Shown here piece by piece: positions 1 to 64,000 of a stretch of 64,000 bases of DNA (position 1 is the first letter of the stretch; each line of letters begins with the position of its first letter). Below the pieces are notes generated by a model. The model saw only the letters and a program-made list of their open reading frames with translations. It searched no databases and was not told the DNA's origin. The stretch covers positions 5,173,501-5,237,500 of the forward strand of contig NC_019757.1 of the NCBI RefSeq assembly GCF_000317535.1, written 5' to 3'. A program made the position numbers and the translations under genes. The DNA is from Cylindrospermum stagnale PCC 7417. Lineage in GTDB: Bacteria; Cyanobacteriota; Cyanobacteriia; Cyanobacteriales; Nostocaceae.

Positions 1-64
1 CCGTCAGGCTTGTTAGCAATGCTCATCCTACAAGATTGGCGCTCGTAATTCGATAAACCATATT

Positions 65-403
65 TCAGCCAGTGTAGAACGGCAGAACTTGTATGAAACG
101 ATAACTACAGAGAACTAAAGCCCCAATCGAAGGAACCAAACCCTTCAAACTTTGTAATCGTGATTTTATGCTAATGCTGCGGTAAGACACAATTGACGCT
201 AAACCAGCACAAAATAAGCCTAAACCAGACAAACACAAGATAACTAGAGATGAATCTGAATCCACTTGCTCGGCTAGGCTGGGTTCATCAGACCATTCAT
301 AGGGATACAAGGGAATAAAATAGCTCAGAATGCCCAAGGCATAAGCAGAAAAGTTGCTGAGAAATATTCCGACACATTTTAAATTAGAACCTTGCTTAAT
401 CAT
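65..403 (-). CDS. small membrane protein, possible immunity partner of the adjacent effector
   Basis: A 112-residue protein that I do not recognise. Hydrophobic segments lie at about residues 10-32, 52-72 and 88-101, with an acidic stretch (residues 38-50) between the first two, so two or three membrane passes are likely. Its ATG lies eight bases inside the 3' end of the DUF4157 effector gene upstream, which suggests translational coupling. The effector's C-terminal tip looks like a peptidoglycan-cleaving domain, and membrane immunity proteins commonly follow such toxins. That role is inferred from position only; no immunity family motif was recognised. Confidence 0.5.
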   Translation of the reverse strand: MIKQGSNLKCVGIFLSNFSAYALGILSYFIPLYPYEWSDEPSLAEQVDSDSSLVILCLSGLGLFCAGLASIVSYRSISIKSRLQSLKGLVPSIGALVLCSYRFIQVLPFYTG

Positions 404-2282
404 TGAGTAACGCTATCAACTGTTGGTACTTATTGATAATAGCTTCGCCATAGATCAAGTTCCGCTTGATTTGTTCGATACTTAAATGTGATCCACGATT
501 GTAACGGGTTGCTGTTACTTTGATGTCATCTAAGGTCATTTGTGCTGCGCCTTTACCAGGAAAATCGATATCTCTCAGTTCAGCCAAATGACCGACCGCA
601 ATAAAAATTCCCTGTTTAGGGTCTTTGAGGGAATCAATAATCATTCTCTCTTGTTCATTACTTAATTTTTCCGGCTCATATCCCAATGTTTCAGCTGCTC
701 GGCGAACTTGGGTACTAAGATTACCAAAGGAGGTTAGTTCAGGCTTCTTGTTAATGGTTAACGGCTCTAGCAGTGGGTCAGCTGAATGATCAAAGGTACG
801 AATTGCATGGGCAATATCATCAATCCACAGAGGGTCGCCACCTACTTCGTTGTACGCAACTCCCCCAACAAGAACTTCAGGGAGATTAAACTGTGTGGCA
901 GCGGACTTGATCACCTGTCGATATCCTCTAACCCATTGCTTCTTAAAATCATGGATGTAGTTAGGCTCGCCTAGTTTTGGAAACTTCCATTTAATGAGGT
1001 CTAAAGTTGTCCATTCTTTGACATCTTTATCCACATTTGCTTGATTAGCTGCTTGCATAAGATTTTTATGTAAAAGGCTGCGTCCATCGTCCGTAACGGT
1101 CTGTTGAAAAACTAGGTTCGAGACGGGTCTATCATTAAACAGGACTTTCCCTTTGATGCGATGCGTCCCAGGAAAAGCTGCTCTCAGACTCCATTTTTGA
1201 GCATCGATTGGACTTTCTAGAGTTTGACGAAGTCCTGGATTGGTTTTCACATAAGTCGCGTAGGTATTATGATCATTCTCTATCGACCACTGGTAATGAT
1301 AAGAACTACCACTGGCAATGGGGGTGGGATTGGTTGGTACGATGGAATAGGTTATTTGAGTTCCTACCTTGACCGTAGAACCAGCTGTAGACCTGATGGC
1401 AAATGTCCCATCTTTAGAAGCTGACTGTTGAGGAACTCTGCGTTGAATTGTCCATCTGATCATCATCGCTTGCAGCACAAGCGTCTTTGGTTCAGTAACA
1501 GGCTTCTGCTGTAGTGTTTTTGCTCCTGTCTGCTGCACCACATGAGTCAACTCATGCGCCGTCAACTCATTATTACCAGGAGCCTTGGACGCACCAAAGT
1601 AAATATTACTGCCATGAGCAAACGCCTGTGCGCCCAACTCCCGGTTCATCTGCACCGCTTCAGAACCCGTATGCACCCTCACCTGACTGAAATCAGCCCC
1701 AAAGCGGGGTTCCATGAAGCCTCGCACATCAGCCGATAATGGACTACCACCACCTTTAGTGCTATTCAGCCGAGTTTCAATATTACCATTAGCCTGTGAA
1801 CTGCCATCGCTTACTGGCATTGCTGCCCGTTGCACAAGTGGGGTAATAGCATTTGCTAGAGGCTTGGTTTGTATTTCCTGTTCTGTCTGTTCCTCTGGTT
1901 TCAGGAGCCGTTGCACAGCATTATCAGGCATAGACATAACTCGACTAGCCATCATGTCTGCTTCTTGCTCGTATTTATCCCCAGGCTCCCCCACTGTTAA
2001 CTTTGTCTGAATTGATTCTATCTGTGGTTCAGTGCCAGCATTCTCCTCTAGCTGCTGTCTCTGAAGTTGCGCTTTTCTAGTTTCTATCGCTTTGAGGAAG
2101 ACATTATCTTGCAGCCATTCGGCTGTTGTCGGTGGCTTGACAGTGTTTATCGGCTGTTCTGCGCTTTGGGCGTTTCTCTGTTGATAAGGGTTTGTCCAAG
2201 AGTTTGCTGGGTTCAAAGAACTGCTTTTCTTGGGAGCCGCATTGTTCCCAAAAGATGACTTTTGTACTTTGTGGCGAGACAT
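396..2282 (-). CDS. DUF4157 effector with lysozyme-like C-terminal domain (contractile injection system type)
   Basis: Predicted cargo of an extracellular or thylakoid contractile injection system. Numbered from an in-frame TTG two codons upstream, residues 1-170 are a low-complexity Gln/Pro-rich leader and residues 180-255 are the DUF4157 domain with the metallopeptidase-like motif HELTH at 245-249. A beta-rich Ig/PKD-like stretch follows at about 295-400. The C-terminal 180 residues contain NLPEVLVGGVAYNEVGG, where Glu481 sits as in lysozyme-like transglycosylases, followed by NLSTQVRRAAETLGY. I chose the ATG at 2282 (MSRHKVQK). The N-terminal 250 residues are nearly identical to those of the second effector at 7115-8662, but the rest is unrelated. 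DUF4157 is well supported; the lytic function of the tip is an inference. Confidence 0.82.
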   Translation of the reverse strand: MSRHKVQKSSFGNNAAPKKSSSLNPANSWTNPYQQRNAQSAEQPINTVKPPTTAEWLQDNVFLKAIETRKAQLQRQQLEENAGTEPQIESIQTKLTVGEPGDKYEQEADMMASRVMSMPDNAVQRLLKPEEQTEQEIQTKPLANAITPLVQRAAMPVSDGSSQANGNIETRLNSTKGGGSPLSADVRGFMEPRFGADFSQVRVHTGSEAVQMNRELGAQAFAHGSNIYFGASKAPGNNELTAHELTHVVQQTGAKTLQQKPVTEPKTLVLQAMMIRWTIQRRVPQQSASKDGTFAIRSTAGSTVKVGTQITYSIVPTNPTPIASGSSYHYQWSIENDHNTYATYVKTNPGLRQTLESPIDAQKWSLRAAFPGTHRIKGKVLFNDRPVSNLVFQQTVTDDGRSLLHKNLMQAANQANVDKDVKEWTTLDLIKWKFPKLGEPNYIHDFKKQWVRGYRQVIKSAATQFNLPEVLVGGVAYNEVGGDPLWIDDIAHAIRTFDHSADPLLEPLTINKKPELTSFGNLSTQVRRAAETLGYEPEKLSNEQERMIIDSLKDPKQGIFIAVGHLAELRDIDFPGKGAAQMTLDDIKVTATRYNRGSHLSIEQIKRNLIYGEAIINKYQQLIALLND

Positions 2283-2380
2283 ACGCAAATTATTGTCATA
2301 ATGTTATCAACAGCCTTGTAACTAATTTAACCTTTTGTCCGACTTTTGCCAAGCACGTAGAAAAATATTTGGAACTGGTA

Positions 2381-4380
2381 ATGAATATGAATTTGAATAA
2401 CGAATGGTACACCGCTAATTATGAATATTTCCTTGGTGCAATATCTTTAGTGCGCCAAACTCTAGAAAATGCCATTGAAAGCCAAGAAAATCAACCACTC
2501 CGAGATATTCAGCCATCTGTCAACTTTGGGATGTCTGCGCCTTCAGCTTTAGAGCAACTTTGTACCATTTTTAACTTGACAGAATTTGAGCGAAATGTAT
2601 TGTTGTTGTGTGCCGCGATGGAAGGCGATTATTCTTTGGGTTCTCTGTGCGGTCAGGTGTTAGGAGATATGCAATTGGCTTATCCCTCGATAATTTTGGC
2701 AATGGAAGTTTTACCGGGAGCAGACTGGAGTGCTTGGACTGCTGATGCTCCTTTACGTCATTGGCAATTAATCCAAATTCAAGGTGGTATAACTCATACC
2801 CAAAACCCGTTACGAATTGATGAGCGCATATTTCACTATCTTCTTGGTTTACAATCTCAGGATGAGCGTCTTAAAGGCATAATTTCACCCATTACCGCAG
2901 TTGATTTTTTAGTTCCCTCTCATGAGAAAATAGCCCAAGAAGTGGCAGCAATTTGGACTGAGGGTAAACCAGGTAAAAATTTCCCGATTGTACAGTTATA
3001 TGGCGATGATTTTACCAGTATGCAAGCTATAGCTGCGGCTGCTAGTGCCATGTTAGGACTACCAATTTCCACTATATCTCCAATACATCTTCCCAAGGAT
3101 ATTAATGAGCTAAATAATATTCTCCTGCTTTGGGAAAGAGAGGCAATATTAACTAATTCAGTCTTGTTAATTGATAGTGAAAGTGATGAATTAGAAAAAG
3201 CCCAACAAAATGCTATTTTCCAAATTATTGATAAAATTAATAGCTTACTAATTATCACTAGCCGCGAGAGAATGGGGCAAAGGCGGCGTCCTTTAATCTG
3301 CCTAGAAGTTCATCACCCAACCAGAAATGAGCAAAGCGCCCTCTGGGAAATTGCTTTGGGTGAATTAGCAGATAATAACAATGAAAATATCAATAATATT
3401 CTAGTAAATCAGTTTAATCTCAATGCACCGACAATTGAGGCTGTGTGTACTGAAGTTCGGGGAAAGTTGGCAGAATCTAGGGGAGAAATTGGTGAGCTTC
3501 AAAATCTGTTATGGGATACTTGCCGCGCTCAAGCACGTCTGGGCTTAGATGATCTAGCCCAACAGATTCCTGCTAAAGCAACTTGGGATGATTTAGTTTT
3601 TACGAAGACGCAAAAACAAATTTTGCAAAGTATTGCTGGACATGTTCGTCAACGTATCCAAGTTTATGAAAATTGGGGATTTGCTGGTGCTTCTCGACGG
3701 GGTTTAGGTATTAGTGCTTTGTTTGCTGGGGCTAGCGGCACTGGGAAAACTACATCTGCGGAAGTGTTAGCTAATGAACTCCGCCTAGATTTATACCGAA
3801 TTGACCTCAGCGCTGTTGCTAGTAAGTATATCGGTGAGACGGAAAAGAACCTGCGGCGGATTTTTGATGCGGCAGATGCAGGGGCGGCGATTTTGCTGTT
3901 TGATGAGGCTGATGCTTTGTTTGGTAAGCGTTCTGAGGTTAAGGATGCACGCGATCGCTTCCAGCGGGCGCTCCGCGCCATCGCTATGCTAATATGGAAG
4001 TCAGCTATTTGCTCCAGCGGATGGAAGAGTACCAAGGTTTAGCTATCCTCACGACTAATTTAAAAGATGCAATTGATACGGCATTTATGAGGCGGATCAG
4101 GTTTATTGTCAAGTTTGATTTCCCGGATGCCAAGCAAAGAGAAGAGATCTGGCAGCGGGTTTTCCCCAAAAATACCCCAACTAAAGAACTAAATTATACT
4201 AATCTAGGGCGGTTAAATGTCGCGGGTGGGAATATCCGCAATATTGCTTTAAATGCTGCCTTTATTGCGGCTGATGCTGGGGAACCAGTGATGATGAAGC
4301 ATATTAAGCAATCTGCACAGATTGAATATCTGAAGCTGGGAATGATGCTCACTGATGTCGAAACTAGAGGTTGGGTGTGA
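2381..4380 (+). pseudogene. AAA-family ATPase of contractile injection system type, frameshifted by a 26-bp insertion
   Basis: A roughly 660-codon AAA ATPase transcribed divergently from the DUF4157 effector, as in eCIS loci where such an ATPase is a standard component. The reading frame has an N-terminal helical/winged-helix-like region, then Walker A GASGTGKTT and Walker B ILLFDEADALFG. The frame is then lost in a 26-bp insertion at 3960-3985 and ends at 4042. The correct continuation (MEVSYLLQRMEEYQG, then the second AAA subdomain, to GWV) is open from 3994 to 4380 in another frame. Removing the 26 bases gives the smooth junction DARDRYANMEVSYLL. I chose the start MNMNLNNEW at 2381 because the ghost copy at 8782 begins at the same point; an ORF reaching back to 2192 would overlap the effector gene. 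Confidence 0.85.
3960..3985. repeat. 26-bp small dispersed repeat inserted at a HIP1 site
   Basis: The insert begins directly after GCGATCGCT and ends by repeating ATCGCT, so it looks like a 20-base core plus a six-base target duplication. The core contains GGCGC-TCC-GCGCC, a perfect five-bp stem with a three-base loop. Its length is not a multiple of three, so it breaks the host AAA gene. It resembles the small dispersed repeats known from Nostoc genomes, but I cannot assign it to a named family. Confidence 0.75.
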
Positions 4381-4487
4381 TGCTTTGATGGAGTTACTTG
4401 ACTAAAAAGCAATTCCCATTCTCAATTTAGCGGCAATTGCACTACAAAATAACAGCCATGCCCACCAAGAGCAGCTTATTATTTTTG

Positions 4488-5015
4488 TCACTCATACTCT
4501 TGTAATTCAAATTCAAGAAATCCAATTTCACTGTCATCTGGAAAAAAAATCTTTGCTTTTTCTATAATTTCCCTTGCTTTGGATGTTTTATTCATGTCTA
4601 TATAACATTTGATTTCCCCAATTAATGCCTCCTTTAAACCTAATTCTGCATTTTTTCTGGCAGCCTCAAAATAGTTAATTGCATCACCTGGACAATTATT
4701 GATTGCATATTCAAAATAGCCTAACTCTATACAAGGCTCTATAGATTGAGGTGCTATTACATTAGCTGTTTTTAAGCTTTCTTTAGCTGTTTCTAAGCTG
4801 GGAGTTGCTGCATCATCGTTATCTAACAATTGAATTATCTTAGCCCGCTTAACAAGTAATTCAACTGAATATGGATAATCCTCCAAAAGTTTTTCAACCA
4901 ATTTAAATGCTTCTGCATATTTTTCTTGGTTGTGCAATGTGTTCAGTTGCGCTAAACGCTCTCGAATTCTAACCCAATAACTTCTCACAAGAATAAATAA
5001 CTTGTAAATTACCAT
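4488..5015 (-). CDS. TPR-type helical repeat protein
   Basis: About 170 residues made almost entirely of paired helices with TPR spacing: QEKYAEAFKLVEKLLEDYP, then SLETAKESLKTANVIAPQ, GDAINYFEAARKNAELGL and SKAREIIEKAKIFFPDD. This is likely a protein-binding scaffold. The ATG at 5015 overlaps the end of the upstream gene by 47 bases. A GTG at 4988 gives a shorter overlap and a start just before the first helix, and may be the real start. It lies downstream of the DUF4157/Imm42 cassette in the same direction. The partner is unknown. Confidence 0.65.
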   Translation of the reverse strand: MVIYKLFILVRSYWVRIRERLAQLNTLHNQEKYAEAFKLVEKLLEDYPYSVELLVKRAKIIQLLDNDDAATPSLETAKESLKTANVIAPQSIEPCIELGYFEYAINNCPGDAINYFEAARKNAELGLKEALIGEIKCYIDMNKTSKAREIIEKAKIFFPDDSEIGFLEFELQEYE

Positions 5016-5382
5016 TCGACTCTTTTTTAAACAGCACTACTTCCAAGTTTGACCCTTGCCACTCCTTTTGGGATGTCACCGACTCTGTTGTTTCCTTCAA
5101 TTCAGCAACAGCATATTTATTCCACAGAAGAGTACCGCGCTTTACTTTGTATTGTCTGTTGGGGTAGGTTTGTTGAACCACTGAGGTCAAACTTGCCTCT
5201 GGACTAACTCTCAAAATTTGTAAAAGATTCCCACATTTAACATCGTTTGTCTTGGCATTTTGGAAGCCCATGAAGAATGAAGCAGCCAAGATATAATCTC
5301 TACTAAACCATCCTCCCATAGCTAAAATAAGTGGAAATAACAAGATGAAGATAGTGAGTGGTATTGGCAAAGATATTTTCAT
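4969..5382 (-). CDS. hypothetical membrane-anchored protein
   Basis: 137 residues with an N-terminal hydrophobic segment at about residues 5-24 (a signal anchor or uncleaved signal) and a soluble remainder of mixed strands and helices, including TYPNRQYKVKRGTLLWN. It ends inside the TPR gene that follows, so the two are probably translated as a pair. I do not recognise the family. Confidence 0.55.
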   Translation of the reverse strand: MKISLPIPLTIFILLFPLILAMGGWFSRDYILAASFFMGFQNAKTNDVKCGNLLQILRVSPEASLTSVVQQTYPNRQYKVKRGTLLWNKYAVAELKETTESVTSQKEWQGSNLEVVLFKKESNGNLQVIYSCEKLLG

Positions 5383-5438
5383 AATATTGAACTTGGTTAA
5401 TTACCCTAGCAGGAGTTCAACAAAAAAATAGCGATTGC

Positions 5439-5615
5439 CTACGGCACGTTACGCACGCGCGAACGCATTAATGCTACGTAAATAGTACCACACAATCCCA
5501 TAGTAGCTATAATGATTCCGATAGTAACTAATCGCGAACCTCTTGGCAAACCAAGGCCGGGTAAAACGCAGAACGCGATCAGTAATAAATGCTTTGATTT
5601 CTGAGTTTTGCTTAC
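5439..5615 (-). pseudogene. small two-pass membrane protein gene that lacks a start codon
   Basis: This frame is open for about 58 codons and encodes two clean hydrophobic stretches, HLLLIAFCVLPGLGL and LVTIGIIIATMGLCGTIYVAL, followed by a basic tail. A good Shine-Dalgarno GGGAGG sits six bases before codon GTA at 5615-5613, exactly where a GTG or ATG start would be expected (reading SKTQKSKH). No ATG, GTG or TTG occurs upstream in this frame before the stop of the neighbouring zinc-ribbon gene. The likeliest reading is a real small gene that lost its start codon. The alternative is that it was the C-terminal tail of the zinc-ribbon protein, since it is in frame after that gene's TGA. Confidence 0.45.
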
Positions 5616-5654
5616 TAGAAACCTCCCGAAAAAACAACAAGCGATTAGTGTCTG

Positions 5655-6440
5655 TCACTCGACAAGTAAACTATCTGCTGACGACTCTATCCAAGCAGTG
5701 CGGCATTCCTCACAATAAGAACCATCAAAAGTGCGCTCATCGCTTGTAAGTATTGCACCACAAGTAGGACAAAAATCTAAACTACGAGCTGAGGGATGGT
5801 AATTTTGATTTAGGGGCGTAGATACCATTCGCCAATAATCGTCTCTGGCTTGCCGAGCCGGATCTGCTGCTAGATCGAGGCGCAAAGCTTGTCCGTACAT
5901 TTTTTGTGTATCTAGCCAAGAGCGAGTACCTAACACTTCAGCCAAATACTTTAGTTTATCTTCTAATTGCTCCCATCCTGTTGCTTCTTCTCCTTGGTAA
6001 TTAACAACTTGGGCAACTGTATCCAAGGAAAAACGCAAGTTTGAAGCCAATTCCTGTAGTTCCAGATGTAGCCTAGCAGGGTCATCTATTTGTCCATCAT
6101 TAGGTAGCTGTGTAGCCAGAGTTTCCCAGTTTATCTCTTGGCAACCTAGCTGTTCGCCAACTTCGAGCAGGGATGGCTTCCCCAGCAATTTTCCTGCCAG
6201 TTTAAGAGCTTCTGCAAGGTGGTGTGTAACATCATGTTCCATATCAGAGGTGACATCAAACATTCCCAATCGCACTTCCTGAAAAGTTTGAGAGGTCTGG
6301 GTAAAAGTATCCAATAGCGCTGACATTCTCTTGACTAGGCTAGTCATATCCCAATAAAGTTCTTTCAGGTGAAAACGTAGTTCCTGCAAGAGTTCTGTAT
6401 TGGAAAAATTAGGTATATTTGGGGAAATTTCCTGGGACAT
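5655..6440 (-). CDS. helical protein with C-terminal zinc ribbon
   Basis: I chose the ATG at 6440 (MSQEISPNIPNF), giving 261 residues; the longer ORF to 6539 adds an implausible leader. Residues 10-60 are helical (LLQELRFHLKELYWDMTSLVKRM), the middle is predicted helical, and the end carries two CxxC pairs (FCPTCG and YCEECR, Cys 224, 227, 243 and 246) that should bind one zinc. It lies between the effector/immunity pair and the TPR gene in the same direction, so it may belong to the injection-system accessory set. Function unknown. Its TGA overlaps a GTG at 5658 (GTGA) that opens a 69-codon frame, but the hydrophobic frame below that gene is the more protein-like one. Confidence 0.65.
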   Translation of the reverse strand: MSQEISPNIPNFSNTELLQELRFHLKELYWDMTSLVKRMSALLDTFTQTSQTFQEVRLGMFDVTSDMEHDVTHHLAEALKLAGKLLGKPSLLEVGEQLGCQEINWETLATQLPNDGQIDDPARLHLELQELASNLRFSLDTVAQVVNYQGEEATGWEQLEDKLKYLAEVLGTRSWLDTQKMYGQALRLDLAADPARQARDDYWRMVSTPLNQNYHPSARSLDFCPTCGAILTSDERTFDGSYCEECRTAWIESSADSLLVE

Positions 6441-6585
6441 AAGATAACAATTATCGATTTTTATTAGGAACCGCATTGTTAAGAGGATATGACTTTTGTC
6501 GGTTTTGGCGGGACAAGTACGATCGCCTATAGCGATCACACTCGTACACTTGTACTGCTTACGGTTTAGCTTTCTATATTAAGTG

Positions 6586-7098
6586 TCAAGTGCTAATGAG
6601 ATTGGAATACCAAGTAACAAAAGATTCAACTATATGTTTATATGTTTCAGGTTTTAATCTGATTTCCTTAATGGACTGAGATGCAAAATCTCTCCAAATG
6701 AATCTTTCCTCTTGTTCACCTTCAATAAGGAAAGCTGTTTCTCCATCAAATGCTTCAGAAAAACCTGGACATATACAAAACTTTCTATATTTTTCCTCTA
6801 GTTGCTCTGAACTCCAATCAGATTCACTATTATCACCGTAAAGAGCCGAGTCGAGAAAATTCCAAGCTTCTACGGCAGCAATTCCCATCACAAATGGATC
6901 TTTTCTTTGTCCGCATTCTGTTAAAGAATCTTTAAAATAAGCATAAGGAATATCCAGTATTACCGTCAAAGAAAAATCTCCTATCATAGATTCTCCAGCC
7001 CAAAGAGCAATATGTCCAAATAAGTAGTTTTGTGGCTCGTTTTCTCTCCGATCTACCACACACTCTAGAGCAAATTCTTGTTTATCCCCTAATATCAT
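6586..7098 (-). CDS. Imm42-type immunity protein
   Basis: 170 residues opening with MILGDKQEFALECVVDRRE and continuing GHIALWAGESMIGDFSLTV, the pattern I associate with the Imm42 immunity family of polymorphic toxin systems. It is soluble, acidic, and has no signal peptide. The gene starts 17 bases after the stop of the DUF4157 toxin upstream on the same strand, the usual toxin-then-immunity order. It should neutralise the C-terminal toxin domain of that neighbour in the producing cell. The family call rests on recalled sequence pattern; the pairing is inferred from position. Confidence 0.7.
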   Translation of the reverse strand: MILGDKQEFALECVVDRRENEPQNYLFGHIALWAGESMIGDFSLTVILDIPYAYFKDSLTECGQRKDPFVMGIAAVEAWNFLDSALYGDNSESDWSSEQLEEKYRKFCICPGFSEAFDGETAFLIEGEQEERFIWRDFASQSIKEIRLKPETYKHIVESFVTWYSNLIST

Positions 7099-7114
7099 AA
7101 ATTATTTCCCACTT

Positions 7115-8662
7115 CTATCTCTGATTAAGTCCTTCAAACCTTTTCTTTATATAATCAGGGACTTTTAAGCCGCGTTCAGATTGTTGGCGCCCGTTCCAAT
7201 GAACTTTACCATTTGACCCTTGATATCTGTAATACTCTCCTTGAGAATTTCTACCCCACCACGTTCTTCCATCTTTTTCTGGAATTGCTTTTTTGTAGAC
7301 TTCCTCTGCATCTTGAGGTAATTTGGAAGTCTTAGATCCTTGACCTCGGAAATTAGGAGATGATGGATCGTGATGTCCGGGATTTTCATATTCTGGTTTT
7401 TGACCATGATAAGCATCTTCCTTCCAGGGTCTGTTTTCCTCTTCTCCTCCACTCCCCTCAGTCGCAGAAAAATAAATATTGGCCATCTGTAATGCTCTCG
7501 TTACAGGCCAACCCATTCTTTTAGCGACTTCTGCTGCTATTTTTAACTTCAGTGAATCAGGAGTAGCAGCCCAGGCTACTACTGCACCTGAATGAGACGC
7601 TCTAAGTGCAAGTCCACCCCCACCAGCCCCAGGTGCAGCTGCAAATACTAAATCTATGGCAATAAAAAGGTTATTAACAAAGCGCTTAAAGTCTTTTTCT
7701 TGTCCTTCTTTATATTTTAATTCAATATAAATGCGCTCTGCTGCATCAACAGTCAGTCCAATATAATCTAACCAATCTGTGGGTAGAACCCAACGTTGAA
7801 TACGCGGAGCAATTACATTTTGCTGTACCAGTGATGTCAATGAAACTACTGCCGCTTTTGTATCTTGATGCTTTTGTGAGTTCTGACCTTGCTGAAACTG
7901 CACCCCACCCCCTTGCTGCACAACATGAGTCAATTCATGAGCAGTCAACTCATTATTACCAGGAGCCTTCCCTTCCCCAAAGTAAACATTACTACCATGA
8001 GTAAACGCCTGTGCGCCCAACTCACGACTCATCTGCACTGCTTCACTGCCTGTATGCACCCGCACTGAGCTAAAATCAGCCCCAAAGCGCGGTTCCATGA
8101 AGCCCCGCACATCAGCCGATAATGGACTACCACCACCTTTACTGCTATTTAGCCGACTTTCAATATTACCACCAGCTTGTGAACTGCCATCAGTTGCTGG
8201 CATTGCTGCCCGTTGCACAAGTGGGGTGATAGCATTTGCCGGCTTGGTTTGTACTTCCTGCTCTGTCTGTTCCTCTGGTGCCAGAAGCCGTTGCACAGCA
8301 TTATCCGGCATAGACATGACTCGACTAGCCATCATGTCTGCAACAGGCTCAAACTTATCCCCAGGCTCCCCCACTGTTAACTTTGTCTGAATTGATTCTA
8401 GCTGTGGTTCAGTGCCAGCATTCTCCTCTAGCTGCTGTCTCTGAAGTTGCGCTTTTCTAGTTTCTATGGCTTTCAGGAAGACATTATCTTGCAGCCATTC
8501 GGCTGTTGTCGGTGGCTTGACAGTGTTTATCGGCTGTTCTGAGGCTTTGGCGTTTCTCTGTTGATAAGGGTTTGTCCAAGAGTTTGCTTGGTTCAAAGAA
8601 CTGCTTTTCTTGGGAACCGCATTGTTTCCAAAAGATGACTTTTGTACTTTATGGCGAGACAT
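7115..8662 (-). CDS. DUF4157 effector with polymorphic-toxin C-terminal domain
   Basis: Same N-terminal 250 residues as the effector at 396-2282 with scattered substitutions: Gln-rich leader, DUF4157 with HELTH at about residues 244-248. It then diverges completely. Residues 290-400 include a small-residue hydrophobic stretch (FVNNLFIAIDLVFAAAPGAG) that may aid membrane insertion. The last 90 residues are polar and aromatic-rich (GRTWWGRNSQGEYYRYQG, then KVHWNGRQQ), resembling small C-terminal toxin domains of polymorphic toxins. I cannot assign a numbered toxin family with confidence. The next gene downstream is an Imm42-type immunity gene, which supports the toxin reading. I chose the ATG at 8662 over the TTG two codons earlier. 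Confidence 0.8.
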   Translation of the reverse strand: MSRHKVQKSSFGNNAVPKKSSSLNQANSWTNPYQQRNAKASEQPINTVKPPTTAEWLQDNVFLKAIETRKAQLQRQQLEENAGTEPQLESIQTKLTVGEPGDKFEPVADMMASRVMSMPDNAVQRLLAPEEQTEQEVQTKPANAITPLVQRAAMPATDGSSQAGGNIESRLNSSKGGGSPLSADVRGFMEPRFGADFSSVRVHTGSEAVQMSRELGAQAFTHGSNVYFGEGKAPGNNELTAHELTHVVQQGGGVQFQQGQNSQKHQDTKAAVVSLTSLVQQNVIAPRIQRWVLPTDWLDYIGLTVDAAERIYIELKYKEGQEKDFKRFVNNLFIAIDLVFAAAPGAGGGGLALRASHSGAVVAWAATPDSLKLKIAAEVAKRMGWPVTRALQMANIYFSATEGSGGEEENRPWKEDAYHGQKPEYENPGHHDPSSPNFRGQGSKTSKLPQDAEEVYKKAIPEKDGRTWWGRNSQGEYYRYQGSNGKVHWNGRQQSERGLKVPDYIKKRFEGLNQR

Positions 8663-8781
8663 ACGCAAGTTACTATAATAGTGTTATTAACAGCTTTGTA
8701 ACTAATTTAACCTTTTGACCAAGTTTTGCCAAGCACGTAGAAAAATCTTGACTAAATCGGCTGAAAATCAAGGGAATAGTC

Positions 8782-8939
8782 ATGAATATGACTTTGAACA
8801 ATGACTGGTAAACTGCTAATTATCAATAGCTGATGGCGGGTAACTCTTGATGATGAAGCATATCTTGCAATCTGCACACATAGAATATATGAAGCTAGGA
8901 ATGATGCTCACTGATACAGAAACTAAGGGTTGGGTGTGC
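8782..8939 (+). pseudogene. ghost of a second AAA ATPase gene, internally deleted
   Basis: It lies in the same position and orientation relative to the second effector as the AAA gene does to the first. It opens with ATGAATATGACTTTG, matching the first bases of the AAA gene at 2381, hits stop codons within 17 codons, then jumps directly to a copy of the last 30 codons (MMKHIxQSAxIEYxKLGMMLTDxETxGWV) with the final TGA mutated to TGC. About 1.85 kb between the two ends is missing. The upstream region 8663-8760 also matches 2283-2380. Confidence 0.85.
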
Positions 8940-9047
8940 GGCTTCATCCCGCCACTTCATTAAAATAGCTGCTTGGGTGAGTTAACTCCCAAAGCTGAAA
9001 TGTCGATATGATAGGTAAGTAAATAAAGCTTAAAGAATGTTTACCAA

Positions 9048-10406
9048 ATGCTGATTGACTCTCCTGGCTTGTCCAAGGTCAAAGACTCGGTAACAGAAAA
9101 GATTTTTTTCGGCAATAAACCCACTGCGGAATTAATCGCTATTCTCAGCGTTTACTTTGTGCAAGGCATCTTAGGATTAGCGCGTCTAGCTGTCAGCTTT
9201 TTCCTTAAAGATGAATTATTGCTGAGTCCGGTTCAGGTATCTGCGCTATTGGGAATAGTTGCCCTACCTTGGATGATCAAGCCACTGTATGGTTTTGTCT
9301 CCGATGGCTTACCCATATTCGGCTACCGCAGACGTCCATACCTTGTGTTATCTGGCATCTTGGGAGCAGCTGCCTGGCTGAGTCTGGCGACAATAGTTCA
9401 TACTAGCTGGGCAGCGGCAATTGCGATCGCCCTTGGTTCCCTCTCCGTCGCTGTCAGTGATGTGATAGTTGATTCCCTGGTTGTCGAACGGGCAAGAGCA
9501 GAATCACTTGCAAGTGCAGGTTCTCTACAATCCCTTTGCTGGGGTGCGTCTGCAATTGGGGGTTTGATCACAGCATACTTTAGCGGTTTGCTTTTAGAAC
9601 ACTTCACTACCCGCACTGTATTTTGGATTACCGCGTTATTCCCCCTGATTGTCTCAGCAGTCGCTTGGTTAATTGCCGAAACACCCATCAGCAAAGACGA
9701 TCAAGATTCAGATCAAACCAACTTCCCGACACTCAAACATCAACTAAGACAACTACGCCAAGCGATCGCCCAAAAAGCAATTTGGCTGCCAACAGCATTT
9801 ATCTTTATTTGGCATGCTACCCCAAGCGCAGACTCAGCCTTTTTCTTCTTCACCACTAACGAACTGCACTTTGCACCAGAATTTTTAGGGCGGGTGCGCC
9901 TAGTGACAAGTTTTGCTTCCTTAATTGGAGTTTGGCTTTTTCAACGTTTCCTCAAAACCGTCCCCTTTCGGGTAATTTTTGGTTGGAGTATCGTCTTATC
10001 AACAGCTTTGAGAATGACGACATTGCTGTTAGTGACTCACACTAACCGACTTTTGGGTATAGATGACCACTGGTTTAGTTTAGGTGATAGTTTGATTCTG
10101 ACTGTGATGGGGCAAATCGCATTTATGCCAGTAATGGTATTAGCAGCAAGACTTTGTCCCTCTGGAGTTGAAGCAACATTCTTTGCCTTGCTAATGTCGG
10201 TATTGAATTTGGGAGGAGTCGTTTCCCAGGCATTTGGGGCATTAATCATGCATTGGCTGGGGATTACTGCAACGAACTTTGAGTTGCTTTGGCTGTTAGT
10301 GTTGATTGCTAACCTCACCACCTTGTTACCCCTACTATTCCTCAATTGGCTACCAGATACTGAAGAGCAAACTGAAATTACAACATTGTCAGTCAAGAAG
10401 GGGTGA
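9048..10406 (+). CDS. folate/biopterin transporter (BT1 family)
   Basis: A 452-residue polytopic membrane protein of the major facilitator superfamily with about 12 hydrophobic segments. Motifs typical of the cyanobacterial and plastid BT1/FBT group are visible: FVQGILGLARLAVSFFLKDE near residue 40, PWMIKPLYGFVSDGLPIFGY near residue 75, and RRRPYLVLSG. Homologues move folates or pterins across the cell envelope. The gene stands alone, about 390 bases before gdhA, and has full family length. The substrate is assigned by family only. Confidence 0.85.
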   Translation: MLIDSPGLSKVKDSVTEKIFFGNKPTAELIAILSVYFVQGILGLARLAVSFFLKDELLLSPVQVSALLGIVALPWMIKPLYGFVSDGLPIFGYRRRPYLVLSGILGAAAWLSLATIVHTSWAAAIAIALGSLSVAVSDVIVDSLVVERARAESLASAGSLQSLCWGASAIGGLITAYFSGLLLEHFTTRTVFWITALFPLIVSAVAWLIAETPISKDDQDSDQTNFPTLKHQLRQLRQAIAQKAIWLPTAFIFIWHATPSADSAFFFFTTNELHFAPEFLGRVRLVTSFASLIGVWLFQRFLKTVPFRVIFGWSIVLSTALRMTTLLLVTHTNRLLGIDDHWFSLGDSLILTVMGQIAFMPVMVLAARLCPSGVEATFFALLMSVLNLGGVVSQAFGALIMHWLGITATNFELLWLLVLIANLTTLLPLLFLNWLPDTEEQTEITTLSVKKG

Positions 10407-10695
10407 CAATCGTTTTCACCTGATTTGATAGTTAAAAATTGATTTGGAGTCAGGGGAAAGACAATTGTGGCGTGCTGCGTCCCGTCGTTTTGTGAGTCAG
10501 CCTCCAATGCCCCCCGCCCAAATTTCCAACAAGATGGCTGGGTGCTGTCTGTGCTTGCCGAACTATGCTTATGACTACGGCAGGCTTCGCCAACGGCAGG
10601 GTAGGAGGTGGGGCTTCTGCTGCTCTAGCTAAGGCATTAGCTCTCTTCTGATTGAGAGGGCAGAAAGAATATACAACAAAAAATCTAAAAAAAAT

Positions 10696-10709
10696 GTAAC
10701 GAAATTTAC
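10696..10709 (+). promoter_or_regulatory. candidate NtcA-binding site upstream of glutamate dehydrogenase
   Basis: The sequence GTA-ACGAAATT-TAC is an exact match to the NtcA consensus GTA-N8-TAC. It lies 86 bases before the gdhA start, with a TAAACT at 10738-10743 as a possible -10 box; that spacing is a few bases longer than usual. Control of a nitrogen-assimilation gene by NtcA makes sense, but this is a single motif match. Nothing else was recognised in the 10407-10794 gap apart from a GAGGAG ribosome-binding site just before the gene. Confidence 0.45.
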
Positions 10710-10794
10710 AAAATCCCTATTTTTCTAAAAAAAGGGATAAACTAGCTATACATAAATTCAGTTTGCGAATATACGGTGATGAGGAGAAAATCTT

Positions 10795-12084
10795 ATGGTT
10801 TCAACCTCTGTGCGATCGCTGGAAAATCATTCGCCAGCGCATATTTGCCCATTCGATCAAGCTTGTAGCTATTTAGAATGGGCGGGTAAAGAACTAAAAC
10901 TAGATCAAGGTTTATTGGAAATCCTTAGCCATCCGCGTAAGGTGGTGACAGTTTCTATTCCTGTGAAACTAGATGATGGAGAAGTGCGGGTTCTCGCCGG
11001 ACACAGGGTGCAGCACTCTGACGTTTTAGGCCCCTACAAGGGGGGAATTCGTTACCATCCGGCTGTGACACTGCGGGAAGTGTCAGCCTTAGCGATGCTA
11101 ATGACTTGGAAATGTGCGTTGGTAGGTATTCCCTACGGGGGTGCGAAGGGAGGTATTCCCATAGATCCCAAACGCTATAGTGTAGGCGAATTAGAGCGGA
11201 TTAGCCGTCGTTATATTAGTGAGTTAATTAAAGATATTGGCCCCGCTGTAGACATACCTGCACCAGACATGGGTACTTCTGCCCGTGAGATGGCTTGGAT
11301 GATGGATACTTACTCTGTAAATGTTGGTCATGCTGTGCCTGGGGTGGTGACTGGTAAGCCGCTTTCCATTGGTGGTTCGCGGGGACGAGAAATGGCCACC
11401 GGACGCGGTGTGATGATTGTTGTGCGTGAGGCGCTGGCAGATCAAGGTAAATCCCTGGTGGGAGTGCGAGTTGTCATCCAAGGTTTCGGTAATGTTGGCT
11501 GTGCTGCTGCTGAATTGCTACATCAAGAGGGAGCGAAGGTTATTGCTGTTTCCACAGGTGCTGGGGGTGTATTTTCCCAAACCGGTCTTGATATTCCTGC
11601 CTTGAAAGCTTATGCCGCTAACAACCATAAAAGTGTTGCAGGTTTTCCCCAAGCGACACCAATTAGCAATGCAGATTTGCTGACTTTACCTTGCGATGTC
11701 TTAATTCCAGCAGCGTTGGAAAACCAAATCACTGAAGAAAATGTCCATCAGGTAAAGGCGCAGATTGTCGCCGAAGCTGCTAACGGCCCAGTTACCCTTG
11801 AGGCTAACCTGTCTTTAGAGGCGCGGGGTGTAACGGTGTTGCCAGATATTTTGGCGAATGCTGGCGGTGTAGTGGTGAGTTACCTGGAGTGGGTACAGGG
11901 TCTTTCCTACGTATTTTGGGATGAGGAACGCGTCAACCGGGAAATGGAACACTTGATGGTGCAGGCTTATCGCCAGGTGGTTCAACAGTCAAAGGCGCGG
12001 CAGGTTACTCTACGGTTAGCAGCTTATACGCTGGGGGTGGGTAGAGTGGCGCAGGCGCTAACTGATCGGGGTTTATATCCTTAA
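10795..12084 (+). CDS. gdhA: glutamate dehydrogenase (Glu/Leu/Phe/Val dehydrogenase family)
   Basis: 429 residues, full length for the hexameric bacterial enzyme. It interconverts 2-oxoglutarate plus ammonium with glutamate. Visible motifs: the substrate-site lysines in GPYKGGIRYHP and MTWKCALVGIPYGGAKGG near residues 80-125, DIPAPDMGT, and the dinucleotide-binding loop VIQGFGNVGCAAAELL near residue 230. The preceding GAGGAG is a strong ribosome-binding site. It is monocistronic, with a likely terminator just downstream. The cofactor cannot be told from sequence by eye; the Synechocystis homologue is NADP-dependent. Confidence 0.93.
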   Translation: MVSTSVRSLENHSPAHICPFDQACSYLEWAGKELKLDQGLLEILSHPRKVVTVSIPVKLDDGEVRVLAGHRVQHSDVLGPYKGGIRYHPAVTLREVSALAMLMTWKCALVGIPYGGAKGGIPIDPKRYSVGELERISRRYISELIKDIGPAVDIPAPDMGTSAREMAWMMDTYSVNVGHAVPGVVTGKPLSIGGSRGREMATGRGVMIVVREALADQGKSLVGVRVVIQGFGNVGCAAAELLHQEGAKVIAVSTGAGGVFSQTGLDIPALKAYAANNHKSVAGFPQATPISNADLLTLPCDVLIPAALENQITEENVHQVKAQIVAEAANGPVTLEANLSLEARGVTVLPDILANAGGVVVSYLEWVQGLSYVFWDEERVNREMEHLMVQAYRQVVQQSKARQVTLRLAAYTLGVGRVAQALTDRGLYP

Positions 12085-12111
12085 TTTTCTTGATGTTGAT
12101 GATTTGAGGTG

Positions 12112-12155
12112 AATAAAAGGTAAAAGTCCAAGTCAGGATTTTTACCTTTTATTTT
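12112..12155 (+). terminator. rho-independent terminator of gdhA
   Basis: An inverted repeat pairs AATAAAAGGTAAAA with TTTTACCTTTTATT around a short loop, ending in a T-run. It starts 28 bases after the gdhA stop codon. The stem is A/T-rich but long. Confidence 0.75.
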
Positions 12156-12381
12156 TGATTGTGTTTTGTGAAGATCACCAGAAAAAATATGAAGGTAGAA
12201 AACAAAATGCCGCCAAAATTGGCGAAGTTCAATGAACTTTTGATAAAGTATAGTTTTTTAGATAATTTATAGCTATTTTTTCAGATTAAACTCTACATAA
12301 TTACTCGTATAAATGCTGAAAATATCATATGCATCTGTAGCTAACTAGCATTTAAATACACAAAATAAACTGGTGAAAAAA

Positions 12382-13554
12382 ATGAGTTCAATCGGTTTTA
12401 AAGCTTCTACCCTTTCAGCTTCACTGCTTCTTGGTATTTTCTCAACCTTGTGCATTGGTGCGCCCCAGGTAAATGCAGCCCTTTTAGTTGGCAATAGTGA
12501 TAGCGACAGTATTATTATTTTTGATGAACATACTGGCAACTTTCTGGGTAACTTTACAACCCCTAGTAGCGGTGGGTTACGCGCTCCCGATGACTTAACT
12601 TTCGGACCAGACGGCAACCTCTATGTTAGTAGTGGTGGTAACTCTAACCTCAACCTGCTTGACTCCTTATATCCAACTGATTCTGCGGTGCTGCGCTATA
12701 GCCCAACTGGGGAGTTCTTGGGTGTAGCTGCTACTGGTAACGGATTGATTCGCCCCTATGGGAATGCGTTTGGGCCCGATGGTACTCTCTATGTCGCTAG
12801 TTTCCGTAGTAATCAGATATTGAAATTTAACCCTGTAACAGGAGCTTTTTTAGGTGTCTTTGCTTCTGATAATAATAACGGTCAAGGGTCACTTAACGGA
12901 TTGAATGGCCCCGATGGTCTGGTGTTTGGTTCAGATGGTAGCCTGTATGTGACTACCCAGGGTTCGGCTAATAAAGCTGATGGTAGCCTCGATTTTCCTT
13001 ACGAAAGCCAGGTGTTGCGCTACAGTCCGGCGCAAGTAGCTGGTACTGAGGCAACTACAACTCCCACTGTCTTTATCTCTCAGCCTACCCCATTACCCGA
13101 AAGTTTCGGTTTTGTGAGTTTGCTGGGTTTAGCGATCGCATCCAACAATGATATTTTAGTTAGTGACTTTGCTGGGGGCATCCGGCGTTATAACTCAGAT
13201 GGCTTGTTGCTTGAGACTTTATCGACTAATTACACAGGTACTAATCCCAGTAATAATTTTATTGGCGGCTTAACTTTCGGGGCTGGTAGTTCTAGTAATA
13301 ATCTCTATGCTGCTGGGTTTGACTTTACTAATAACAACCTTGGCTCAGTCTTAGCTTTCAATGGGGCTACAGGCAGTTCTACAAATTTCACTGGTAGTCA
13401 ATTTACTAACAGTAGTCTGGTGCGTTCTGTCGGTATTACTGCTGTACCTGTACCTGAAAAGTACAGTATGTTAGGGGGTCTGTTAGCGCTTGGTGTATTC
13501 TCTATTACTGCTAGGAAAAAGCGCCAAACTCAGCCAGTAAAAAATTTGGGCTAA
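12382..13554 (+). CDS. secreted beta-propeller protein with PEP-CTERM-like anchor
   Basis: About 390 residues. The N-terminus is a signal peptide (LSASLLLGIFSTLCIGAPQVNA). Residues 30-340 consist of NHL/SMP-30-like blades marked by repeats such as DDLTFGPDGNLYVSS, NAFGPDGTLYVASF and DGLVFGSDGSLYVTT. The C-terminus is a sorting tail: a VPEK motif, a hydrophobic helix (MLGGLLALGVFSITA) and a basic RKKR end. This is the PEP-CTERM layout, with Lys in place of the second Pro. Such proteins are processed by exosortase and exported. I chose ATG 12382; GTG at 12373 is also in frame. Ligand unknown. Confidence 0.8.
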   Translation: MSSIGFKASTLSASLLLGIFSTLCIGAPQVNAALLVGNSDSDSIIIFDEHTGNFLGNFTTPSSGGLRAPDDLTFGPDGNLYVSSGGNSNLNLLDSLYPTDSAVLRYSPTGEFLGVAATGNGLIRPYGNAFGPDGTLYVASFRSNQILKFNPVTGAFLGVFASDNNNGQGSLNGLNGPDGLVFGSDGSLYVTTQGSANKADGSLDFPYESQVLRYSPAQVAGTEATTTPTVFISQPTPLPESFGFVSLLGLAIASNNDILVSDFAGGIRRYNSDGLLLETLSTNYTGTNPSNNFIGGLTFGAGSSSNNLYAAGFDFTNNNLGSVLAFNGATGSSTNFTGSQFTNSSLVRSVGITAVPVPEKYSMLGGLLALGVFSITARKKRQTQPVKNLG

Positions 13555-13654
13555 TCTCATCAGTTTATTATCCGGCGTTGCGGTGGGCATAGCGCCCACT
13601 TCATTAATAAAAAATTTAATACTTATGCTTAATTGTGGATATTGAACTGAAGAA

Positions 13655-14050
13655 GGTTATCAACTACGGCAAAAAGAAGGATATATTGCTAGCGTGGTAC
13701 AAGAAAACATTCTCTCTCAATCTGTAATCAATATATTTGGACTAAAAAACCGAGCAGCAAATAATTTTTCTACCAATTTAGAAGAATTAAAAACCGTTTA
13801 CGTCAAGGCTAAATTTCTATCTTAACTTTTATATTAGAGCAACTGATAATTTTAGGTATTAGCGTTGTTATGACCTATAAAAATTTTATTTCTGTAGGCA
13901 CACTTGTTTCTAATCAGCTTTTAGTAATTGGCTTAAATTCAACCTATCAACAATTTTAGTTTGGGACTGCCTTATTTAATAAATGGAGCAGCAGGAATGC
14001 AACAGATAAAGGATCTGTTCGAGGAAGTTCCGCAGATTAATTCAGCTTAA
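13655..14050 (+). pseudogene. decayed ABC exporter (fused TM-ATPase type) fragment
   Basis: Three adjacent open stretches in shifting frames together read as the end of an ABC exporter transmembrane domain: GYIASVVQENILSQSVINIF with NRAANNFSTNLEELKTVYVK; then LEQLIILGISVVMTYKNFIS with VGTLVSNQLLVI; then LINGAAGMQQIKDLFEEVPQ. Stops (for example after KAKFLS and QQF) and frameshifts separate them, and the ATPase domain is absent. It fills most of the 13555-14237 gap. The order and wording match HlyB/MsbA-like exporters closely. Confidence 0.75.
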
Positions 14051-14237
14051 GCGAGCTAGTATTGGTTGTATCATGGTTTACTGAGTAAGTTACCTAACCA
14101 GATACTAGCTTGGGTTGAGGAACGAAACCCAACATTAAATGTTAATTGTTGGGTTCTCACACGGTAAGCCCAACCTACGCAGTTTAAGGCTTTCGGCTCT
14201 AACTGAACCGTATTGAGCTAGAAATCCTGTGAATAGT

Positions 14238-15545
14238 TCAAAGAGTACCGCAACTAGGCCCAGCAATAACGCCTCTAGCTACATTAGGCCCATTAGCAGC
14301 TATGTCAATAGTTCCCACGGCATATCTTCTATCCAGCTTCACCAAAAATTCTCCCTTTTTAAAGCTGCCACCAGTTTTCCATCTAACACCACTTATGTTG
14401 GTATTCCGGTCAAAATTAACTAACTCTGCTTTTGGACTTGCGCTCACAACTCTAACGCAGCTTGGTAAGCCTAGTACCCAGTTGCTCATGCTCCTGGCTC
14501 TTGGCAATTCTTCCAGATAGTACCGCCAAGTAGAGGTGTTGCCGCTGTAAGATACGCCCAGATAGCTAAGACGCAAGCTATTTGCGAGTGTAATTGATTG
14601 ATTGGCTGTAGATGTACTGACTGTGCCAGTGTTTGTGTTATTTGTATACGTCCCGACTGTGCCAGTATTTGTGGTGTTTGTATATGTACCGACTGTGCCA
14701 GAGGTGGTGGTGGTTGTATTGCTGACAGTAGTAATCTGGCTGATGTTAGTAATTTCAGTTATCTCTCTGTAGTTCCAGATATCTTCAAATACCAATGTTT
14801 CGTCACGTGTGCTGACCGAATCATAGCGAATTTGAGTTGCAACTTTCAGTTCTGACCTCGACAAGTCAATATCACCTAGTCGCAGTTGACTTAATTCTAT
14901 TACCTCTGGTTGTAAGAAGAATCTCCCTGCATTCTTGTCAATCAGTCTTGCTCCTTTACTGGTGTAAACCTGCACCCAATTATTGTTTTTGCGAGCGTAA
15001 ACAATGTAGACCGCATTTGCATATCTGGTAACTGGTTTTTCCAGAATATCCAGATGTACAACCAAAGCTTTTTTGTTGTAATTAACTAGCCGTCTTAATT
15101 TAAGTGAGGTATTCCAGTTTTTGACCCGAAAATATTTTGATGAACGATGACCTTGTTGGTTACCATATCCGCGTTTGCGATCGTCGTCGTCATCATCGTC
15201 ATCATCATCGTCATCATCTCTTCGCTGACCACGTTTGCGATCGTCGTCATCATCATCATCATCATCATCATCGTCATCTCTTCGACGTCCACGTTTGCGA
15301 TCATCATCGTCATCGTCGTCGTCATTATCAGCAATCAACAAAGTTGATTTCTCAATTTCACGCAACTGATTTTGAAATGAATTAGTTCCTTGTTCTTGCT
15401 GCTCAAGAGTCGGGCCTTGTACATCCTCTATTTGGGTTGTTAAAGAAAGAACTTCAGAGGGGAAAGACGCAACAGCTACGACAGAGAGACTTGAAACTGT
15501 CAAAGCACCTTTAGCAAACAAACTGAGTGAAGACTTAAGTGACAT
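14238..15545 (-). CDS. secreted protein with poly-Asp/RKRG repeats, function unknown
   Basis: 435 residues. A signal peptide (residues 1-33, VSSLSVVAVASFPSEVLS) is followed by an extraordinary region at about residues 72-130 in which runs of 7-13 aspartates alternate three times with basic RKRGRRR or RKRG blocks. Residues 140-270 form a beta-rich domain (VVHLDILEKPVTRYANAVYI). A Thr/Asn linker with repeats GTVGTYTNTTNTGTVGTYTN at about 280-315 leads to a C-terminal domain with Trp and Cys residues. Export and cation binding by the Asp runs are inferred. The poly-Asp codons also leave His- and Met-rich open frames on other strands and frames; those are shadows. Confidence 0.7.
   Translation of the reverse strand: MSLKSSLSLFAKGALTVSSLSVVAVASFPSEVLSLTTQIEDVQGPTLEQQEQGTNSFQNQLREIEKSTLLIADNDDDDDDDDRKRGRRRDDDDDDDDDDDDDRKRGQRRDDDDDDDDDDDDDRKRGYGNQQGHRSSKYFRVKNWNTSLKLRRLVNYNKKALVVHLDILEKPVTRYANAVYIVYARKNNNWVQVYTSKGARLIDKNAGRFFLQPEVIELSQLRLGDIDLSRSELKVATQIRYDSVSTRDETLVFEDIWNYREITEITNISQITTVSNTTTTTSGTVGTYTNTTNTGTVGTYTNNTNTGTVSTSTANQSITLANSLRLSYLGVSYSGNTSTWRYYLEELPRARSMSNWVLGLPSCVRVVSASPKAELVNFDRNTNISGVRWKTGGSFKKGEFLVKLDRRYAVGTIDIAANGPNVARGVIAGPSCGTL
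15175..15325. repeat. Asp-codon repeat tract
   Basis: On the plus strand the tract is built from ATCATC/GTCATC units broken by three copies of an element reading CGTTTGCGATCGTCGTC or a close variant, spaced about 60 bases apart. Each interruption encodes the basic RKRG block. The structure favours slippage, so repeat number is probably variable between strains. Confidence 0.8.
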
Positions 15546-15727
15546 GGAAATCCTTCTGGGCTTGACTTATAGGGTGAGACCTGGTATCTAAGTAAGTTTG
15601 TTTACTTAGTCTTCATCTAGACGACAGGATGTCACAGCTATAAGTTCCTAAGTCTGTGTAATTTTCTACAACTGCTATCAGCCGCAAGTGGAATGTTGAT
15701 TCAGCGTTGATGCTGGATTTCTTGGCG

Positions 15728-16057
15728 TTAAAGCCCTAGCCACTCACACAAGGATTGCTCTAATTGCTCAATGTCGGGTTTAGTCAATTTACCAATGGTT
15801 GCAACAACCAAACTTTGCCGTACTGTGTATAAACCCCGTTTAACTGCTGTCTCAACATTCAATCCGGCTCCTGTCCAATCCGACAGTACAAATTCACCAG
15901 TAAGTAATGATGTAGTTTTGCTGGTTAGGGGAACAATGAAAATGTCTTGAGACTCGTGAAGTGCATTCACAACAACTGCCGGTCTTACTTTTGAACCAGA
16001 TAAATCTGAGAAAGGGTAACGAACTAAGATGATGTCATTTTTTGAGTAGCTGGGCAT
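15728..16057 (-). CDS. MazF/PemK-family toxin
   Basis: Starting at ATG 16057 (MPSYSKND) the protein has about 109 residues, the usual MazF size. The family signature is clear: NDIILVRYPFSDLSGSKVRP near the start, then IFIVPLTSK and a C-terminal helix. MazF proteins are ribosome-independent mRNA endonucleases. The ORF could extend upstream to 16132, but that part overlaps the antitoxin gene in another frame and does not look like family sequence. The start overlaps the end of the antitoxin by about 23 bases, typical of such pairs. Confidence 0.85.
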   Translation of the reverse strand: MPSYSKNDIILVRYPFSDLSGSKVRPAVVVNALHESQDIFIVPLTSKTTSLLTGEFVLSDWTGAGLNVETAVKRGLYTVRQSLVVATIGKLTKPDIEQLEQSLCEWLGL

Positions 16058-16238
16058 AAACATCATCCTCAGTATTATCCCAAATCGTATCAAGAGAAAC
16101 CTGACTTGTCTGAAGCCAGAAATCTGCTTCATCTTCTGGTAAAATTGTCACTAAAACCCTTGTACCTTCAGGAAGTTCTCCTGGCTCCAGTAACTCTATT
16201 TTGCCTTGACGAACAGTAGCCCAAAGAGTTTTCAGCAT
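16035..16238 (-). CDS. antitoxin of the MazF-type pair
   Basis: 67 residues. The N-terminus (TLWATVRQGKIELLEPGELP, then EGTRVLVTIL) looks like the short beta-rich DUF104/AbrB-like antitoxin fold; the C-terminus (QTSQVSLDTIWDNTEDDVYA) is acidic and would wrap the toxin. It directly precedes and overlaps the toxin gene on the same strand. It should autoregulate the operon, but I see no clear operator. Confidence 0.75.
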   Translation of the reverse strand: MLKTLWATVRQGKIELLEPGELPEGTRVLVTILPEDEADFWLQTSQVSLDTIWDNTEDDVYAQLLKK

Positions 16239-16280
16239 AGTGTATTTAGGTAAAGTTTTGTTGGGTTTCTTTGCATTAAT

Positions 16281-16502
16281 CTAACCTACAATATCAAGGT
16301 TAAGTGTGCCGAAATGCCTCTCAAATTTTGCCCGTGCTAATGCTTTTTTAGTCTCAGTTATTGGTAATGGTAAACTTTGTGCAAAATGCTGTTCTAGCAA
16401 GGTTATTGCTAAACGTTCTGGAGAAATACCAATACTTTTAGCTTGTTGTTGAATAGCAATAAGAGCTTGCTCGCTCAATTCCAGCATCAAAATTTGGCTC
16501 AC
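16281..16502 (-). CDS. small antitoxin-like protein
   Basis: 73 residues, mostly helical: LELSEQALIAIQQQAKSIGI followed by SPERLAITLLEQHF. This looks like a ribbon-helix-helix-style antitoxin N-terminus with a basic tail (KKALARAKFERHFG). It is encoded 42 bases upstream of the MazF antitoxin on the same strand. No toxin of its own follows, so it may be an orphan antitoxin or a third member of the locus. Confidence 0.55.
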   Translation of the reverse strand: MSQILMLELSEQALIAIQQQAKSIGISPERLAITLLEQHFAQSLPLPITETKKALARAKFERHFGTLNLDIVG

Positions 16503-16675
16503 AAAATTTAGACGGGATAAATGAGGGCTAAAGTGATTATAGCAGAGAGGGCAATTGATCTATTTTGTAGGATACACGTAGGCTTTACCGCACCACTACC
16601 AACTTCAAAATACTGTTTTACCGCTAACCGCTGGTTTTTTTGTTAACTTACATCTTGCATCAGTCCCCACAACCG

Positions 16676-16791
16676 CCTCAGAATCAATTCTGAGGCTAAT
16701 AGTAAAAGTCGTCTCAAGACGACTGAAAAATTGTTTTAGTTTTAGTCCGTTTCAACGGACTTAGGCTTTTAGACTGGGAATTGATTCCCAG
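16676..16791. repeat. array of four distinct perfect hairpins
   Basis: Four palindromes follow one another: 16676-16695 (CCTCAGAATCAATTCTGAGG), 16707-16724 (AGTCGTCTCAAGACGACT), 16744-16761 (AGTCCGTTTCAACGGACT) and 16774-16791 (CTGGGAATTGATTCCCAG). Each has a stem of seven bp or more and a loop of two to four bases, and each differs in sequence. They fill the gap between the antitoxin-like gene and the AlkB gene. No ORF covers them. A multicopy repeat element or a structured RNA are both possible. Confidence 0.8.
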
Positions 16792-16874
16792 GCGGGTAAG
16801 GTAGCTCACTGAGAATGGTGGAAGATATAACAATCGTACTTTATACCTGAAGTTTTACTCAGCTTACATAGACT

Positions 16875-17555
16875 TCATTTATCAGAAAACATGACGGTTC
16901 TAAATGTAAGAGAAATACGCCGAGAACGTTTAATGATATTTCCTTCAAAAGAATCACTTTTCCTTTTAGCTATTCCATGTGACCAGTTATATCTAGCTTC
17001 ATTTTTTAGAACGATTAAACTTTTTGGCTCAAGTAATAACGAAGTTTTCAGCCCTGTTTGATTATGCGTGAAATCCATTACACATGATGAACAAAGGCTT
17101 AAAGAGATGATAACATCTGTAAAACAAGATACACAGTCTGTGTGGCTAGAAATACCTTGACCAGGTTGGTATTCATTCACTATTACTTGATCGGGTAATG
17201 TTGGGCTAAATACTTTGTGTAGTCTTTGTGCTAAGGTTAACGCCCAGTTAGGAAGAGGTGCAATGTAAAATGACTTATCAATATTATGCTTCTTGTAGTC
17301 GTACTTATAGCCATAATGCTGTACTCTTCTTTGCAAATCTGTAAGCCACTGTTGACTGTCAATCTTCTCTACTAAAAAATCATGTTCATCACTACCTATA
17401 AAATTAGGAACATAAATTAAGTCGCTAATTTGCTCATTATTTACTTCCTGTAGTTTACTTTCACTTTGCTGCTCTTTATCCTCTTGAAGAAGTGGGATAT
17501 CTTCAAAAAGACTCAACTGATTACTAATAGTTAACTTGGTCTTGATTTTAGGCAT
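16875..17555 (-). CDS. AlkB-family 2-oxoglutarate/Fe(II) dioxygenase, ALKBH8-like
   Basis: 226 residues. After a 45-residue polar leader come RRVQHYGYKYDY (residues 76-87), NEYQPGQGISSHTD with iron ligands His138 and Asp140, RYNWSHGI with the third ligand His193, and RRISLTFR with the arginines (213, 219) that bind 2-oxoglutarate. All catalytic residues are present. AlkB proteins oxidatively demethylate alkylated bases. The HYGYxxDY wording resembles the ALKBH8 branch, which acts on tRNA wobble uridine, more than classical E. coli AlkB. Its ATG overlaps the stop of the upstream methyltransferase-like gene (TAATG), so the two are co-translated. Confidence 0.85.
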   Translation of the reverse strand: MPKIKTKLTISNQLSLFEDIPLLQEDKEQQSESKLQEVNNEQISDLIYVPNFIGSDEHDFLVEKIDSQQWLTDLQRRVQHYGYKYDYKKHNIDKSFYIAPLPNWALTLAQRLHKVFSPTLPDQVIVNEYQPGQGISSHTDCVSCFTDVIISLSLCSSCVMDFTHNQTGLKTSLLLEPKSLIVLKNEARYNWSHGIAKRKSDSFEGNIIKRSRRISLTFRTVMFSDK

Positions 17556-18529
17556 TAGTTTTCTCCCAAATCCAAAAATCGAATGTCATAGTAAAGCTTT
17601 GTTGGACGATTTTTCTTCCTACTTAACATATCATGATAGTAAAAAATAGTTTCAATTGGGCCAGTTATAGTACTTTTTAACTCAGAAACTTGTTTACAAA
17701 ACTCATGCCAATAGATATTGAAGTCTGAACCTTGAGTATTTTGGAAAATCAGGCAGATAGCACTTGAGTTAAATTTTATAAAAACAGATTCTTTTAAAAA
17801 TTTAACTAAGCTTTTAATAAAGTTTTCATCTAGGGAAGGACTTGCAAAAAAGTAGGAAAAGTTTAAAATAACTAATGAAGTGTCATTAACAAAGTTTGTT
17901 ATATAAGAAGATGGTTTCTCTGCAAATGAAATCGATTCCGAAGAAGGCTGGTAAAACCTAAATTCACTTTCTTTATGAAAAAATTCTGGAAATTGACTAA
18001 AATCCTTAGCTTTTCGGAGCATAGATTCAGCTTTATCTATACCTATATAACGAAATTTTAGCTTTTGGTTCTTGCCTTGTAAATGTTCTGAAAAATATCT
18101 TGCTACAGCTATTCCAGAAGTAAGAGGTCCACAGCCGAAGTCCATAAATAAAACTTGCTTGCTTGATTCAAAGAAGTATGGTTCAAAAACTTCTGAATGC
18201 TTCTCGAAAATATATAGCTGACTGACGGTGTGCTGCTTCATATTATTATAACAATAAACTAGCACCCTTTCGTCTGGGGTTAATCCCTCATAAGGTTCAT
18301 CAAACTCAGTCTGACCTGAAATAACATAACTTTTTCCATTTTGTTGCCCTTTACCCACTATGGCTTTGATTGTATCAAAGTCCCTATTTGCGTACGATTC
18401 TACAACTAACTTCTGCCATGCTTCCGTTCTTGGATGATCGTCGAATGGTTTTTGAACTGCTTGCTGGAAAAAGGTTACAAGTTCATCTGATTGCTGACAA
18501 ATTACTTTATCATTGTTTGTTATTATCAT
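17555..18529 (-). CDS. SAM-dependent methyltransferase-like protein, partner of AlkB
   Basis: Start chosen at ATG 18529 (MIITNNDK) because GAGG sits just before it; a GTG four codons earlier would remove that site. About 324 residues. A helical N-terminal region (about 1-120) is followed by a Rossmann-like core: motif I VLFMDFGCGPLTSGIAVARY near residue 130, then the strand YIGIDKAESMLRKA, where Asp would bind SAM ribose, then VILNFSYFFASP. It does not look like Trm9 or a common DNA methyltransferase. Coupled by a TAATG overlap to the AlkB gene. Both genes are A/T-rich compared with neighbours. Substrate unknown. Confidence 0.65.
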   Translation of the reverse strand: MIITNNDKVICQQSDELVTFFQQAVQKPFDDHPRTEAWQKLVVESYANRDFDTIKAIVGKGQQNGKSYVISGQTEFDEPYEGLTPDERVLVYCYNNMKQHTVSQLYIFEKHSEVFEPYFFESSKQVLFMDFGCGPLTSGIAVARYFSEHLQGKNQKLKFRYIGIDKAESMLRKAKDFSQFPEFFHKESEFRFYQPSSESISFAEKPSSYITNFVNDTSLVILNFSYFFASPSLDENFIKSLVKFLKESVFIKFNSSAICLIFQNTQGSDFNIYWHEFCKQVSELKSTITGPIETIFYYHDMLSRKKNRPTKLYYDIRFLDLGEN

Positions 18530-18781
18530 AAAATTCCTCACACCACTGACTATCTCTTACCGTCTTTGCCAGTAAAGATAGACTTATTATACCTCGGAAA
18601 TACGTTTGTAGTATGTTATTTCTGCATCAATCATTACTCTTGACATATTCCCGCTTATACCCATTGGTTCTTTAGAACAAATTTTAGACGAAACCTGGTT
18701 TCCCGAATATAACTACAATCATCACGGTAAAGCCGATTAAAATAGATACTTAACTCACGCTTCCTCAAGGAGTATCCAGCG

Positions 18782-19444
18782 GTGCAGCCGGACTTAATAG
18801 GGTTGGAAATTAGCAAGGGGGAACTGAGGCGCTTGACTGGGTTTGACCCTGAAGACGTTTTTCGACCTTCGATTATGGCAGACCGTGAGAAGCGCTTAGG
18901 GTTTTTGTTGAACGAAGGCTTGGTAGCGATCGCACTTACCCCGATTATCGTCGGCTTCATTTATGCCTTTTTGATCCTCCCCACCATCGGTTCTTCGATA
19001 AAATTGGGCATTCTCTTACTCATTCTCGTCCCCATCGCCGTCATCTTGGGGCGATCGCTATGGCGGCGGTTTACCTGTCCCCACGTACTCACAATCCTTT
19101 TAGACGAAGTTGATAAATATCACGAAGTTATCAAAACGATAGATATTCATGACCAGCTAGCGACCACTGGTAACTCCCAAAACAGCCTCAACGACCGAGA
19201 CAAAGTACTCGCCGCCATGCAACTGATTCGAGAAGATTTAGTCCGCGCTTTGAAAAGTGAACGTATTTTGCGGGATAATAAAAAACTGCTCGCTAACAAC
19301 CAAGAGTTATTTGTCAATAATTTAGCCAATCTGCAAGCTTTAGAAGTTAGTAGTCAAGCTGGCGAATACGCCCAAATCCTAAATCAATCATTGCAGATTG
19401 CCCTCGATGTGCAAGCAGAAATCAGAAAATTGCAGAAAGTCTAA
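18782..19444 (+). CDS. cyanobacterial two-pass membrane protein with cytoplasmic coiled-coil tail
   Basis: 220 residues from a GTG start. Residues 1-40 are soluble (GLEISKGELRRLTGFDPEDV), two membrane segments follow at about 46-68 and 73-92, and then a long helical tail (VDKYHEVIKTIDIHDQL to AEIRKLQKV) with coiled-coil character. I do not recognise a named family. It ends 55 bases before the sugar-acid kinase gene in the same direction, so the two may be cotranscribed. Confidence 0.6.
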   Translation: MQPDLIGLEISKGELRRLTGFDPEDVFRPSIMADREKRLGFLLNEGLVAIALTPIIVGFIYAFLILPTIGSSIKLGILLLILVPIAVILGRSLWRRFTCPHVLTILLDEVDKYHEVIKTIDIHDQLATTGNSQNSLNDRDKVLAAMQLIREDLVRALKSERILRDNKKLLANNQELFVNNLANLQALEVSSQAGEYAQILNQSLQIALDVQAEIRKLQKV

Positions 19445-19499
19445 GAAAAGGAAACCTCTACTTAGACTTGCCTAAACAAAAGTCGTCCCGTTGAGTTAA

Positions 19500-20831
19500 A
19501 TGAGCAAAAAACCGAAGATAATCGTCCTGGATGATGACCCTACGGGTTCTCAAACAGTCCACAGCTGCTTGCTGCTAATGCACTGGGATGTGGAAACTTT
19601 ACGCATCGGCTTAAGGGATGATTCCCCGATATTCTTTATATTGACGAATACGCGATCGCTAACTCCAGAGACAGCAGCATCTGTGACCACAGAAGTTTGC
19701 CAAAACCTGAAATTAGCGATCGCCGCCGAAGGCATAGACGATTTTCTCGTGGTTAGCCGTTCTGACTCCACATTACGCGGACATTACCCGATTGAAACCG
19801 ATGCGATCGCCAATGAACTCGGGCCATTTGATGCTCATTTTCTCGTACCCGCCTTTTTTGAAGGTGGACGAGTCACCCGCGACAGCATCCATTATTTGAT
19901 CATCGATGGCGTAACTACCCCAGTACATGAAACTGAATTTGCCCGTGATTCAGTCTTCAGTTACCATCACAGCTATCTACCCAAGTATGTAGAAGAAAAG
20001 ACCCAAGGGCGGATCAATGCGGACACAGTAGAAAGGTTTTTACTCGCAGACATCCGTGCTGGTAGTCTAGAACGCTTGCTGCAACTGAGTGGTAATCAGT
20101 GTGCTGTAGTTGATGGCGAAACTCAAGTTGATCTCAACCGCTTTGCTGTAGACCTGTTAACAGCAGCGAGTCAGGGAAAACGCTTTCTATTTCGCTCCGC
20201 AGCCAGCATTTTAACAGCCTTAGCCGCCTTACCTCCCCAACCGATCGCCGCCGAAAATATGGCAGAGTATGTGCGTGGTGGTAAACCAGGTGCAGTGATT
20301 GTCGGTTCCCACGTCAAAAAGACAACTCAGCAGTTAGAGTCACTGTTGCAAGTTGAGGGAACTGTGGGAATTGAAGTAAATGTCGGACGCTTACTTGAAG
20401 ATGAGGCCAATCAATCTGCTAAACTGCTAACCGAGATTCTCGAAAGCGTCCAGGCGGTACACAACACTGGTAAAACACCAGTGGTTTACACCAGCCGTCA
20501 GGAATTGTCTTTTAAAGATGTCAAAACCAGGTTAGATTTTGGGGCAAAAGTTTCTGGCTTACTGATGGATATTGTCCAAGGTTTACCATCTGATATAGGA
20601 TTCTTAATCAGCAAAGGTGGCATTACCTCCAATGATGTTTTGAGTACTGGTCTGGATTTAACTACAGCGAGATTACTCGGTCAAATTTTAGCTGGTTGTT
20701 CAATGGTGCTGACACCATCTGACCATCCCCAGTTTGCCAATTTGCCAGTGGTGCTGTTTCCGGGTAATGTCGGTAATGCTGATGCCTTGAGGACAATTTA
20801 TCAAAGATTGACTCAAACCGTGCTTCCTTGA
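19500..20831 (+). CDS. four-carbon acid sugar kinase family protein (OtnK/DUF1537)
   Basis: 443 residues. The N-terminal half starts KIIVLDDDPTGSQTVHS and contains FFILTNTRSL and VVSRSDSTLRGHYPIETDA, the signature of the DUF1537 sugar-binding domain. The C-terminal half has KGGITSNDVLSTGLDL and VVLFPGNVG, matching the nucleotide-binding domain. The family phosphorylates tetronate-type sugar acids, but the usual epimerase and decarboxylase partners are not adjacent here. Full family length. Confidence 0.85.
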   Translation: MSKKPKIIVLDDDPTGSQTVHSCLLLMHWDVETLRIGLRDDSPIFFILTNTRSLTPETAASVTTEVCQNLKLAIAAEGIDDFLVVSRSDSTLRGHYPIETDAIANELGPFDAHFLVPAFFEGGRVTRDSIHYLIIDGVTTPVHETEFARDSVFSYHHSYLPKYVEEKTQGRINADTVERFLLADIRAGSLERLLQLSGNQCAVVDGETQVDLNRFAVDLLTAASQGKRFLFRSAASILTALAALPPQPIAAENMAEYVRGGKPGAVIVGSHVKKTTQQLESLLQVEGTVGIEVNVGRLLEDEANQSAKLLTEILESVQAVHNTGKTPVVYTSRQELSFKDVKTRLDFGAKVSGLLMDIVQGLPSDIGFLISKGGITSNDVLSTGLDLTTARLLGQILAGCSMVLTPSDHPQFANLPVVLFPGNVGNADALRTIYQRLTQTVLP

Positions 20832-20934
20832 TGAGTGCCTCAGCACTCTCTAGGGTGAGGATATTTTTGCAGAAGGCAACTAATCTAAATATTGATAATT
20901 GCTTCGAGTATTCACGTCCTTTAGCTGGTGCTGC

Positions 20935-22023
20935 ATGACTTCTGATTCTACTATCCCCGATTTAGATTCAAATTCTGCGATTCCTGATGCAGAATTAATC
21001 TCTACCGTTGCTGATGACTTGGAGGTAAAGAACTCTAGCGTTTCTGATGTAGAGTCTAATTTTGCCGTGGCTGATGCAGATTCTCATCCTATTCTCCCAG
21101 ATACGGAGCTAAATTCTGTCATCCGCTATTTAAAATCAAATTCTGATCCTGCTAACTCAGATGTAAAATCTCATGCTGCTAACTCAGATGTAGAATCTCA
21201 TGCTGCTAACTCAGATGTAGAATCTAATTCTGCCTTGGCTGATTTAAATGCTCTTGAGTTAGTATTACCAGAACAGAGGGTGAATAATGCTCTCCAAGTC
21301 CAGTTAAAAACTGAGGAGGGAAGACTTTTATTAATTTTGCCAACGGAATCTCAAGTACCTGCCTCGGAAATTAGCTGGTCTGAGATTTGGCAACAGATGA
21401 GGCAGCGCCTAAACGCAGGGGATCGTTTACGGACACCTAACACCACAGTGCATCTGGTGGCAAAAGACCGCTTGTTAGATAGCAGACAACTGCAACAACT
21501 GGCCGAAGCTTTAAGTGAAGTGCAACTCCAGCTAAAATGTGTGGCGACTAGTCGTCGTCAAACTGCGATCGCTGCTGTCACATCTGGTTATTCTGTAGAA
21601 CAACTACAACCAGAAACTTCCCTGAATTCGGATTCCAAAACTACCCCCACAGCCCTAGCAGATGCCCTCTATCTGGAAATGACCGTCCGTTCTGGCGTAG
21701 AAATACGTCATCCTGGTACAGTAATTCTTTTGGGAGATTTAAATCCAGGTGGTATCGTTGTTGCAGATGGAGATATTCTAGTTTGGGGTCGTCTCCGGGG
21801 AATAGCTCACGCTGGTGCCGGGGGCAATCGCGAGTGTCTGATCATGTCCTTGCAAATGGAACCAACCCAATTGCGGATTGCAGATGCTGTAGCGAGGGCA
21901 CCAGAAAAATCGCCAGTGCAATTTTTTCCTGAAGTGGCACATATTACGCCCGAAGGAATTCGCATTGCTAGGGCAAGTGATTTTTCCCGAAGCCAATTAA
22001 GTAGAATCAATCAAGAGCCATAA
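20935..22023 (+). CDS. minC: septum site-determining protein MinC with long repetitive N-terminus
   Basis: Start set at ATG 20935 (MTSDSTIPD), the first ATG in a plausible context; an earlier TTG (20899) adds 12 residues. About 362 residues. The first 100 are acidic, Ser/Asp-rich and repetitive, including three 9-residue units of type ANSDVESHA. The MinC N-terminal domain follows (QVQLKTEEGRLLLILPTE) and then the C-terminal beta-helix (HPGTVILLGDLNPGGIVVAD, then DILVWGRLRGIAHAG). MinC blocks FtsZ polymerisation away from midcell. First gene of minCDE. Confidence 0.93.
   Translation: MTSDSTIPDLDSNSAIPDAELISTVADDLEVKNSSVSDVESNFAVADADSHPILPDTELNSVIRYLKSNSDPANSDVKSHAANSDVESHAANSDVESNSALADLNALELVLPEQRVNNALQVQLKTEEGRLLLILPTESQVPASEISWSEIWQQMRQRLNAGDRLRTPNTTVHLVAKDRLLDSRQLQQLAEALSEVQLQLKCVATSRRQTAIAAVTSGYSVEQLQPETSLNSDSKTTPTALADALYLEMTVRSGVEIRHPGTVILLGDLNPGGIVVADGDILVWGRLRGIAHAGAGGNRECLIMSLQMEPTQLRIADAVARAPEKSPVQFFPEVAHITPEGIRIARASDFSRSQLSRINQEP
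21151..21231 (+). repeat. three 27-bp tandem units in minC
   Basis: Units begin GCTAACTCAGATGTA and encode ANSDVKSHA, ANSDVESHA and ANSDVESNS. They keep the frame and lengthen the disordered N-terminal arm of MinC. Confidence 0.85.
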
Positions 22024-22067
22024 ATCTTTACTATATTTCCTGAACCCTAATCGAGCGCATTTTTATC

Positions 22068-22874
22068 ATGACTCGCATTATTGTAATTACCTCCGGCAAA
22101 GGAGGGGTGGGCAAAACCACAGTTTCTGCAAATCTGGGCATGGCTTTAGCCAAAATAGGGCGTCAAGTTGCCTTGGTTGATGCGGATTTTGGTCTGAGAA
22201 ACTTGGATTTGTTACTTGGGCTAGAAAACCGCATCGTCTATACAGCGGTGGAAGTCTTGTCTAGAGAGTGCCGCTTAGAACAAGCTTTGGTGAAAGATAA
22301 GCGACAACCCAATCTCGTACTTTTACCAGCAGCCCAAAATCGCACCAAAGAAGCCGTAACTCCTGACCAAATGAAGTTATTGGTGAATGCACTGGCGCAA
22401 AAATACCAGTACGTGGTGATTGATAGCCCAGCGGGGATTGAAATGGGGTTTAAAAATGCGATCGCCCCAGCAAAAGAAGCTCTCATTGTCACCACACCCG
22501 AAATTTCCGCAGTCCGTGATGCTGACCGGGTAGTTGGGTTACTCGAAGCACAAGGCGTTAAGCGGATTCATTTAATAATTAACCGTATCAGACCCGCAAT
22601 GGTGCGGGCAAATGATATGATGTCAGTGCAAGATGTTCAGGAACTTCTCGCCATCCCCTTAATCGGGGTAATCCCTGACGATGAGCGCGTTATTGTCTCT
22701 ACCAATCGCGGCGAACCTTTAGTATTATCGGAAACACCCTCTTTAGCTGCCATAGCCTTTGAGAACATTGCTCGCAGGTTGGAAGGAGAAACTGTCGAAT
22801 TTCTTGAGCTCGACTCATCTAACGACAACATCTTCTCCCGGCTGCGAAAGTTGTTGTGGACAAAGATTGTTTAA
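22068..22874 (+). CDS. minD: septum site-determining protein MinD
   Basis: 268 residues, the normal MinD length. The deviant Walker A motif KGGVGKTTVSANLG lies at residues 10-23, ALVDADFGLRNLDLLLG follows, and the C-terminus ends in an amphipathic helix (IFSRLRKLLWTKIV) for membrane binding. This ATPase recruits MinC to the membrane and oscillates under control of MinE. It starts 44 bases after minC. Confidence 0.96.
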   Translation: MTRIIVITSGKGGVGKTTVSANLGMALAKIGRQVALVDADFGLRNLDLLLGLENRIVYTAVEVLSRECRLEQALVKDKRQPNLVLLPAAQNRTKEAVTPDQMKLLVNALAQKYQYVVIDSPAGIEMGFKNAIAPAKEALIVTTPEISAVRDADRVVGLLEAQGVKRIHLIINRIRPAMVRANDMMSVQDVQELLAIPLIGVIPDDERVIVSTNRGEPLVLSETPSLAAIAFENIARRLEGETVEFLELDSSNDNIFSRLRKLLWTKIV

Positions 22875-22909
22875 CTCATTTTCTAGTCTCCGCCTAAGAC
22901 TTAGTTGCA

Positions 22910-23209
22910 ATGATTCTTGAAATTATCGAAAAACTTTTTCTTCGCAGTCCCGACACCAGTCGCACCCAAGTTAAACGCCGCCTACAACTAGTGATTGCCC
23001 ACGACCGCGCCGACTTAGACCCCCAAACGCTGGAAAAAATGCGCCAAGAAATCCTCGCCATAGTCTGTCGCTATGTAGAAATTGAGACAGACGGCTTGGA
23101 GTTCTCCCTAGAAAGCAACAACCGAACAACAGCTTTGATTGCTAATTTACCCATCCGTCGGGTAAAAGAAACTCTACCTGAATTAGAAAGCAGCGATAAA
23201 CCACAGTAG
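22910..23209 (+). CDS. minE: cell division topological specificity factor MinE
   Basis: 99 residues. The anti-MinCD segment [20 protein letters not shown] lies near residue 19 and the topological specificity domain ([20 protein letters not shown]) follows. It stimulates MinD ATPase and confines division inhibition to the poles. Last gene of minCDE, 35 bases after minD. Confidence 0.95.
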
Positions 23210-23282
23210 GTTATCAATTGTTTTTTACCTGAAACAGCTATTTTCAGCTCAATAAAACACACAAAAGAAATTAAACCTTCTG

Positions 23283-23308
23283 TAGAGACGTTTCATCAAA
23301 CGTCTCTA
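23283..23308. repeat. inverted repeat TAGAGACGTTT
   Basis: A perfect 11-bp stem (TAGAGACGTTT/AAACGTCTCTA) with a four-base loop, downstream of minE and before the convergent Uma2 gene. A close relative lies at 35041-35070. It is probably a dispersed genomic repeat and could serve as a terminator. Confidence 0.7.
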
Positions 23309-23361
23309 TAATGTGGTATGTGAAAATGCAAATTGCTATAACTTGGGACAGCCGTAATAGA

Positions 23362-24015
23362 CTAACCCATCTCAGGCTCAACACCCAGCGCCTTTAACTG
23401 TTCCTTCAACTTTTCCACCTGCAACTCAGACTGTTGTAACGCCTGCGCTAACTCCCCAGGAGCCAACAACTTCTCCCCCGTATCTTCCCGATAAAAAGCA
23501 ATCAATTCGCCATCAACTTCCAACCGCAGTTTTAAAGGCTCGCATCGTCCATCAGTAATTGGTTCATACTCTTCTCTATATAAACGATAGCCTTGTAACT
23601 GTTCGGTTATCCATTCTCCCTTGGGGTCAAATAACCAGTACTCCTGTACCCCTAACTGCTCATACAAAGTCTTTTTGAAACCTATATCCTGATTTTTAGT
23701 ACCTGGAGAAGTCATTTCAAAAATCACCGCAGGTACTTGTCCTTCTTCCCAAATCTTGTAATTATCTCGACCCCCAGGAGCAACATTAAAAATTACCATT
23801 ACATCCGAAGCTACCCTCAATTTAGGATAACCTTGAGCATAGTAGAGAAATTGATCTCCTAAAACAGTCGCTTGCTGTCCCTGCAAATACTGTCTCAAGA
23901 TTTCTAAAGTTACAAGTATTGCATACAAATGAATGTAGGATTCCGCCAAGGGTTTACCATCCGAACTAGGATAAAAAATTTCTGTTGGTTGAGGAGTATT
24001 TACGAGGGTAGTCAT
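23362..24015 (-). CDS. Uma2 (DUF820) family predicted endonuclease
   Basis: 217 residues. PSSDGKPLAESYIHLYAIL near the start, RVASDVMVIFNV in the middle and VPAVIFEMTSPGTKNQDIGF with LYEQLGVQEYWLFDP later are the family signature of the PD-(D/E)xK-like fold, with the acidic residues in SDV and FEM as likely active-site ligands. The C-terminus is a coiled coil (ALQQSELQVEKLKEQLKALG), common in this family. The family is greatly expanded in cyanobacteria; the role is unknown. Confidence 0.85.
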   Translation of the reverse strand: MTTLVNTPQPTEIFYPSSDGKPLAESYIHLYAILVTLEILRQYLQGQQATVLGDQFLYYAQGYPKLRVASDVMVIFNVAPGGRDNYKIWEEGQVPAVIFEMTSPGTKNQDIGFKKTLYEQLGVQEYWLFDPKGEWITEQLQGYRLYREEYEPITDGRCEPLKLRLEVDGELIAFYREDTGEKLLAPGELAQALQQSELQVEKLKEQLKALGVEPEMG

Positions 24016-24065
24016 AATTAGCCACCTGGGTTTAGGGGATAACTGGGTGCTTCTATTATTTTAGA

Positions 24066-24266
24066 CTGCGAATACGAGAATTAGCCCAGAAGCAAGGTTG
24101 GACACTGCAAGATGTTGCTGATCGTGCTGGAGTCAACTACAACACAGTCAAAAGCTATGCTCGGCGTGATGACGGTATGAATACAGTTGATTTAAGTGCA
24201 GTCTATAAAATAGCCCGTGCTTTTGAGGTAAGTATTGAAGAATTAATGGAATTAGTGGAAGAGTAG
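24066..24266 (+). pseudogene. XRE-type helix-turn-helix protein without a normal start codon
   Basis: The frame reads LRIRELAQKQGWTLQDVADR, then AGVNYNTVKSYARR and FEVSIEELMELVEE, a complete short Cro/XRE HTH domain of 66 codons. Upstream in frame the next stop is at 24033-24035 and no ATG, GTG or TTG lies between, only CTG (24066) and ATA/ATT-type codons. Homologues usually begin MRLRIREL, so the start seems lost or a rare codon is used. It lies 31 bases before a Uma2 gene on the same strand. Confidence 0.6.
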
Positions 24267-24297
24267 AATAGTAGGCGATCGCAATTGGTGACGACAA

Positions 24298-24885
24298 ATG
24301 GTAGCAAATCCCAGTTATAGCTATATTTCCCCAGAAGACTATCTCCAAGGCGAAGAAACCAGCCCTGTTAAGCACGAATATAGACAGGGAGAGGTTTACG
24401 CAATGGCAGGAGCAAGTAATACTCATGTAATTATTGCAGGTAATCTGTTTGCTACGCTGAGAAATCATCTGCGTGGAAGCGGATGTCAGGCTTACATATC
24501 AGATACCAAGGCACATATTGAATCGATTAATACCTATTACTACCCTGATGTCATGGTAAGTTGTGACCAAAGGGATAAAACCTTTAACAATTTTTTGCGT
24601 TATCCCTGTTTAATCATTGAGGTTTTATCACCTTCTACAGAAGGCTTTGACAGAGGTGATAAATTTGCTGATTACCGAAATTTAGAATCACTTCAAGAAT
24701 ATGTATTAGTCAGTCAAAACCGCATCAATCTGGAAATTTTTCGCCGTAACCCAGAAGGGCAATGGGTACTTTATCCCTATGGAAAAGAGGATACAATACA
24801 TCTAGCGAGTGTAGATTTTCGCTGTGCTGTTACAGACGTGTATGAAGATGTTACTTTTGAATCGCCTCAATTGACAACCGAGTAA
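24298..24885 (+). CDS. Uma2 (DUF820) family predicted endonuclease
   Basis: 195 residues with the full signature: SYISPEDYLQGEETSPVKHE, GEVYAMAGAS, TYYYPDVMVSCD, YPCLIIEVLSPSTEGFDRGD and LQEYVLVSQNRINLEIFRR. The PDV and IEV acidic residues are the likely nuclease ligands. It follows the XRE-like fragment and precedes a DUF29 gene on the same strand. Start ATG follows TGACGACAA without a strong ribosome-binding site. Confidence 0.88.
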   Translation: MVANPSYSYISPEDYLQGEETSPVKHEYRQGEVYAMAGASNTHVIIAGNLFATLRNHLRGSGCQAYISDTKAHIESINTYYYPDVMVSCDQRDKTFNNFLRYPCLIIEVLSPSTEGFDRGDKFADYRNLESLQEYVLVSQNRINLEIFRRNPEGQWVLYPYGKEDTIHLASVDFRCAVTDVYEDVTFESPQLTTE

Positions 24886-24949
24886 AAATGCTGTGATTTT
24901 AATAAGCTACGCTAGAAAATTATCTAACAAGTTTTCGATGTAACCTGCC

Positions 24950-25402
24950 ATGTCTCCTCTAACAACTGATTCCCAAAATCTTTATGAAGTAGATTATCTG
25001 CAATGGCTAGAAACTACTGTAGAAAAACTCCGAAGTCAAGAATATTCAACTGTGGATTGGGGGAATCTGATTGAGGAAATTGAGGACATGGGAAGGAGTG
25101 AGAAAAGAAGTTTAGAAAGCAACTTGATTGTAATTATATTGCATTTGCTTAAATGGCATTTTCAACCAGATAATAGAAGTGGTAGCTGGGAAGGAAGCAT
25201 TATTGAACATCGCCGCCGAGTTAAAAAACTTCTCAACGAATCTCCTAGCCTCAAGCCTTATCTAGAAAGTATATTTGTCGAGTCCTATACAGAAGCAGTC
25301 AAACAATCAAAAGCTGAAACTAGACTACCATTAGAGAATTTTCCTATAGAATGTCCATATACTCTAGCAAATGTAATTGATGATGAGTTTTTGCCGGAGT
25401 AA
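24950..25402 (+). CDS. DUF29 family protein
   Basis: 150 residues with the DUF29 pattern LYEVDYLQWLETTVEKLRSQ, VDWGNLIEEIEDMGRSEKRS, and the helix ILHLLKWHFQPDNRSGSWEG. The family is abundant in cyanobacteria and has no established function. It is soluble and helical. Encoded 64 bases after the Uma2 gene. Confidence 0.85.
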   Translation: MSPLTTDSQNLYEVDYLQWLETTVEKLRSQEYSTVDWGNLIEEIEDMGRSEKRSLESNLIVIILHLLKWHFQPDNRSGSWEGSIIEHRRRVKKLLNESPSLKPYLESIFVESYTEAVKQSKAETRLPLENFPIECPYTLANVIDDEFLPE

Positions 25403-25489
25403 GTTTTAGTAAGTTAGCAGGTTTGGATAAAATTGATAGACTTAATAGAGAGCCAATACTTACCCTTGATTCAGTATGGATTGATATCT

Positions 25490-25948
25490 TTAGCCTAATT
25501 TAAGTACTTTTAAAATATGCTTTTGAAATTCTGGTAATCCGCCTCGACTATCCCAATGTTCTTTGAATGTAGGTAAATTTTCTAACTCCATAACTTTACC
25601 TCCTTCAAGGTGGACATGATAGCCAAATATAGCATCTTGATCTGGAGGAACACTCCAATAATCCGCTATCCAAACTGCTTGAACAAGACGATAAATATTA
25701 AATTCTGTATCACGATCATCGTTGTACAGAGTATTATTCAGAAGTTTGACAATATGTGTTACTTTGGTACGTTGTCTGAGAATAATCAATTCACCTTCCT
25801 TTGGCCTGATAGCATTATCTTTATATTCTGGTTTTTTCCAATGTAATGCAAAAATTTTTAAATCAGTATTAATATCTTCATAAGCCCAATATTTATCATC
25901 TCCTTGATGATTTATATTCTTAGTCCACTTTAGTTCTGTTAAATCCAT
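25490..25948 (-). CDS. hypothetical protein
   Basis: 152 residues, soluble, rich in aromatic residues (KYWAYEDINTDLKIFALHWK, then ILRQRTKVTHIVKLLNN and AVWIADYWSVPPDQDAIFGY). The wording resembles small nucleic-acid or effector-associated domains, but I do not recognise a family. It lies between the DUF29 gene and a third Uma2 gene, in an A/T-rich stretch. Confidence 0.6.
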   Translation of the reverse strand: MDLTELKWTKNINHQGDDKYWAYEDINTDLKIFALHWKKPEYKDNAIRPKEGELIILRQRTKVTHIVKLLNNTLYNDDRDTEFNIYRLVQAVWIADYWSVPPDQDAIFGYHVHLEGGKVMELENLPTFKEHWDSRGGLPEFQKHILKVLKLG

Positions 25949-26100
25949 AATTAACTAAGGACAATTAAATTATCTATGTGTATTGTATAACTTTTCTAGC
26001 CCCATATTTAATAGTAATATTACAGATTAAAATAAAGAATTAAATTAATTAATCAAGATTAAACCACAGTATTATCACTGAATAAAAATAACTAACAACT

Positions 26101-26742
26101 TTACCTCAAAAACGTCTTAAATTCTCGCACTACAACACTTGAACCAACCTGCCAACCTCGCTCAACATAGTGCGGAATAAGTTTTTTCACATCAAAATCA
26201 GGAAAATTACAACTACTTTGACTTTCCTGATATTGTCCCCCATCGAACTGATAAATAAGCAGATTATTTCGACGATAAATCCAGAGTTCACCAGGAGCAA
26301 TTGCTTGATAGTCTTCTGGTTTAGTGGTGGAAGTCAAATCAACTTCAATCACTAAATCGGGTGGAGGATCAATTTCAAAATCAAGGCGCTCTTTTCCTAA
26401 AATACGCTCTCGATTTTGGATATAAAAACAGTAGTCTGGTTCTGCTGCTTGTTGGTTAGCACGCTTGAGAGTAATAGGTGTAAATGCTTCCCAATCTTTA
26501 CCTTGATGTCGAAGTAAAGCCTTTACTAAGTCGGCTAATATATCAGTATTTTTACCATGACCCGGTAACGGTGACATAATTCTAATTTCTTGAGTAGCAC
26601 TGTTATATTTAATTCTTAATCCGGCTTTATTTTGGCGACGGGTGAGCAAATTCTCGTAATCATTCCAAGTTCTAAATCGCAGAATTAACTCATCCCCTGG
26701 AGCCAGTTCAATTATGTCTTGGGTAATGGTGGGTAATATCAT
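26101..26742 (-). CDS. Uma2 (DUF820) family predicted endonuclease, divergent
   Basis: 213 residues. AEPDYCFYIQN and PPDLVIEVDLTSTTKPEDYQ, followed by ELWIYRRNNLLIYQF, match the family's acidic active-site strands. An N-terminal stretch (RIMSPLPGHGKNTDILADLV) is also typical. It is the third Uma2 gene within 3.4 kb and the least similar to the other two. Confidence 0.82.
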   Translation of the reverse strand: MILPTITQDIIELAPGDELILRFRTWNDYENLLTRRQNKAGLRIKYNSATQEIRIMSPLPGHGKNTDILADLVKALLRHQGKDWEAFTPITLKRANQQAAEPDYCFYIQNRERILGKERLDFEIDPPPDLVIEVDLTSTTKPEDYQAIAPGELWIYRRNNLLIYQFDGGQYQESQSSCNFPDFDVKKLIPHYVERGWQVGSSVVVREFKTFLR

Positions 26743-26816
26743 ATTTTTACCAGCCAGAGAATTAAAGGTTTCTGTATAGTATTCCTATTTTATCAGCCGA
26801 GCAAAAAAGCAAAAAA

Positions 26817-26850
26817 ATTCCCGTTGTCACTCATAGCAACAACGGGAATT
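26817..26850 (-). terminator. rho-independent terminator
   Basis: AATTCCCGTTGT pairs perfectly with ACAACGGGAATT around a 10-base loop; read on the minus strand it is followed by a run of seven T. It lies just after the stop codon of the gene at 26868-28148. Confidence 0.85.
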
Positions 26851-26867
26851 GATCAGATTTTTTATCA

Positions 26868-28148
26868 CTATCTAGAGGCAACTTGTGGTTCTGCCCAAAC
26901 TTGTGTTAATCGTTCACCGAAAGTAATCGGCTGATCTGCGTCTGTTGTTGTGGTTACAGTCTTACCATCACTAGCAACTTGCACCAAGGGCCAGTTTTCT
27001 TCGCCTAGTTCGCCGGCACGGAATAGCACGTTATTAGGTTGGCTTTTGCTCCAACCTAACAATACTGCTATTTTCTCATGCTCATCTTCCTCTTGAGCAG
27101 GAGCAACTGTATTTGCTTGATTTTGTTGCCGATCCCAAATCACCGCCCGGTCTGTAGAATCTGCTGTGTTAAATACCCCTTCAAATTTGCGGGCTAAAAA
27201 GCGATCGCCTTTTTCTGACCAACTCACAGGAACTAGCACCCCAATTGTCCCATTGGTATCCTCGGTTTCTTCTAGTGACACTGCTTGCGTCTTTAATAGG
27301 GGATCGCTCACAGGAGAAGTCGCAGCCATCACCCGCAACCTCTTGGTTTGCCTATCTTGGACAAACAAAACACTGGTGACTCGGCTGTTGTACATTTCGG
27401 GTTTGACTTCTAGTTGCACCCGGCTATAAACAGCATACTGACCATCTGGAGAGACCACAGGCATGCTGCGATAGTAGCGCACTCCAGAACCCCCCTTACC
27501 ACCAACAGACTCTTGAGTCACCGTAATCCATTTCCAGGGAATAGGATGAGGACTACCTATGGGATCTGCTGGTACTGTTTGAGACTCCTCAGGTTGTTGA
27601 TCCCCAGCAGTTTCGATCGTTGAGGTTGGTTGTGATTCTCTCACCGTTGGTGCGACTGTTGCCAAGGGATCAGCCGCATCACTGCTGGAGATAAAATTAT
27701 CTTTTTCTGCCAAATGCTTCAATTTAGCAGCTTTTAATCTTTGCACTAAATCAAGTTGACTAACAGGCATCTCCGTTAAGGGTGTGCGTTTAGCCGCATT
27801 AGAGCTACTTGAGTGAGAATTATCTTCTTTTGGCAAAGACTGAAATTCATTGGCTGGTAATAGTTGCGGTTCCCCAATCGTAGCCATTTTTACTGGCGCA
27901 GAGCCAGCTTCTCCACTCAAGGAGTTGGTTTGATCTGCGTTTAAATTAGGTTCCCCAGCCGCAGCTACTTCCTTGGGCACGGAGTCAGACCCGACCGTCA
28001 ATGAAGTGATTTTTGCTACCTCCGATTGTTTCGCTGAGGTAGAGTGACCCGATGCCCCTACTAAGGGTGCAATAAGTATCGCAACAACACAGTACTTGAG
28101 AAATGGTTGTCTGCGGAACCATCCTGACAGCAAAAGGGGTTTAAGCAT
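26868..28148 (-). CDS. signal-anchored hypothetical protein with beta-propeller-like C-terminus
   Basis: Start set at ATG 28148 (MLKPLLLSG); a longer ORF to 28187 is possible. About 426 residues. An N-terminal hydrophobic segment (FLKYCVVAILIAPLVGASG) anchors or exports it. Residues 40-190 are a low-complexity Ser/Ala/Glu linker with repeated EPxLxA motifs. The C-terminal half has MPVVSPDGQYAVYSRVQLEV and VLFVQDRQTKRLRVMAATSP, like TolB/WD40 blades. Its terminator is clear. Function unknown. Confidence 0.65.
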   Translation of the reverse strand: MLKPLLLSGWFRRQPFLKYCVVAILIAPLVGASGHSTSAKQSEVAKITSLTVGSDSVPKEVAAAGEPNLNADQTNSLSGEAGSAPVKMATIGEPQLLPANEFQSLPKEDNSHSSSSNAAKRTPLTEMPVSQLDLVQRLKAAKLKHLAEKDNFISSSDAADPLATVAPTVRESQPTSTIETAGDQQPEESQTVPADPIGSPHPIPWKWITVTQESVGGKGGSGVRYYRSMPVVSPDGQYAVYSRVQLEVKPEMYNSRVTSVLFVQDRQTKRLRVMAATSPVSDPLLKTQAVSLEETEDTNGTIGVLVPVSWSEKGDRFLARKFEGVFNTADSTDRAVIWDRQQNQANTVAPAQEEDEHEKIAVLLGWSKSQPNNVLFRAGELGEENWPLVQVASDGKTVTTTTDADQPITFGERLTQVWAEPQVASR

Positions 28149-29054
28149 GGTGGACTCTCTAGGGGGCGGTTGCTGTGTGAGGTGCAATGTCTATGCAGCA
28201 ATGGGGAAAGTTATGATTATATGTATAACAAGAAACTCAAAACTTTAACCAGATAATTTCTGCAAATTTTGCATAGCTTTACAAAAGCTAAGTAACATTA
28301 TTTACACTTGATCAAGGTAATTACTCTTTCTTCCAGAAAAATAACCCAGCATCTTATTGATGCAGGTACTCTCAGGAATTACTACGTGACTATAAACTAG
28401 CCCTGGACTTATACCCAACTGCACCCGAAACCAAGTAAGGGTGAGGGTATTAAGCATGTCTTCAGGCTACTGATGCTAGTAGCCTGGGGTCAGTTAAGAG
28501 TGGCATTAGCAAAAGCTAATCCATTTTAGGCTTGCCTGTTTCTACCCTGACATAACAGAGCAGACCCCGATAACGGTAAGAGTGAGGCTTTAGTTGCTTT
28601 CTCTGGCACAGCGGATGCACAAAACATAATAACCCACAACTACCGCTGTCATCTACACAAAGACAGAAATTGCAATGGAACCCACAACAATGGTGATAAT
28701 GCCATACTGTTTTGGAGAGACAAAAAACGCTAAAGCCGAATTTAGGAAATTATCAAACAAGTTGATTGTGTAGATGCTTCAGTAGCTCTGTCAAGAGACA
28801 TGAACAAATAATTAGGTTTGCCAACAGCAAATGCAGTTGATACTAGCTGATTTGCTCGCCTAGATATTTTAAGTTGATCAAGGAACCTTTGTTTTAGCTA
28901 ATCATAAGTCACTTTACCACTAAACAACCAAACTTAATTAGATAAATCAAGATTGCTTGACACCAGCACATTGATATTGTGATTGAATCAATGGTTGGTT
29001 GTCAGTGATTCGGGGCACAATTACTATTGACTAATCACTATTGAGTAATCATTA
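28149..29054. other. gene-free region upstream of fmt
   Basis: About 900 bases without a convincing gene. Short open frames (one from about 28675) end within 35 codons. The part at 28430-28620 is somewhat G/C-richer and has short inverted repeats (AGGCTACTGATGCTAGTAGCCT at about 28465-28486), so a small RNA is possible. Just before fmt there are TTGACTAATCACTATTGAGTAATCATT-type repeat remnants. Confidence 0.4.
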
Positions 29055-30059
29055 ATGAAAATTGTATTTTTTGGTACGCCCGAATTTTCCGTTCCCACCC
29101 TAGAAAAATTACTGAATCACCCTGAATTTGAAGTGTTAGGCGTTGTCACCCAACCAGATAAACGCCGGGAACGTGGGAATAAACTAACGCCTTCAGCAGT
29201 AAAAACCTTCGCCACCAAGTATAACCTCCCAATATGGCAACCTGAGCGGGTCAAAAAAGACACTGAAACTTTAACCCAACTCCAGCAATTAGACGCAGAT
29301 GTGTTTGTGGTTGTTGCCTATGGACAGATTTTGTCTCGAAAAATCTTAAAAATGCCAAAGTTGGGCTGTATTAATGTACATGGCTCGATTTTGCCTAAGT
29401 ATCGGGGTGCGGCGCCGATTCAGTGGTGTCTGTATAACGGTGAAAAGGAAACCGGGATCACGACGATGTTAATGGATGCGGGGATGGATACAGGGGACAT
29501 GCTCTTGAAAGCAATTACACCCATTGGCTTACTGGATGATGCTCAAGTTTTAGCTGATGCTTTAGCGGCTGCTGGTGCAAATTTATTGGTGGAAACTTTG
29601 TTAAAGCTGGAAGGTCAGGAAATTGTGCCTATTCCTCAAGATAATGCAGAAGCGACTTATGCGCCGTTGATTCAAAAGCAGGATTATGGCTTGGATTGGT
29701 CGAAGAGTGCTATCCAATTACACAATCAAATCAGAGGCTTTTACCCTAACTGCACCGCTAGCTTTCGCAACCAATCGCTGAAAATCACTGCTACTGCTCC
29801 CCTAGGTGCTGCTTATATTCATGAGCTACCACCAAAATTGTCTGAAATAGTTCATAAACTGCCCGATTTGTCAACCATATCAAGCCAACCTGGGGAAGTG
29901 GTCAGTATAATTAAGGGGATTGGTGCGATCGCACAAACTGGGGAAGGTTTGCTGCTGTTGCGAGAGGTTCAGCTAGCTGGTAAACGTCCCCAGTCGGGAT
30001 GGGATTTTGTGAATGGTAGCCGCTTAACGGTAGGTGAGGTGTTTGGCAATGGAAATTAA
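29055..30059 (+). CDS. fmt: methionyl-tRNA formyltransferase
   Basis: 334 residues. The enzyme formylates initiator Met-tRNA using 10-formyl-tetrahydrofolate. [19 protein letters not shown] opens the N-terminal domain, the catalytic loop [20 protein letters not shown] lies near residue 105, and [16 protein letters not shown] follows. The C-terminal OB-like domain begins near residue 215 ([12 protein letters not shown]). Full length. It is followed by a convergent gene 17 bases away. Confidence 0.96.
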
Positions 30060-30076
30060 GAATAACTTTTTGTTTC

Positions 30077-30448
30077 TTACTCCTCAGTTCTAAGTTCTAA
30101 GTTTTCATAAAAACGGCAAGACTTGCAAGGCCCCTCTGGATTGACTGCACAACGAATAAGTTCTGAATCAGCATTGTAGCGACAGGTAGCATCACCAATT
30201 ACCCAACGTCCCTTGACTAAACTTTTTTCATCTGGCCGTTTAGCAGACTGCACGTAAAGCGCTATGTTATGCAAGCTGTAGCGGCCTAATTTAAGTTGGT
30301 ACCTGTGGCGGCGCTCTAAAACCGCGTAGGTGTTACCTTGAAAATCGAGATAGTTTCCTGGTTGGGGTGTCCAATCGAGTTGCACCCTACCGAGTGACTG
30401 ACGCGGGTGCGTCAGAATTACCTCGGTTGGTAAAGAATCTGGCTCCAT
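30077..30448 (-). CDS. DUF6464 family protein
   Basis: 123 residues. PRQSLGRVQLDWTPQPGNYL, FQGNTYAVLERRHRYQL and a Cys-bearing C-terminus (CRYNADSELIRCAVNPEGPC, then KSC) match the cyanobacterial DUF6464 pattern. The four cysteines could bind metal. Role unknown. It converges on fmt. Confidence 0.75.
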   Translation of the reverse strand: MEPDSLPTEVILTHPRQSLGRVQLDWTPQPGNYLDFQGNTYAVLERRHRYQLKLGRYSLHNIALYVQSAKRPDEKSLVKGRWVIGDATCRYNADSELIRCAVNPEGPCKSCRFYENLELRTEE

Positions 30449-30529
30449 AAAGCTCTCATGTTATTTGATTTACAACATTATTTAAAGATGGTATCGCAAT
30501 AGGCTACCTTAGCTAACCGGATTTAGACT

Positions 30530-30680
30530 ATGATTAATGATTTACCAGATTTGCGAGAAATCTGGATTCAAACAATACTTGCATTATTTAAGCTGTGAAT
30601 TATACGGTAATTGTCTTTCATCAGCACGTGAAAATATCTGTAAATGGGGTGCTTGCCGAAATTACGAGCATTGGTCTTGA
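30530..30680 (+). pseudogene. possible broken small Cys-rich ORF
   Basis: An ATG at 30530 opens MINDLPDLREIWIQ and stops at 30598, while an overlapping frame runs YLHYLSCELYGNCLSS then ARENICKWGACRNYEHWS to a stop at 30680. The two together look like one 50-residue Cys-rich protein (C-x4-C-x8-C-x4-C) with a frameshift. This is a weak call based only on residue composition. Confidence 0.25.
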
Positions 30681-30717
30681 TTAAGACTAGTAGCACCATA
30701 GATTTATTTTTGCTGGC

Positions 30718-33700
30718 ATGAGTGATAATCGAAAGCGATCGCTAACTGAACAAAATCGCGCCTTAAACTTATTTACAGACCGCCACGATTTAACCCGCGT
30801 ATTTGCTGCCTATTTGAATGACGAACAACCATCAGAAAAAATCTTATTTTTTCATGGTGATGGCGGTAACGGTAAATCTTTGCTGCTAAGGTTTTTACAG
30901 ACTCGCTGTTGTAAACGCTTGCGGTGGGAGAGTTGGCAGGGTTTACAATCTAAAAGTGATCGGGAAGTTGCAGACTATATCGAAAATTTGGCAGATAGTT
31001 GGGAATTTGCCGAAGTACCAGCAATTTCGCAAGATTTTGGACTTAGCCCCAATGGCGATGATCAACCCCAAGATCCATTTTATGGGTTATTGATGTTGAG
31101 GAGAAAACTTTCTCGTGCAGCTACAGAATTAAAATACCATTTGCGGTTTCCGTTGTATGACTTCGCTTGCATTTGGTATCTCAAGCAAAAAAACCGCCTC
31201 ACCCCCGAAAAATTAAAAGAACTCTTTCCCGCAGAAGAACTTGATTTGCTGATAGAAATTGGTAATGCTGTCAGCGATACATCTTGGGGAACTATTGGTA
31301 AAGCAGTATTGGGGATTTTTAACAAGCATTTAGGGGAAAACTTTATTCTGCACTTGCAGCAGCGGGGAATCAAAGCAGAGGATGTGCAAGGAATCCGGCG
31401 GATGGATGCAGAAACCGAATTAATTAACGAATTACCGCGATATTTGGCTGAAGATTTAAATGCGGCGATGTCCCAAAAGAATGCACCAAAAAGAATTGTA
31501 CTATTTTTTGATACTCACGAAGCCTTTTGGGGTTATCAGCGCAACTTACCAGATACGCTATTTTTTCAAAAAGATGAATGGCTAAGATATTTTTTAGCAG
31601 AACTGGAACTGAAAGCCGGTATAGTCGCAGTAGTCGCGGGAAGAGAAGCACCACGCTGGGATAAAGCTGAGAATTTCCCTATTAATCACTTAGATAATCA
31701 ATTGGTGAATTGTCTCTCACCAGATGATGCAGATGAATATTTACGACGTGCTGAAGTTACGAATGAGGATTTGAGAAAAAATATCATTTCCTATGCTAGC
31801 GTGGAAGTACATCAGGTACATCCGTTTTTGCTGGGTTTGTGTGCGGATGTGGTATCGCAAGCAAAAGCGCCAACAGTTAATATTACCCCTGCTGACTTCC
31901 CCAAAACACCGGAAACAGCAAATAAAGCTGAGATACTAATTAACCGATTGCTGAAATATGCAGATAGAGACATTGGTTATGCTGTTCATGCTTTAAGTGC
32001 TTGTCGAGCATTTAATTTTGATATTTATCACCTTTTGGGTGAGAAATTACATTTTCAAACGACTAAACCAGCTTTTGAAATCCTCACAGAATTTTCTTTT
32101 GTTTGGGATGTAGAACAGTTGGGTAAAGACTGGTATCGCATTCACAACTTATTGCGTCGCTTAGACTATGAAGGGGGTAACAAAACTACCCAACAAGCGC
32201 ATGAGGTGTTAGAAAAATATTACCGCCAACAAGGGAAAGTAGCAGAAGCAATTTATCACGCTAACCGCTTGGACTGGTTGCGGGGTGTAAATGAGTGGGT
32301 GAACGTGTTTGACGAAGCATTGCAAAAGAGTCGTTATGAACAATGTCGTTCACTGTTGGAAATCAGAAATGAAATAGTGATAGAGAGCAATTTTGATTTG
32401 GGTAGAGTATCCCAACATGAAGGCGATTACTTTGCAAAATTAGCTCGATATCAAGAAGCGCGAGAAGAATATTTAGAAGCTGTTGCTGCTTATGAACAAG
32501 AACTGAGAATTACTCCTGATGATACCGCTACCCTCAACAACTTGGGGAATGCGTTACAAAGATTGGGGGATTTGCAAACACAGCTTTCCCAGCATAGTGA
32601 AGCATTACAATCTTACAATAATGCGATCGCCAACTACAAATTAGCCCTCAACTTGGCTCCTGATGATACCGCTACTCTCAACAACTTGGGGAGTGCGTTA
32701 CAAAGTTTGGGGGATTTGCAAACACAGCTTTCCCAGCATCATGAAGCATTACAATCTTACAACGATGCGATCGCCACTTACAAGTTAGCCCTCAACTTGG
32801 CTCCTAATAATATCTATGCTCTCAACAACTTGGGGTTAGCGTTACAAAGATTGGGGAATTTGCAAACAAAGCTTTCCCAGCATAGTGAAGCATTACAATC
32901 TTACAATAATGCGATCGCCACTTACAAATCAGCCCTCAACTTGGCTCCTGATTACATCAATGCTCTCAACAACTTGGGGAATGCGTTACAAAGATTGGGG
33001 AATTTGCAAACACAGCTTTCCCAGCATCATGAAGCATTACAATCTTACAATGATGCGATCGCCACTTACAAATCAGCCCTCAACTTGGCTCCTGATTACA
33101 TCAATGCTCTCAATAACTTGGGGAATGCGTTACGAAGTTTGGGGGATTTGCAAACACAGCTTTCCCAGCATCATGAAGCATTACAATCTTACAATGATGC
33201 GATCACCACTTACAAATCAGCCCTCAACTTGGCTCCTGATTACATTCAAATTCTCAACAACTTGGGGAATGCGTTACGAAGTTTGGGGAATTTGCAAACA
33301 CAGCTTTCCCAGCATCATGAAGCATTACAATCTTACAATGATGCGATCGCCGCTTACAAATTAGCCCTCAACTTGGCTCCTGATTACATCAATGCTCTCG
33401 ATAACTTGGGGAATGCGTTACAAAGTTTGGGGGATTTGCAAACACAGCTTTCCCAGCATCATGAAGCATTACAATCTTACAATGATGCGATCGCCGCTTA
33501 CAAATCAGCCCTTAACTTGGCTCCTGATTATATCAATGCTCTCAATAACTTGGGGAATGCGTTATTGCGTTTAGGTATATTTCTTTTAGAATCATCCCAA
33601 AAACAAGAAGCTGTAAATTGTATTCAAGAAGCATTAACTTTATTTAATCGCTCTTTAGCAATAGCTCCCGGTGGTGAGTCTGTTCGGAATTTGCGAGATA

Positions 33701-33732
33701 AATTACAAAATTTTCTGGATAATTTAGACTAA
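30718..33732 (+). CDS. STAND-type ATPase with TPR repeats
   Basis: 1004 residues. Walker A FFHGDGGNGKSLLLRFLQ lies at residues 44-61 and Walker B KRIVLFFDTHEAFWG near residue 260, with a winged-helix-like region at about 400-500, the layout of signal-transduction STAND NTPases. Residues 560-1004 are TPRs, seven of them almost identical 48-residue units. There is no N-terminal effector domain, so it may need a separate effector or act as a scaffold. STAND-TPR proteins often sense ligands through the repeats, and many act in antiviral defence; which applies here is unknown. It stands alone, transcribed toward psaC. Confidence 0.8.
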   Translation: MSDNRKRSLTEQNRALNLFTDRHDLTRVFAAYLNDEQPSEKILFFHGDGGNGKSLLLRFLQTRCCKRLRWESWQGLQSKSDREVADYIENLADSWEFAEVPAISQDFGLSPNGDDQPQDPFYGLLMLRRKLSRAATELKYHLRFPLYDFACIWYLKQKNRLTPEKLKELFPAEELDLLIEIGNAVSDTSWGTIGKAVLGIFNKHLGENFILHLQQRGIKAEDVQGIRRMDAETELINELPRYLAEDLNAAMSQKNAPKRIVLFFDTHEAFWGYQRNLPDTLFFQKDEWLRYFLAELELKAGIVAVVAGREAPRWDKAENFPINHLDNQLVNCLSPDDADEYLRRAEVTNEDLRKNIISYASVEVHQVHPFLLGLCADVVSQAKAPTVNITPADFPKTPETANKAEILINRLLKYADRDIGYAVHALSACRAFNFDIYHLLGEKLHFQTTKPAFEILTEFSFVWDVEQLGKDWYRIHNLLRRLDYEGGNKTTQQAHEVLEKYYRQQGKVAEAIYHANRLDWLRGVNEWVNVFDEALQKSRYEQCRSLLEIRNEIVIESNFDLGRVSQHEGDYFAKLARYQEAREEYLEAVAAYEQELRITPDDTATLNNLGNALQRLGDLQTQLSQHSEALQSYNNAIANYKLALNLAPDDTATLNNLGSALQSLGDLQTQLSQHHEALQSYNDAIATYKLALNLAPNNIYALNNLGLALQRLGNLQTKLSQHSEALQSYNNAIATYKSALNLAPDYINALNNLGNALQRLGNLQTQLSQHHEALQSYNDAIATYKSALNLAPDYINALNNLGNALRSLGDLQTQLSQHHEALQSYNDAITTYKSALNLAPDYIQILNNLGNALRSLGNLQTQLSQHHEALQSYNDAIAAYKLALNLAPDYINALDNLGNALQSLGDLQTQLSQHHEALQSYNDAIAAYKSALNLAPDYINALNNLGNALLRLGIFLLESSQKQEAVNCIQEALTLFNRSLAIAPGGESVRNLRDKLQNFLDNLD
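32533..33540 (+). repeat. seven tandem 144-bp TPR units
   Basis: Seven consecutive 144-bp units, each beginning CTCAA(C/T)AACTTGGGGAATGC or a close variant and encoding 48 residues (LNNLGNALQ, then LSQHHEALQSYNDAI and YKSALNLAPDYINA). Differences between units are few at the DNA level, including at silent positions, so the array expanded recently. An eighth unit starts at 33541 and then diverges. Confidence 0.92.
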
Positions 33733-33907
33733 TGGAAAAATGCACCACCCCCAAATGATCAGGAAAGACTTTTGTTAACCGGGAAGGGGAGCAAACCTCA
33801 AAGCCTCTCCCCTCGCAGGGGAGAGGTTTGGAGAGAGGTCAAAGTGTATCGCATACAAACGAGAATAACTAATGTAAAAAATATTTAAATCAGCTTGTAG
33901 AGATAGA

Positions 33908-33923
33908 GAGGGCTGAAGCCCTC
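33908..33923. repeat. palindrome followed by ACTACAAAC (dispersed family, copy 1)
   Basis: GAGGGCT-GA-AGCCCTC followed directly by ACTACAAAC. Related copies lie at 45412-45429 and 54691-54706. All three are intergenic. Confidence 0.65.
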
Positions 33924-33958
33924 ACTACAAACCTTTAATTTTTTCTATTAATAAAACA

Positions 33959-34153
33959 ATGACTATTCTGCAACAAACTCCCACAAAACTGATACTTCAA
34001 TTCCGTCCCTGGTTAATTTGGATATTTGGCGGAATCTTTAGCTTAGTATGGCTACCCTACATCAATTACTGGAAAAAAAGAATAACTACAGAAGAAACGG
34101 CTGAAGCTATCACAAAATTCCTGAATCGGCAGAAAATTTATCCCCAAGACTAG
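33959..34153 (+). CDS. small membrane protein, possibly truncated
   Basis: 64 residues: MTILQQTPTKLILQFRPW, then one membrane helix (LIWIFGGIFSLVWLPYI) and a charged tail. The opening resembles the N-terminus of a longer family of cyanobacterial membrane proteins, so this may be a truncated relative. The ATG lies at the end of a repeat-rich spacer and has no strong ribosome-binding site. Confidence 0.4.
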   Translation: MTILQQTPTKLILQFRPWLIWIFGGIFSLVWLPYINYWKKRITTEETAEAITKFLNRQKIYPQD

Positions 34154-34867
<714 letters not shown>

Positions 34868-35040
34868 GGAATTTAAAAAACTCAGTGATTTAGTGTTGAG
34901 GGCTGAGATTATGAAGAAACAAGAAGTCAATTAGATAAAGCGATTTCCTGGTTCTTCACTCAGCACTCGGCACTCAAGAATTTTTTAAGTGTCTGAATAG
35001 ACATAGCAGTGAAAATTAAATATGCATGATGCACAACCCT

Positions 35041-35070
35041 TGTAGAGACGTTGCATGCAACATCTCTACA
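35041..35070. repeat. inverted repeat TGTAGAGACGTTGC
   Basis: A 30-base near-perfect palindrome centred on GCATGC with one C/A mismatch, between psaC and glmS. It shares TAGAGACGTT and its complement with the repeat at 23283-23308. The rest of the 34868-35185 gap contains no gene. Confidence 0.75.
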
Positions 35071-35185
35071 ATATTTTCCGGCAATATCTAGTGGTGAAAG
35101 GAGCAACATGCTCCTTTTTTCTTTGCTTAAATGTCGCGTTCGTGCTAAGAACTTAAATCATCCTGAAACCGGAGCGGTGTAAGCA

Positions 35186-37075
35186 ATGTGCGGAATCGTT
35201 GGATATATTGGCACTCAAGCGGCGACAGAAATTTTACTCGCTGGTTTGGAAAAGTTGGAGTATAGAGGCTACGATTCTGCGGGAATCGCCACGATTTGGG
35301 AAGGTGAGGTTAGTTGTGTGCGGGCTAAGGGGAAACTGCTTAACCTGCGTTCTAAACTTGAACAAATAGAAAATCCAGCCCAATTGGGGATTGGTCACAC
35401 CCGCTGGGCAACTCATGGTAAACCTGAAGAGTATAATGCCCATCCCCATCTAGATACGGCCAAGCGAGTGGCGGTGGTGCAAAATGGAATTATTGAAAAC
35501 TACCGCGAGTTACGCGAAAAACTAAAAGGGCAAGGACACAAATTTGTTTCTGATACCGATACAGAGGTGATTCCCCACCTGATAGCGGAGTTTCTCAAGC
35601 ATTCTCCGGTGGATTCCCTGTTTGGCTTATTAGATGCGGTTCGTCAAGCTGTGAATAGTTTAGAGGGGGCATTTGCGATCGCAGTTGTTTCCGCTGACTA
35701 CCCCGATGAATTGATTGTAGTCCGGCAACAAGCCCCGCTGGTAATTGGTTTTGGACAAGGTGAGTTTTTCTGCGCCTCTGACACTCCGGCGATCGCGCCC
35801 TACACCAGAGCCGTGCTACCTTTAGAAAATGGCGAAATTGCCCGCTTGACTCCTTTAGGCGTTGAAGTTTACAACTTTGCTGGGGAGAGGTTAAAAAAAC
35901 ACCCCCGCACCCTCAACTGGAATCCCATCATGGTGGAAAAGCAGGGATTCAAGCATTTTATGCTCAAGGAAATCTATGAGCAACCAGGAGTGGTACGGGC
36001 TTGTTTAGAAGCTTATTTGCAACCTGAATGGAATGCACAATTAACTGAACAGTCACCTTTTAAACTCGGTTTACCACCGGAGATTTACGCAGATTTAGAA
36101 CAAATTCAAATCGTCGCTTGTGGTACTAGCTGGCACGCTGCTTTAGTGGGTAAATACTTGCTTGAACAACTGGCGGGAATTCCCACACAGGTGCAGTATG
36201 CTTCTGAGTTTCGCTATGCACCATCACCGCTAACGCCTTATACACTTACCATTGGCGTGACCCAATCAGGAGAAACCGCCGATACTTTGGCAGCTTTGGC
36301 GATGGAAAAAGAACGCCGCAGCGGAAAAGGAGAAAGGTATCAGCCGAGACTGTTGGGGATTACCAATCGCCCAGAAAGCACCTTGGGTAATATGGTAGCG
36401 AATATTATCGATACCCACGGGGGAATTGAAATTGGCGTCGCGGCTACGAAAACTTTTGTCGCCCAACTGATGGCGTTTTATGCTTTGGCTTTAGATTTGG
36501 CTTATCGTCGTCAAACGATTACTCTCGACAGATTAGAGGAAATTCTTGCAGGGTTAAGCCAGTTACCAGGGAAAATTGAAGCGATTTTGGAGACTCAAGA
36601 GCGTTATATTGAGCATTTGGTACACGACTTTACCGAAACTAAAGATTTTATCTTTGTGGGTAGGGGGATTAATTTCCCGATCGCATTAGAAGGGGCGTTA
36701 AAGTTAAAGGAAATCAGCTATATTCACGCTGAGGGCTATCCAGCGGGGGAAATGAAGCATGGGCCGATTGCTTTATTGGATGCTAAAGTGCCTGTAGTGG
36801 CGATCGCAATTCCGGGAACTGTCTACGAAAAAGTTATTTCTAACGCCCAAGAAGCAAAAGCCAGAGATTCCCGTTTAATTGGCGTTACTTCTGTCAATCA
36901 TGGCGAAGCAGCAGAAATCTTCAACGACTTAATCCCCGTCTCGGATGTGGAAGAGTTACTTTCCCCCATTCTCACAGTAATTCCCCTGCAATTATTGGCT
37001 TATCATATTGCAGCCCGTCGCGGTTTAGATGTAGATCAACCGAGAAATTTAGCTAAGTCTGTAACTGTGGAATAA
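35186..37075 (+). CDS. glmS: glutamine-fructose-6-phosphate aminotransferase (isomerizing)
   Basis: 629 residues. It makes glucosamine-6-phosphate, the entry to peptidoglycan and lipopolysaccharide amino sugars. Cys2 (MCGIVGYIG) is the glutaminase nucleophile; GIGHTRWATHG and NGIIENYRELRE complete that domain. Two SIS domains follow (VACGTSWHAALVGKYLLEQL; VGRGINFPIALEGALKLKEI). The C-terminal DQPRNLAKSVTVE is the family ending. I see no glmS riboswitch upstream. Full length and intact. Confidence 0.97.
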   Translation: MCGIVGYIGTQAATEILLAGLEKLEYRGYDSAGIATIWEGEVSCVRAKGKLLNLRSKLEQIENPAQLGIGHTRWATHGKPEEYNAHPHLDTAKRVAVVQNGIIENYRELREKLKGQGHKFVSDTDTEVIPHLIAEFLKHSPVDSLFGLLDAVRQAVNSLEGAFAIAVVSADYPDELIVVRQQAPLVIGFGQGEFFCASDTPAIAPYTRAVLPLENGEIARLTPLGVEVYNFAGERLKKHPRTLNWNPIMVEKQGFKHFMLKEIYEQPGVVRACLEAYLQPEWNAQLTEQSPFKLGLPPEIYADLEQIQIVACGTSWHAALVGKYLLEQLAGIPTQVQYASEFRYAPSPLTPYTLTIGVTQSGETADTLAALAMEKERRSGKGERYQPRLLGITNRPESTLGNMVANIIDTHGGIEIGVAATKTFVAQLMAFYALALDLAYRRQTITLDRLEEILAGLSQLPGKIEAILETQERYIEHLVHDFTETKDFIFVGRGINFPIALEGALKLKEISYIHAEGYPAGEMKHGPIALLDAKVPVVAIAIPGTVYEKVISNAQEAKARDSRLIGVTSVNHGEAAEIFNDLIPVSDVEELLSPILTVIPLQLLAYHIAARRGLDVDQPRNLAKSVTVE

Positions 37076-37169
37076 GCTTGATGGTAGGGTTTTTGGGTAG
37101 TGTTGAGAAATAAAAAAGTTAGAAAATTTCTTCTGTGGGTAGGAACTATTACGGGAACATCCCAAATGG

Positions 37170-37380
37170 ATTCAAATTGTCAGAATCAGGATTAACCAGA
37201 TTAGAGAATAAACAGGATTATTTTTCATCTTGATATCCTATCTATCTTCAAATCCTGTTCATCCTTAAATCCTATAAATTCTGATTCTAACATTTTTACA
37301 TCCTGTTCATCCTTAAATCCTACAAATCCTGATCAGGATTTACTAGATGAGAAGATAAACAGGATTCATTTTAACCACAA
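37170..37380. repeat. degenerate direct repeats of type ATCCTGTTCATCCTTAAATC
   Basis: Two copies of ATCCTGTTCATCCTTAAATC continuing CTA(T/C)AAAT(T/C)CTGAT occur at about 37252-37286 and 37300-37333, flanked by further AACAGGATT and ATCAGGATT words on the other strand. The tract fills the gap between glmS and the convergent DprA-like gene. No gene seen. Confidence 0.7.
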
Positions 37381-37382
37381 TA

Positions 37383-38630
37383 TCACAACAAAGAAAGTTG
37401 AGTATCTGGCTGATTGAGTACATAAGCAACAGGCTTATTAATTTTTCTGACTTTCCCCTCATCCAAAGCTCTTTTTAACCAATCATCCATTTGTACTTTT
37501 CTGACTTTTAGAGAATCCGCAAGAGATTTTGCATCCTTGGGTTGCTCTAAATGATTGAGGATGAAAGGTAAAACAACGTCATAAATATCTTCAGGAATTG
37601 TGGGTAAATCTTGTGGGAGAGTTTTAACATTTTGTTCTGCATTTTCTTTTGTGATAACTTCAGTTCTTATATGCTTGAAATCAGCAATAGCTTTTGCTAA
37701 TATTTCCCGCAAATTACCATTTTCAAATTCTGAAGGAAACGGTTTTGCACCTTGATTATATAATTGCTGATTTCCTTCTGGTACTGGAGATACCATTTTC
37801 ACAAATACAGGAATTTCCTTCAGTTTAGATAATGCTTCCACCGCACCAGCCCAAGTTCCACCTTTACCAAAAGCGGAATTAACAACTAAGGCATAATCTG
37901 CTAAACTATAAATATATTTATTTCGACCCATTGCGTTACCGGTATTAAAGCCAGAATCAGGATCATAGCTAGAAATTAAAGTTAATCTACCTTCTTGAAT
38001 ACTGGAACGATATTTGCTATTTACTGCTGCTTTAGTCAAGCTATCAGCTAACACACCAATAGAAGTTCCTCCATTATCCAAAATACCTAACATTGATTCT
38101 TGATCTATTCCCCGCGCACCACCAGAAATAACCTGTATTCTTTGTTGAGAACAAGTCTGTACAACTCTGCGGGTGTAAGCGAGTATATCTTCATCTACAT
38201 CACGAGAACCGACAACTGCTAGTCCTCCTAAAGATAATAATTCTGTATTCCCAACTCCATAAATAATCGCTGGTGCTGAATGTTTCAATATTTGTTTGAG
38301 ACGTTTCGGGTATTTAGTATCACTGCGTCCCAACACCCATAAACCGCGACTTGTCCATTTTTCCACTGCTAAACTTAACATTGCACCCCGTTGTAATAAA
38401 GCTAAAAGCCTATCAGGGTTAAGTTTATTATTAGTTATTTTTTGTAACTGTGCTTTTGCTGTTGCTTCCAATAAATCTGCTGGACGCATTTGATTTTCCC
38501 GCAACCAATCTGTTAGCAAGTTATATTCACCCAGAGTCAGAGGTAGCGGTTCAATTTGGCGATTTTGTCCAAAACTGGCACACAACAGCAAAATTGCTTG
38601 AGTATCTGGTGCTAGGACATGATTTAACAT
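37383..38630 (-). CDS. DprA/Smf-like nucleotide-binding protein
   Basis: 415 residues. The Rossmann-like core is visible: LAVVGSRDVDEDILAYTRRV, then IQVISGGARGIDQESMLGIL and DSLTKAAVN, the DprA/Smf pattern. An N-terminal helical region precedes it and a winged-helix-like C-terminus follows (AKSLADSLKVRKVQMDDWLK). DprA loads RecA on single-stranded DNA during transformation, but this divergent copy begins seven bases after a RecQ-phosphoribosyltransferase gene, so it more likely belongs to a separate DNA-processing or defence module. The gene is intact. Confidence 0.8.
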   Translation of the reverse strand: MLNHVLAPDTQAILLLCASFGQNRQIEPLPLTLGEYNLLTDWLRENQMRPADLLEATAKAQLQKITNNKLNPDRLLALLQRGAMLSLAVEKWTSRGLWVLGRSDTKYPKRLKQILKHSAPAIIYGVGNTELLSLGGLAVVGSRDVDEDILAYTRRVVQTCSQQRIQVISGGARGIDQESMLGILDNGGTSIGVLADSLTKAAVNSKYRSSIQEGRLTLISSYDPDSGFNTGNAMGRNKYIYSLADYALVVNSAFGKGGTWAGAVEALSKLKEIPVFVKMVSPVPEGNQQLYNQGAKPFPSEFENGNLREILAKAIADFKHIRTEVITKENAEQNVKTLPQDLPTIPEDIYDVVLPFILNHLEQPKDAKSLADSLKVRKVQMDDWLKRALDEGKVRKINKPVAYVLNQPDTQLSLL

Positions 38631-39930
38631 AATTTTCTAATCCGATTGACCTAATGAATTAAGCGCTAATGCTACAGAATAAACTAATCCACTTCCAGCA
38701 TTACGCAAAAGTGCTGCAATGACAGTAAAAGTCCAACGGGAATCTACCATGTCATCAATTAAGAATACATTACCACTCATTCCTTCCCAGAATTGAATTG
38801 TAAAAGATCCATCTAAATTATGAGCTTGTTGATAACTGTTATTCATATCTTTCTGAAACTGAGTTTCGCGTATTTTGCGGACAATGGGTTTAAATGGTAA
38901 GCCTAATTTCTCAGCTAGTCTTTGCGCGAAGTTAGGTACAAGTTCTAGACGATTTAAGGAAGGTACACAAGTTACCCATGTGGGAAAAGGTTGAGGTTTC
39001 CAACGTTGGATCAAATCAAAAGTAGCCTGAACAAGTGCATCATCAAAATAATTATCTTGATATTTTCCCCGCTTGACTAATTCTCCCCAACCTGCATCAC
39101 CCCATAGAGATAATGTTCTTCCTGCTTCTGCTCTTAAATTGTTTTTAATGTTTCCAGAAAAACCATAATTTAGTAATGATTCTTTAATCCATTGTTTACG
39201 TGGTTCAATAATTTGGTCACTACGACGTAAATATAAAATTGCTTGATTTACAAGTTCATCTGAAAAAGTTTCTGACAATAATGGCTTACCCAAACACACA
39301 GCACATTTACCACATTCTTGTGGATTTGGATCATCTAATTCTGCTGCTAAAAAAGCCATTAAGCATTGTTGACTTTGCATATAATCTGCCATTCGCTGTT
39401 GTTCTTGACGGCGAATTTGGGTTAGCTTTTCAATTTTTTGATGATCAATTTGATAGTTGATTGGGTTAGCGTACCATTTAGAATCTATCTTGGTGACGGG
39501 TGTCGGAAATTCTAAAGATAGTAATTTCAAAACTTTATTAATTTGTCCTTGGGAGAGATTTATTTGTTGTTCTATTTGGTTAACAGAAATTCCATTTTTA
39601 GCAGAATTAATTACAGCTAATACTTGTTCGGTATGTATTTGGGGAGGAAATGCTGTATTGATAAAATAGTTAGTAATTTCTTCATCTTCATCACCGCTTA
39701 ACAGAATACCGTAGGCTGTTTCTACTGCTCTACCGGCTCGTCCTACTTGTTGATAATAGTGTACAACAGAACCTGGTCTTTGGTAATGAATTACAAATCC
39801 TAAATCTGGTTTATCAAAACCCATACCTAACGCTGTTGTTGCGACTAATGCTTTAATTTTGTTTTCTAAAAGTTCATCTTCTAATATTTCTCGTCCATCT
39901 TCTAGCTTGCTGTGATAAGCTTTAGCATTA

Positions 39931-40945
39931 CAGCACTTCCGTCTGTAATGAGGTACACTAGATTAAAATATAAATATTTTTAAATGAAGTCATACTCTGT
40001 CGATCTTAGAGAAAAAATAGTTGCAGCACATCTTCAGGAAAACATCTCAATCAGGAAAGTAGCTAACATATTTTCCGTGTCAAAGAGTTTAGTGCAAAAG
40101 CTTGTAAAACAACAAAAAGTTGATGGAAATTTACAACCTAAGCCGCGAGGAAAACCACAATTTAGTCATCTAACAAATGCTGACATAGAGTTAAGAGAAT
40201 TAGTTGAAGCACATCCAGATGCAACATTGATAGAGTTGTGTGAATTATTTGCAGACAAGACTGGCAATTGGGTAGGTCGAAGTGCAATGTGTTCTGCATT
40301 ACAGAAATTAGGATTAAACCGTAAAAAAAAACAAAGCGCAGTACCCAAGCAGGCACAGAGAGAGTCCTGAATTTAAGATTAGATTATTGGAATCAGGTCA
40401 AAAATATAGAGCCAGAAAATTTAGTATTTTTGGACGAAACTGGCGTTCTACTTGGTTTAACAAGGACTCATGCCCGTTCACAAATGGGAACAAGAGCTTA
40501 CTCTCTCAATCCCTTTTATCGAGGTTCAAAGGTTACGGTAATTGGAGCCATTAGTATTAAAAAAGTAGTTGCATTAATGACAATGAATGATTCAATGAAT
40601 GGTAACGCATTTGAAGTATTTGTTGAGAAGTTTTTAGTGCCAAATTTATGGTCAGGAGCAGTTGTAGTGATGGATAATTTATCCGCGCACAAACTAGATT
40701 CAATTGTGCCAATGATTGAAGCTGTCGGCGCTTCAGTTATTCGTTTATCCTCATATTCTCCTGATTTTAATCCAATTGAATTATGGTGGTCACAACTTAA
40801 ATCTTTCTTACGCAGTTTTGCTCCAACTACAACAGAAATGGTTGATCAACTAATCTCAGTTGCACTCGACTTAATAAATCCTCAACATTTAAGAAACTGG
40901 TTTGCTAGTTGCTGCTACTGTACCTCATAATAGCCGGAAATGCTG
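39931..40945 (+). mobile_element. IS630-family insertion sequence inside recQ
   Basis: A 1015-bp element flanked by TA duplications (39929-39930 and 40946-40947), the IS630/Tc1 target. The ends are imperfect inverted repeats of about 30 bp: left CAGCACTTCCGTCTGTAATG, right (reversed) CAGCATTTCCGGCTATTATG, both continuing AGGTACA. It carries one transposase gene, oriented opposite to the helicase. Both ends, the TA copies and the transposase frames look fresh, so the insertion is recent and the element may still be active. Confidence 0.93.
39984..40930 (+). CDS. IS630-family transposase, two frames joined at an A9 run
   Basis: The first frame (39984-40370, 128 residues) is an HTH domain (SIRKVANIFSVSKSLVQKLV). 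The second frame holds the DDE catalytic domain: FLDETGV (first Asp), VVMDNLSAHK (second Asp) and SPDFNPIELWWSQLKSF (Glu). Both frames are open across nine consecutive A at 40323-40331; reading the second frame from there gives KKTKRSTQAG, then ERVLNLRLDYWN, and on to LVFLDETGV without a stop. This is the programmed-frameshift arrangement known in many IS630 elements, so the transposase is probably functional. An alternative is a real frameshift mutation at the A-run. Confidence 0.88.
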
Positions 40946-42055
40946 TAATGCTTTGTGTTTGTAACCAATCAGCAACTCGTTGAGCATCTCTTACAGTTAA
41001 TGTGTAAATAATACCGCTTCCAGGTAATTTAGTCAGATTTTCTGCTAACCAAGCTAATCTTGCGGCTTGACTGGGAAGATAAATGTTTTGTAAACGCAAA
41101 GTTTCTCTAGTTAAATTTCCTCTAGAAACACGCAGGTTGGCTCCTAATTGAGCCTTAATATCATCAACTACTCGGTTGTTAGCTGTCGCGGTTGTAGTCA
41201 AAACAGGAATATTTTGTGGTAATGCTTGTAAAATTCTGACAATCCGGCGATAATCAGGACGAAAATCATGTCCCCAGTCAGAAATACAATGAGCTTCATC
41301 AACAACAAATAAACCTATTTTTTGAGATAATGGCAAAAGAACGTTTTCTCGAAATTCCTCATTAGCTAATCTTTCGGGGGAAATTAAGAGAATATCTACT
41401 TCTCCTGCTAATAGCTGGAGTTCGACATTTTCCCATTCTTCTGTATTACTGGAGTTTATTGTCTCAGCTTTTACTCCAAGACGTTCTGCTGCTGTAATTT
41501 GATTTCGCATTAATGCTAGGAGAGGGGAAATCAAAAGAGTACAACCAGAACCTTGATCTCTTAATAAGCGAGTTGCTAAAAAGTAAACTAGACTTTTTCC
41601 CCAACCTGTGCGTTGAACGACGAGTAACCGCGATTGATTCAGTAGTAATTCTTCAATAGCTTCCCATTGTCCATTACGAAAATCAGCGTTTGGGTTATTC
41701 AAAGCCTGACGCAGAAGGAATAATGCTTTTTCTTTGAGTATGGTTGTCATATATGCTGAGTATCTGTTTATCATACTGTTGTAGCATAAAAGATAACTAG
41801 CACTGAATACTTTAGGGCGATCGCTCTATTTTAGATTAAATCGAAGCGTGAAGCGATATCTAGGTTGTGGTATGCGATCGCTTATCATAGAAAATAGATG
41901 TATGCTTTATCTTCCCTATTAAGGTCAGTTAGCAGGTAACGATAAAGCTTTCTTGATATCAGACATAGGAGAAAAAATAATGTTAAAATAGCAGTAAAAC
42001 CAATTTACAATTAATCAGAATTTGAATAATTATCCTCCTAACTAATATTATATAT

Positions 42056-43129
42056 ATGTTACCCAAACACCCTTGGTTGCAAAAATGCATAGAAAGACTG
42101 GAAGAATTACCCCAAATCAAGGCGACTGCTATTGTAGAACCTGGTTATTTGGAAGGTGCACTTGCTGATGGAATATTGACTATATATACACCTCAAAATC
42201 AAGTTCAATATATAGTTGAAATTAAATCTAAGCTAACTATTGAAACTCTAGATGTAGTAATTCTATATTTCAATCATCTAAAACAAAGATTGGGTGATAA
42301 TCAAAAACCTCTGCTAGTTACAGATATACTGTCTGATGAAGTTGTAGAGGAGTTAATTAGAATAGATATTGAATTTATTGACACCTCAGGCAATATTTAT
42401 ATCAATAATTCATTATTTTACATTTTGATTAAAAATAGTTCATTTTATCAGAAAAAAACTTCTTCGCCTACATTTAATACTAACACTTTAAAAGTAGTAT
42501 ATGCCATATTAAAAAAACCCAAAATTTTACTATTTTCTCGTGACGAAATTGCAGAAGTTGCAGGAGTTGATATAAATGCTGTCGAAGTTAGTTTAGATAG
42601 TTTGTTTAAGCTGAATTATTTACAGCAGCAATATGGTGGTCGATATAAAATTGAAAATTACACTAAGTTGTTAGAAAGATGGGATATGGGCTACTTAGAA
42701 AATCTCCGTTCAGAGCTTGTGATAGATACATTTAGCCCCATTAGAAATATCCAATTTTCTGATTTTTTATTTCAAAGTTTAGACATAGTTAGCGGCTACA
42801 AAATTTTGGTTGGTGGAGAATTTGGTGCTAGTGCTTTATTTAAGACTGCTTATTTGCAGCCAACAAGTATAGTTTTACATATTCCTAATCAATTGAATTA
42901 TCGGATTATAACTACTCAGTTACGCCTGAAACCAAATGTACAGGGAAACATCACTATTATTAAACAGTTTAGCTCGTATAATTTTTATGAAAACAACGAT
43001 ATGATTGCTGATCCTCTCTTGATACGTGCAGAATTGCTTTTATATCCAGATGAGCGTTTAAAAGAGACTGCTACGCGTATTTATAATGAATATATTTTTC
43101 AAATAGGACAAATGGCTGAGACGCTATAG
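42056..43129 (+). CDS. AbiEi-like antitoxin/regulator
   Basis: 357 residues, A/T-rich coding. An N-terminal restriction-like or sensor domain (residues 1-130, YIVEIKSKLTIETLDVVILY) is followed by a winged helix (LKVVYAILKKPKILLFSRDE, then IAEVAGVDINAVEVSLDSLF) and a C-terminal region (GYKILVGGEFGASALFKTAY) as in type IV AbiEi-family proteins. It ends one base before the start of the nucleotidyltransferase gene. It probably represses the operon and counteracts its partner. The family call is by domain order. Confidence 0.7.
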   Translation: MLPKHPWLQKCIERLEELPQIKATAIVEPGYLEGALADGILTIYTPQNQVQYIVEIKSKLTIETLDVVILYFNHLKQRLGDNQKPLLVTDILSDEVVEELIRIDIEFIDTSGNIYINNSLFYILIKNSSFYQKKTSSPTFNTNTLKVVYAILKKPKILLFSRDEIAEVAGVDINAVEVSLDSLFKLNYLQQQYGGRYKIENYTKLLERWDMGYLENLRSELVIDTFSPIRNIQFSDFLFQSLDIVSGYKILVGGEFGASALFKTAYLQPTSIVLHIPNQLNYRIITTQLRLKPNVQGNITIIKQFSSYNFYENNDMIADPLLIRAELLLYPDERLKETATRIYNEYIFQIGQMAETL

Positions 43130-43130
43130 C

Positions 43131-43964
43131 ATGAATAATCTAAATCCTAACTTTGATGTAGATAGAACAAGAGTTATTAATGATCTCAAAATTATTCTCG
43201 ATTCATTGCAATTATCAATATTATTAGTTGGCGCTCAATCACGGATATTGATTTTTGATAAACCGTATCAAATTCAAGGTCGAGCAACTACAGATTGTGA
43301 TATAGTGGTAAGGCTGGATAGTTGGGATAAATATGGTATTTTAATCACAAAAATAGTTGAAGGTGAAAAACCTAAATTTAAACTCAGTAGGATTATTCAT
43401 AAATTTATTCATATTGAAACTAATTTAGAAGTCGATATTATTCCCTTTGGTGATATCTGTAATCAAAATCAGGAAATTATCTGGCCTGACGGTAATCAAA
43501 TGTGTATTTTAGGCTTAGAAGAAGCTTTTATAAATTCACAAATCCAAAAAATTGACGATATTGAAATTAGGGTTCCCACTCTTCAAAGTTTTATAGGCTT
43601 AAAGCTACTTGCATGGAATGAGCGCAGAGAATATAAAGATTTATCTGATATTATCTTGGTGCTAGAAAATTATCAGGAAGATGAACGGGTATTTGATGAA
43701 CTGAATGATGAACTTATCGCGGGAACGGTTGAGTTTGAGGAAGCTGCAATTGTTTTGCTTGGTAGAGATATTTGCCAAACGTTCAAAGATAAAACTTTAA
43801 GCAAAATTAACGAAATTGTAATTCTAATTATAGAGAATCAGAATCGATATTTACCGCAATTTGTATCTAGAGATACAGATTCAAATGCATGGGATGATGC
43901 GTTTATAAAAATCGTTAGCCGCTTTCAAGCGCTCCAATACGGTTTAAATAATAATCATGCTTGA
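43131..43964 (+). CDS. AbiEii-like nucleotidyltransferase toxin
   Basis: 277 residues. The active-site pattern of the Pol-beta superfamily is visible: LLVGAQSRILIF followed by RATTDCDIVVRLDSW, with the two catalytic aspartates in DCD and a third acidic strand at NLEVDIIPFGD. AbiEii enzymes modify tRNA or other targets with nucleotides to halt growth during phage infection. One base separates it from the AbiEi-like gene, so the two are coupled. It may instead be a divergent member without toxic activity. Confidence 0.75.
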   Translation: MNNLNPNFDVDRTRVINDLKIILDSLQLSILLVGAQSRILIFDKPYQIQGRATTDCDIVVRLDSWDKYGILITKIVEGEKPKFKLSRIIHKFIHIETNLEVDIIPFGDICNQNQEIIWPDGNQMCILGLEEAFINSQIQKIDDIEIRVPTLQSFIGLKLLAWNERREYKDLSDIILVLENYQEDERVFDELNDELIAGTVEFEEAAIVLLGRDICQTFKDKTLSKINEIVILIIENQNRYLPQFVSRDTDSNAWDDAFIKIVSRFQALQYGLNNNHA

Positions 43965-44464
43965 TGAATTCTCATAATGTCTATAACTGTGGTTGTCTAA
44001 CCGTTGTAAGGGATATTTTTGGAGAAATGTTTCTAGAAAAAGCAACTTATTGTCAGGGGATCTATATATAGATGAGCCAGTTTTCATAAAAACTTATCTC
44101 ATGAGAAATTCCCTATAGATATACTGATTGTAAAGAAGTGTTAAGCAATTCTTATTAAAAAATATTGCAATAGCTTGATTTAGCTGCTAGGGTGTGTAAG
44201 TGCGACAGTACTGGTGAATGCTCGGATAAAAAAGAGGTAAAACTGATGAGCTGTATCCACTCTGCGAATAGTCTTTGTTTTTAATCAACAATCGTGAAAG
44301 CGAGAGGTTTCTGATGTGTACAGGCAATCAAGAGGTGTTGCAGATGAGTCCAGAAAAATCTCGTGTCTAGGCTGAGTTCAAATTTGAATAACAATGCATG
44401 ATCTGTCTTACTCTGCATCAGAAAGAAGGGTGCGGTAAGACGCAGATATTGGAGGTTAAAATCC
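43965..44464. other. gene-free region between the AbiE pair and the SDR gene
   Basis: About 500 bases with only short frames (one of 18 codons from 44313). It is A/T-rich in the first half. A GGAGG ribosome-binding site lies just before the SDR gene. I see no other element. Confidence 0.45.
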
Positions 44465-45343
44465 ATGAATATTCGAGGCAAAGTAGCTCTAATTACTGGG
44501 GCTTCACGTGGGATTGGGCGGGCGATCGCATTTGAGTTAGCGAAACTGGGGATGAAACGGCTGATATTGGTGGCACGCGATCGCCAAAAATTAGCGGAAG
44601 TTGCCCAACAAATCGAGGCTATGGGAGTCGAAACCACAGTTCTAGCCTTAGATCTAGCCAATCCAGTCAACATCAATATTGCGATCGCCCAACTTTGGCG
44701 TCATGACGGCCCTATTGATCTGTTGGTGAATTGTGCAGGAGTCGCCTATCAAAACTCATTCTTACAATCTAAACTCCCCCAAGTCCAAGAAGAACTATCA
44801 GTCAACTTAATGGGAATGTACACCCTCACCAGTCTGATAGCGCGACGCATGGCCAGCCAAAGACAAGGGACAATTGTCAATGTCTCCAGTCTGATGGGGA
44901 AAGTAGCAGCACCAACAATGGCCACATATTCTGCCACCAAGTTTGCAATTATTGGCTTTACCCAAGCCTTACGCCAAGAACTAGCAGCACACAATATCCG
45001 CGTTATCGCCTTACTCCCCACCCTCACAGACACAGACATGGTGCGCGACTTACAATTATTTCGCTGGGTAGTTCCCATGACTCCCGAAAAAGTCGCGCAA
45101 GTACTCGTCACTGGACTAGAAAAGAATACACCAGAAATATTAGTTGGATGGCAATCTCATTTAGCCGTCTGGTGTCAACGTCTTTCTCCTTGGCTACTAG
45201 AGCAGATTTTACAATTTGCCACACCAGGAAGAAAACAACCTCAAGAAAGCTTAATTCAGAATTTTCGGGCGAAAATTCACCGTTTTGGCGATTGGTTGTT
45301 ATCTGGAAATATGGCTTCTTTCGTCTTTGCGCGGAAGTCATAA
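44465..45343 (+). CDS. short-chain dehydrogenase/reductase
   Basis: 292 residues. The cofactor loop ALITGASRGIGRAIAFELAK lies at residues 8-27, NCAGVAYQNSF near residue 90, and the catalytic Ser-Tyr-Lys set in NVSSLMGKVA with YSATKFAIIGF near residues 140-160. The N-terminal basic residue pattern (VARDRQ) fits NADP(H). The C-terminal 60 residues extend beyond the usual fold (WLLEQILQF). Substrate not predictable. It appears monocistronic. Confidence 0.88.
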   Translation: MNIRGKVALITGASRGIGRAIAFELAKLGMKRLILVARDRQKLAEVAQQIEAMGVETTVLALDLANPVNINIAIAQLWRHDGPIDLLVNCAGVAYQNSFLQSKLPQVQEELSVNLMGMYTLTSLIARRMASQRQGTIVNVSSLMGKVAAPTMATYSATKFAIIGFTQALRQELAAHNIRVIALLPTLTDTDMVRDLQLFRWVVPMTPEKVAQVLVTGLEKNTPEILVGWQSHLAVWCQRLSPWLLEQILQFATPGRKQPQESLIQNFRAKIHRFGDWLLSGNMASFVFARKS

Positions 45344-45411
45344 AACACTTCTAGTACTTTGTCAAGTTAGTTTTGAGGGTTTGTAGTAAGCATGGAGAGT
45401 GGTTAGAACAA

Positions 45412-45429
45412 TCAGGACTAAAGTCCTGA
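45412..45429. repeat. palindrome followed by CTACGAAC (dispersed family, copy 2)
   Basis: TCAGGACT-AA-AGTCCTGA followed by CTACGAAC, downstream of the SDR gene. See copies at 33908-33923 and 54691-54706. Confidence 0.65.
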
Positions 45430-45558
45430 CTACGAACTTGCTTATCCATCAATTTAAACTTGACGCACTACTAGGTTAAGAATCGCGCGGTTTCGGGTAC
45501 TCATTGCCAGATACTGGTGCATCATGGTTAGCTATACCTCGTTTCGGAACAACCATCC

Positions 45559-47043
45559 ATGCTTACCTTTCCTACCACACTTCCTAAATTGCCCGAAATC
45601 GTGGATAATTTACCAAATATTTCTGGTTGGGAAACAGAGGTTCTCTCTGTAGTTAACCATGATGCACCTGTTTTTTTGCCAACAACCAATATCCGGCTAG
45701 AGGATATAAATGCAGTATTTGCGATCGCTTTACACATGCACCAGCCAACAATCCCCGCTGGACATAATGGCGAACTGATCAGCAATCTGCAACATATGTT
45801 TGAAAATCCTCACCAAGGAGATAACCACAACGCCGGGCCCTTTGCCTATTGTTATAGCCGCATGGGAGACTTCATTCCCGAACTTGTCAATCAAGGTTGC
45901 AATCCCCGTGTGATGTTGGATTACTCCGGTAATCTTTTGTGGGGACTCCAACAAATGGGACGCGCAGACATTATCGACAACCTCAAACGCATCACCTGCG
46001 ATTCTACCTATCAGCCTTATGTAGAGTGGTTGGGTACAATGTGGAGTCATGCAGTGATTCCTTCCACCCCTATCCCAGATATTAAACTGCACATCATCGC
46101 CTGGCAACAACACTTTGCCGCAATATTTGGTTGGGAAGCACTAGCGCGAGTTAAAGGATTTTCACCCCCAGAAATGCACCTACCAAATCACCCCGACACC
46201 TTATATGCATTTGTCAAAGCGCTGAAAGAATGTGGATATCGCTGGCTACTCGTTCAAGAACATACTATAGAAACACTTAGCGGTGAATCTATCATCAACA
46301 AACATTTACCACACCGTTTAATAGCTCGCAATTCCCAAGGCGAAACAATTAGTATTACAGCCTTAATTAAAACCCAAGGTTCAGATACTAAATTAGTAGC
46401 TCAAATGCAGCCATATTATGAAGCTAAAACTCTATCTAAACAAAAATTAGGCAATGTTTTAGTTCCCCCAATCGTCAGCCAAATTGGTGATGGTGAAAAT
46501 GGTGGTGTAATGATGAATGAATTTCCCAGCGCTTTTAAAAAAGCTTGGGGAGAAATAGGTAGAACAGGTGTTGTCGGAGTGTGTGGGACAGAATATTTAG
46601 AATTACTCGCAGATGCTGGTTGTCAAACCGAAGATTTTCCTACTTGTCAGCCAGTGGGACAACACCAGATTTGGCAGCGAATCGCATCAGATAATTGCCA
46701 ACCGCAGGCTGTAGAAACTGCCATTCAAGAAATTAAGCAAATCAACCCCAACTTTCACATGGATGGTGCTTCATGGACAAACCATATTAGTTGGGTGCAA
46801 GGTTACGAAAATGTTTTATCTCCAATGTATGAATTAAGCAGTTCATTTCATCAAAAAATTGCTAACTTATTGCCTGATTCAGCAGAATCTATCAGCAAAG
46901 AATCTAAATACCGTAATATTCTATTACATAATTTGTTGTTGCAAACAAGCTGCTTTCGTTATTGGGGACAAGGTGCTTGGACTGACTATGCGCGAGAAAT
47001 TTACCAACGGGGCGAAAATTTGCTGTCAACAATATTCGACTAA
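45559..47043 (+). CDS. glycoside hydrolase family 57 protein
   Basis: 494 residues. The GH57 N-terminal signature FAIALHMHQPTIPAGHNG lies near residue 55, MLDYSGNLLWGLQQMGR near 115, PPEMHLPNHPDTLYAFVKAL near 215, and an acidic-rich stretch (QIGDGENGGVMMNEFP) near 310. The family acts on alpha-glucans (amylase or branching-type activity), relevant to glycogen. A 54-residue leader precedes the catalytic domain. The specific reaction is not determined. Confidence 0.85.
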   Translation: MLTFPTTLPKLPEIVDNLPNISGWETEVLSVVNHDAPVFLPTTNIRLEDINAVFAIALHMHQPTIPAGHNGELISNLQHMFENPHQGDNHNAGPFAYCYSRMGDFIPELVNQGCNPRVMLDYSGNLLWGLQQMGRADIIDNLKRITCDSTYQPYVEWLGTMWSHAVIPSTPIPDIKLHIIAWQQHFAAIFGWEALARVKGFSPPEMHLPNHPDTLYAFVKALKECGYRWLLVQEHTIETLSGESIINKHLPHRLIARNSQGETISITALIKTQGSDTKLVAQMQPYYEAKTLSKQKLGNVLVPPIVSQIGDGENGGVMMNEFPSAFKKAWGEIGRTGVVGVCGTEYLELLADAGCQTEDFPTCQPVGQHQIWQRIASDNCQPQAVETAIQEIKQINPNFHMDGASWTNHISWVQGYENVLSPMYELSSSFHQKIANLLPDSAESISKESKYRNILLHNLLLQTSCFRYWGQGAWTDYAREIYQRGENLLSTIFD

Positions 47044-47119
47044 TAGCATAAATCATTAATTAGCATATTTATAGCCATTCTTGATTTAGGAAAATACAGA
47101 TAGCTAACAAACTGAAATT

Positions 47120-47145
47120 ATTAAGGCTGCCTCTACAGCCTTAAT
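47120..47145. terminator. bidirectional terminator hairpin
   Basis: ATTAAGGCTG pairs perfectly with CAGCCTTAAT around a six-base loop. It lies between the end of the GH57 gene and the end of the convergent acyltransferase gene. The T-runs on either side are short. Confidence 0.65.
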
Positions 47146-47211
47146 TTCCATAGCTGCGACTTCAGTTGTCGGGTATTTCTGGATTTTTTTACTGGTATTT
47201 TAGTTATAAAA

Positions 47212-48427
47212 CTAGTCTTGTGACGAGTTAAGCAACATAAATTTGGCAAATTCATGAGATACCTTTATAGAAAATTGCTCTATGGTATTTCTTGAAAGTA
47301 TTGATATAGGTAAAGTAACCAGTACCAAAATTACCAAGGCTAGTAGTGCAGAGGGATGATAACCAATAGTTTTATTAGTATATAAAAAGGATAGAGAACA
47401 TATAGAAAAAATTAAGGGTTGATGGACTAAATATAAAGGAAAGGATATATGCCCAAAGTAAACGATGATTGGACTTGCCAAAAAATTTTGTATCCTAGTA
47501 GATTTGAGAACAGTAAAAATTAAAATAGTCGCAGCAATAACATGGTATACTGTCCCTGGATTCGCCAAGGAAATGAGGAAAGTATCAAAACGATGGAATA
47601 TAAAAAAGTACCCTTGACTATCATGATTATAGCCTCCAAGATATAAGGAGATTACAAGTCCTAGTTTTACCCAATAATTTGATCGTGTTGATAAAACTTT
47701 AATTTCATAGCTTGCCAGTAGTAAACCTAACAGAAAAGCAATATAATATATCCCGTTAGTTTTTGAAAAGCATAAAAATAATCCGCTCAACATGAAAATT
47801 ACTAATATTTTATACTTAGTTTTCTTAATAAAAAAAGCCATAGCCAAGACTAAGAGTGATCCTTTAAATTCAATTGTCATCGTCCATAAAACTAAATTGA
47901 ACATTTTACTATAGTCGTGATTGCTTAACCAAGTTGTAAAAAATGAACTTGTTAACATTTGCTGAAGGGCATTGGGAAAAATAAACAGTTGTTGATAACT
48001 AAAAAGCTTTTCAGCACCGTTTGTCAATGCTAGTTCTTTGATTTTATATAAATTTAGTTTGAGAAGTAAATAAACTAAAATATTAGAGATTAAAGCCGGA
48101 ATTACTAACCGTGGATACCTAGCAAATACTCGTTTGACTAATATATTATCATCCCCGTTAATGAAGTAACTTCTTGTCAGAACATAGCCACTAAGAACAA
48201 AAAATATAGAAACAGCAAACTCCCCATTATAGAAAAAAGAAAATGGAGAATGGAAAATAATCATCTCCATAAAAAAAAGAATGTGATATTTCAGAATTTC
48301 CATTGGCAGCCGCAGGATAAAAAACAGCTATGAAATGCCAAATCAAAACAGCTATTGCCGCTAAACCTCTCAATCCATCCAAATAGTAAATTTTATTTTT
48401 TTTTACAAGCTTGATACTATTAAACAT
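47212..48427 (-). pseudogene. acyltransferase 3 family membrane protein, frameshifted at a poly-T run
   Basis: The N-terminal frame (48427-48227) reads IYYLDGLRGLAAIAVLIWHF, the signature start of acyltransferase 3 (OafA/ExoZ-type) proteins, then runs into a wrong frame. The correct continuation (GEFAVSIFFVLSGYVLTRSY) is in the frame starting at 48303. One T less in a run of eight (about 48273-48280 on the minus strand) would join them. The product would be about 400 residues with roughly ten membrane segments, acylating surface polysaccharide. A recent null mutation, phase variation, or a sequencing error are all possible. Confidence 0.85.
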
Positions 48428-48573
48428 GATTTTTAACTTGAATCAGCAGTAATTTTAATAGGAGAAATTTTCAAATATTTATAATACCTGACAAAAGTAG
48501 AAAATTTCCAATGTTTCCTGGATTTAGATTTCAGGGATATATAAATAAACATTTGTCAGCCCATCAAAATTAA

Positions 48574-49932
48574 TTAAACCAAAGGTAAAAGAATTTCAAA
48601 TTCTGTACCAACACCTAACTCTGAACGTAAATTTAATTTACCCCCATGTCTGGCGGTGATAATTTGATAACTTACTGCCAAACTTGTTTCTTTATCAGCC
48701 CGTTTTTGAACAGAAAAAGATTCAATAATTTGCTGTTGTAACTCCTGAGACATTCCCGGACCATTGTCAGCAATGCGAATAGAAACCCAGCGAGAATCAG
48801 GTGCATTTAGGTTTATACTTGGCTGAGAGATTATTTCTGTGGTAACCTCAATTCGGGGTTTACGAGTGGTGTTTATCGACTCCGGCTGAAACTTATGTCG
48901 CACTGATTCATTGAGTAAGGCATCCACAGCTTGACTAAAAATATTCATTAAAACCTGGTTTAACTGCCCCATAAAACAACATATTGGCGGCAAATGACCG
49001 TAGCTTTTGCTAATTTCAATTTCTCCTTTAATTCGGCTATTAATTAATAATACAATACTATCTATACAAGCGTGTAAATCTGCTGGTTTAGAATATACTT
49101 CATCGATATAACAAAAATTTTGTAAGCTGGCGACTAATTTTTTTAATCTTTCGGCTCCATGACGAATGCTTGTAAGTGTTTGTGATAAATCTTGCTCGAT
49201 AAAATCAAATTCTATATCTTCTTTAATTTGCCTGACTTTCTGAGAATCTTCAGATAAGATTTCTTCGTAAACCCCGATCAATTTCAGCAAATCTTGGCTG
49301 TATTTGGAGACATAAGTTAAGTTACCCCAAATAAAACCTACGGGATCTAAAATTTCGTGGACTACGCCATCTACCAAACGTCCCAAATTTGCCATTTTAT
49401 CATTTTGGATCATTTTGGCTTGGCTGCGTTCATACCGCACCTGAGCTTCAATGCCCCGAATTTGCCAAGAAGCAATATTCAATTCCTGTACCTCTAATAA
49501 TCTGTAGGTATCAGGTGCTGTTTGGACGACAATTGGTTCTGCCAAGAGTTCAGGCGATCGCCGCAAGCTAAGTTGCATCGCTGTCAAAATCGGCACTGTA
49601 TCCGGAAGCAGCAAAATCGTTGTCCGTGCATAGCTGTAAATTACACCTAACAATTCCCGGCTCAACAACTCTGGCCCATAGGGACGAATCAAAAATTCCA
49701 GCAGATGCTTTCGGGAAAGCATGCCGATAAACTTTCCCTCTTCTAGCAAAATTGCTCCTGGTAGCAGGGGGTATTTTTCAAAAAATCGGACAACTTCTTT
49801 AGCAGTAGAGCTAATTTCTACCTGGAACCTACACATTGACAGTTCCTGGAGCGTTGAACCTAAACCCAGATCGCGATCGCTACCAACAGAAAAAAATGGC
49901 GCACAGATTTGAGAATTGAATTCTTGTGGCAC
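48574..49932 (-). CDS. sensor histidine kinase with CBS-like N-terminus
   Basis: 452 residues. The N-terminal 150 contain a CBS-like pair (PGAILLEEGKFIGMLSRKHL and TVPILTAMQLSLRRSPE). A coiled helix leads to the phosphoacceptor region GRLVDGVVHEILDPVGFIWG with the His in VHE. The ATPase domain has an N-box-like LNQVLMNIFSQAVDALLNES, the G1 box IRIADNGPGMSQ and a final GVGTEFEILLPL. No membrane segment is visible, so it is likely cytoplasmic. No response regulator is adjacent. The signal is unknown; the CBS domain suggests nucleotide binding. Confidence 0.85.
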   Translation of the reverse strand: MPQEFNSQICAPFFSVGSDRDLGLGSTLQELSMCRFQVEISSTAKEVVRFFEKYPLLPGAILLEEGKFIGMLSRKHLLEFLIRPYGPELLSRELLGVIYSYARTTILLLPDTVPILTAMQLSLRRSPELLAEPIVVQTAPDTYRLLEVQELNIASWQIRGIEAQVRYERSQAKMIQNDKMANLGRLVDGVVHEILDPVGFIWGNLTYVSKYSQDLLKLIGVYEEILSEDSQKVRQIKEDIEFDFIEQDLSQTLTSIRHGAERLKKLVASLQNFCYIDEVYSKPADLHACIDSIVLLINSRIKGEIEISKSYGHLPPICCFMGQLNQVLMNIFSQAVDALLNESVRHKFQPESINTTRKPRIEVTTEIISQPSINLNAPDSRWVSIRIADNGPGMSQELQQQIIESFSVQKRADKETSLAVSYQIITARHGGKLNLRSELGVGTEFEILLPLV

Positions 49933-50594
49933 TAGACACCTTAATCTTTAGCTAGACTTGCAACCCATAAGCTAATATTTTAGCCCTCCTCGTCATCGAG
50001 CCATAGCCGTAGAGTACAAAGTCCGCGTGAGCAGACTTTGTTTGCAGGGCATCTGTAAATATTTGATAAAAATCGCTGATCTATGTCTAGTAAGCAAGTT
50101 TTACACAAAATACCCCAGGGCAGTTACTGCATCTATTTAACCTTAGTCTTGCTATTTTAAGGTTTTTGTAGTAGAAAATCAACCAAAGCACAGATGATAT
50201 TTTCCCAAAAATAGCCAAAATCCAGGATGATAGCAACAAGCGCGATCCCCAAATGTTGAGCAACTGTAAATCCTTGATGAAAATGCGGCTTGGTTAACAT
50301 ACAAGAGAGCAAATTACTGTAAATATAAACATAGGTAATTCAAAATCGTCCAACTGCTCAACCTCTAGAATTGGAACTATTTTTGAAGTCAGACAATCTT
50401 AGCAATAGTCATCGCTAGTAAATGCACTCAGGTAAAAATAACTATCTCGGACTAAAGATTGCTTTACAGCGCTTAAGCGAAACTCACTCGCTAATTATAA
50501 TGAGGTTTAATTATCCCAACTTGTTTTTGATCCCCATTCCGATAGAATGGCTAGGCAGAACCCTACAACTCAAAACCGCTTTTGACTGCGACGC
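49933..50594. other. gene-free region before the permease operon
   Basis: About 660 bases. No frame of convincing size and no strong hairpin were seen. The permease on the right and the histidine kinase on the left are divergent, so promoters for both should lie here. Confidence 0.45.
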
Positions 50595-51653
50595 ATGATG
50601 AATCAACTGAACAATGGTTTTACTCTATTTCTAAGTCTGCTAGTCGAGGCGATGCCTTTTTTGCTGCTAGGGGTTTTATTCTCCAGTGTGTTGCTATTTT
50701 TTGTCAATGAGCGCAAATTGGTGGAGATCATGCCCAAAAACCCGCTGCTGGGTGCTTTATGCGGCAGTATGATAGGCTTTTTGTTTCCGGTGTGTGAGTG
50801 TGGTAATGTGCCAGTGGCGCGGCGGTTATTGATGCAGGGAGTACCCACACCAGTCGCAATTGGCTTTCTGCTAGCAGCACCGACGATTAACCCCATTGTC
50901 ATTTGGGCAACTTGGACAGCATTTCGAGATCAACCAGAAATAGTGGTGTTAAGAGTCGTATTTTCCCTAACAATCGCCACTATTATTGGTTATGTTTTCA
51001 GTTTTCAAAAGGACTTGAGTCCGATGTTGCAACCGGAGATCGCACGATATCTCAAGTTTAACCCACCCGCTAAACCTGATCCATTACGCCGGGGCAGATA
51101 TTCCCAGGTACAACAGCCAGCCGCTGCACCGAGTTTGTTGCAATCAGGAAGTTATATTCTGGGAGGAAAAGCAGGTGGACCCACGCGGTTAGATGCTAAT
51201 TTAATCCCGGCAAATACCCCAGCCTCTAGCCCTAGCAAAACCCTGGCAGATAAACTGCGCTTGTTATTGGATAACGTCGTCCAGGAATTGCGGGAATTAG
51301 GTGGAGTGATGGTTTTAGGTAGCGCGGTGGCTGCGGCTATTCAAGTTTTAGCGCCCCGTGAACTGATCCTCAGTCTCGGCGCTGGGCCGATTAGCTCAAT
51401 TGTTGCCATGCTGATTTTAGCAGCAGTGGTGTCAATTTGTTCTACAGTCGATTCCTTTTTTGCGCTATCTTTTGCCTCGACTTTTACCAGTGGTTCCTTG
51501 TTAGCATTTCTGGTATTTGGTCCGATGATTGATATTAAAGGTGTTGGTTTGATGTTATCAATTTTCAAACCCAGGGCTTTATTTTATCTCTTTGCTTTAG
51601 CAGGACTACTGGCGTTTTTATTCACCTTAATTTTGAATTTACACGTCATTTGA
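50595..51653 (+). CDS. permease of the DUF318/UPF0718 (ArsP-like) family
   Basis: 352 residues with about eight membrane segments. MPFLLLGVLFSSVLLFFV near the N-terminus, FLFPVCECGNVPVARRLL near residue 60 and FLLAAPTINPIVIWATW near 90 are the conserved family motifs, with the CECGNVPVARR loop central; the second half repeats the pattern with VVSICSTVDSFFALSFAS. Members export organic arsenicals or other small solutes, and CECG cysteines may bind thiophilic substrate. It is paired with the TIGR03943 gene, as usual. Confidence 0.88.
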   Translation: MMNQLNNGFTLFLSLLVEAMPFLLLGVLFSSVLLFFVNERKLVEIMPKNPLLGALCGSMIGFLFPVCECGNVPVARRLLMQGVPTPVAIGFLLAAPTINPIVIWATWTAFRDQPEIVVLRVVFSLTIATIIGYVFSFQKDLSPMLQPEIARYLKFNPPAKPDPLRRGRYSQVQQPAAAPSLLQSGSYILGGKAGGPTRLDANLIPANTPASSPSKTLADKLRLLLDNVVQELRELGGVMVLGSAVAAAIQVLAPRELILSLGAGPISSIVAMLILAAVVSICSTVDSFFALSFASTFTSGSLLAFLVFGPMIDIKGVGLMLSIFKPRALFYLFALAGLLAFLFTLILNLHVI

Positions 51654-51684
51654 TTTTTGTCTAATGACCAATGACTAATAACTA

Positions 51685-52458
51685 ATGACTTCAATCCCAA
51701 ATCCCAAATCCCAAATCCAAAATAGGTTACTTCCTTGGCTGGATGTCTTAGCAATTACAGCTTGGGGAGCTTTAATTGTGAAATACTGGTTCACAGACAA
51801 GCTGAATTTATTGATTCACCCTGATTACTTTTGGTTAGCAATGTCGGGGGGCATTGGCTTGCTAATTGTCGGTTTTGCTAAAGCAGGGCAACTTTGGCAG
51901 CAACGTCGCCGTTATGAACCGCCCAGCACCCAACATTTCAGCTTATTTCCCCCTGGTTGGGGTAGTGCCTTGCTGTTAACAGCAGCGATTTTAGGGTTAA
52001 TGATTACACCCCGCGTCTTTGCCAGTGACAAGGCACTCCAGGGTGGTGTGACTGAGTTAGTAGGCGCAACACGCGCCCAACCCCAAGCTTTTCGCGCTAC
52101 CGTTCGCCCAGAAGAGCGATCGCTTGTCGACTGGGTACGCACTCTCAATGTCTATCCTGAGCCAGACTCATACACAGGGCAAAAAGTGAAGGTACAGGGA
52201 TTTGTCATCCACCCACCAGACATGGGAAAAGACTATTTGTTTTTGGCCAGATTTGTAATTACTTGCTGTGCCGCAGATGCCTATCCAGCAGGCTTACCCG
52301 TCAAACTCAAAGGCACTCGCGATCAATACCCACCTGACATCTGGCTAGAAGTAGAAGGACAAATGGTGACAGAAAATCTTTTAGGTAAACGCCAACTCAC
52401 CATTGCCGCTAATTCCTTAAAAACCATCCCCCAACCAAAGAATCCTTATAGCTATTAG
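51685..52458 (+). CDS. TIGR03943-family permease partner protein
   Basis: 257 residues. The N-terminal 14 residues (MTSIPNPKSQIQNR) are encoded by a heptamer repeat. Membrane segments follow at about residues 20-36, 48-70 and 90-112 (AGQLWQQRRRYEPPSTQHF lies between the last two). The C-terminal soluble domain has the TIGR03943 wording FLARFVITCCAADAYPAGLP. It is encoded 31 bases after the permease and probably forms a complex with it. The start ATG lies in a TAATGAC repeat. Confidence 0.85.
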   Translation: MTSIPNPKSQIQNRLLPWLDVLAITAWGALIVKYWFTDKLNLLIHPDYFWLAMSGGIGLLIVGFAKAGQLWQQRRRYEPPSTQHFSLFPPGWGSALLLTAAILGLMITPRVFASDKALQGGVTELVGATRAQPQAFRATVRPEERSLVDWVRTLNVYPEPDSYTGQKVKVQGFVIHPPDMGKDYLFLARFVITCCAADAYPAGLPVKLKGTRDQYPPDIWLEVEGQMVTENLLGKRQLTIAANSLKTIPQPKNPYSY

Positions 52459-52462
52459 TCTC

Positions 52463-52644
52463 ATGACTAATGACTAATGACTAATGACTAATGACCAATG
52501 ACTAATGACCAATGACTAATGACTAATGACTAATGACCAATGACCAATGACTAATGACTAATGACTAATGACTAATGACTAATGACCAATGACCAATGAC
52601 TAATGACTAATGACTAATGACCAATGACTAATGACTAATGACCA
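52463..52644. repeat. heptamer tandem repeat, 26 units of ATGAC(T/C)A
   Basis: A 182-bp pure array of seven-base units ATGACTA and ATGACCA. It begins right after the stop codon of the TIGR03943 gene, and its last unit contains the start codon of the next gene. Shorter blocks of the same heptamer lie at 51661-51688 and 62118-62145. It is a short tandemly repeated repetitive sequence of the kind known from heterocystous cyanobacteria. Confidence 0.95.
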
Positions 52645-54134
52645 AATCTAATACATTTATTCAACCACTAGATCGAATTGCGATCGCCATCATGTTGCTG
52701 CTGAGTGTGCTGATTGGGTGCATAATTTGGCAAGGTGATGCTGTCAAGCCTAGCGTCCGGAACTTTACCTGGCAAAACCAACAAATCGGGGCTGAAGACA
52801 GTTCCTTCTCCCTCACTTTTAGCCGCCCAATGGATACCAAAAGCGTAGAGGATAACTTGAAAATAGATCCGCCTCTAGCCGGTAAAGTCAGTTGGGCAGG
52901 ACGGCGGATGGTTTATACATTGCTAACACCGGCACCCTATGGCACAAATTATAAAGTGCAATTGCAAGGAGCTAGAGATAAGTTTTCGGAACGAGAAGGA
53001 AAAAACCGAGTTATCCAGCCTTTTACAGGCATCTTCAACACCCGCAATCGCGTCATTCTTTATATAGGCGTCAATCCAGAAGAACTAGGACAGTTAGTTC
53101 TCTACAACTTGAGCCAAGAGCAAAAAAAGATCCTCACCCCCAAAGACCTGGTAGTTATGGACTTTGAGCCATTTCCAGATGGGGAGAAAATTTTATTTTC
53201 GGCTCGCACTACCAATAACCAAGACTTACTTTCAGCGCAATTATATACAGTCACAACGGGCATTTCTGGAACAACTGGCAAACCAGCAGCACCAGCAAGC
53301 AAAGTTGATCTAATTTTAGATAATAAAGACTATCAAAACCTGAAATTTGACTTATCGCCCGATGGGCAAACCATTGTTGTTCAACGGGGAAAAAAAGATA
53401 ATCCCGGTGATTTTGGGTTGTGGTATGTACCAACAACTAGCAATGCCAAGGGAGAAAAGCCCACCCCTAAACGCCTGCAAAGCCAACCGGGGGGAGACTT
53501 CATCATTACACCAGATAGTAAAGCTGTAGCAGTTGCTCAAGGACAAGGAACTGCAATCTTAAGCCTGCAAGAAGATGCTACTAAACCCCTAGACTTTTTA
53601 CCACAATTTGGCTTGGTGCAGGCTTTTTCTAAAGACGGCTCACAAGCGGCAATGGTCAAGTTTAATACAGATTACACGCGAGATTTGTTTTTAGTCACCA
53701 ACCAAGGCGTGCAGAAACAACTATTAAAAACAACAGGCTCAATACTCAGTTGCCAGTTTGATACTGCCTCACCCACCCTTTATTGCTTGCTGACGCAGTT
53801 GGTATCAAAAGAACAATACATAGAACAGCCCTACTTAGTGGCGATTGAATTGAAAACTGGGCAACAAAAACCGCTCTTAGTCTTACCCCCCGCGCAGCGA
53901 AATGTGCAAATGAGTTTATCGCCCGACGGTTTGGGCTTGTTATTTGACCAATTAGTTGGGGTGACAGATAATACATCATTATCTGCAAATACGTTGAAAA
54001 CCGAAGATGGGGAAGCGATCGCTAGTAGTACTCTGTGGTTAATGCCTCTATTACCCATCGCTGATGCCACAACTAACGACATTACACCAGAACAACTGCC
54101 CTTAGTCGGCTTTCATCCCCATTGGCTACCTTGA
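52638..54134 (+). CDS. membrane-anchored protein with Ig-like and beta-propeller domains
   Basis: 498 residues. One N-terminal membrane helix (IAIAIMLLLSVLIGCIIWQG) anchors it. A bacterial Ig-like domain follows at about residues 40-130 (FSLTFSRPMDTKSVEDNLKI), and the rest is TolB-like propeller blades (LSPDGQTIVVQRGKKDNPGD; SLSPDGLGLLFDQLVG). The ATG is the last unit of the heptamer array. Upstream the repeat has in-frame TAA codons, so no earlier start exists. Function unknown. Confidence 0.75.
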   Translation: MTKSNTFIQPLDRIAIAIMLLLSVLIGCIIWQGDAVKPSVRNFTWQNQQIGAEDSSFSLTFSRPMDTKSVEDNLKIDPPLAGKVSWAGRRMVYTLLTPAPYGTNYKVQLQGARDKFSEREGKNRVIQPFTGIFNTRNRVILYIGVNPEELGQLVLYNLSQEQKKILTPKDLVVMDFEPFPDGEKILFSARTTNNQDLLSAQLYTVTTGISGTTGKPAAPASKVDLILDNKDYQNLKFDLSPDGQTIVVQRGKKDNPGDFGLWYVPTTSNAKGEKPTPKRLQSQPGGDFIITPDSKAVAVAQGQGTAILSLQEDATKPLDFLPQFGLVQAFSKDGSQAAMVKFNTDYTRDLFLVTNQGVQKQLLKTTGSILSCQFDTASPTLYCLLTQLVSKEQYIEQPYLVAIELKTGQQKPLLVLPPAQRNVQMSLSPDGLGLLFDQLVGVTDNTSLSANTLKTEDGEAIASSTLWLMPLLPIADATTNDITPEQLPLVGFHPHWLP

Positions 54135-54188
54135 TAATTCAAAATTCAAAATTCAAAATGAATACCCAATTTCTGAGGAAATGGTGAA

Positions 54189-54410
54189 CTAACGTATTTT
54201 GGGACGGCTGAGAATTAGCAACTGCACCTGTCCATCACCTGTGTTAATTACCAATACAGGAGGACGTTGATCAGCCTTTGCACCAGAAGACATTGCAGGG
54301 AAAAGATAAACCCAATTGTCGTTTTCAATCAGCAATCGCCAATTGGTTGTAACATTTTTTAGGCTTTTTTGATGCGTTAGGGAACGCATCCTACTACCGT
54401 GTACACACAA
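54189..54410 (-). CDS. small hypothetical ORF, possibly a gene remnant
   Basis: 73 codons. The C-terminal 50 residues (NWRLLIENDNWVYLFPAMSS, then DQRPPVLVINTGDGQVQLLI) look like real protein sequence, but the first 20 residues do not, and the start lies in a repeat-like stretch. It may be the tail of a larger decayed gene. Weak call. Confidence 0.3.
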   Translation of the reverse strand: MCVHGSRMRSLTHQKSLKNVTTNWRLLIENDNWVYLFPAMSSGAKADQRPPVLVINTGDGQVQLLILSRPKIR

Positions 54411-55045
54411 GTTATCTGATTACCCAAAAGTCTTCAAAAACCTCAAAGAGTCCTGACGGACATCCCTCTCCTGCACAAGGAGAGGGACAGGTTGTGCGTA
54501 GCAGAACCAGGGTGAGGTTTTGTTCCCTCGGTTCTCGCAACCATAAATTGCATTGAGAGAGACTTGTGTATACACAGTTTTTAACCCCTACCTATTAGGA
54601 GAGGGCTAGGGAGAGGTTGTTGGGATCTATCTTATATTTTTTTACGCCTACCTACTTAGTGAGGGATTTATCGCTCAACTACAGCATTTTAAGGACTGAA
54701 GTCCTTACTACGAACAATTATTGCTCTGGTTCTGTGCGGAAATCTGGTTGCCTGCTATGTAAATACTTGCAGGCTAGTCATTAAATTATAACCATTTACC
54801 AGAGTCATGCAGGTTCATACCCTCTATGGGATTTGGACTAAAACCCTCCATGATACTAAAGGTTGACGCAGATGAACCTGAGAATGTTATAACGGCGTTA
54901 TGACAGCATCAGTTCTAGATGCAAAATGACTCATGCTTGGGGAGAGTTCAATTTTGCTTCTAGAGTAAATCCTGATCGAGCACAGTTGGTCAGCAATGCT
55001 AACGCCAGCAATGCTGAATATTTTTAAGTGGGTGGTTCAAGAGTG
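54411..55045. other. repeat-rich gap
   Basis: About 630 bases without a gene. It contains CTCTCCTGCACAAGGAGAGG (a hairpin at about 54467-54486) in a stretch of the CCCTCTCC/GGAGAGGG repeat type also seen at 33780-33840, and the AAGGACT-GA-AGTCCTT palindrome at 54691-54706. A promoter for the following gene should lie near the right end. Confidence 0.5.
54691..54706. repeat. palindrome followed by ACTACGAAC (dispersed family, copy 3)
   Basis: AAGGACT-GA-AGTCCTT followed by ACTACGAAC. Third copy of the element at 33908-33923 and 45412-45429. Confidence 0.65.
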
Positions 55046-56602
55046 ATGAATGAAGTTGACACCTTAAACAACGGGACTGTAATTGAAACCGTAAATTCTG
55101 CTAATTCGCCAGAATCAGAGCAGGCGACTTGTCCCTTTTACTCAGTTGTACCTCATGAAGATCAGACTGTGAAAAATTTGCCCATGCTCAAACCAGCCGC
55201 TCCTCAGGTTTACGAAACCACGGTTGTGGAGATTGTGGAAGATACCACGCCGCAAGACTGGGTTGCAGAGCCTGAAAAGGACTCTCAAGCGCTTATTGAC
55301 TCGGAATTTCAGCAGTTGCTGGCGTTGAATGATGAGTTACGTGGGGCTAATAGTGAGTTGTATGAGCAAGTGGAGCAGCTGAAAAATGAGCTTGCTGAGT
55401 CAGAGAAGGTTTTTCAGTGGCAAAAAACTCGCTTCAGCGTTACTGAGTCGATGCTCAACCAACAGACTCAGGAACTAGCCGCAGCTCAAGAGCAGATTAA
55501 GTCTCTATTCCAACAGTTGGAAACAGCGGTGCAAACTGTTCAACACCAAGAAATTTTTATTGAAACTTTTAAAGGACAGCTACAAATTAGTCAACAACGC
55601 CTAGGACTGTTAGAGCGGGAATGTTCTCTGCTGCAAAGTAACTACAGCGACCAATGTCAGCAGATATCGCAATCTGAAAATACTTGTCGGGAGTTGCGGA
55701 CTAGATTGATGCGACAACAACGCCAAACGCTGCAATTTAAAGCGGCGCTGGAAAAATGTCTAGATACACCTGTCCCTAGCTATGATGCTCTAGATGATAC
55801 TGCCAATCATCCCCATGATATAGCCGGCGGACAATCAAGATTTTCTCGGAAGGCTCGGTCTTTGTTTCCCAATGCACAGCCAATCAAACCTTGGTCAGCA
55901 GAACCAGAATCGGTGAGTGGTCATCTAGATAATTCCTGGGGAGAATCTTCAACACCAGCATACAGAAAAAATTACCCGGCTCCGGTTCCATCATCGCCTG
56001 AGAATTTGGCAAATCAACAAGTTCCACCAACAGCAGTCGAAACTGCCCCTACGCCAGAAATTGATGATTCTCCGACTACACCGGCAGATGTTTTGGCTTC
56101 GGGGTCAACAAATCTAGACCAGCAACTAGATAGTCTGATCCAAATGTTTTTTGTCTCCCAGCCTGCATCTACATCACCAGCAGATCCGGTTGCGGAAAAT
56201 AATACAGATAGCCGTCAGGCTGAGGCGCCAATCTGGGAAACTTTGGCAACCTTAGAGGATGATCAGGAACCAGAAACTGGTCTTCAAGAGCAGTTTGAGG
56301 CAGAAATCAATCCCGCTGTTAATACTTATACTACCTGGGTGGTAGATTCGCCAATCTCACTAGCGAAGGACTCACAAGCATCTGCTGCTTCTCCAGATAT
56401 TGAGACAACTGCTGTAGAAATTGAGGATTATTGGTTAGAAACTCCACAATTGCCGGCGAGTGATGTTTCTCCAGAGCCGTTAAGTAAATATATTAGCGAC
56501 AGTAAATCACCTTCACCAGTAGTTTATCCAGAGCGTCCACCTAAGGGGCGCAAGTCGTTGGCTTCCGTGGAACTGCCGAATTTTCGCCAAAAGGGAAATT
56601 AA
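55046..56602 (+). CDS. coiled-coil protein with long acidic Pro-rich tail
   Basis: About 518 residues from ATG 55046 (MNEVDTLNNG); a GTG at 55028 is also in frame. Residues 85-240 form a long coiled coil (ALNDELRGANSELYEQVEQL through QQRLGLLERECSLLQSN). The remainder is disordered, acidic and rich in Pro, Ser and Thr, ending in basic PPKGRKSLASVELPNF. No membrane segment and no catalytic motif are present. A scaffold or cytoskeleton-like role is possible but not shown. Confidence 0.65.
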   Translation: MNEVDTLNNGTVIETVNSANSPESEQATCPFYSVVPHEDQTVKNLPMLKPAAPQVYETTVVEIVEDTTPQDWVAEPEKDSQALIDSEFQQLLALNDELRGANSELYEQVEQLKNELAESEKVFQWQKTRFSVTESMLNQQTQELAAAQEQIKSLFQQLETAVQTVQHQEIFIETFKGQLQISQQRLGLLERECSLLQSNYSDQCQQISQSENTCRELRTRLMRQQRQTLQFKAALEKCLDTPVPSYDALDDTANHPHDIAGGQSRFSRKARSLFPNAQPIKPWSAEPESVSGHLDNSWGESSTPAYRKNYPAPVPSSPENLANQQVPPTAVETAPTPEIDDSPTTPADVLASGSTNLDQQLDSLIQMFFVSQPASTSPADPVAENNTDSRQAEAPIWETLATLEDDQEPETGLQEQFEAEINPAVNTYTTWVVDSPISLAKDSQASAASPDIETTAVEIEDYWLETPQLPASDVSPEPLSKYISDSKSPSPVVYPERPPKGRKSLASVELPNFRQKGN

Positions 56603-56678
56603 GCAAATAAAAATTAAAAATTAAATAACCTTTATTTAATTTTTAATTTTGCATTTTGAATTATCCCGCAGGGGTTGA

Positions 56679-58811
56679 CTAATGACTAATTTGAACTACT
56701 GCTTCTGGGCTGACTTGTTCTACCTGATTTCGCGATCGCGGTTTGCCTGTAGAAATCGCGTAGTTAATCCCCAGCAAATGCAGCCACAAAGCCGGATAGC
56801 GGGGTTCTAACCAAGATTTGCTCAATTTTAGGAAGCGCGGCAACCAGGGACTCAGCAAGACGCTAACGAGGGCATGACGGCTAAAGTTGAAATAACTCCC
56901 TAGCCACCGGAGCAAATCCCTTGGACCAGCCAATTGCCAAATCCACAGCAGCAATGCGGGATTTTTACTCGCTGCTTTCAGGGCTAGGCGGTTAAAAGTC
57001 AACCAGTCGCACCGATCTTTAATAAAGTTATCTGCGACTTCTGGCGGTTCGTCGGCTAACAGCCCAAAGAAGGTGTTGAGCATGGAGTTAACCCGTTGCG
57101 GCGGGATAAATTTCCCTGTGGGTACCATCATGCCTTTAGAAAATAGCCAAGTTACGGAAACGTTGCTTTGGTAAGCGCGAATTCTATTCAAGTGTCGGAA
57201 ACTCAGTAGATCATGCTTGAGGGCAGTATCCAACAGTGTTGTTAAGCGCTCTAGGTTGCGTACTAGGGAACCAAAGCCGGTGAAGATTAGGGGAGACTGG
57301 AGTGAGGCGGCATCACCGATCGCCATTAATCGATCAAAGGCAATTGTGCGATCGCTACTGCCAACACTAAAATGCCCCGGAATATAGCCAAATGTCGGCT
57401 TTTTCCACACCAGTTTGTCAAGATCGCAGCGGCGATACTCTGGCAAAATCGTGAAAAAATCCTCGTACATCTCCAGCAAGGAACCAGGATTTTCTGCCTT
57501 GACTTCGTGGTAATGAAATAAATAAATCGTCAGTTCTTCGCCAGCCCCAGGAAATAATTCCCAAATCAACTGCCTACCCCGCGAAATATCCCCGTGACTG
57601 TACAAAACGTCCCCATACTGGGAATCCCACACTCCCGGCTCAAATCCCCCGGCAATTGCCGCTCCCACCGTTGGACAGACACTATCAAAAGCCCGACCAC
57701 CATTTAATTGCCAAGCAATGGGGGAAGCGGTTCCCATCGCATCTATTAGCAGTCGCCCACTAACTTGCTGCTCCTTGCCAGTGACTAAATGCTTGACAGT
57801 CACCACAACTTGTGATGTACTGATATCCGCACGGATAAATTCCGTTTGATCCCAAATTTCCCCCGCCGTAGCTTGCAGCTTTTGTCCGCACATTTGCAGC
57901 CACTTTTCGGAATCTAAGGCTAAATTTAGGACTGTCGGGGTGTGTAAGATAGGCGATCGCAGTTTCGGAGGATTGTTGGCATCAAAAAATTTATTGAAAC
58001 CATCTTTGTACTCTCTAGCAATAATGGTTTCTAACTCGGCAGTTGTCACCAAACCCAAATTCACTAAGCTCTGAAGTTCATCGCGGGAAATATTCCATTC
58101 CCGGTTCATCCGCCCAAAAGGTAGTCGCTCCACCAACAGGACTTTATATCCCAATTTTGCCATCAGTGCCGCATGGATTGCCCCTAAAGCGCCACCAATG
58201 TAGATCAGGTCATATTGGGGATTGGGTATTGGGGGTTGGGGATTGGGAGGAGACAAGGGAGAAATTCCCACTTGTCCCCTAATCGCCTGATCGGTAGAGG
58301 AAAACACCACCTGCCGAGGTTCTTGGGGTTGTCGCACCCCTTCGCGCCAGCGTTGCTCCCACCAGTAAGCACGCTTGAGGTCATTTTCCCCGTTGGGCAT
58401 TTTCTGAAAATACTTGACGGTAAGGGGGTAAACAGAGCCTAGAGCCTCAAAAATTGATTGCTGGGACAAATCAATTGCTGGCGGTTCTGGGTAGCTATGA
58501 GGAAAGCGGCTTCTGATTTCCGCAGTCAGCCGTTGCAGGATTTTTCCCTCATGAGGAAAGGGTGTATCTGCCCAACGGAAGACCTTGAGATAGGTGGTAC
58601 GCTGCACAGACCAGACAAATAGAGAAAGTTCATCTGGCAAGTTTTCCGAAACATCCTCGCCAGCGATTGTATTTATCCCCGGAATTCTCAAGCATAAGCC
58701 TTCTGGTGTTAGTACTTTTTCCCCAGTCTCTGGTGCGAAATCAACTTGTAGCCAGCTAAGTACAGCCGCTGTATCTGGTGTAGGAACTTCTAAATAAAGG
58801 ATTTCTTTCAT
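56679..58811 (-). CDS. FAD-dependent oxidoreductase of the lycopene cyclase CruA/CruP type
   Basis: 710 residues. An N-terminal domain of about 190 residues precedes the FAD fold, which starts YDLIYIGGALGAIHAALMAK with a GxGxxG-like loop and continues LLVERLPFGRMNREWNISRD, a hallmark of CruA/CruP proteins. Later motifs: LLIDAMGTASPIAWQLNGG and MAIGDAASLQSPLIFTGFGS. Members cyclise lycopene in carotenoid synthesis (CruA) or limit carotenoid oxidation (CruP). I cannot separate the two by eye. A Pro/Asn/Gln linker just before the FAD fold is encoded by a CCCAATC-type repeat. Confidence 0.8.
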   Translation of the reverse strand: MKEILYLEVPTPDTAAVLSWLQVDFAPETGEKVLTPEGLCLRIPGINTIAGEDVSENLPDELSLFVWSVQRTTYLKVFRWADTPFPHEGKILQRLTAEIRSRFPHSYPEPPAIDLSQQSIFEALGSVYPLTVKYFQKMPNGENDLKRAYWWEQRWREGVRQPQEPRQVVFSSTDQAIRGQVGISPLSPPNPQPPIPNPQYDLIYIGGALGAIHAALMAKLGYKVLLVERLPFGRMNREWNISRDELQSLVNLGLVTTAELETIIAREYKDGFNKFFDANNPPKLRSPILHTPTVLNLALDSEKWLQMCGQKLQATAGEIWDQTEFIRADISTSQVVVTVKHLVTGKEQQVSGRLLIDAMGTASPIAWQLNGGRAFDSVCPTVGAAIAGGFEPGVWDSQYGDVLYSHGDISRGRQLIWELFPGAGEELTIYLFHYHEVKAENPGSLLEMYEDFFTILPEYRRCDLDKLVWKKPTFGYIPGHFSVGSSDRTIAFDRLMAIGDAASLQSPLIFTGFGSLVRNLERLTTLLDTALKHDLLSFRHLNRIRAYQSNVSVTWLFSKGMMVPTGKFIPPQRVNSMLNTFFGLLADEPPEVADNFIKDRCDWLTFNRLALKAASKNPALLLWIWQLAGPRDLLRWLGSYFNFSRHALVSVLLSPWLPRFLKLSKSWLEPRYPALWLHLLGINYAISTGKPRSRNQVEQVSPEAVVQISH

Positions 58812-58974
58812 CTTCTTCTGACATGGACAATCGATCTACTCACCAAGACGGATTTGACGAAGGCAGAAAATACGCTAGACTCCGCCCTATCAGTTGCATA
58901 AAGATTCAGTTAAGAGATTGTAATATTTTGTCAAATCTATTGTTCATTTTGTTGTATTTCTGTAAACCCACGCC

Positions 58975-59208
58975 ATGAATTATCCCATCCCAGACAGTCC
59001 CCAAGAAATATTTGCCCTGCGACAACAGCCAATTGATGAAGAACTAGTGGCTGCGGCGATCGCTGGAGTCGTCAAAGTTATCCGCGCTGAGGGCAAATCC
59101 TTGGAAGATTTAACAGCCCAAGTGTTAGAGGATGACCCTGTGTTAGATCGACAACAACGGCGCTGGCTAAGTAAATTGGTTGCTCAGGCTTGGGATAATT
59201 TCCATTAA
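58975..59208 (+). CDS. conserved cyanobacterial small protein
   Basis: 77 residues, acidic and helical: MNYPIPDSPQEIFALRQQP, then VKVIRAEGKSLEDLTAQVLE and QQRRWLSKLVAQAWDNF. I recognise it only as a type of short conserved protein in cyanobacteria. No motif suggests a function. Divergent from the lycopene-cyclase-like gene. Confidence 0.6.
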   Translation: MNYPIPDSPQEIFALRQQPIDEELVAAAIAGVVKVIRAEGKSLEDLTAQVLEDDPVLDRQQRRWLSKLVAQAWDNFH

Positions 59209-59219
59209 AGCGCGGAAGA

Positions 59220-59238
59220 GGGCGCGGAAACCGCGCCC
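59220..59238. repeat. perfect G/C-rich hairpin
   Basis: GGGCGCGG-AAA-CCGCGCCC, an eight-bp perfect stem with a three-base loop, starting 11 bases after the stop of the small gene. It is followed by CCTACG, as in a common cyanobacterial dispersed repeat. It could act as a terminator although no T-run follows. Confidence 0.6.
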
Positions 59239-59499
59239 CTACGTGTAGACGTGTGCGATCGCACCCGCAGCCAAAACATTTGTCAATGATGCTAATTTCA
59301 TGAGTAAGTCTCAACTCTTAACTAAAAAGGTTTTATTTGGCTTTTATTTAAAAAAAATACCCTAGTTAAAGCTTGCTTTCACATTTACACAATCAGCATG
59401 AATATTTTTTTAGAAAGAATAATAATTCGGGGAACAGCGGAAAAGTACAACTTTTTTGAATCCCATATTGTTGACCTTTTCCTGTTCCCCAAAAAGGTT

Positions 59500-61155
59500 T
59501 TAAATTTTCAACGCCGCTGCTGTTTGGGAGTGCAACAACAAACCATATTCCAAGCCTTCTACCACCGCTTGATAGGAAGCCTCTAAAATATTTGTTGAAA
59601 CCCCGACAGTTGTCCAGCGTTGTAGTCCGCTGCGTGATTCTACCAACACACGAGTTTTCGCCGCTGTCCCCGTATGTCCGTTGAGAATCCGGACTTTATA
59701 ATCTGTCAACTCAAAAGTAGCAATCTGGGGGTAAAAGTTAACCAAAGCCTTACGTAAAGCAGCATCTAAAGCTGCCACCGGGCCGTTACCTTCCGCTGCT
59801 TCCAGAATATTTTTACCGTTGACAGTGACTTTAATTGTTGCCAAGGCATTGGTAGATTCTTTACCCTCAATCAAGTCACAGTGTACTTGAAAACCTTTGA
59901 CTTCAAAGAACAATTGGCGATCGCCTAAAGCTTCATGCATCAACAGCACAAAACTCGCCTCAGCTGCTTCAAATTGATAGCCTTCACTCTCCAAATCTTT
60001 CATCCGTTGGAGAATTTCTCGCGCTTCTGGTTTCTCTTTATCCAGTTCAATGCCAAAAGCCCGCGCTTTGGCTAAAACATTACTTAGTCCTGACTGTTCA
60101 GAAATCACAATCCGCCGACGGTTCCCCACTTGTTCCGGCTGAATGTGTTCATAAGTTAGAGGGTTACGTTCCACCGCTGATACATGAATCCCACCTTTAT
60201 GAGCAAAAGCCGAACGTCCCACAAAAGGCGCGTGTTCATCAGGGGCAAGATTTACCACCTCACTCACAAAGCGACTAGCTTCTGTAAGTTGCAAAAGCTG
60301 GTGTTCACCGATACAGCCATAACCCAACTTCAGTTGTAAATTGGGAATCAATGAACAGAGGTTAGCATTACCACAACGTTCACCGTAACCGTTAATTGTA
60401 CCCTGCACCATTGTCGCCCCGGCCATGACTGCTGCTAGGGCATTAGCCACCGCTAGATCCGAATCATTATGAGTATGAATGCCAATTTGGGGAATAGTCC
60501 TTTGTCCTTGGTCATTAGTCATTGGTATTTGACAAATGAGATTTGACAAATGACTTTTGACTGATTCCACTATTTGAGTAACTTCATGGGGTAAAGCGCC
60601 GCCATTGGTATCACAGAGGACTACCCATTCAGCGCCAGCTGCCACTGCTGCCTCTAATGTCTGTAAAGCATAATCGGGATTATGCTTATAGCCATCAAAC
60701 CAGTGTTCAGCATCGTAGATAATGCGACGTCCTTGAGAACGGAGATATGCAACCGTATCGCTGATCATCGCTAAATTTTCTTCTAAACTCGTCTTGAGTC
60801 CTGTTGTGACGTGTAAATCCCAAGACTTGCCGAAAATTGTTACCCAACGAGTACCCGCAGCCAGAATAGGTTGCAGCATCGGTTCCTCGGCGGCAGTGGT
60901 GTTGGGGCGTCGAGTCGAACAAAAAGCAACAATTTCTGCTTGTTTGAGCGGATCTTCTTGGAGTTGCCAGAAAAATTGTACATCCTTGGGATTAGCACCA
61001 GGCCAACCGCCTTCAATGAAGGGAATACCCAGTTGATCGAGTCTCCGGGCAATGCGTAACTTATCTTCTATGGACACTGATAGCCCTTCGCGTTGAGTGC
61101 CATCCCGTAGAGTGGTGTCATAGAGCCAAAGTTGGGATGAGGGAATTATGGTCAT
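59500..61155 (-). CDS. cimA: citramalate synthase
   Basis: 551 residues from ATG 61155 (MTIIPSSQLWLYDTTLRDGT). The enzyme condenses pyruvate with acetyl-CoA in the isoleucine pathway that bypasses threonine. LYDTTLRDGTQREGLSVS opens the HMGL/LeuA-like barrel, PFIEGGWPGANPKDVQFF separates CimA from LeuA, GIHTHNDSDLAVANALAA carries metal-binding His residues, and the C-terminal regulatory domain ends TVGVSTNILEASYQAVVEG. An insert of about 20 residues (NLICQIPMTNDQGQRTIPQI) just before the metal site is encoded by heptamer repeats. Confidence 0.92.
   Translation of the reverse strand: MTIIPSSQLWLYDTTLRDGTQREGLSVSIEDKLRIARRLDQLGIPFIEGGWPGANPKDVQFFWQLQEDPLKQAEIVAFCSTRRPNTTAAEEPMLQPILAAGTRWVTIFGKSWDLHVTTGLKTSLEENLAMISDTVAYLRSQGRRIIYDAEHWFDGYKHNPDYALQTLEAAVAAGAEWVVLCDTNGGALPHEVTQIVESVKSHLSNLICQIPMTNDQGQRTIPQIGIHTHNDSDLAVANALAAVMAGATMVQGTINGYGERCGNANLCSLIPNLQLKLGYGCIGEHQLLQLTEASRFVSEVVNLAPDEHAPFVGRSAFAHKGGIHVSAVERNPLTYEHIQPEQVGNRRRIVISEQSGLSNVLAKARAFGIELDKEKPEAREILQRMKDLESEGYQFEAAEASFVLLMHEALGDRQLFFEVKGFQVHCDLIEGKESTNALATIKVTVNGKNILEAAEGNGPVAALDAALRKALVNFYPQIATFELTDYKVRILNGHTGTAAKTRVLVESRSGLQRWTTVGVSTNILEASYQAVVEGLEYGLLLHSQTAAALKI
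60506..60556. repeat. heptamer and 14-bp repeats within cimA
   Basis: On the plus strand GTCATTAGTCATTGG is the complement of the ACCAATGACTAATGAC repeat, and ATTTGACAAATGA occurs twice in tandem at 60528-60554. They keep the cimA frame and add about 20 residues. Confidence 0.8.
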
Positions 61156-61230
61156 AAGACTGAGACCTTCGAGACAACTTTCGAGGCGATGTGCCAATAT
61201 ACAACAAAAAGCCAGTTTGGTAATCTAAAT

Positions 61231-61572
61231 ATGCCCAAGGTACTAGCTCAAGGTAAAACAATTGAGTGCCAAAGCCACGCCAATTTGCGGAAGATATTGC
61301 TGCACAACGGTATTGACCTTTATAACGGCAATGCTAAGGTTATAAACTGCCGAGGTATTGGCAGCTGTGGTACCTGTGCGGTTAAGGTAGAAGGCGAAGT
61401 ATCCGCAGCGAATTGGCGTGACAAAACGCGGCGCTCTCTTCCTCCCCATTCTCCTACATCAGACCTGCGTTTAGCTTGTCAAACTGAGGTTTTAGACGAT
61501 GATGTAAAAGTGACAAAGTTTGAGGGATTTTGGGGCCAAGGTTCTCAAATAGTGTGGACACCATTCGGTTAA
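61231..61572 (+). CDS. 2Fe-2S ferredoxin-like protein
   Basis: 113 residues from ATG 61231 (MPKVLAQGKTIECQ). The plant-type cluster motif is visible as NCRGIGSCGTCAVKVEG with the fourth cysteine in LRLACQTEV, so it should bind a 2Fe-2S centre and carry electrons. It is divergent from cimA and precedes a small membrane protein gene by 16 bases. Not the main photosynthetic ferredoxin; it resembles the extra ferredoxins of cyanobacteria. Confidence 0.85.
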   Translation: MPKVLAQGKTIECQSHANLRKILLHNGIDLYNGNAKVINCRGIGSCGTCAVKVEGEVSAANWRDKTRRSLPPHSPTSDLRLACQTEVLDDDVKVTKFEGFWGQGSQIVWTPFG

Positions 61573-61588
61573 AAAGGAGAGAAACAAG

Positions 61589-62035
61589 ATGGGTAGATGG
61601 ACACCTTTAATTCTGATGGCTGGGGGTTTAGCAATTTTGCTAGGTACACTGCTTGGCATCAATTTTCCGATGGGCGGACAACAAAGCGCTAAAGTTCCGC
61701 CAGTCCGCCGAGCAGAGGGCGTTCTCCCGGCTAATATCAATGTTAATAGTACAGCGAGTAGGAATGATCCGGCAATTGAAAGCCGGAGTAGCACTACCAG
61801 CAGGAATAATGATTCGGCAGTTGAAAACCGGAGTAGCACTGCTAGCGGGAATGATGATTCGGCAATTGAGAATCGGCGTAGCGTTGCCCAGAATAATGCT
61901 TCCACGGAAACTGCACAAAATACTGATAATTCATCAGACACCACTACGGAACCTTCAGCAACAGAAGCTCAATCAACAACCACTCCATCCGGGGATATCA
62001 ATCAAGATAAAGAACCAATTCGCGCTTTGTGGTAG
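61589..62035 (+). CDS. membrane-anchored Ser/Asn-rich protein with 15-residue repeats
   Basis: 148 residues. The N-terminus is one membrane helix (LILMAGGLAILLGTLLGINF). The rest is disordered and contains three 15-residue units of the type DSAVENRSSTASGND, encoded by 45-bp tandem repeats at about 61770-61890. It follows the ferredoxin gene in the same direction. Function unknown. Confidence 0.6.
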   Translation: MGRWTPLILMAGGLAILLGTLLGINFPMGGQQSAKVPPVRRAEGVLPANINVNSTASRNDPAIESRSSTTSRNNDSAVENRSSTASGNDDSAIENRRSVAQNNASTETAQNTDNSSDTTTEPSATEAQSTTTPSGDINQDKEPIRALW

Positions 62036-62117
62036 CCTTTGCTAGTCGTTAGTTACGAGTTATGAGTTATTGTTACGAGTTGTTAGTTATGAGTTATTAG
62101 TTATGTACTAATAATAA

Positions 62118-62145
62118 ATGACTAATGACTAATGACTAATGACTA
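62118..62145. repeat. heptamer repeat ATGACTA, four units, at the thiO start
   Basis: Four units of ATGACTA from 62118; the last one contains the start codon of the thiO-thiG gene. TTACGAG/TTATGAG words precede it at 62047-62104. Confidence 0.9.
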
Positions 62146-64000
62146 GTGATGTTTTAATTATTGGTGGCGGCGTTATTGGCTTGGCGATCGCCATCGAACT
62201 AAAATTGCGTGGGGCAAATGTCACCGTACTTTGCCGCGATTTCAGGGCTGCGGCTGCCCACGCTGCCGCTGGGATGTTGGCACCAGATGCGGAAAACATC
62301 CAAAATCAGGCAATGCTGTCTTTATGTTGGCGATCGCGTTCTTTATATCCAGACTGGACGCGCAAGCTCGAAGAACTCACCGGTCTCAATACCGGGTATT
62401 GGCCCTGTGGTATCTTAGCACCCGTTTATCAACACCAGGATGAGAAAAACCCCTCTTTATCCCCATCTTCCCCTGAATCACCCGCTTATTGGTTAGATCA
62501 AGCAGCAATTCATCAATATCAGCCAGGATTGGGTGCAGAAGTCCTTGGTGGCTGGTGGTATCCTGAAGACGCCCAAGTTGACAACCAAGCTCTAGCTGGT
62601 GTACTGTGGGCAACTGCCGAGTCTCTTGGTGTGGAACTCAAAGACGGCGTGACAGTAGAAGCTATTAGGCAACAACAAGGCCAAGTCGTCGGTGTCCAAA
62701 CCAATATTGGGGATATGCGCGCCGCCGAATATGTTTTAGCTACAGGCGCTTGGTCAAATCAATTATTACCACTACCCGTCAGTCCCCGCAAAGGGCAAAT
62801 GCTGAGTGTACAAATACCAGAATTTGTGCCGGAATTACCCTTGACGCGAGTACTATATGGGCAAGATATTTATATCGTCCCCAGGCGCAATCGTTCGATC
62901 ATTATTGGAGCCACAAGCGAAGATGTCGGCTTTACTCCCCACAATACCCCAGCCGGTATTCAAAGCTTATTACAAGCAGCCATTCGCCTATACCCCCAAT
63001 TAGAACATTACCCCATACTTAAATTCTGGTGGGGATTTCGTCCAGCTACCCCCGATGAATTACCAATTTTGGGCAATAGCCACTGTAAAAATTTAACCTT
63101 TGCCGTTGGACATCACCGCAATGGGATTTTGCTCACACCGATAACAGCAGCATTGATTGCCGATCTGATTTGGTCACAAAAGTCAGATCCCCTACTAGCT
63201 AATTTTCACTATTCGCGCTTTCACCGCCAGCCATCTACCTCCCCAACCATGCTTACTCACCCTGCCAATTTCTCCAACGGAAACGGTAAAAACCTATCTC
63301 TACAGCCTTCAGAATTCAGCATTCAAGACTCAGGACTGATTATCGCTGGCAAAACCTTTAAATCCCGCTTGATGACGGGAACTGGTAAGTATCGCAGCAT
63401 CAAGGAAATGCAAGAAAGTGTTGCCGCTAGTGGTTGCCAAATTGTGACTGTAGCCGTGCGACGGGTACAAACCAAAGCAGCTGGACATGAAGGTTTAGCT
63501 GAAGCACTAGATTGGCAGAAAATTTGGATGTTACCCAATACCGCAGGTTGTCAAACTGCCGAAGAGGCGATTCGTGTGGCCCGTTTAGGGCGGGAAATGG
63601 CAAAATTATTGGGACAGGAAGATAATAATTTTGTCAAGTTAGAAGTAATACCAGACCTTAAGTATTTACTCCCTGACCCGATTGGCACACTGCAAGCAGC
63701 AGAACAATTAGTTAAAGAAGGCTTTGCTGTGTTGCCTTATATCAACGCTGATCCGATGTTAGCCAAGCGTTTAGAAGAGGTTGGCTGTGTGACGGTAATG
63801 CCTTTAGCATCGCCCATTGGTTCGGGACAGGGGCTGAAAACAACTGCCAATATTCAGATTATTATTGAAAATGCCAAGATTCCAGTAGTAGTAGATGCGG
63901 GTATTGGTTCGCCCTCAGAAGCCGCCCAGGCGATGGAGTTGGGGGCAGATGCTTTGTTGATTAATAGTGCGATCGCACTTTCTGAAAACCCGCCAGTTAT
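62139..64000 (+). CDS. thiO: bifunctional ThiO-ThiG (glycine oxidase and thiazole synthase), runs past window end
   Basis: An uninterrupted frame of 620 codons reaching the window edge. The N-terminal half is Thi[21 protein letters not shown] (FAD loop), [11 protein letters not shown], then [20 protein letters not shown] and [15 protein letters not shown]. After a linker of about 45 residues ThiG begins: [49 protein letters not shown], and [10 protein letters not shown] with the Schiff-base lysine, then [20 protein letters not shown]. ThiO makes glycine imine and ThiG joins it with DXP and ThiS sulfur to form the thiazole of thiamine. The fusion is known in cyanobacteria. The C-terminus is not in the window. 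Confidence 0.93.

What the first reader, a model, noticed from the sequence alone, without database searches (positions are those of the whole stretch)
37383..43964. DprA, RecQ-phosphoribosyltransferase and AbiE-like genes form a possible defence island
A divergent DprA-like gene starts seven bases after a RecQ helicase that ends in a phosphoribosyltransferase domain; an AbiEi/AbiEii-type pair lies just beyond. DprA and phosphoribosyltransferase domains have been linked in comparative studies of prokaryotic conflict systems, as far as I recall, but the triple RecQ-PRTase-DprA arrangement is not a system whose mechanism I know. It may sense or trap single-stranded invading DNA and make a nucleotide signal.
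Basis: partly seen in the sequence, partly recalled or inferred. Interest (0 to 1): 0.75.

Follow-up and report, generated by a model that had tools for sequence, protein, structure and literature searches.

The report
Transposon-broken PsyrTA toxin-antitoxin phage-defence pair
The helicase and DprA-like genes are a known bacterial toxin-antitoxin defence pair (PsyrTA, also called RqlHI) whose toxin gene has here been cut in two by a jumping gene, and the antitoxin ends in a short peptide that looks like a docking tag for the DNA replication clamp.

Summary
The DprA-like gene (37383-38630, minus) matches PADLOC PsyrA (2.7e-140). The RecQ-phosphoribosyltransferase gene matches PsyrT in two pieces (7.1e-148, 2.5e-134). 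An IS630 element (39931-40945, TA at both ends) splits it inside the helicase. PsyrTA corresponds to RqlHI of Russell & Mulvey 2015: a genotoxic helicase-phosphoribosyltransferase restrained by a DprA-like partner. A canonical DprA lies elsewhere in the genome. The pair is accessory: PsyrA in 1 of 3 genomes of the genus and 64 of 388 of the order, both genes in 18 of 386 of a phylum sample. The AbiEi/AbiEii-like pair is a separate module, beside none of 19 other PsyrTA-type loci. Best explanation: a recently inactivated PsyrTA with an intact orphan antitoxin in a variable chromosomal spot. One possibly new point: cyanobacterial PsyrA often carries a clamp-binding-like peptide after its SLOG domain (30 of 57; shuffle mean 1.85); this copy ends in QLSLL. 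That suggests tethering to the replication clamp, which was not tested.

The parts
37383..38630 (-). PsyrA/RqlI, DprA-like (SLOG) antitoxin, 415 aa, intact; winged-helix-like C-terminal part (named from its look, no family hit); last five residues QLSLL (clamp-binding-like)
   Evidence: PADLOC PDLC03927 2.7e-140; Pfam PF02481 3e-38; alignment; tail
38637..39923 (-). C-terminal piece of PsyrT/RqlH: end of helicase domain, RecQ zinc-binding region, phosphoribosyltransferase with DDMVDSRWT; first ATG at 39824
   Evidence: PADLOC PDLC03928 7.1e-148, model 303-686; frame open back to the IS end; alignment
39929..39930 (.). TA target duplication, left copy
   Evidence: sequence; script
39931..40945 (+). 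IS630-family insertion sequence with imperfect terminal inverted repeats; transposase in two ORFs of different frame (39984-40370 and 40430-40930)
   Evidence: Pfam HTH_Tnp_IS630 1.1e-08 and DDE_3 3.3e-27; NCBIfam NF033545, both pieces below its cut-off singly; ends; copies elsewhere
40946..40947 (.). TA target duplication, right copy
   Evidence: sequence; script
40905..41774 (-). N-terminal piece of PsyrT/RqlH: DEAD/DEAH domain with RTGWGKS and DEAHCISDWGHDFRPDYRR; runs into the IS and stops at a TAG at 40905-40907
   Evidence: PADLOC PDLC03928 2.5e-134, model 5-269; alignment
42056..43129 (+). AbiEi-like protein: AbiEi_2 C-terminal domain plus an N-terminal domain with invariant E28, D38, E55-I-K57 (nuclease-like pattern); separate module
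   Evidence: Pfam PF09952 3.6e-13; alignment of 7 sequences
43131..43964 (+). AbiEii-like nucleotidyltransferase partner; separate module
   Evidence: Pfam PF08843 2.8e-05; PADLOC AbiEii 7e-07; alignment of 6 sequences

Best explanation
This is a PsyrTA (RqlHI) toxin-antitoxin/phage-defence operon, psyrT then psyrA on the minus strand, inactivated by a recent IS630 insertion in psyrT. In an intact copy, PsyrT is a RecQ-like helicase with a C-terminal phosphoribosyltransferase whose PRPP site makes it genotoxic, and PsyrA, a DprA-like SLOG protein, binds and restrains it (shown in E. coli, not here). Release from PsyrA, presumably when phage or plasmid replication disturbs DNA metabolism, would let PsyrT damage DNA or its nucleotides and stop the cell (inferred). 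In this genome the gene is cut inside the helicase, so no functional toxin is expected (inferred), and the antitoxin gene remains as an intact orphan. The AbiEi/AbiEii-like pair next to it is an independent type IV TA-like module in the same variable spot.
For: PADLOC: PsyrA 2.7e-140, PsyrT pieces 7.1e-148 and 2.5e-134. Helicase motifs conserved; DD-x-VDSRWT in the window's C piece and in 11 of 12 relatives aligned, L045 having VNSRWT; changes at this site in E. coli RqlH remove the growth, SOS and filamentation effects, leaving a modest loss of viable counts (PMC4670107, section read). Operon order and close spacing as in intact relatives. IS630 ends with TA on both sides; 10 full-length copies elsewhere in the genome, each flanked by TA; in relative L046 the two flanks, aligned separately, meet at one TA. 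Recent insertion: window pieces against L050 give dN/dS 0.26 (N) and 0.235 (C), and no stop lies in them outside the IS. Canonical DprA elsewhere passes TIGR00732 (269.6 bits, cut-off 191.15), PsyrA does not (93.6). Accessory: PsyrA in 1 of 3 of the genus and 64 of 388 of the order, both genes in 18 of 386 of the phylum sample. PsyrA relatives next to an annotated RecQ helicase on Nostoc plasmid pNPM3, between type I restriction subunits S and R on an E. coli plasmid and among BREX-1 genes on an Acinetobacter plasmid. Decay: of 62 loci not cut by contig ends, 10 have antitoxin intact and toxin partial or absent, 1 the reverse (caveats in evidence against).
Against: No function was tested. In the E. 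coli NILS69 study PsyrTA was among the systems with no detectable protection in an expression assay, and the strain expressing it grew poorly (PMC12409345, passages). PsyrT at 1e-120 also rang in 1 of 14 control genomes, Corynebacterium glutamicum. Pfam does not call the phosphoribosyltransferase domain in this copy. The decay asymmetry is modest once the greater length of psyrT is considered; two of the 10 (L136, L137) have a PsyrA that lacks the part after the SLOG domain, and one search counted a TGA inside their matches; L060, the reverse case, is a short divergent PsyrA; some breaks may be assembly errors. Of 58 neighbouring ORFs of 15 cyanobacterial PsyrTA loci, the 25 PADLOC families shown (of 96 at 1e-15) each match only one or two, so a constant defence neighbourhood is not shown.
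Confidence: 0.9

Rival explanations
1. The DprA-like and RecQ-like genes are competence or recombination genes: DprA loads RecA on incoming single strands and the helicase-PRTase is a ComFA/ComFC-like uptake motor.
For: SLOG/DprA domain; weak NCBIfam match of the C piece to GntX, a ComF-type PRTase (0.0043); the authors of PMC4670107 discuss a link to competence.
Against: A canonical dprA is elsewhere in the genome and two other RecQ-type genes are in all 3 genomes of the genus searched; PsyrA is absent from most relatives searched; relatives lie on plasmids and among restriction or BREX genes.
Confidence: 0.05
2. The split is functional: the two psyrT pieces are expressed separately and reassemble, or the C piece (from ATG 39824) keeps a PRTase activity that PsyrA still restrains.
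For: Both pieces and psyrA keep open frames and low dN/dS; an ATG at 39824 exists.
Against: The split falls inside the helicase; the ATG at 39824 lies within a conserved helicase stretch (ALGMGFDKPD); [quoted passage not shown] coli; a recent insertion explains the open frames as well.
Confidence: 0.05
3. PsyrTA and the AbiE pair form one composite defence system.
For: They are neighbours here (42056 is 281 bases beyond the psyrT start at 41774, divergent).
Against: None of 19 other loci with PsyrTA, a remnant or a PsyrT-like gene has the AbiE pair; none of 7 loci with AbiE relatives has PsyrTA within about 6 kb.
Confidence: 0.03

Closest known systems
PsyrTA / RqlHI (PADLOC PsyrT PDLC03928, PsyrA PDLC03927)
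   Same: Domain plan, operon order, close spacing, PRPP-site motif. Cyanobacterial members were already in print: Trichodesmium in PMC4670107, PsyrTA in bloom cyanobacteria in PMC11265339 (passage). An rqlH split by an insertion element was reported in Shigella sonnei 53G.
   Different: Toxin gene interrupted by IS630 inside the helicase; antitoxin ends in QLSLL, a kind of peptide absent from the two Pseudomonadota PsyrA proteins read through here.
ShosTA
   Same: DprA-like antitoxin with a PRTase partner (PMC9122126, passage); PsyrA matches ShosA 6.2e-27; solved ShosA 9vzo matches weakly (0.0016).
   Different: ShosT is a short PRTase (PADLOC model of 237 positions) without a helicase (recalled).
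DpdF of the Dpd system
   Same: RecQ-type helicase related to PsyrT (best 3.9e-61 for the N piece).
   Different: Different system and partners (recalled); the PsyrT model scores far higher on both pieces.
DprA and ComFA/ComFC competence proteins
   Same: DprA domain; PRTase-helicase theme.
   Different: PsyrA fails the TIGR00732 cut-off; the genome has a canonical DprA elsewhere.
AbiE type IV toxin-antitoxin
   Same: AbiEi_2 and AbiEii Pfam domains in adjacent genes.
   Different: The AbiEi-like protein has an extra N-terminal domain with a nuclease-like invariant pattern; no PADLOC model matched it at 0.01.

Membership tests
PsyrTA / RqlHI | RecQ-like helicase fused to C-terminal phosphoribosyltransferase | tested here: met
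   Two pieces cover model 5-269 and 263-686 of 689; DDMVDSRWT present. Met as sequence; the gene is interrupted, and Pfam's PRTase model did not reach 0.01.
PsyrTA / RqlHI | DprA-like SLOG antitoxin directly downstream on the same strand | tested here: met
   PsyrA 2.7e-140, six bases after psyrT
PsyrTA / RqlHI | Intact toxin reading frame (needed for a working copy, not for descent) | tested here: not met
   IS630 at 39931-40945, TAG at 40905-40907
PsyrTA / RqlHI | Toxicity of PsyrT neutralised by PsyrA; phage protection | not testable with these tools
   Needs expression assays; E. coli data in PMC4670107, a negative protection result in PMC12409345 (passage)
DprA (competence) | Score above the curated DprA equivalog cut-off | tested here: not met
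   TIGR00732 93.6 bits against 191.15
AbiE type IV TA | Adjacent AbiEi and AbiEii domains | tested here: met
   PF09952 3.6e-13 and PF08843 2.8e-05; second gene follows the first in 6 of 7 relatives' loci, shortened in L086; the seventh is a partial match
AbiE type IV TA | Toxin inhibited without protein contact | not testable with these tools
   Experiment needed
IS630 family | IS630 transposase, TA target duplication, terminal inverted repeats | tested here: met

The most novel reading that the evidence does not exclude
In cyanobacteria the PsyrA antitoxin is tethered to the DNA sliding clamp (DnaN) through a short C-terminal peptide (QLSLL and variants), so that PsyrTA watches the replisome: clamp-bound PsyrA would hold PsyrT at replication forks and free the toxin when a phage takes over or strips the fork. 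The peptide is present after the SLOG domain in 30 of 57 PsyrA proteins (shuffle mean 1.85, maximum 7 in 2000) and before it in 0 of 57; it survives loss of the winged-helix part in L049 and L050 and sits in the linker instead of the tail in L052 and L121.
Probability: 0.35. Interest if true: 0.65.

Novelty: new member of a known kind. Interest (0 to 1): 0.35.

Why it matters
It replaces a possible new defence system by a known one and shows that this copy is probably dead, which stops a wrong lead. It adds three usable points: PsyrTA is a patchy module in cyanobacteria; in the loci examined its toxin gene is more often broken than its antitoxin gene; and the antitoxin often carries a clamp-binding-like tail. 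If the tail does bind DnaN, the open question of what PsyrTA senses would become directly testable.

Tried and rejected
Composite PsyrTA-AbiE system: rejected, no co-occurrence in the loci examined. Wider defence island: I scanned 25 of the window's 49 ORFs of at least 130 aa against PADLOC; 7 families at 1e-10 (PDC-S03, PDC-S17, a methyltransferase, LmuB), each in one or two ORFs, best 1.4e-27; I read these as general kinase or enzyme domains and did not follow them. Old insertion kept by selection: the IS copy is 92% identical to the ten full-length copies in the genome but 94% to a copy in another genus, so its divergence does not date the insertion, and branch counts show no relaxation. 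Phage carriage of PsyrA: 3 phage records matched, none over 80% of the protein. A TAG in the housekeeping RecQ genes turned out to be the ordinary gene end. A search of solved structures with its alignment gave two hits, best 0.059, in the middle part only. Sberro et al. 2013 is not held; what I know of it is recalled.

Limits: the clamp-like motif was chosen after seeing the tail, and shuffles do not correct for relatedness. Among representatives clustered at 80, 70 and 60% identity it is in 23 of 42 (shuffle mean 1.42, maximum 6), 14 of 31 (1.02, 6) and 6 of 14 (0.46, 4). The clamp-motif consensus is recalled, not taken from a call; the one paper found gave no consensus in the passages seen. 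The name glmS for 35186-37075 is read from its sequence and was not tested.
Full report
What is there. The finding spans 37383-43964. On the minus strand lie psyrA (37383-38630, 415 aa) and, six bases upstream of its start, the end of psyrT. PADLOC names both: PsyrA 2.7e-140, and PsyrT 7.1e-148 for 38637-39824 and 2.5e-134 for 40905-41774. The psyrT gene is in two pieces because an IS630 element sits between them: 1015 bp, 39931-40945, TA on each side, transposase domains on the plus strand. Read as it stands, the N piece runs into the element and stops at a TAG at 40905-40907. Ten full-length relatives of the element (92% identity), each flanked by TA, lie elsewhere in the genome. In the relative L046 the two flanks of the insertion, aligned separately, meet at a single TA.

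Age of the break. Against L050, one of the two nearest relatives, the N piece gives dN/dS 0.26, the C piece 0.235 and psyrA 0.20. Polarised amino-acid changes are not in clear excess on the window branch: 5 against 4, 7 against 13 and 5 against 6. The insertion therefore looks recent relative to that split. The element's own divergence does not date it, because a 94% copy exists in another genus.

What it is. Russell and Mulvey (PMC4670107; abstract, the sections on the PRTase domain and on orthologues, and part 1 of 2 of the discussion read) describe RqlH, a RecQ-like helicase with a phosphoribosyltransferase domain, and RqlI, a DprA-like partner in the same operon that binds it and holds back its genotoxicity. 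Changes in the PRPP site remove the growth, SOS and filamentation effects (a modest loss of viable counts remains), and the PRTase domain alone is not toxic. By motif, the same site is DDMVDSRWT in the window's C piece; 11 of 12 relatives aligned have DD-x-VDSRWT and L045 has VNSRWT. The paper reports a cyanobacterial member (Trichodesmium) and an rqlH split by an insertion element in Shigella sonnei 53G. PMC9122126 (passage) lists DprA homologues as antitoxins in shosTA, 'syrTA' and rqlHI. PMC10855318 (passage) calls PsyrTA a system that protects by abortive infection. Against a general defence role, PsyrTA was among the systems of E. coli NILS69 with no detectable protection in an expression assay (PMC12409345, passages). 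PsyrTA appeared in 13 papers of the library (listing; five of the 13 looked into, and one search's paper is not among them, so four by passages).

Distribution. PsyrA at 1e-50 is in 1 of 3 genomes of the genus and 19 of 386 in a phylum sample, with 0 of 14 control genomes ringing. PsyrT at 1e-120 is in 20 of 386, with 1 of 14 controls ringing. Eighteen genomes hold both, and in all 18 psyrT lies directly before psyrA on the same strand, 17 with fewer than 180 bases between the matches and G321 with about 1.8 kb. The two PsyrT-only genomes (G216, G294) match only to about position 500, without the PRTase part. The one PsyrA-only genome (G106) keeps a psyrT remnant. In the order, PsyrA is in 64 of 388 at 1e-60, 0 of 14 controls ringing. 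The genome's canonical DprA passes the DprA cut-off that PsyrA fails. A tblastn search of 72,556 plasmid records gave 6 with a PsyrA match, 3 of them over at least 80% of the protein. I looked at four: Nostoc pNPM3, with RecQ and DprA genes adjacent; an E. coli plasmid, the two genes between type I restriction subunits S and R; S. meliloti pSymB, a RecQ gene with an unannotated PsyrA match in two pieces after it; and an Acinetobacter plasmid, the two genes among BREX-1 genes. Of 50,697 phage records, 3 matched PsyrA and none covered 80% of it.

Decay. I fetched 66 loci with PsyrA (63 of the 64 order genomes, the window included; G621, whose match reaches a contig end, was not fetched; plus G086, G123 and G304 of the phylum sample). 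Four were dropped because a gene ran off a contig. Of the remaining 62: 45 have both genes intact, 10 have psyrA intact and psyrT partial or absent, 6 have both damaged, and 1 has psyrT intact and psyrA partial (L060, a short divergent protein). Two of the 10 (L136, L137) have a PsyrA without the part after the SLOG domain, and one search counted a TGA inside their matches; leaving them out gives 8. The asymmetry is in the direction a toxin-antitoxin pair predicts, but psyrT is longer and some breaks may be assembly errors.

The spot. In the sister genome G002 the same spot between the glmS-like gene and a short-chain dehydrogenase gene holds about 2.5 kb of other sequence, with an HNH endonuclease gene, and no match to PsyrTA or AbiE. 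In G001 the two flanks are not adjacent. The spot is therefore variable in the three genomes seen.

The AbiE pair. AbiEi_2 and AbiEii domains are found at 42056-43129 and 43131-43964. A scan of genome contigs found 7 relatives of the first protein at 46-61% identity. Six are near full length and each is followed by the second gene, shortened in L086; the seventh is partial. None of these 7 loci has PsyrTA within about 6 kb, and none of 19 other loci (17 PsyrTA pairs, one remnant, one PsyrT-like helicase, several cut short by contig ends) has AbiE. The N-terminal 140 residues of the AbiEi-like protein hold invariant E28, D38 and E55-I-K57 in 7 of 7 sequences, a pattern like PD-(D/E)XK nucleases (recalled). 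Of four N-terminal parts scanned, one matched Pfam NucS_C at 0.011, below its cut-off, and three matched nothing. No fold could be obtained.

The clamp-like tail. PsyrA of the window ends in QLSLL. Among 57 complete PsyrA proteins, 30 hold Q[LM]xL[FLI] after the SLOG domain against a shuffle mean of 1.85 and a maximum of 7 in 2000; none holds it in the longer N-terminal part; seven reversed or altered motifs occur in 0 to 6. In the last 30 residues it occurs in 28 of 57, against 6 of 253 other ORFs of at least 250 aa from the same loci; by their sequences 4 of those 6 look like PsyrA fragments. A looser form, [QL]Lx[LF][FLIY], is in the last 30 residues of 42 of 57; 15 lack it, two of which (L052, L121) have QLNLF in the linker instead. 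L049 and L050 lack the winged-helix part but keep the tail. The E. coli and Acinetobacter proteins lack the motif, as do the last 90 residues of the genome's canonical DprA. Such peptides dock proteins on the bacterial sliding clamp (recalled). Binding was not tested. The motif was chosen after the fact, and shuffles do not account for descent: at 60% clustering it is in 6 of 14 against a mean of 0.46, maximum 4. A search for 'clamp-binding motif' with 'DprA' gave one paper; its two passages seen concern other proteins.

Mechanism. Shown elsewhere: PsyrT toxicity through the PRTase, restraint by PsyrA, physical contact. Inferred: release on infection and arrest of the cell. Shown here: interruption of psyrT. 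Inferred here: no working toxin, orphan antitoxin. Verdict: a known kind of system, broken in this genome, with one testable new idea about what its cyanobacterial form senses.

Noticed in passing
window 37386-37400 (last five codons of psyrA) and PsyrA of 57 loci: Clamp-binding-like peptide after the SLOG domain of cyanobacterial PsyrA, usually near the C-terminus.
   Followed up: partly
window 42056-42475: N-terminal domain of the AbiEi-like protein with invariant E28, D38, E55-I-K57 in 7 of 7 sequences; possible nuclease-AbiEi fusion.
   Followed up: partly
L043 4157-7226 (G002): Same chromosomal spot carries an HNH endonuclease and short ORFs instead of PsyrTA/AbiE; a roughly 100-base stretch found at window 37174-37281 is repeated on both sides of that cargo.
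   Followed up: partly
L060 5484-8426, L061 3338-5488: RecQ-type proteins of distant relatives with HRDC and RQC domains ahead of the helicase, an unusual order; L060 also has the PRTase.
   Followed up: no
L049, L050: The nearest PsyrA relatives lack the winged-helix part but keep the QLSLL tail.
   Followed up: partly
L125, L128-L132, L149, L158: PsyrA proteins of about 490-585 aa, longer than the usual 400-450.
   Followed up: no
window 40320-40340 and L063-L072: An A-run in the IS630 transposase gene differs by one A between copies (1015 and 1014 bp), near where the first transposase ORF ends.
   Followed up: no
window about 32636-33565: Repeats of 65 matched bases spaced 144 bases apart inside the long ORF 30718-33732 (from the self-matches).
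   Followed up: no
L091, L093: RecQ-DprA pairs nested between type I restriction genes and among BREX-1 genes.
   Followed up: no
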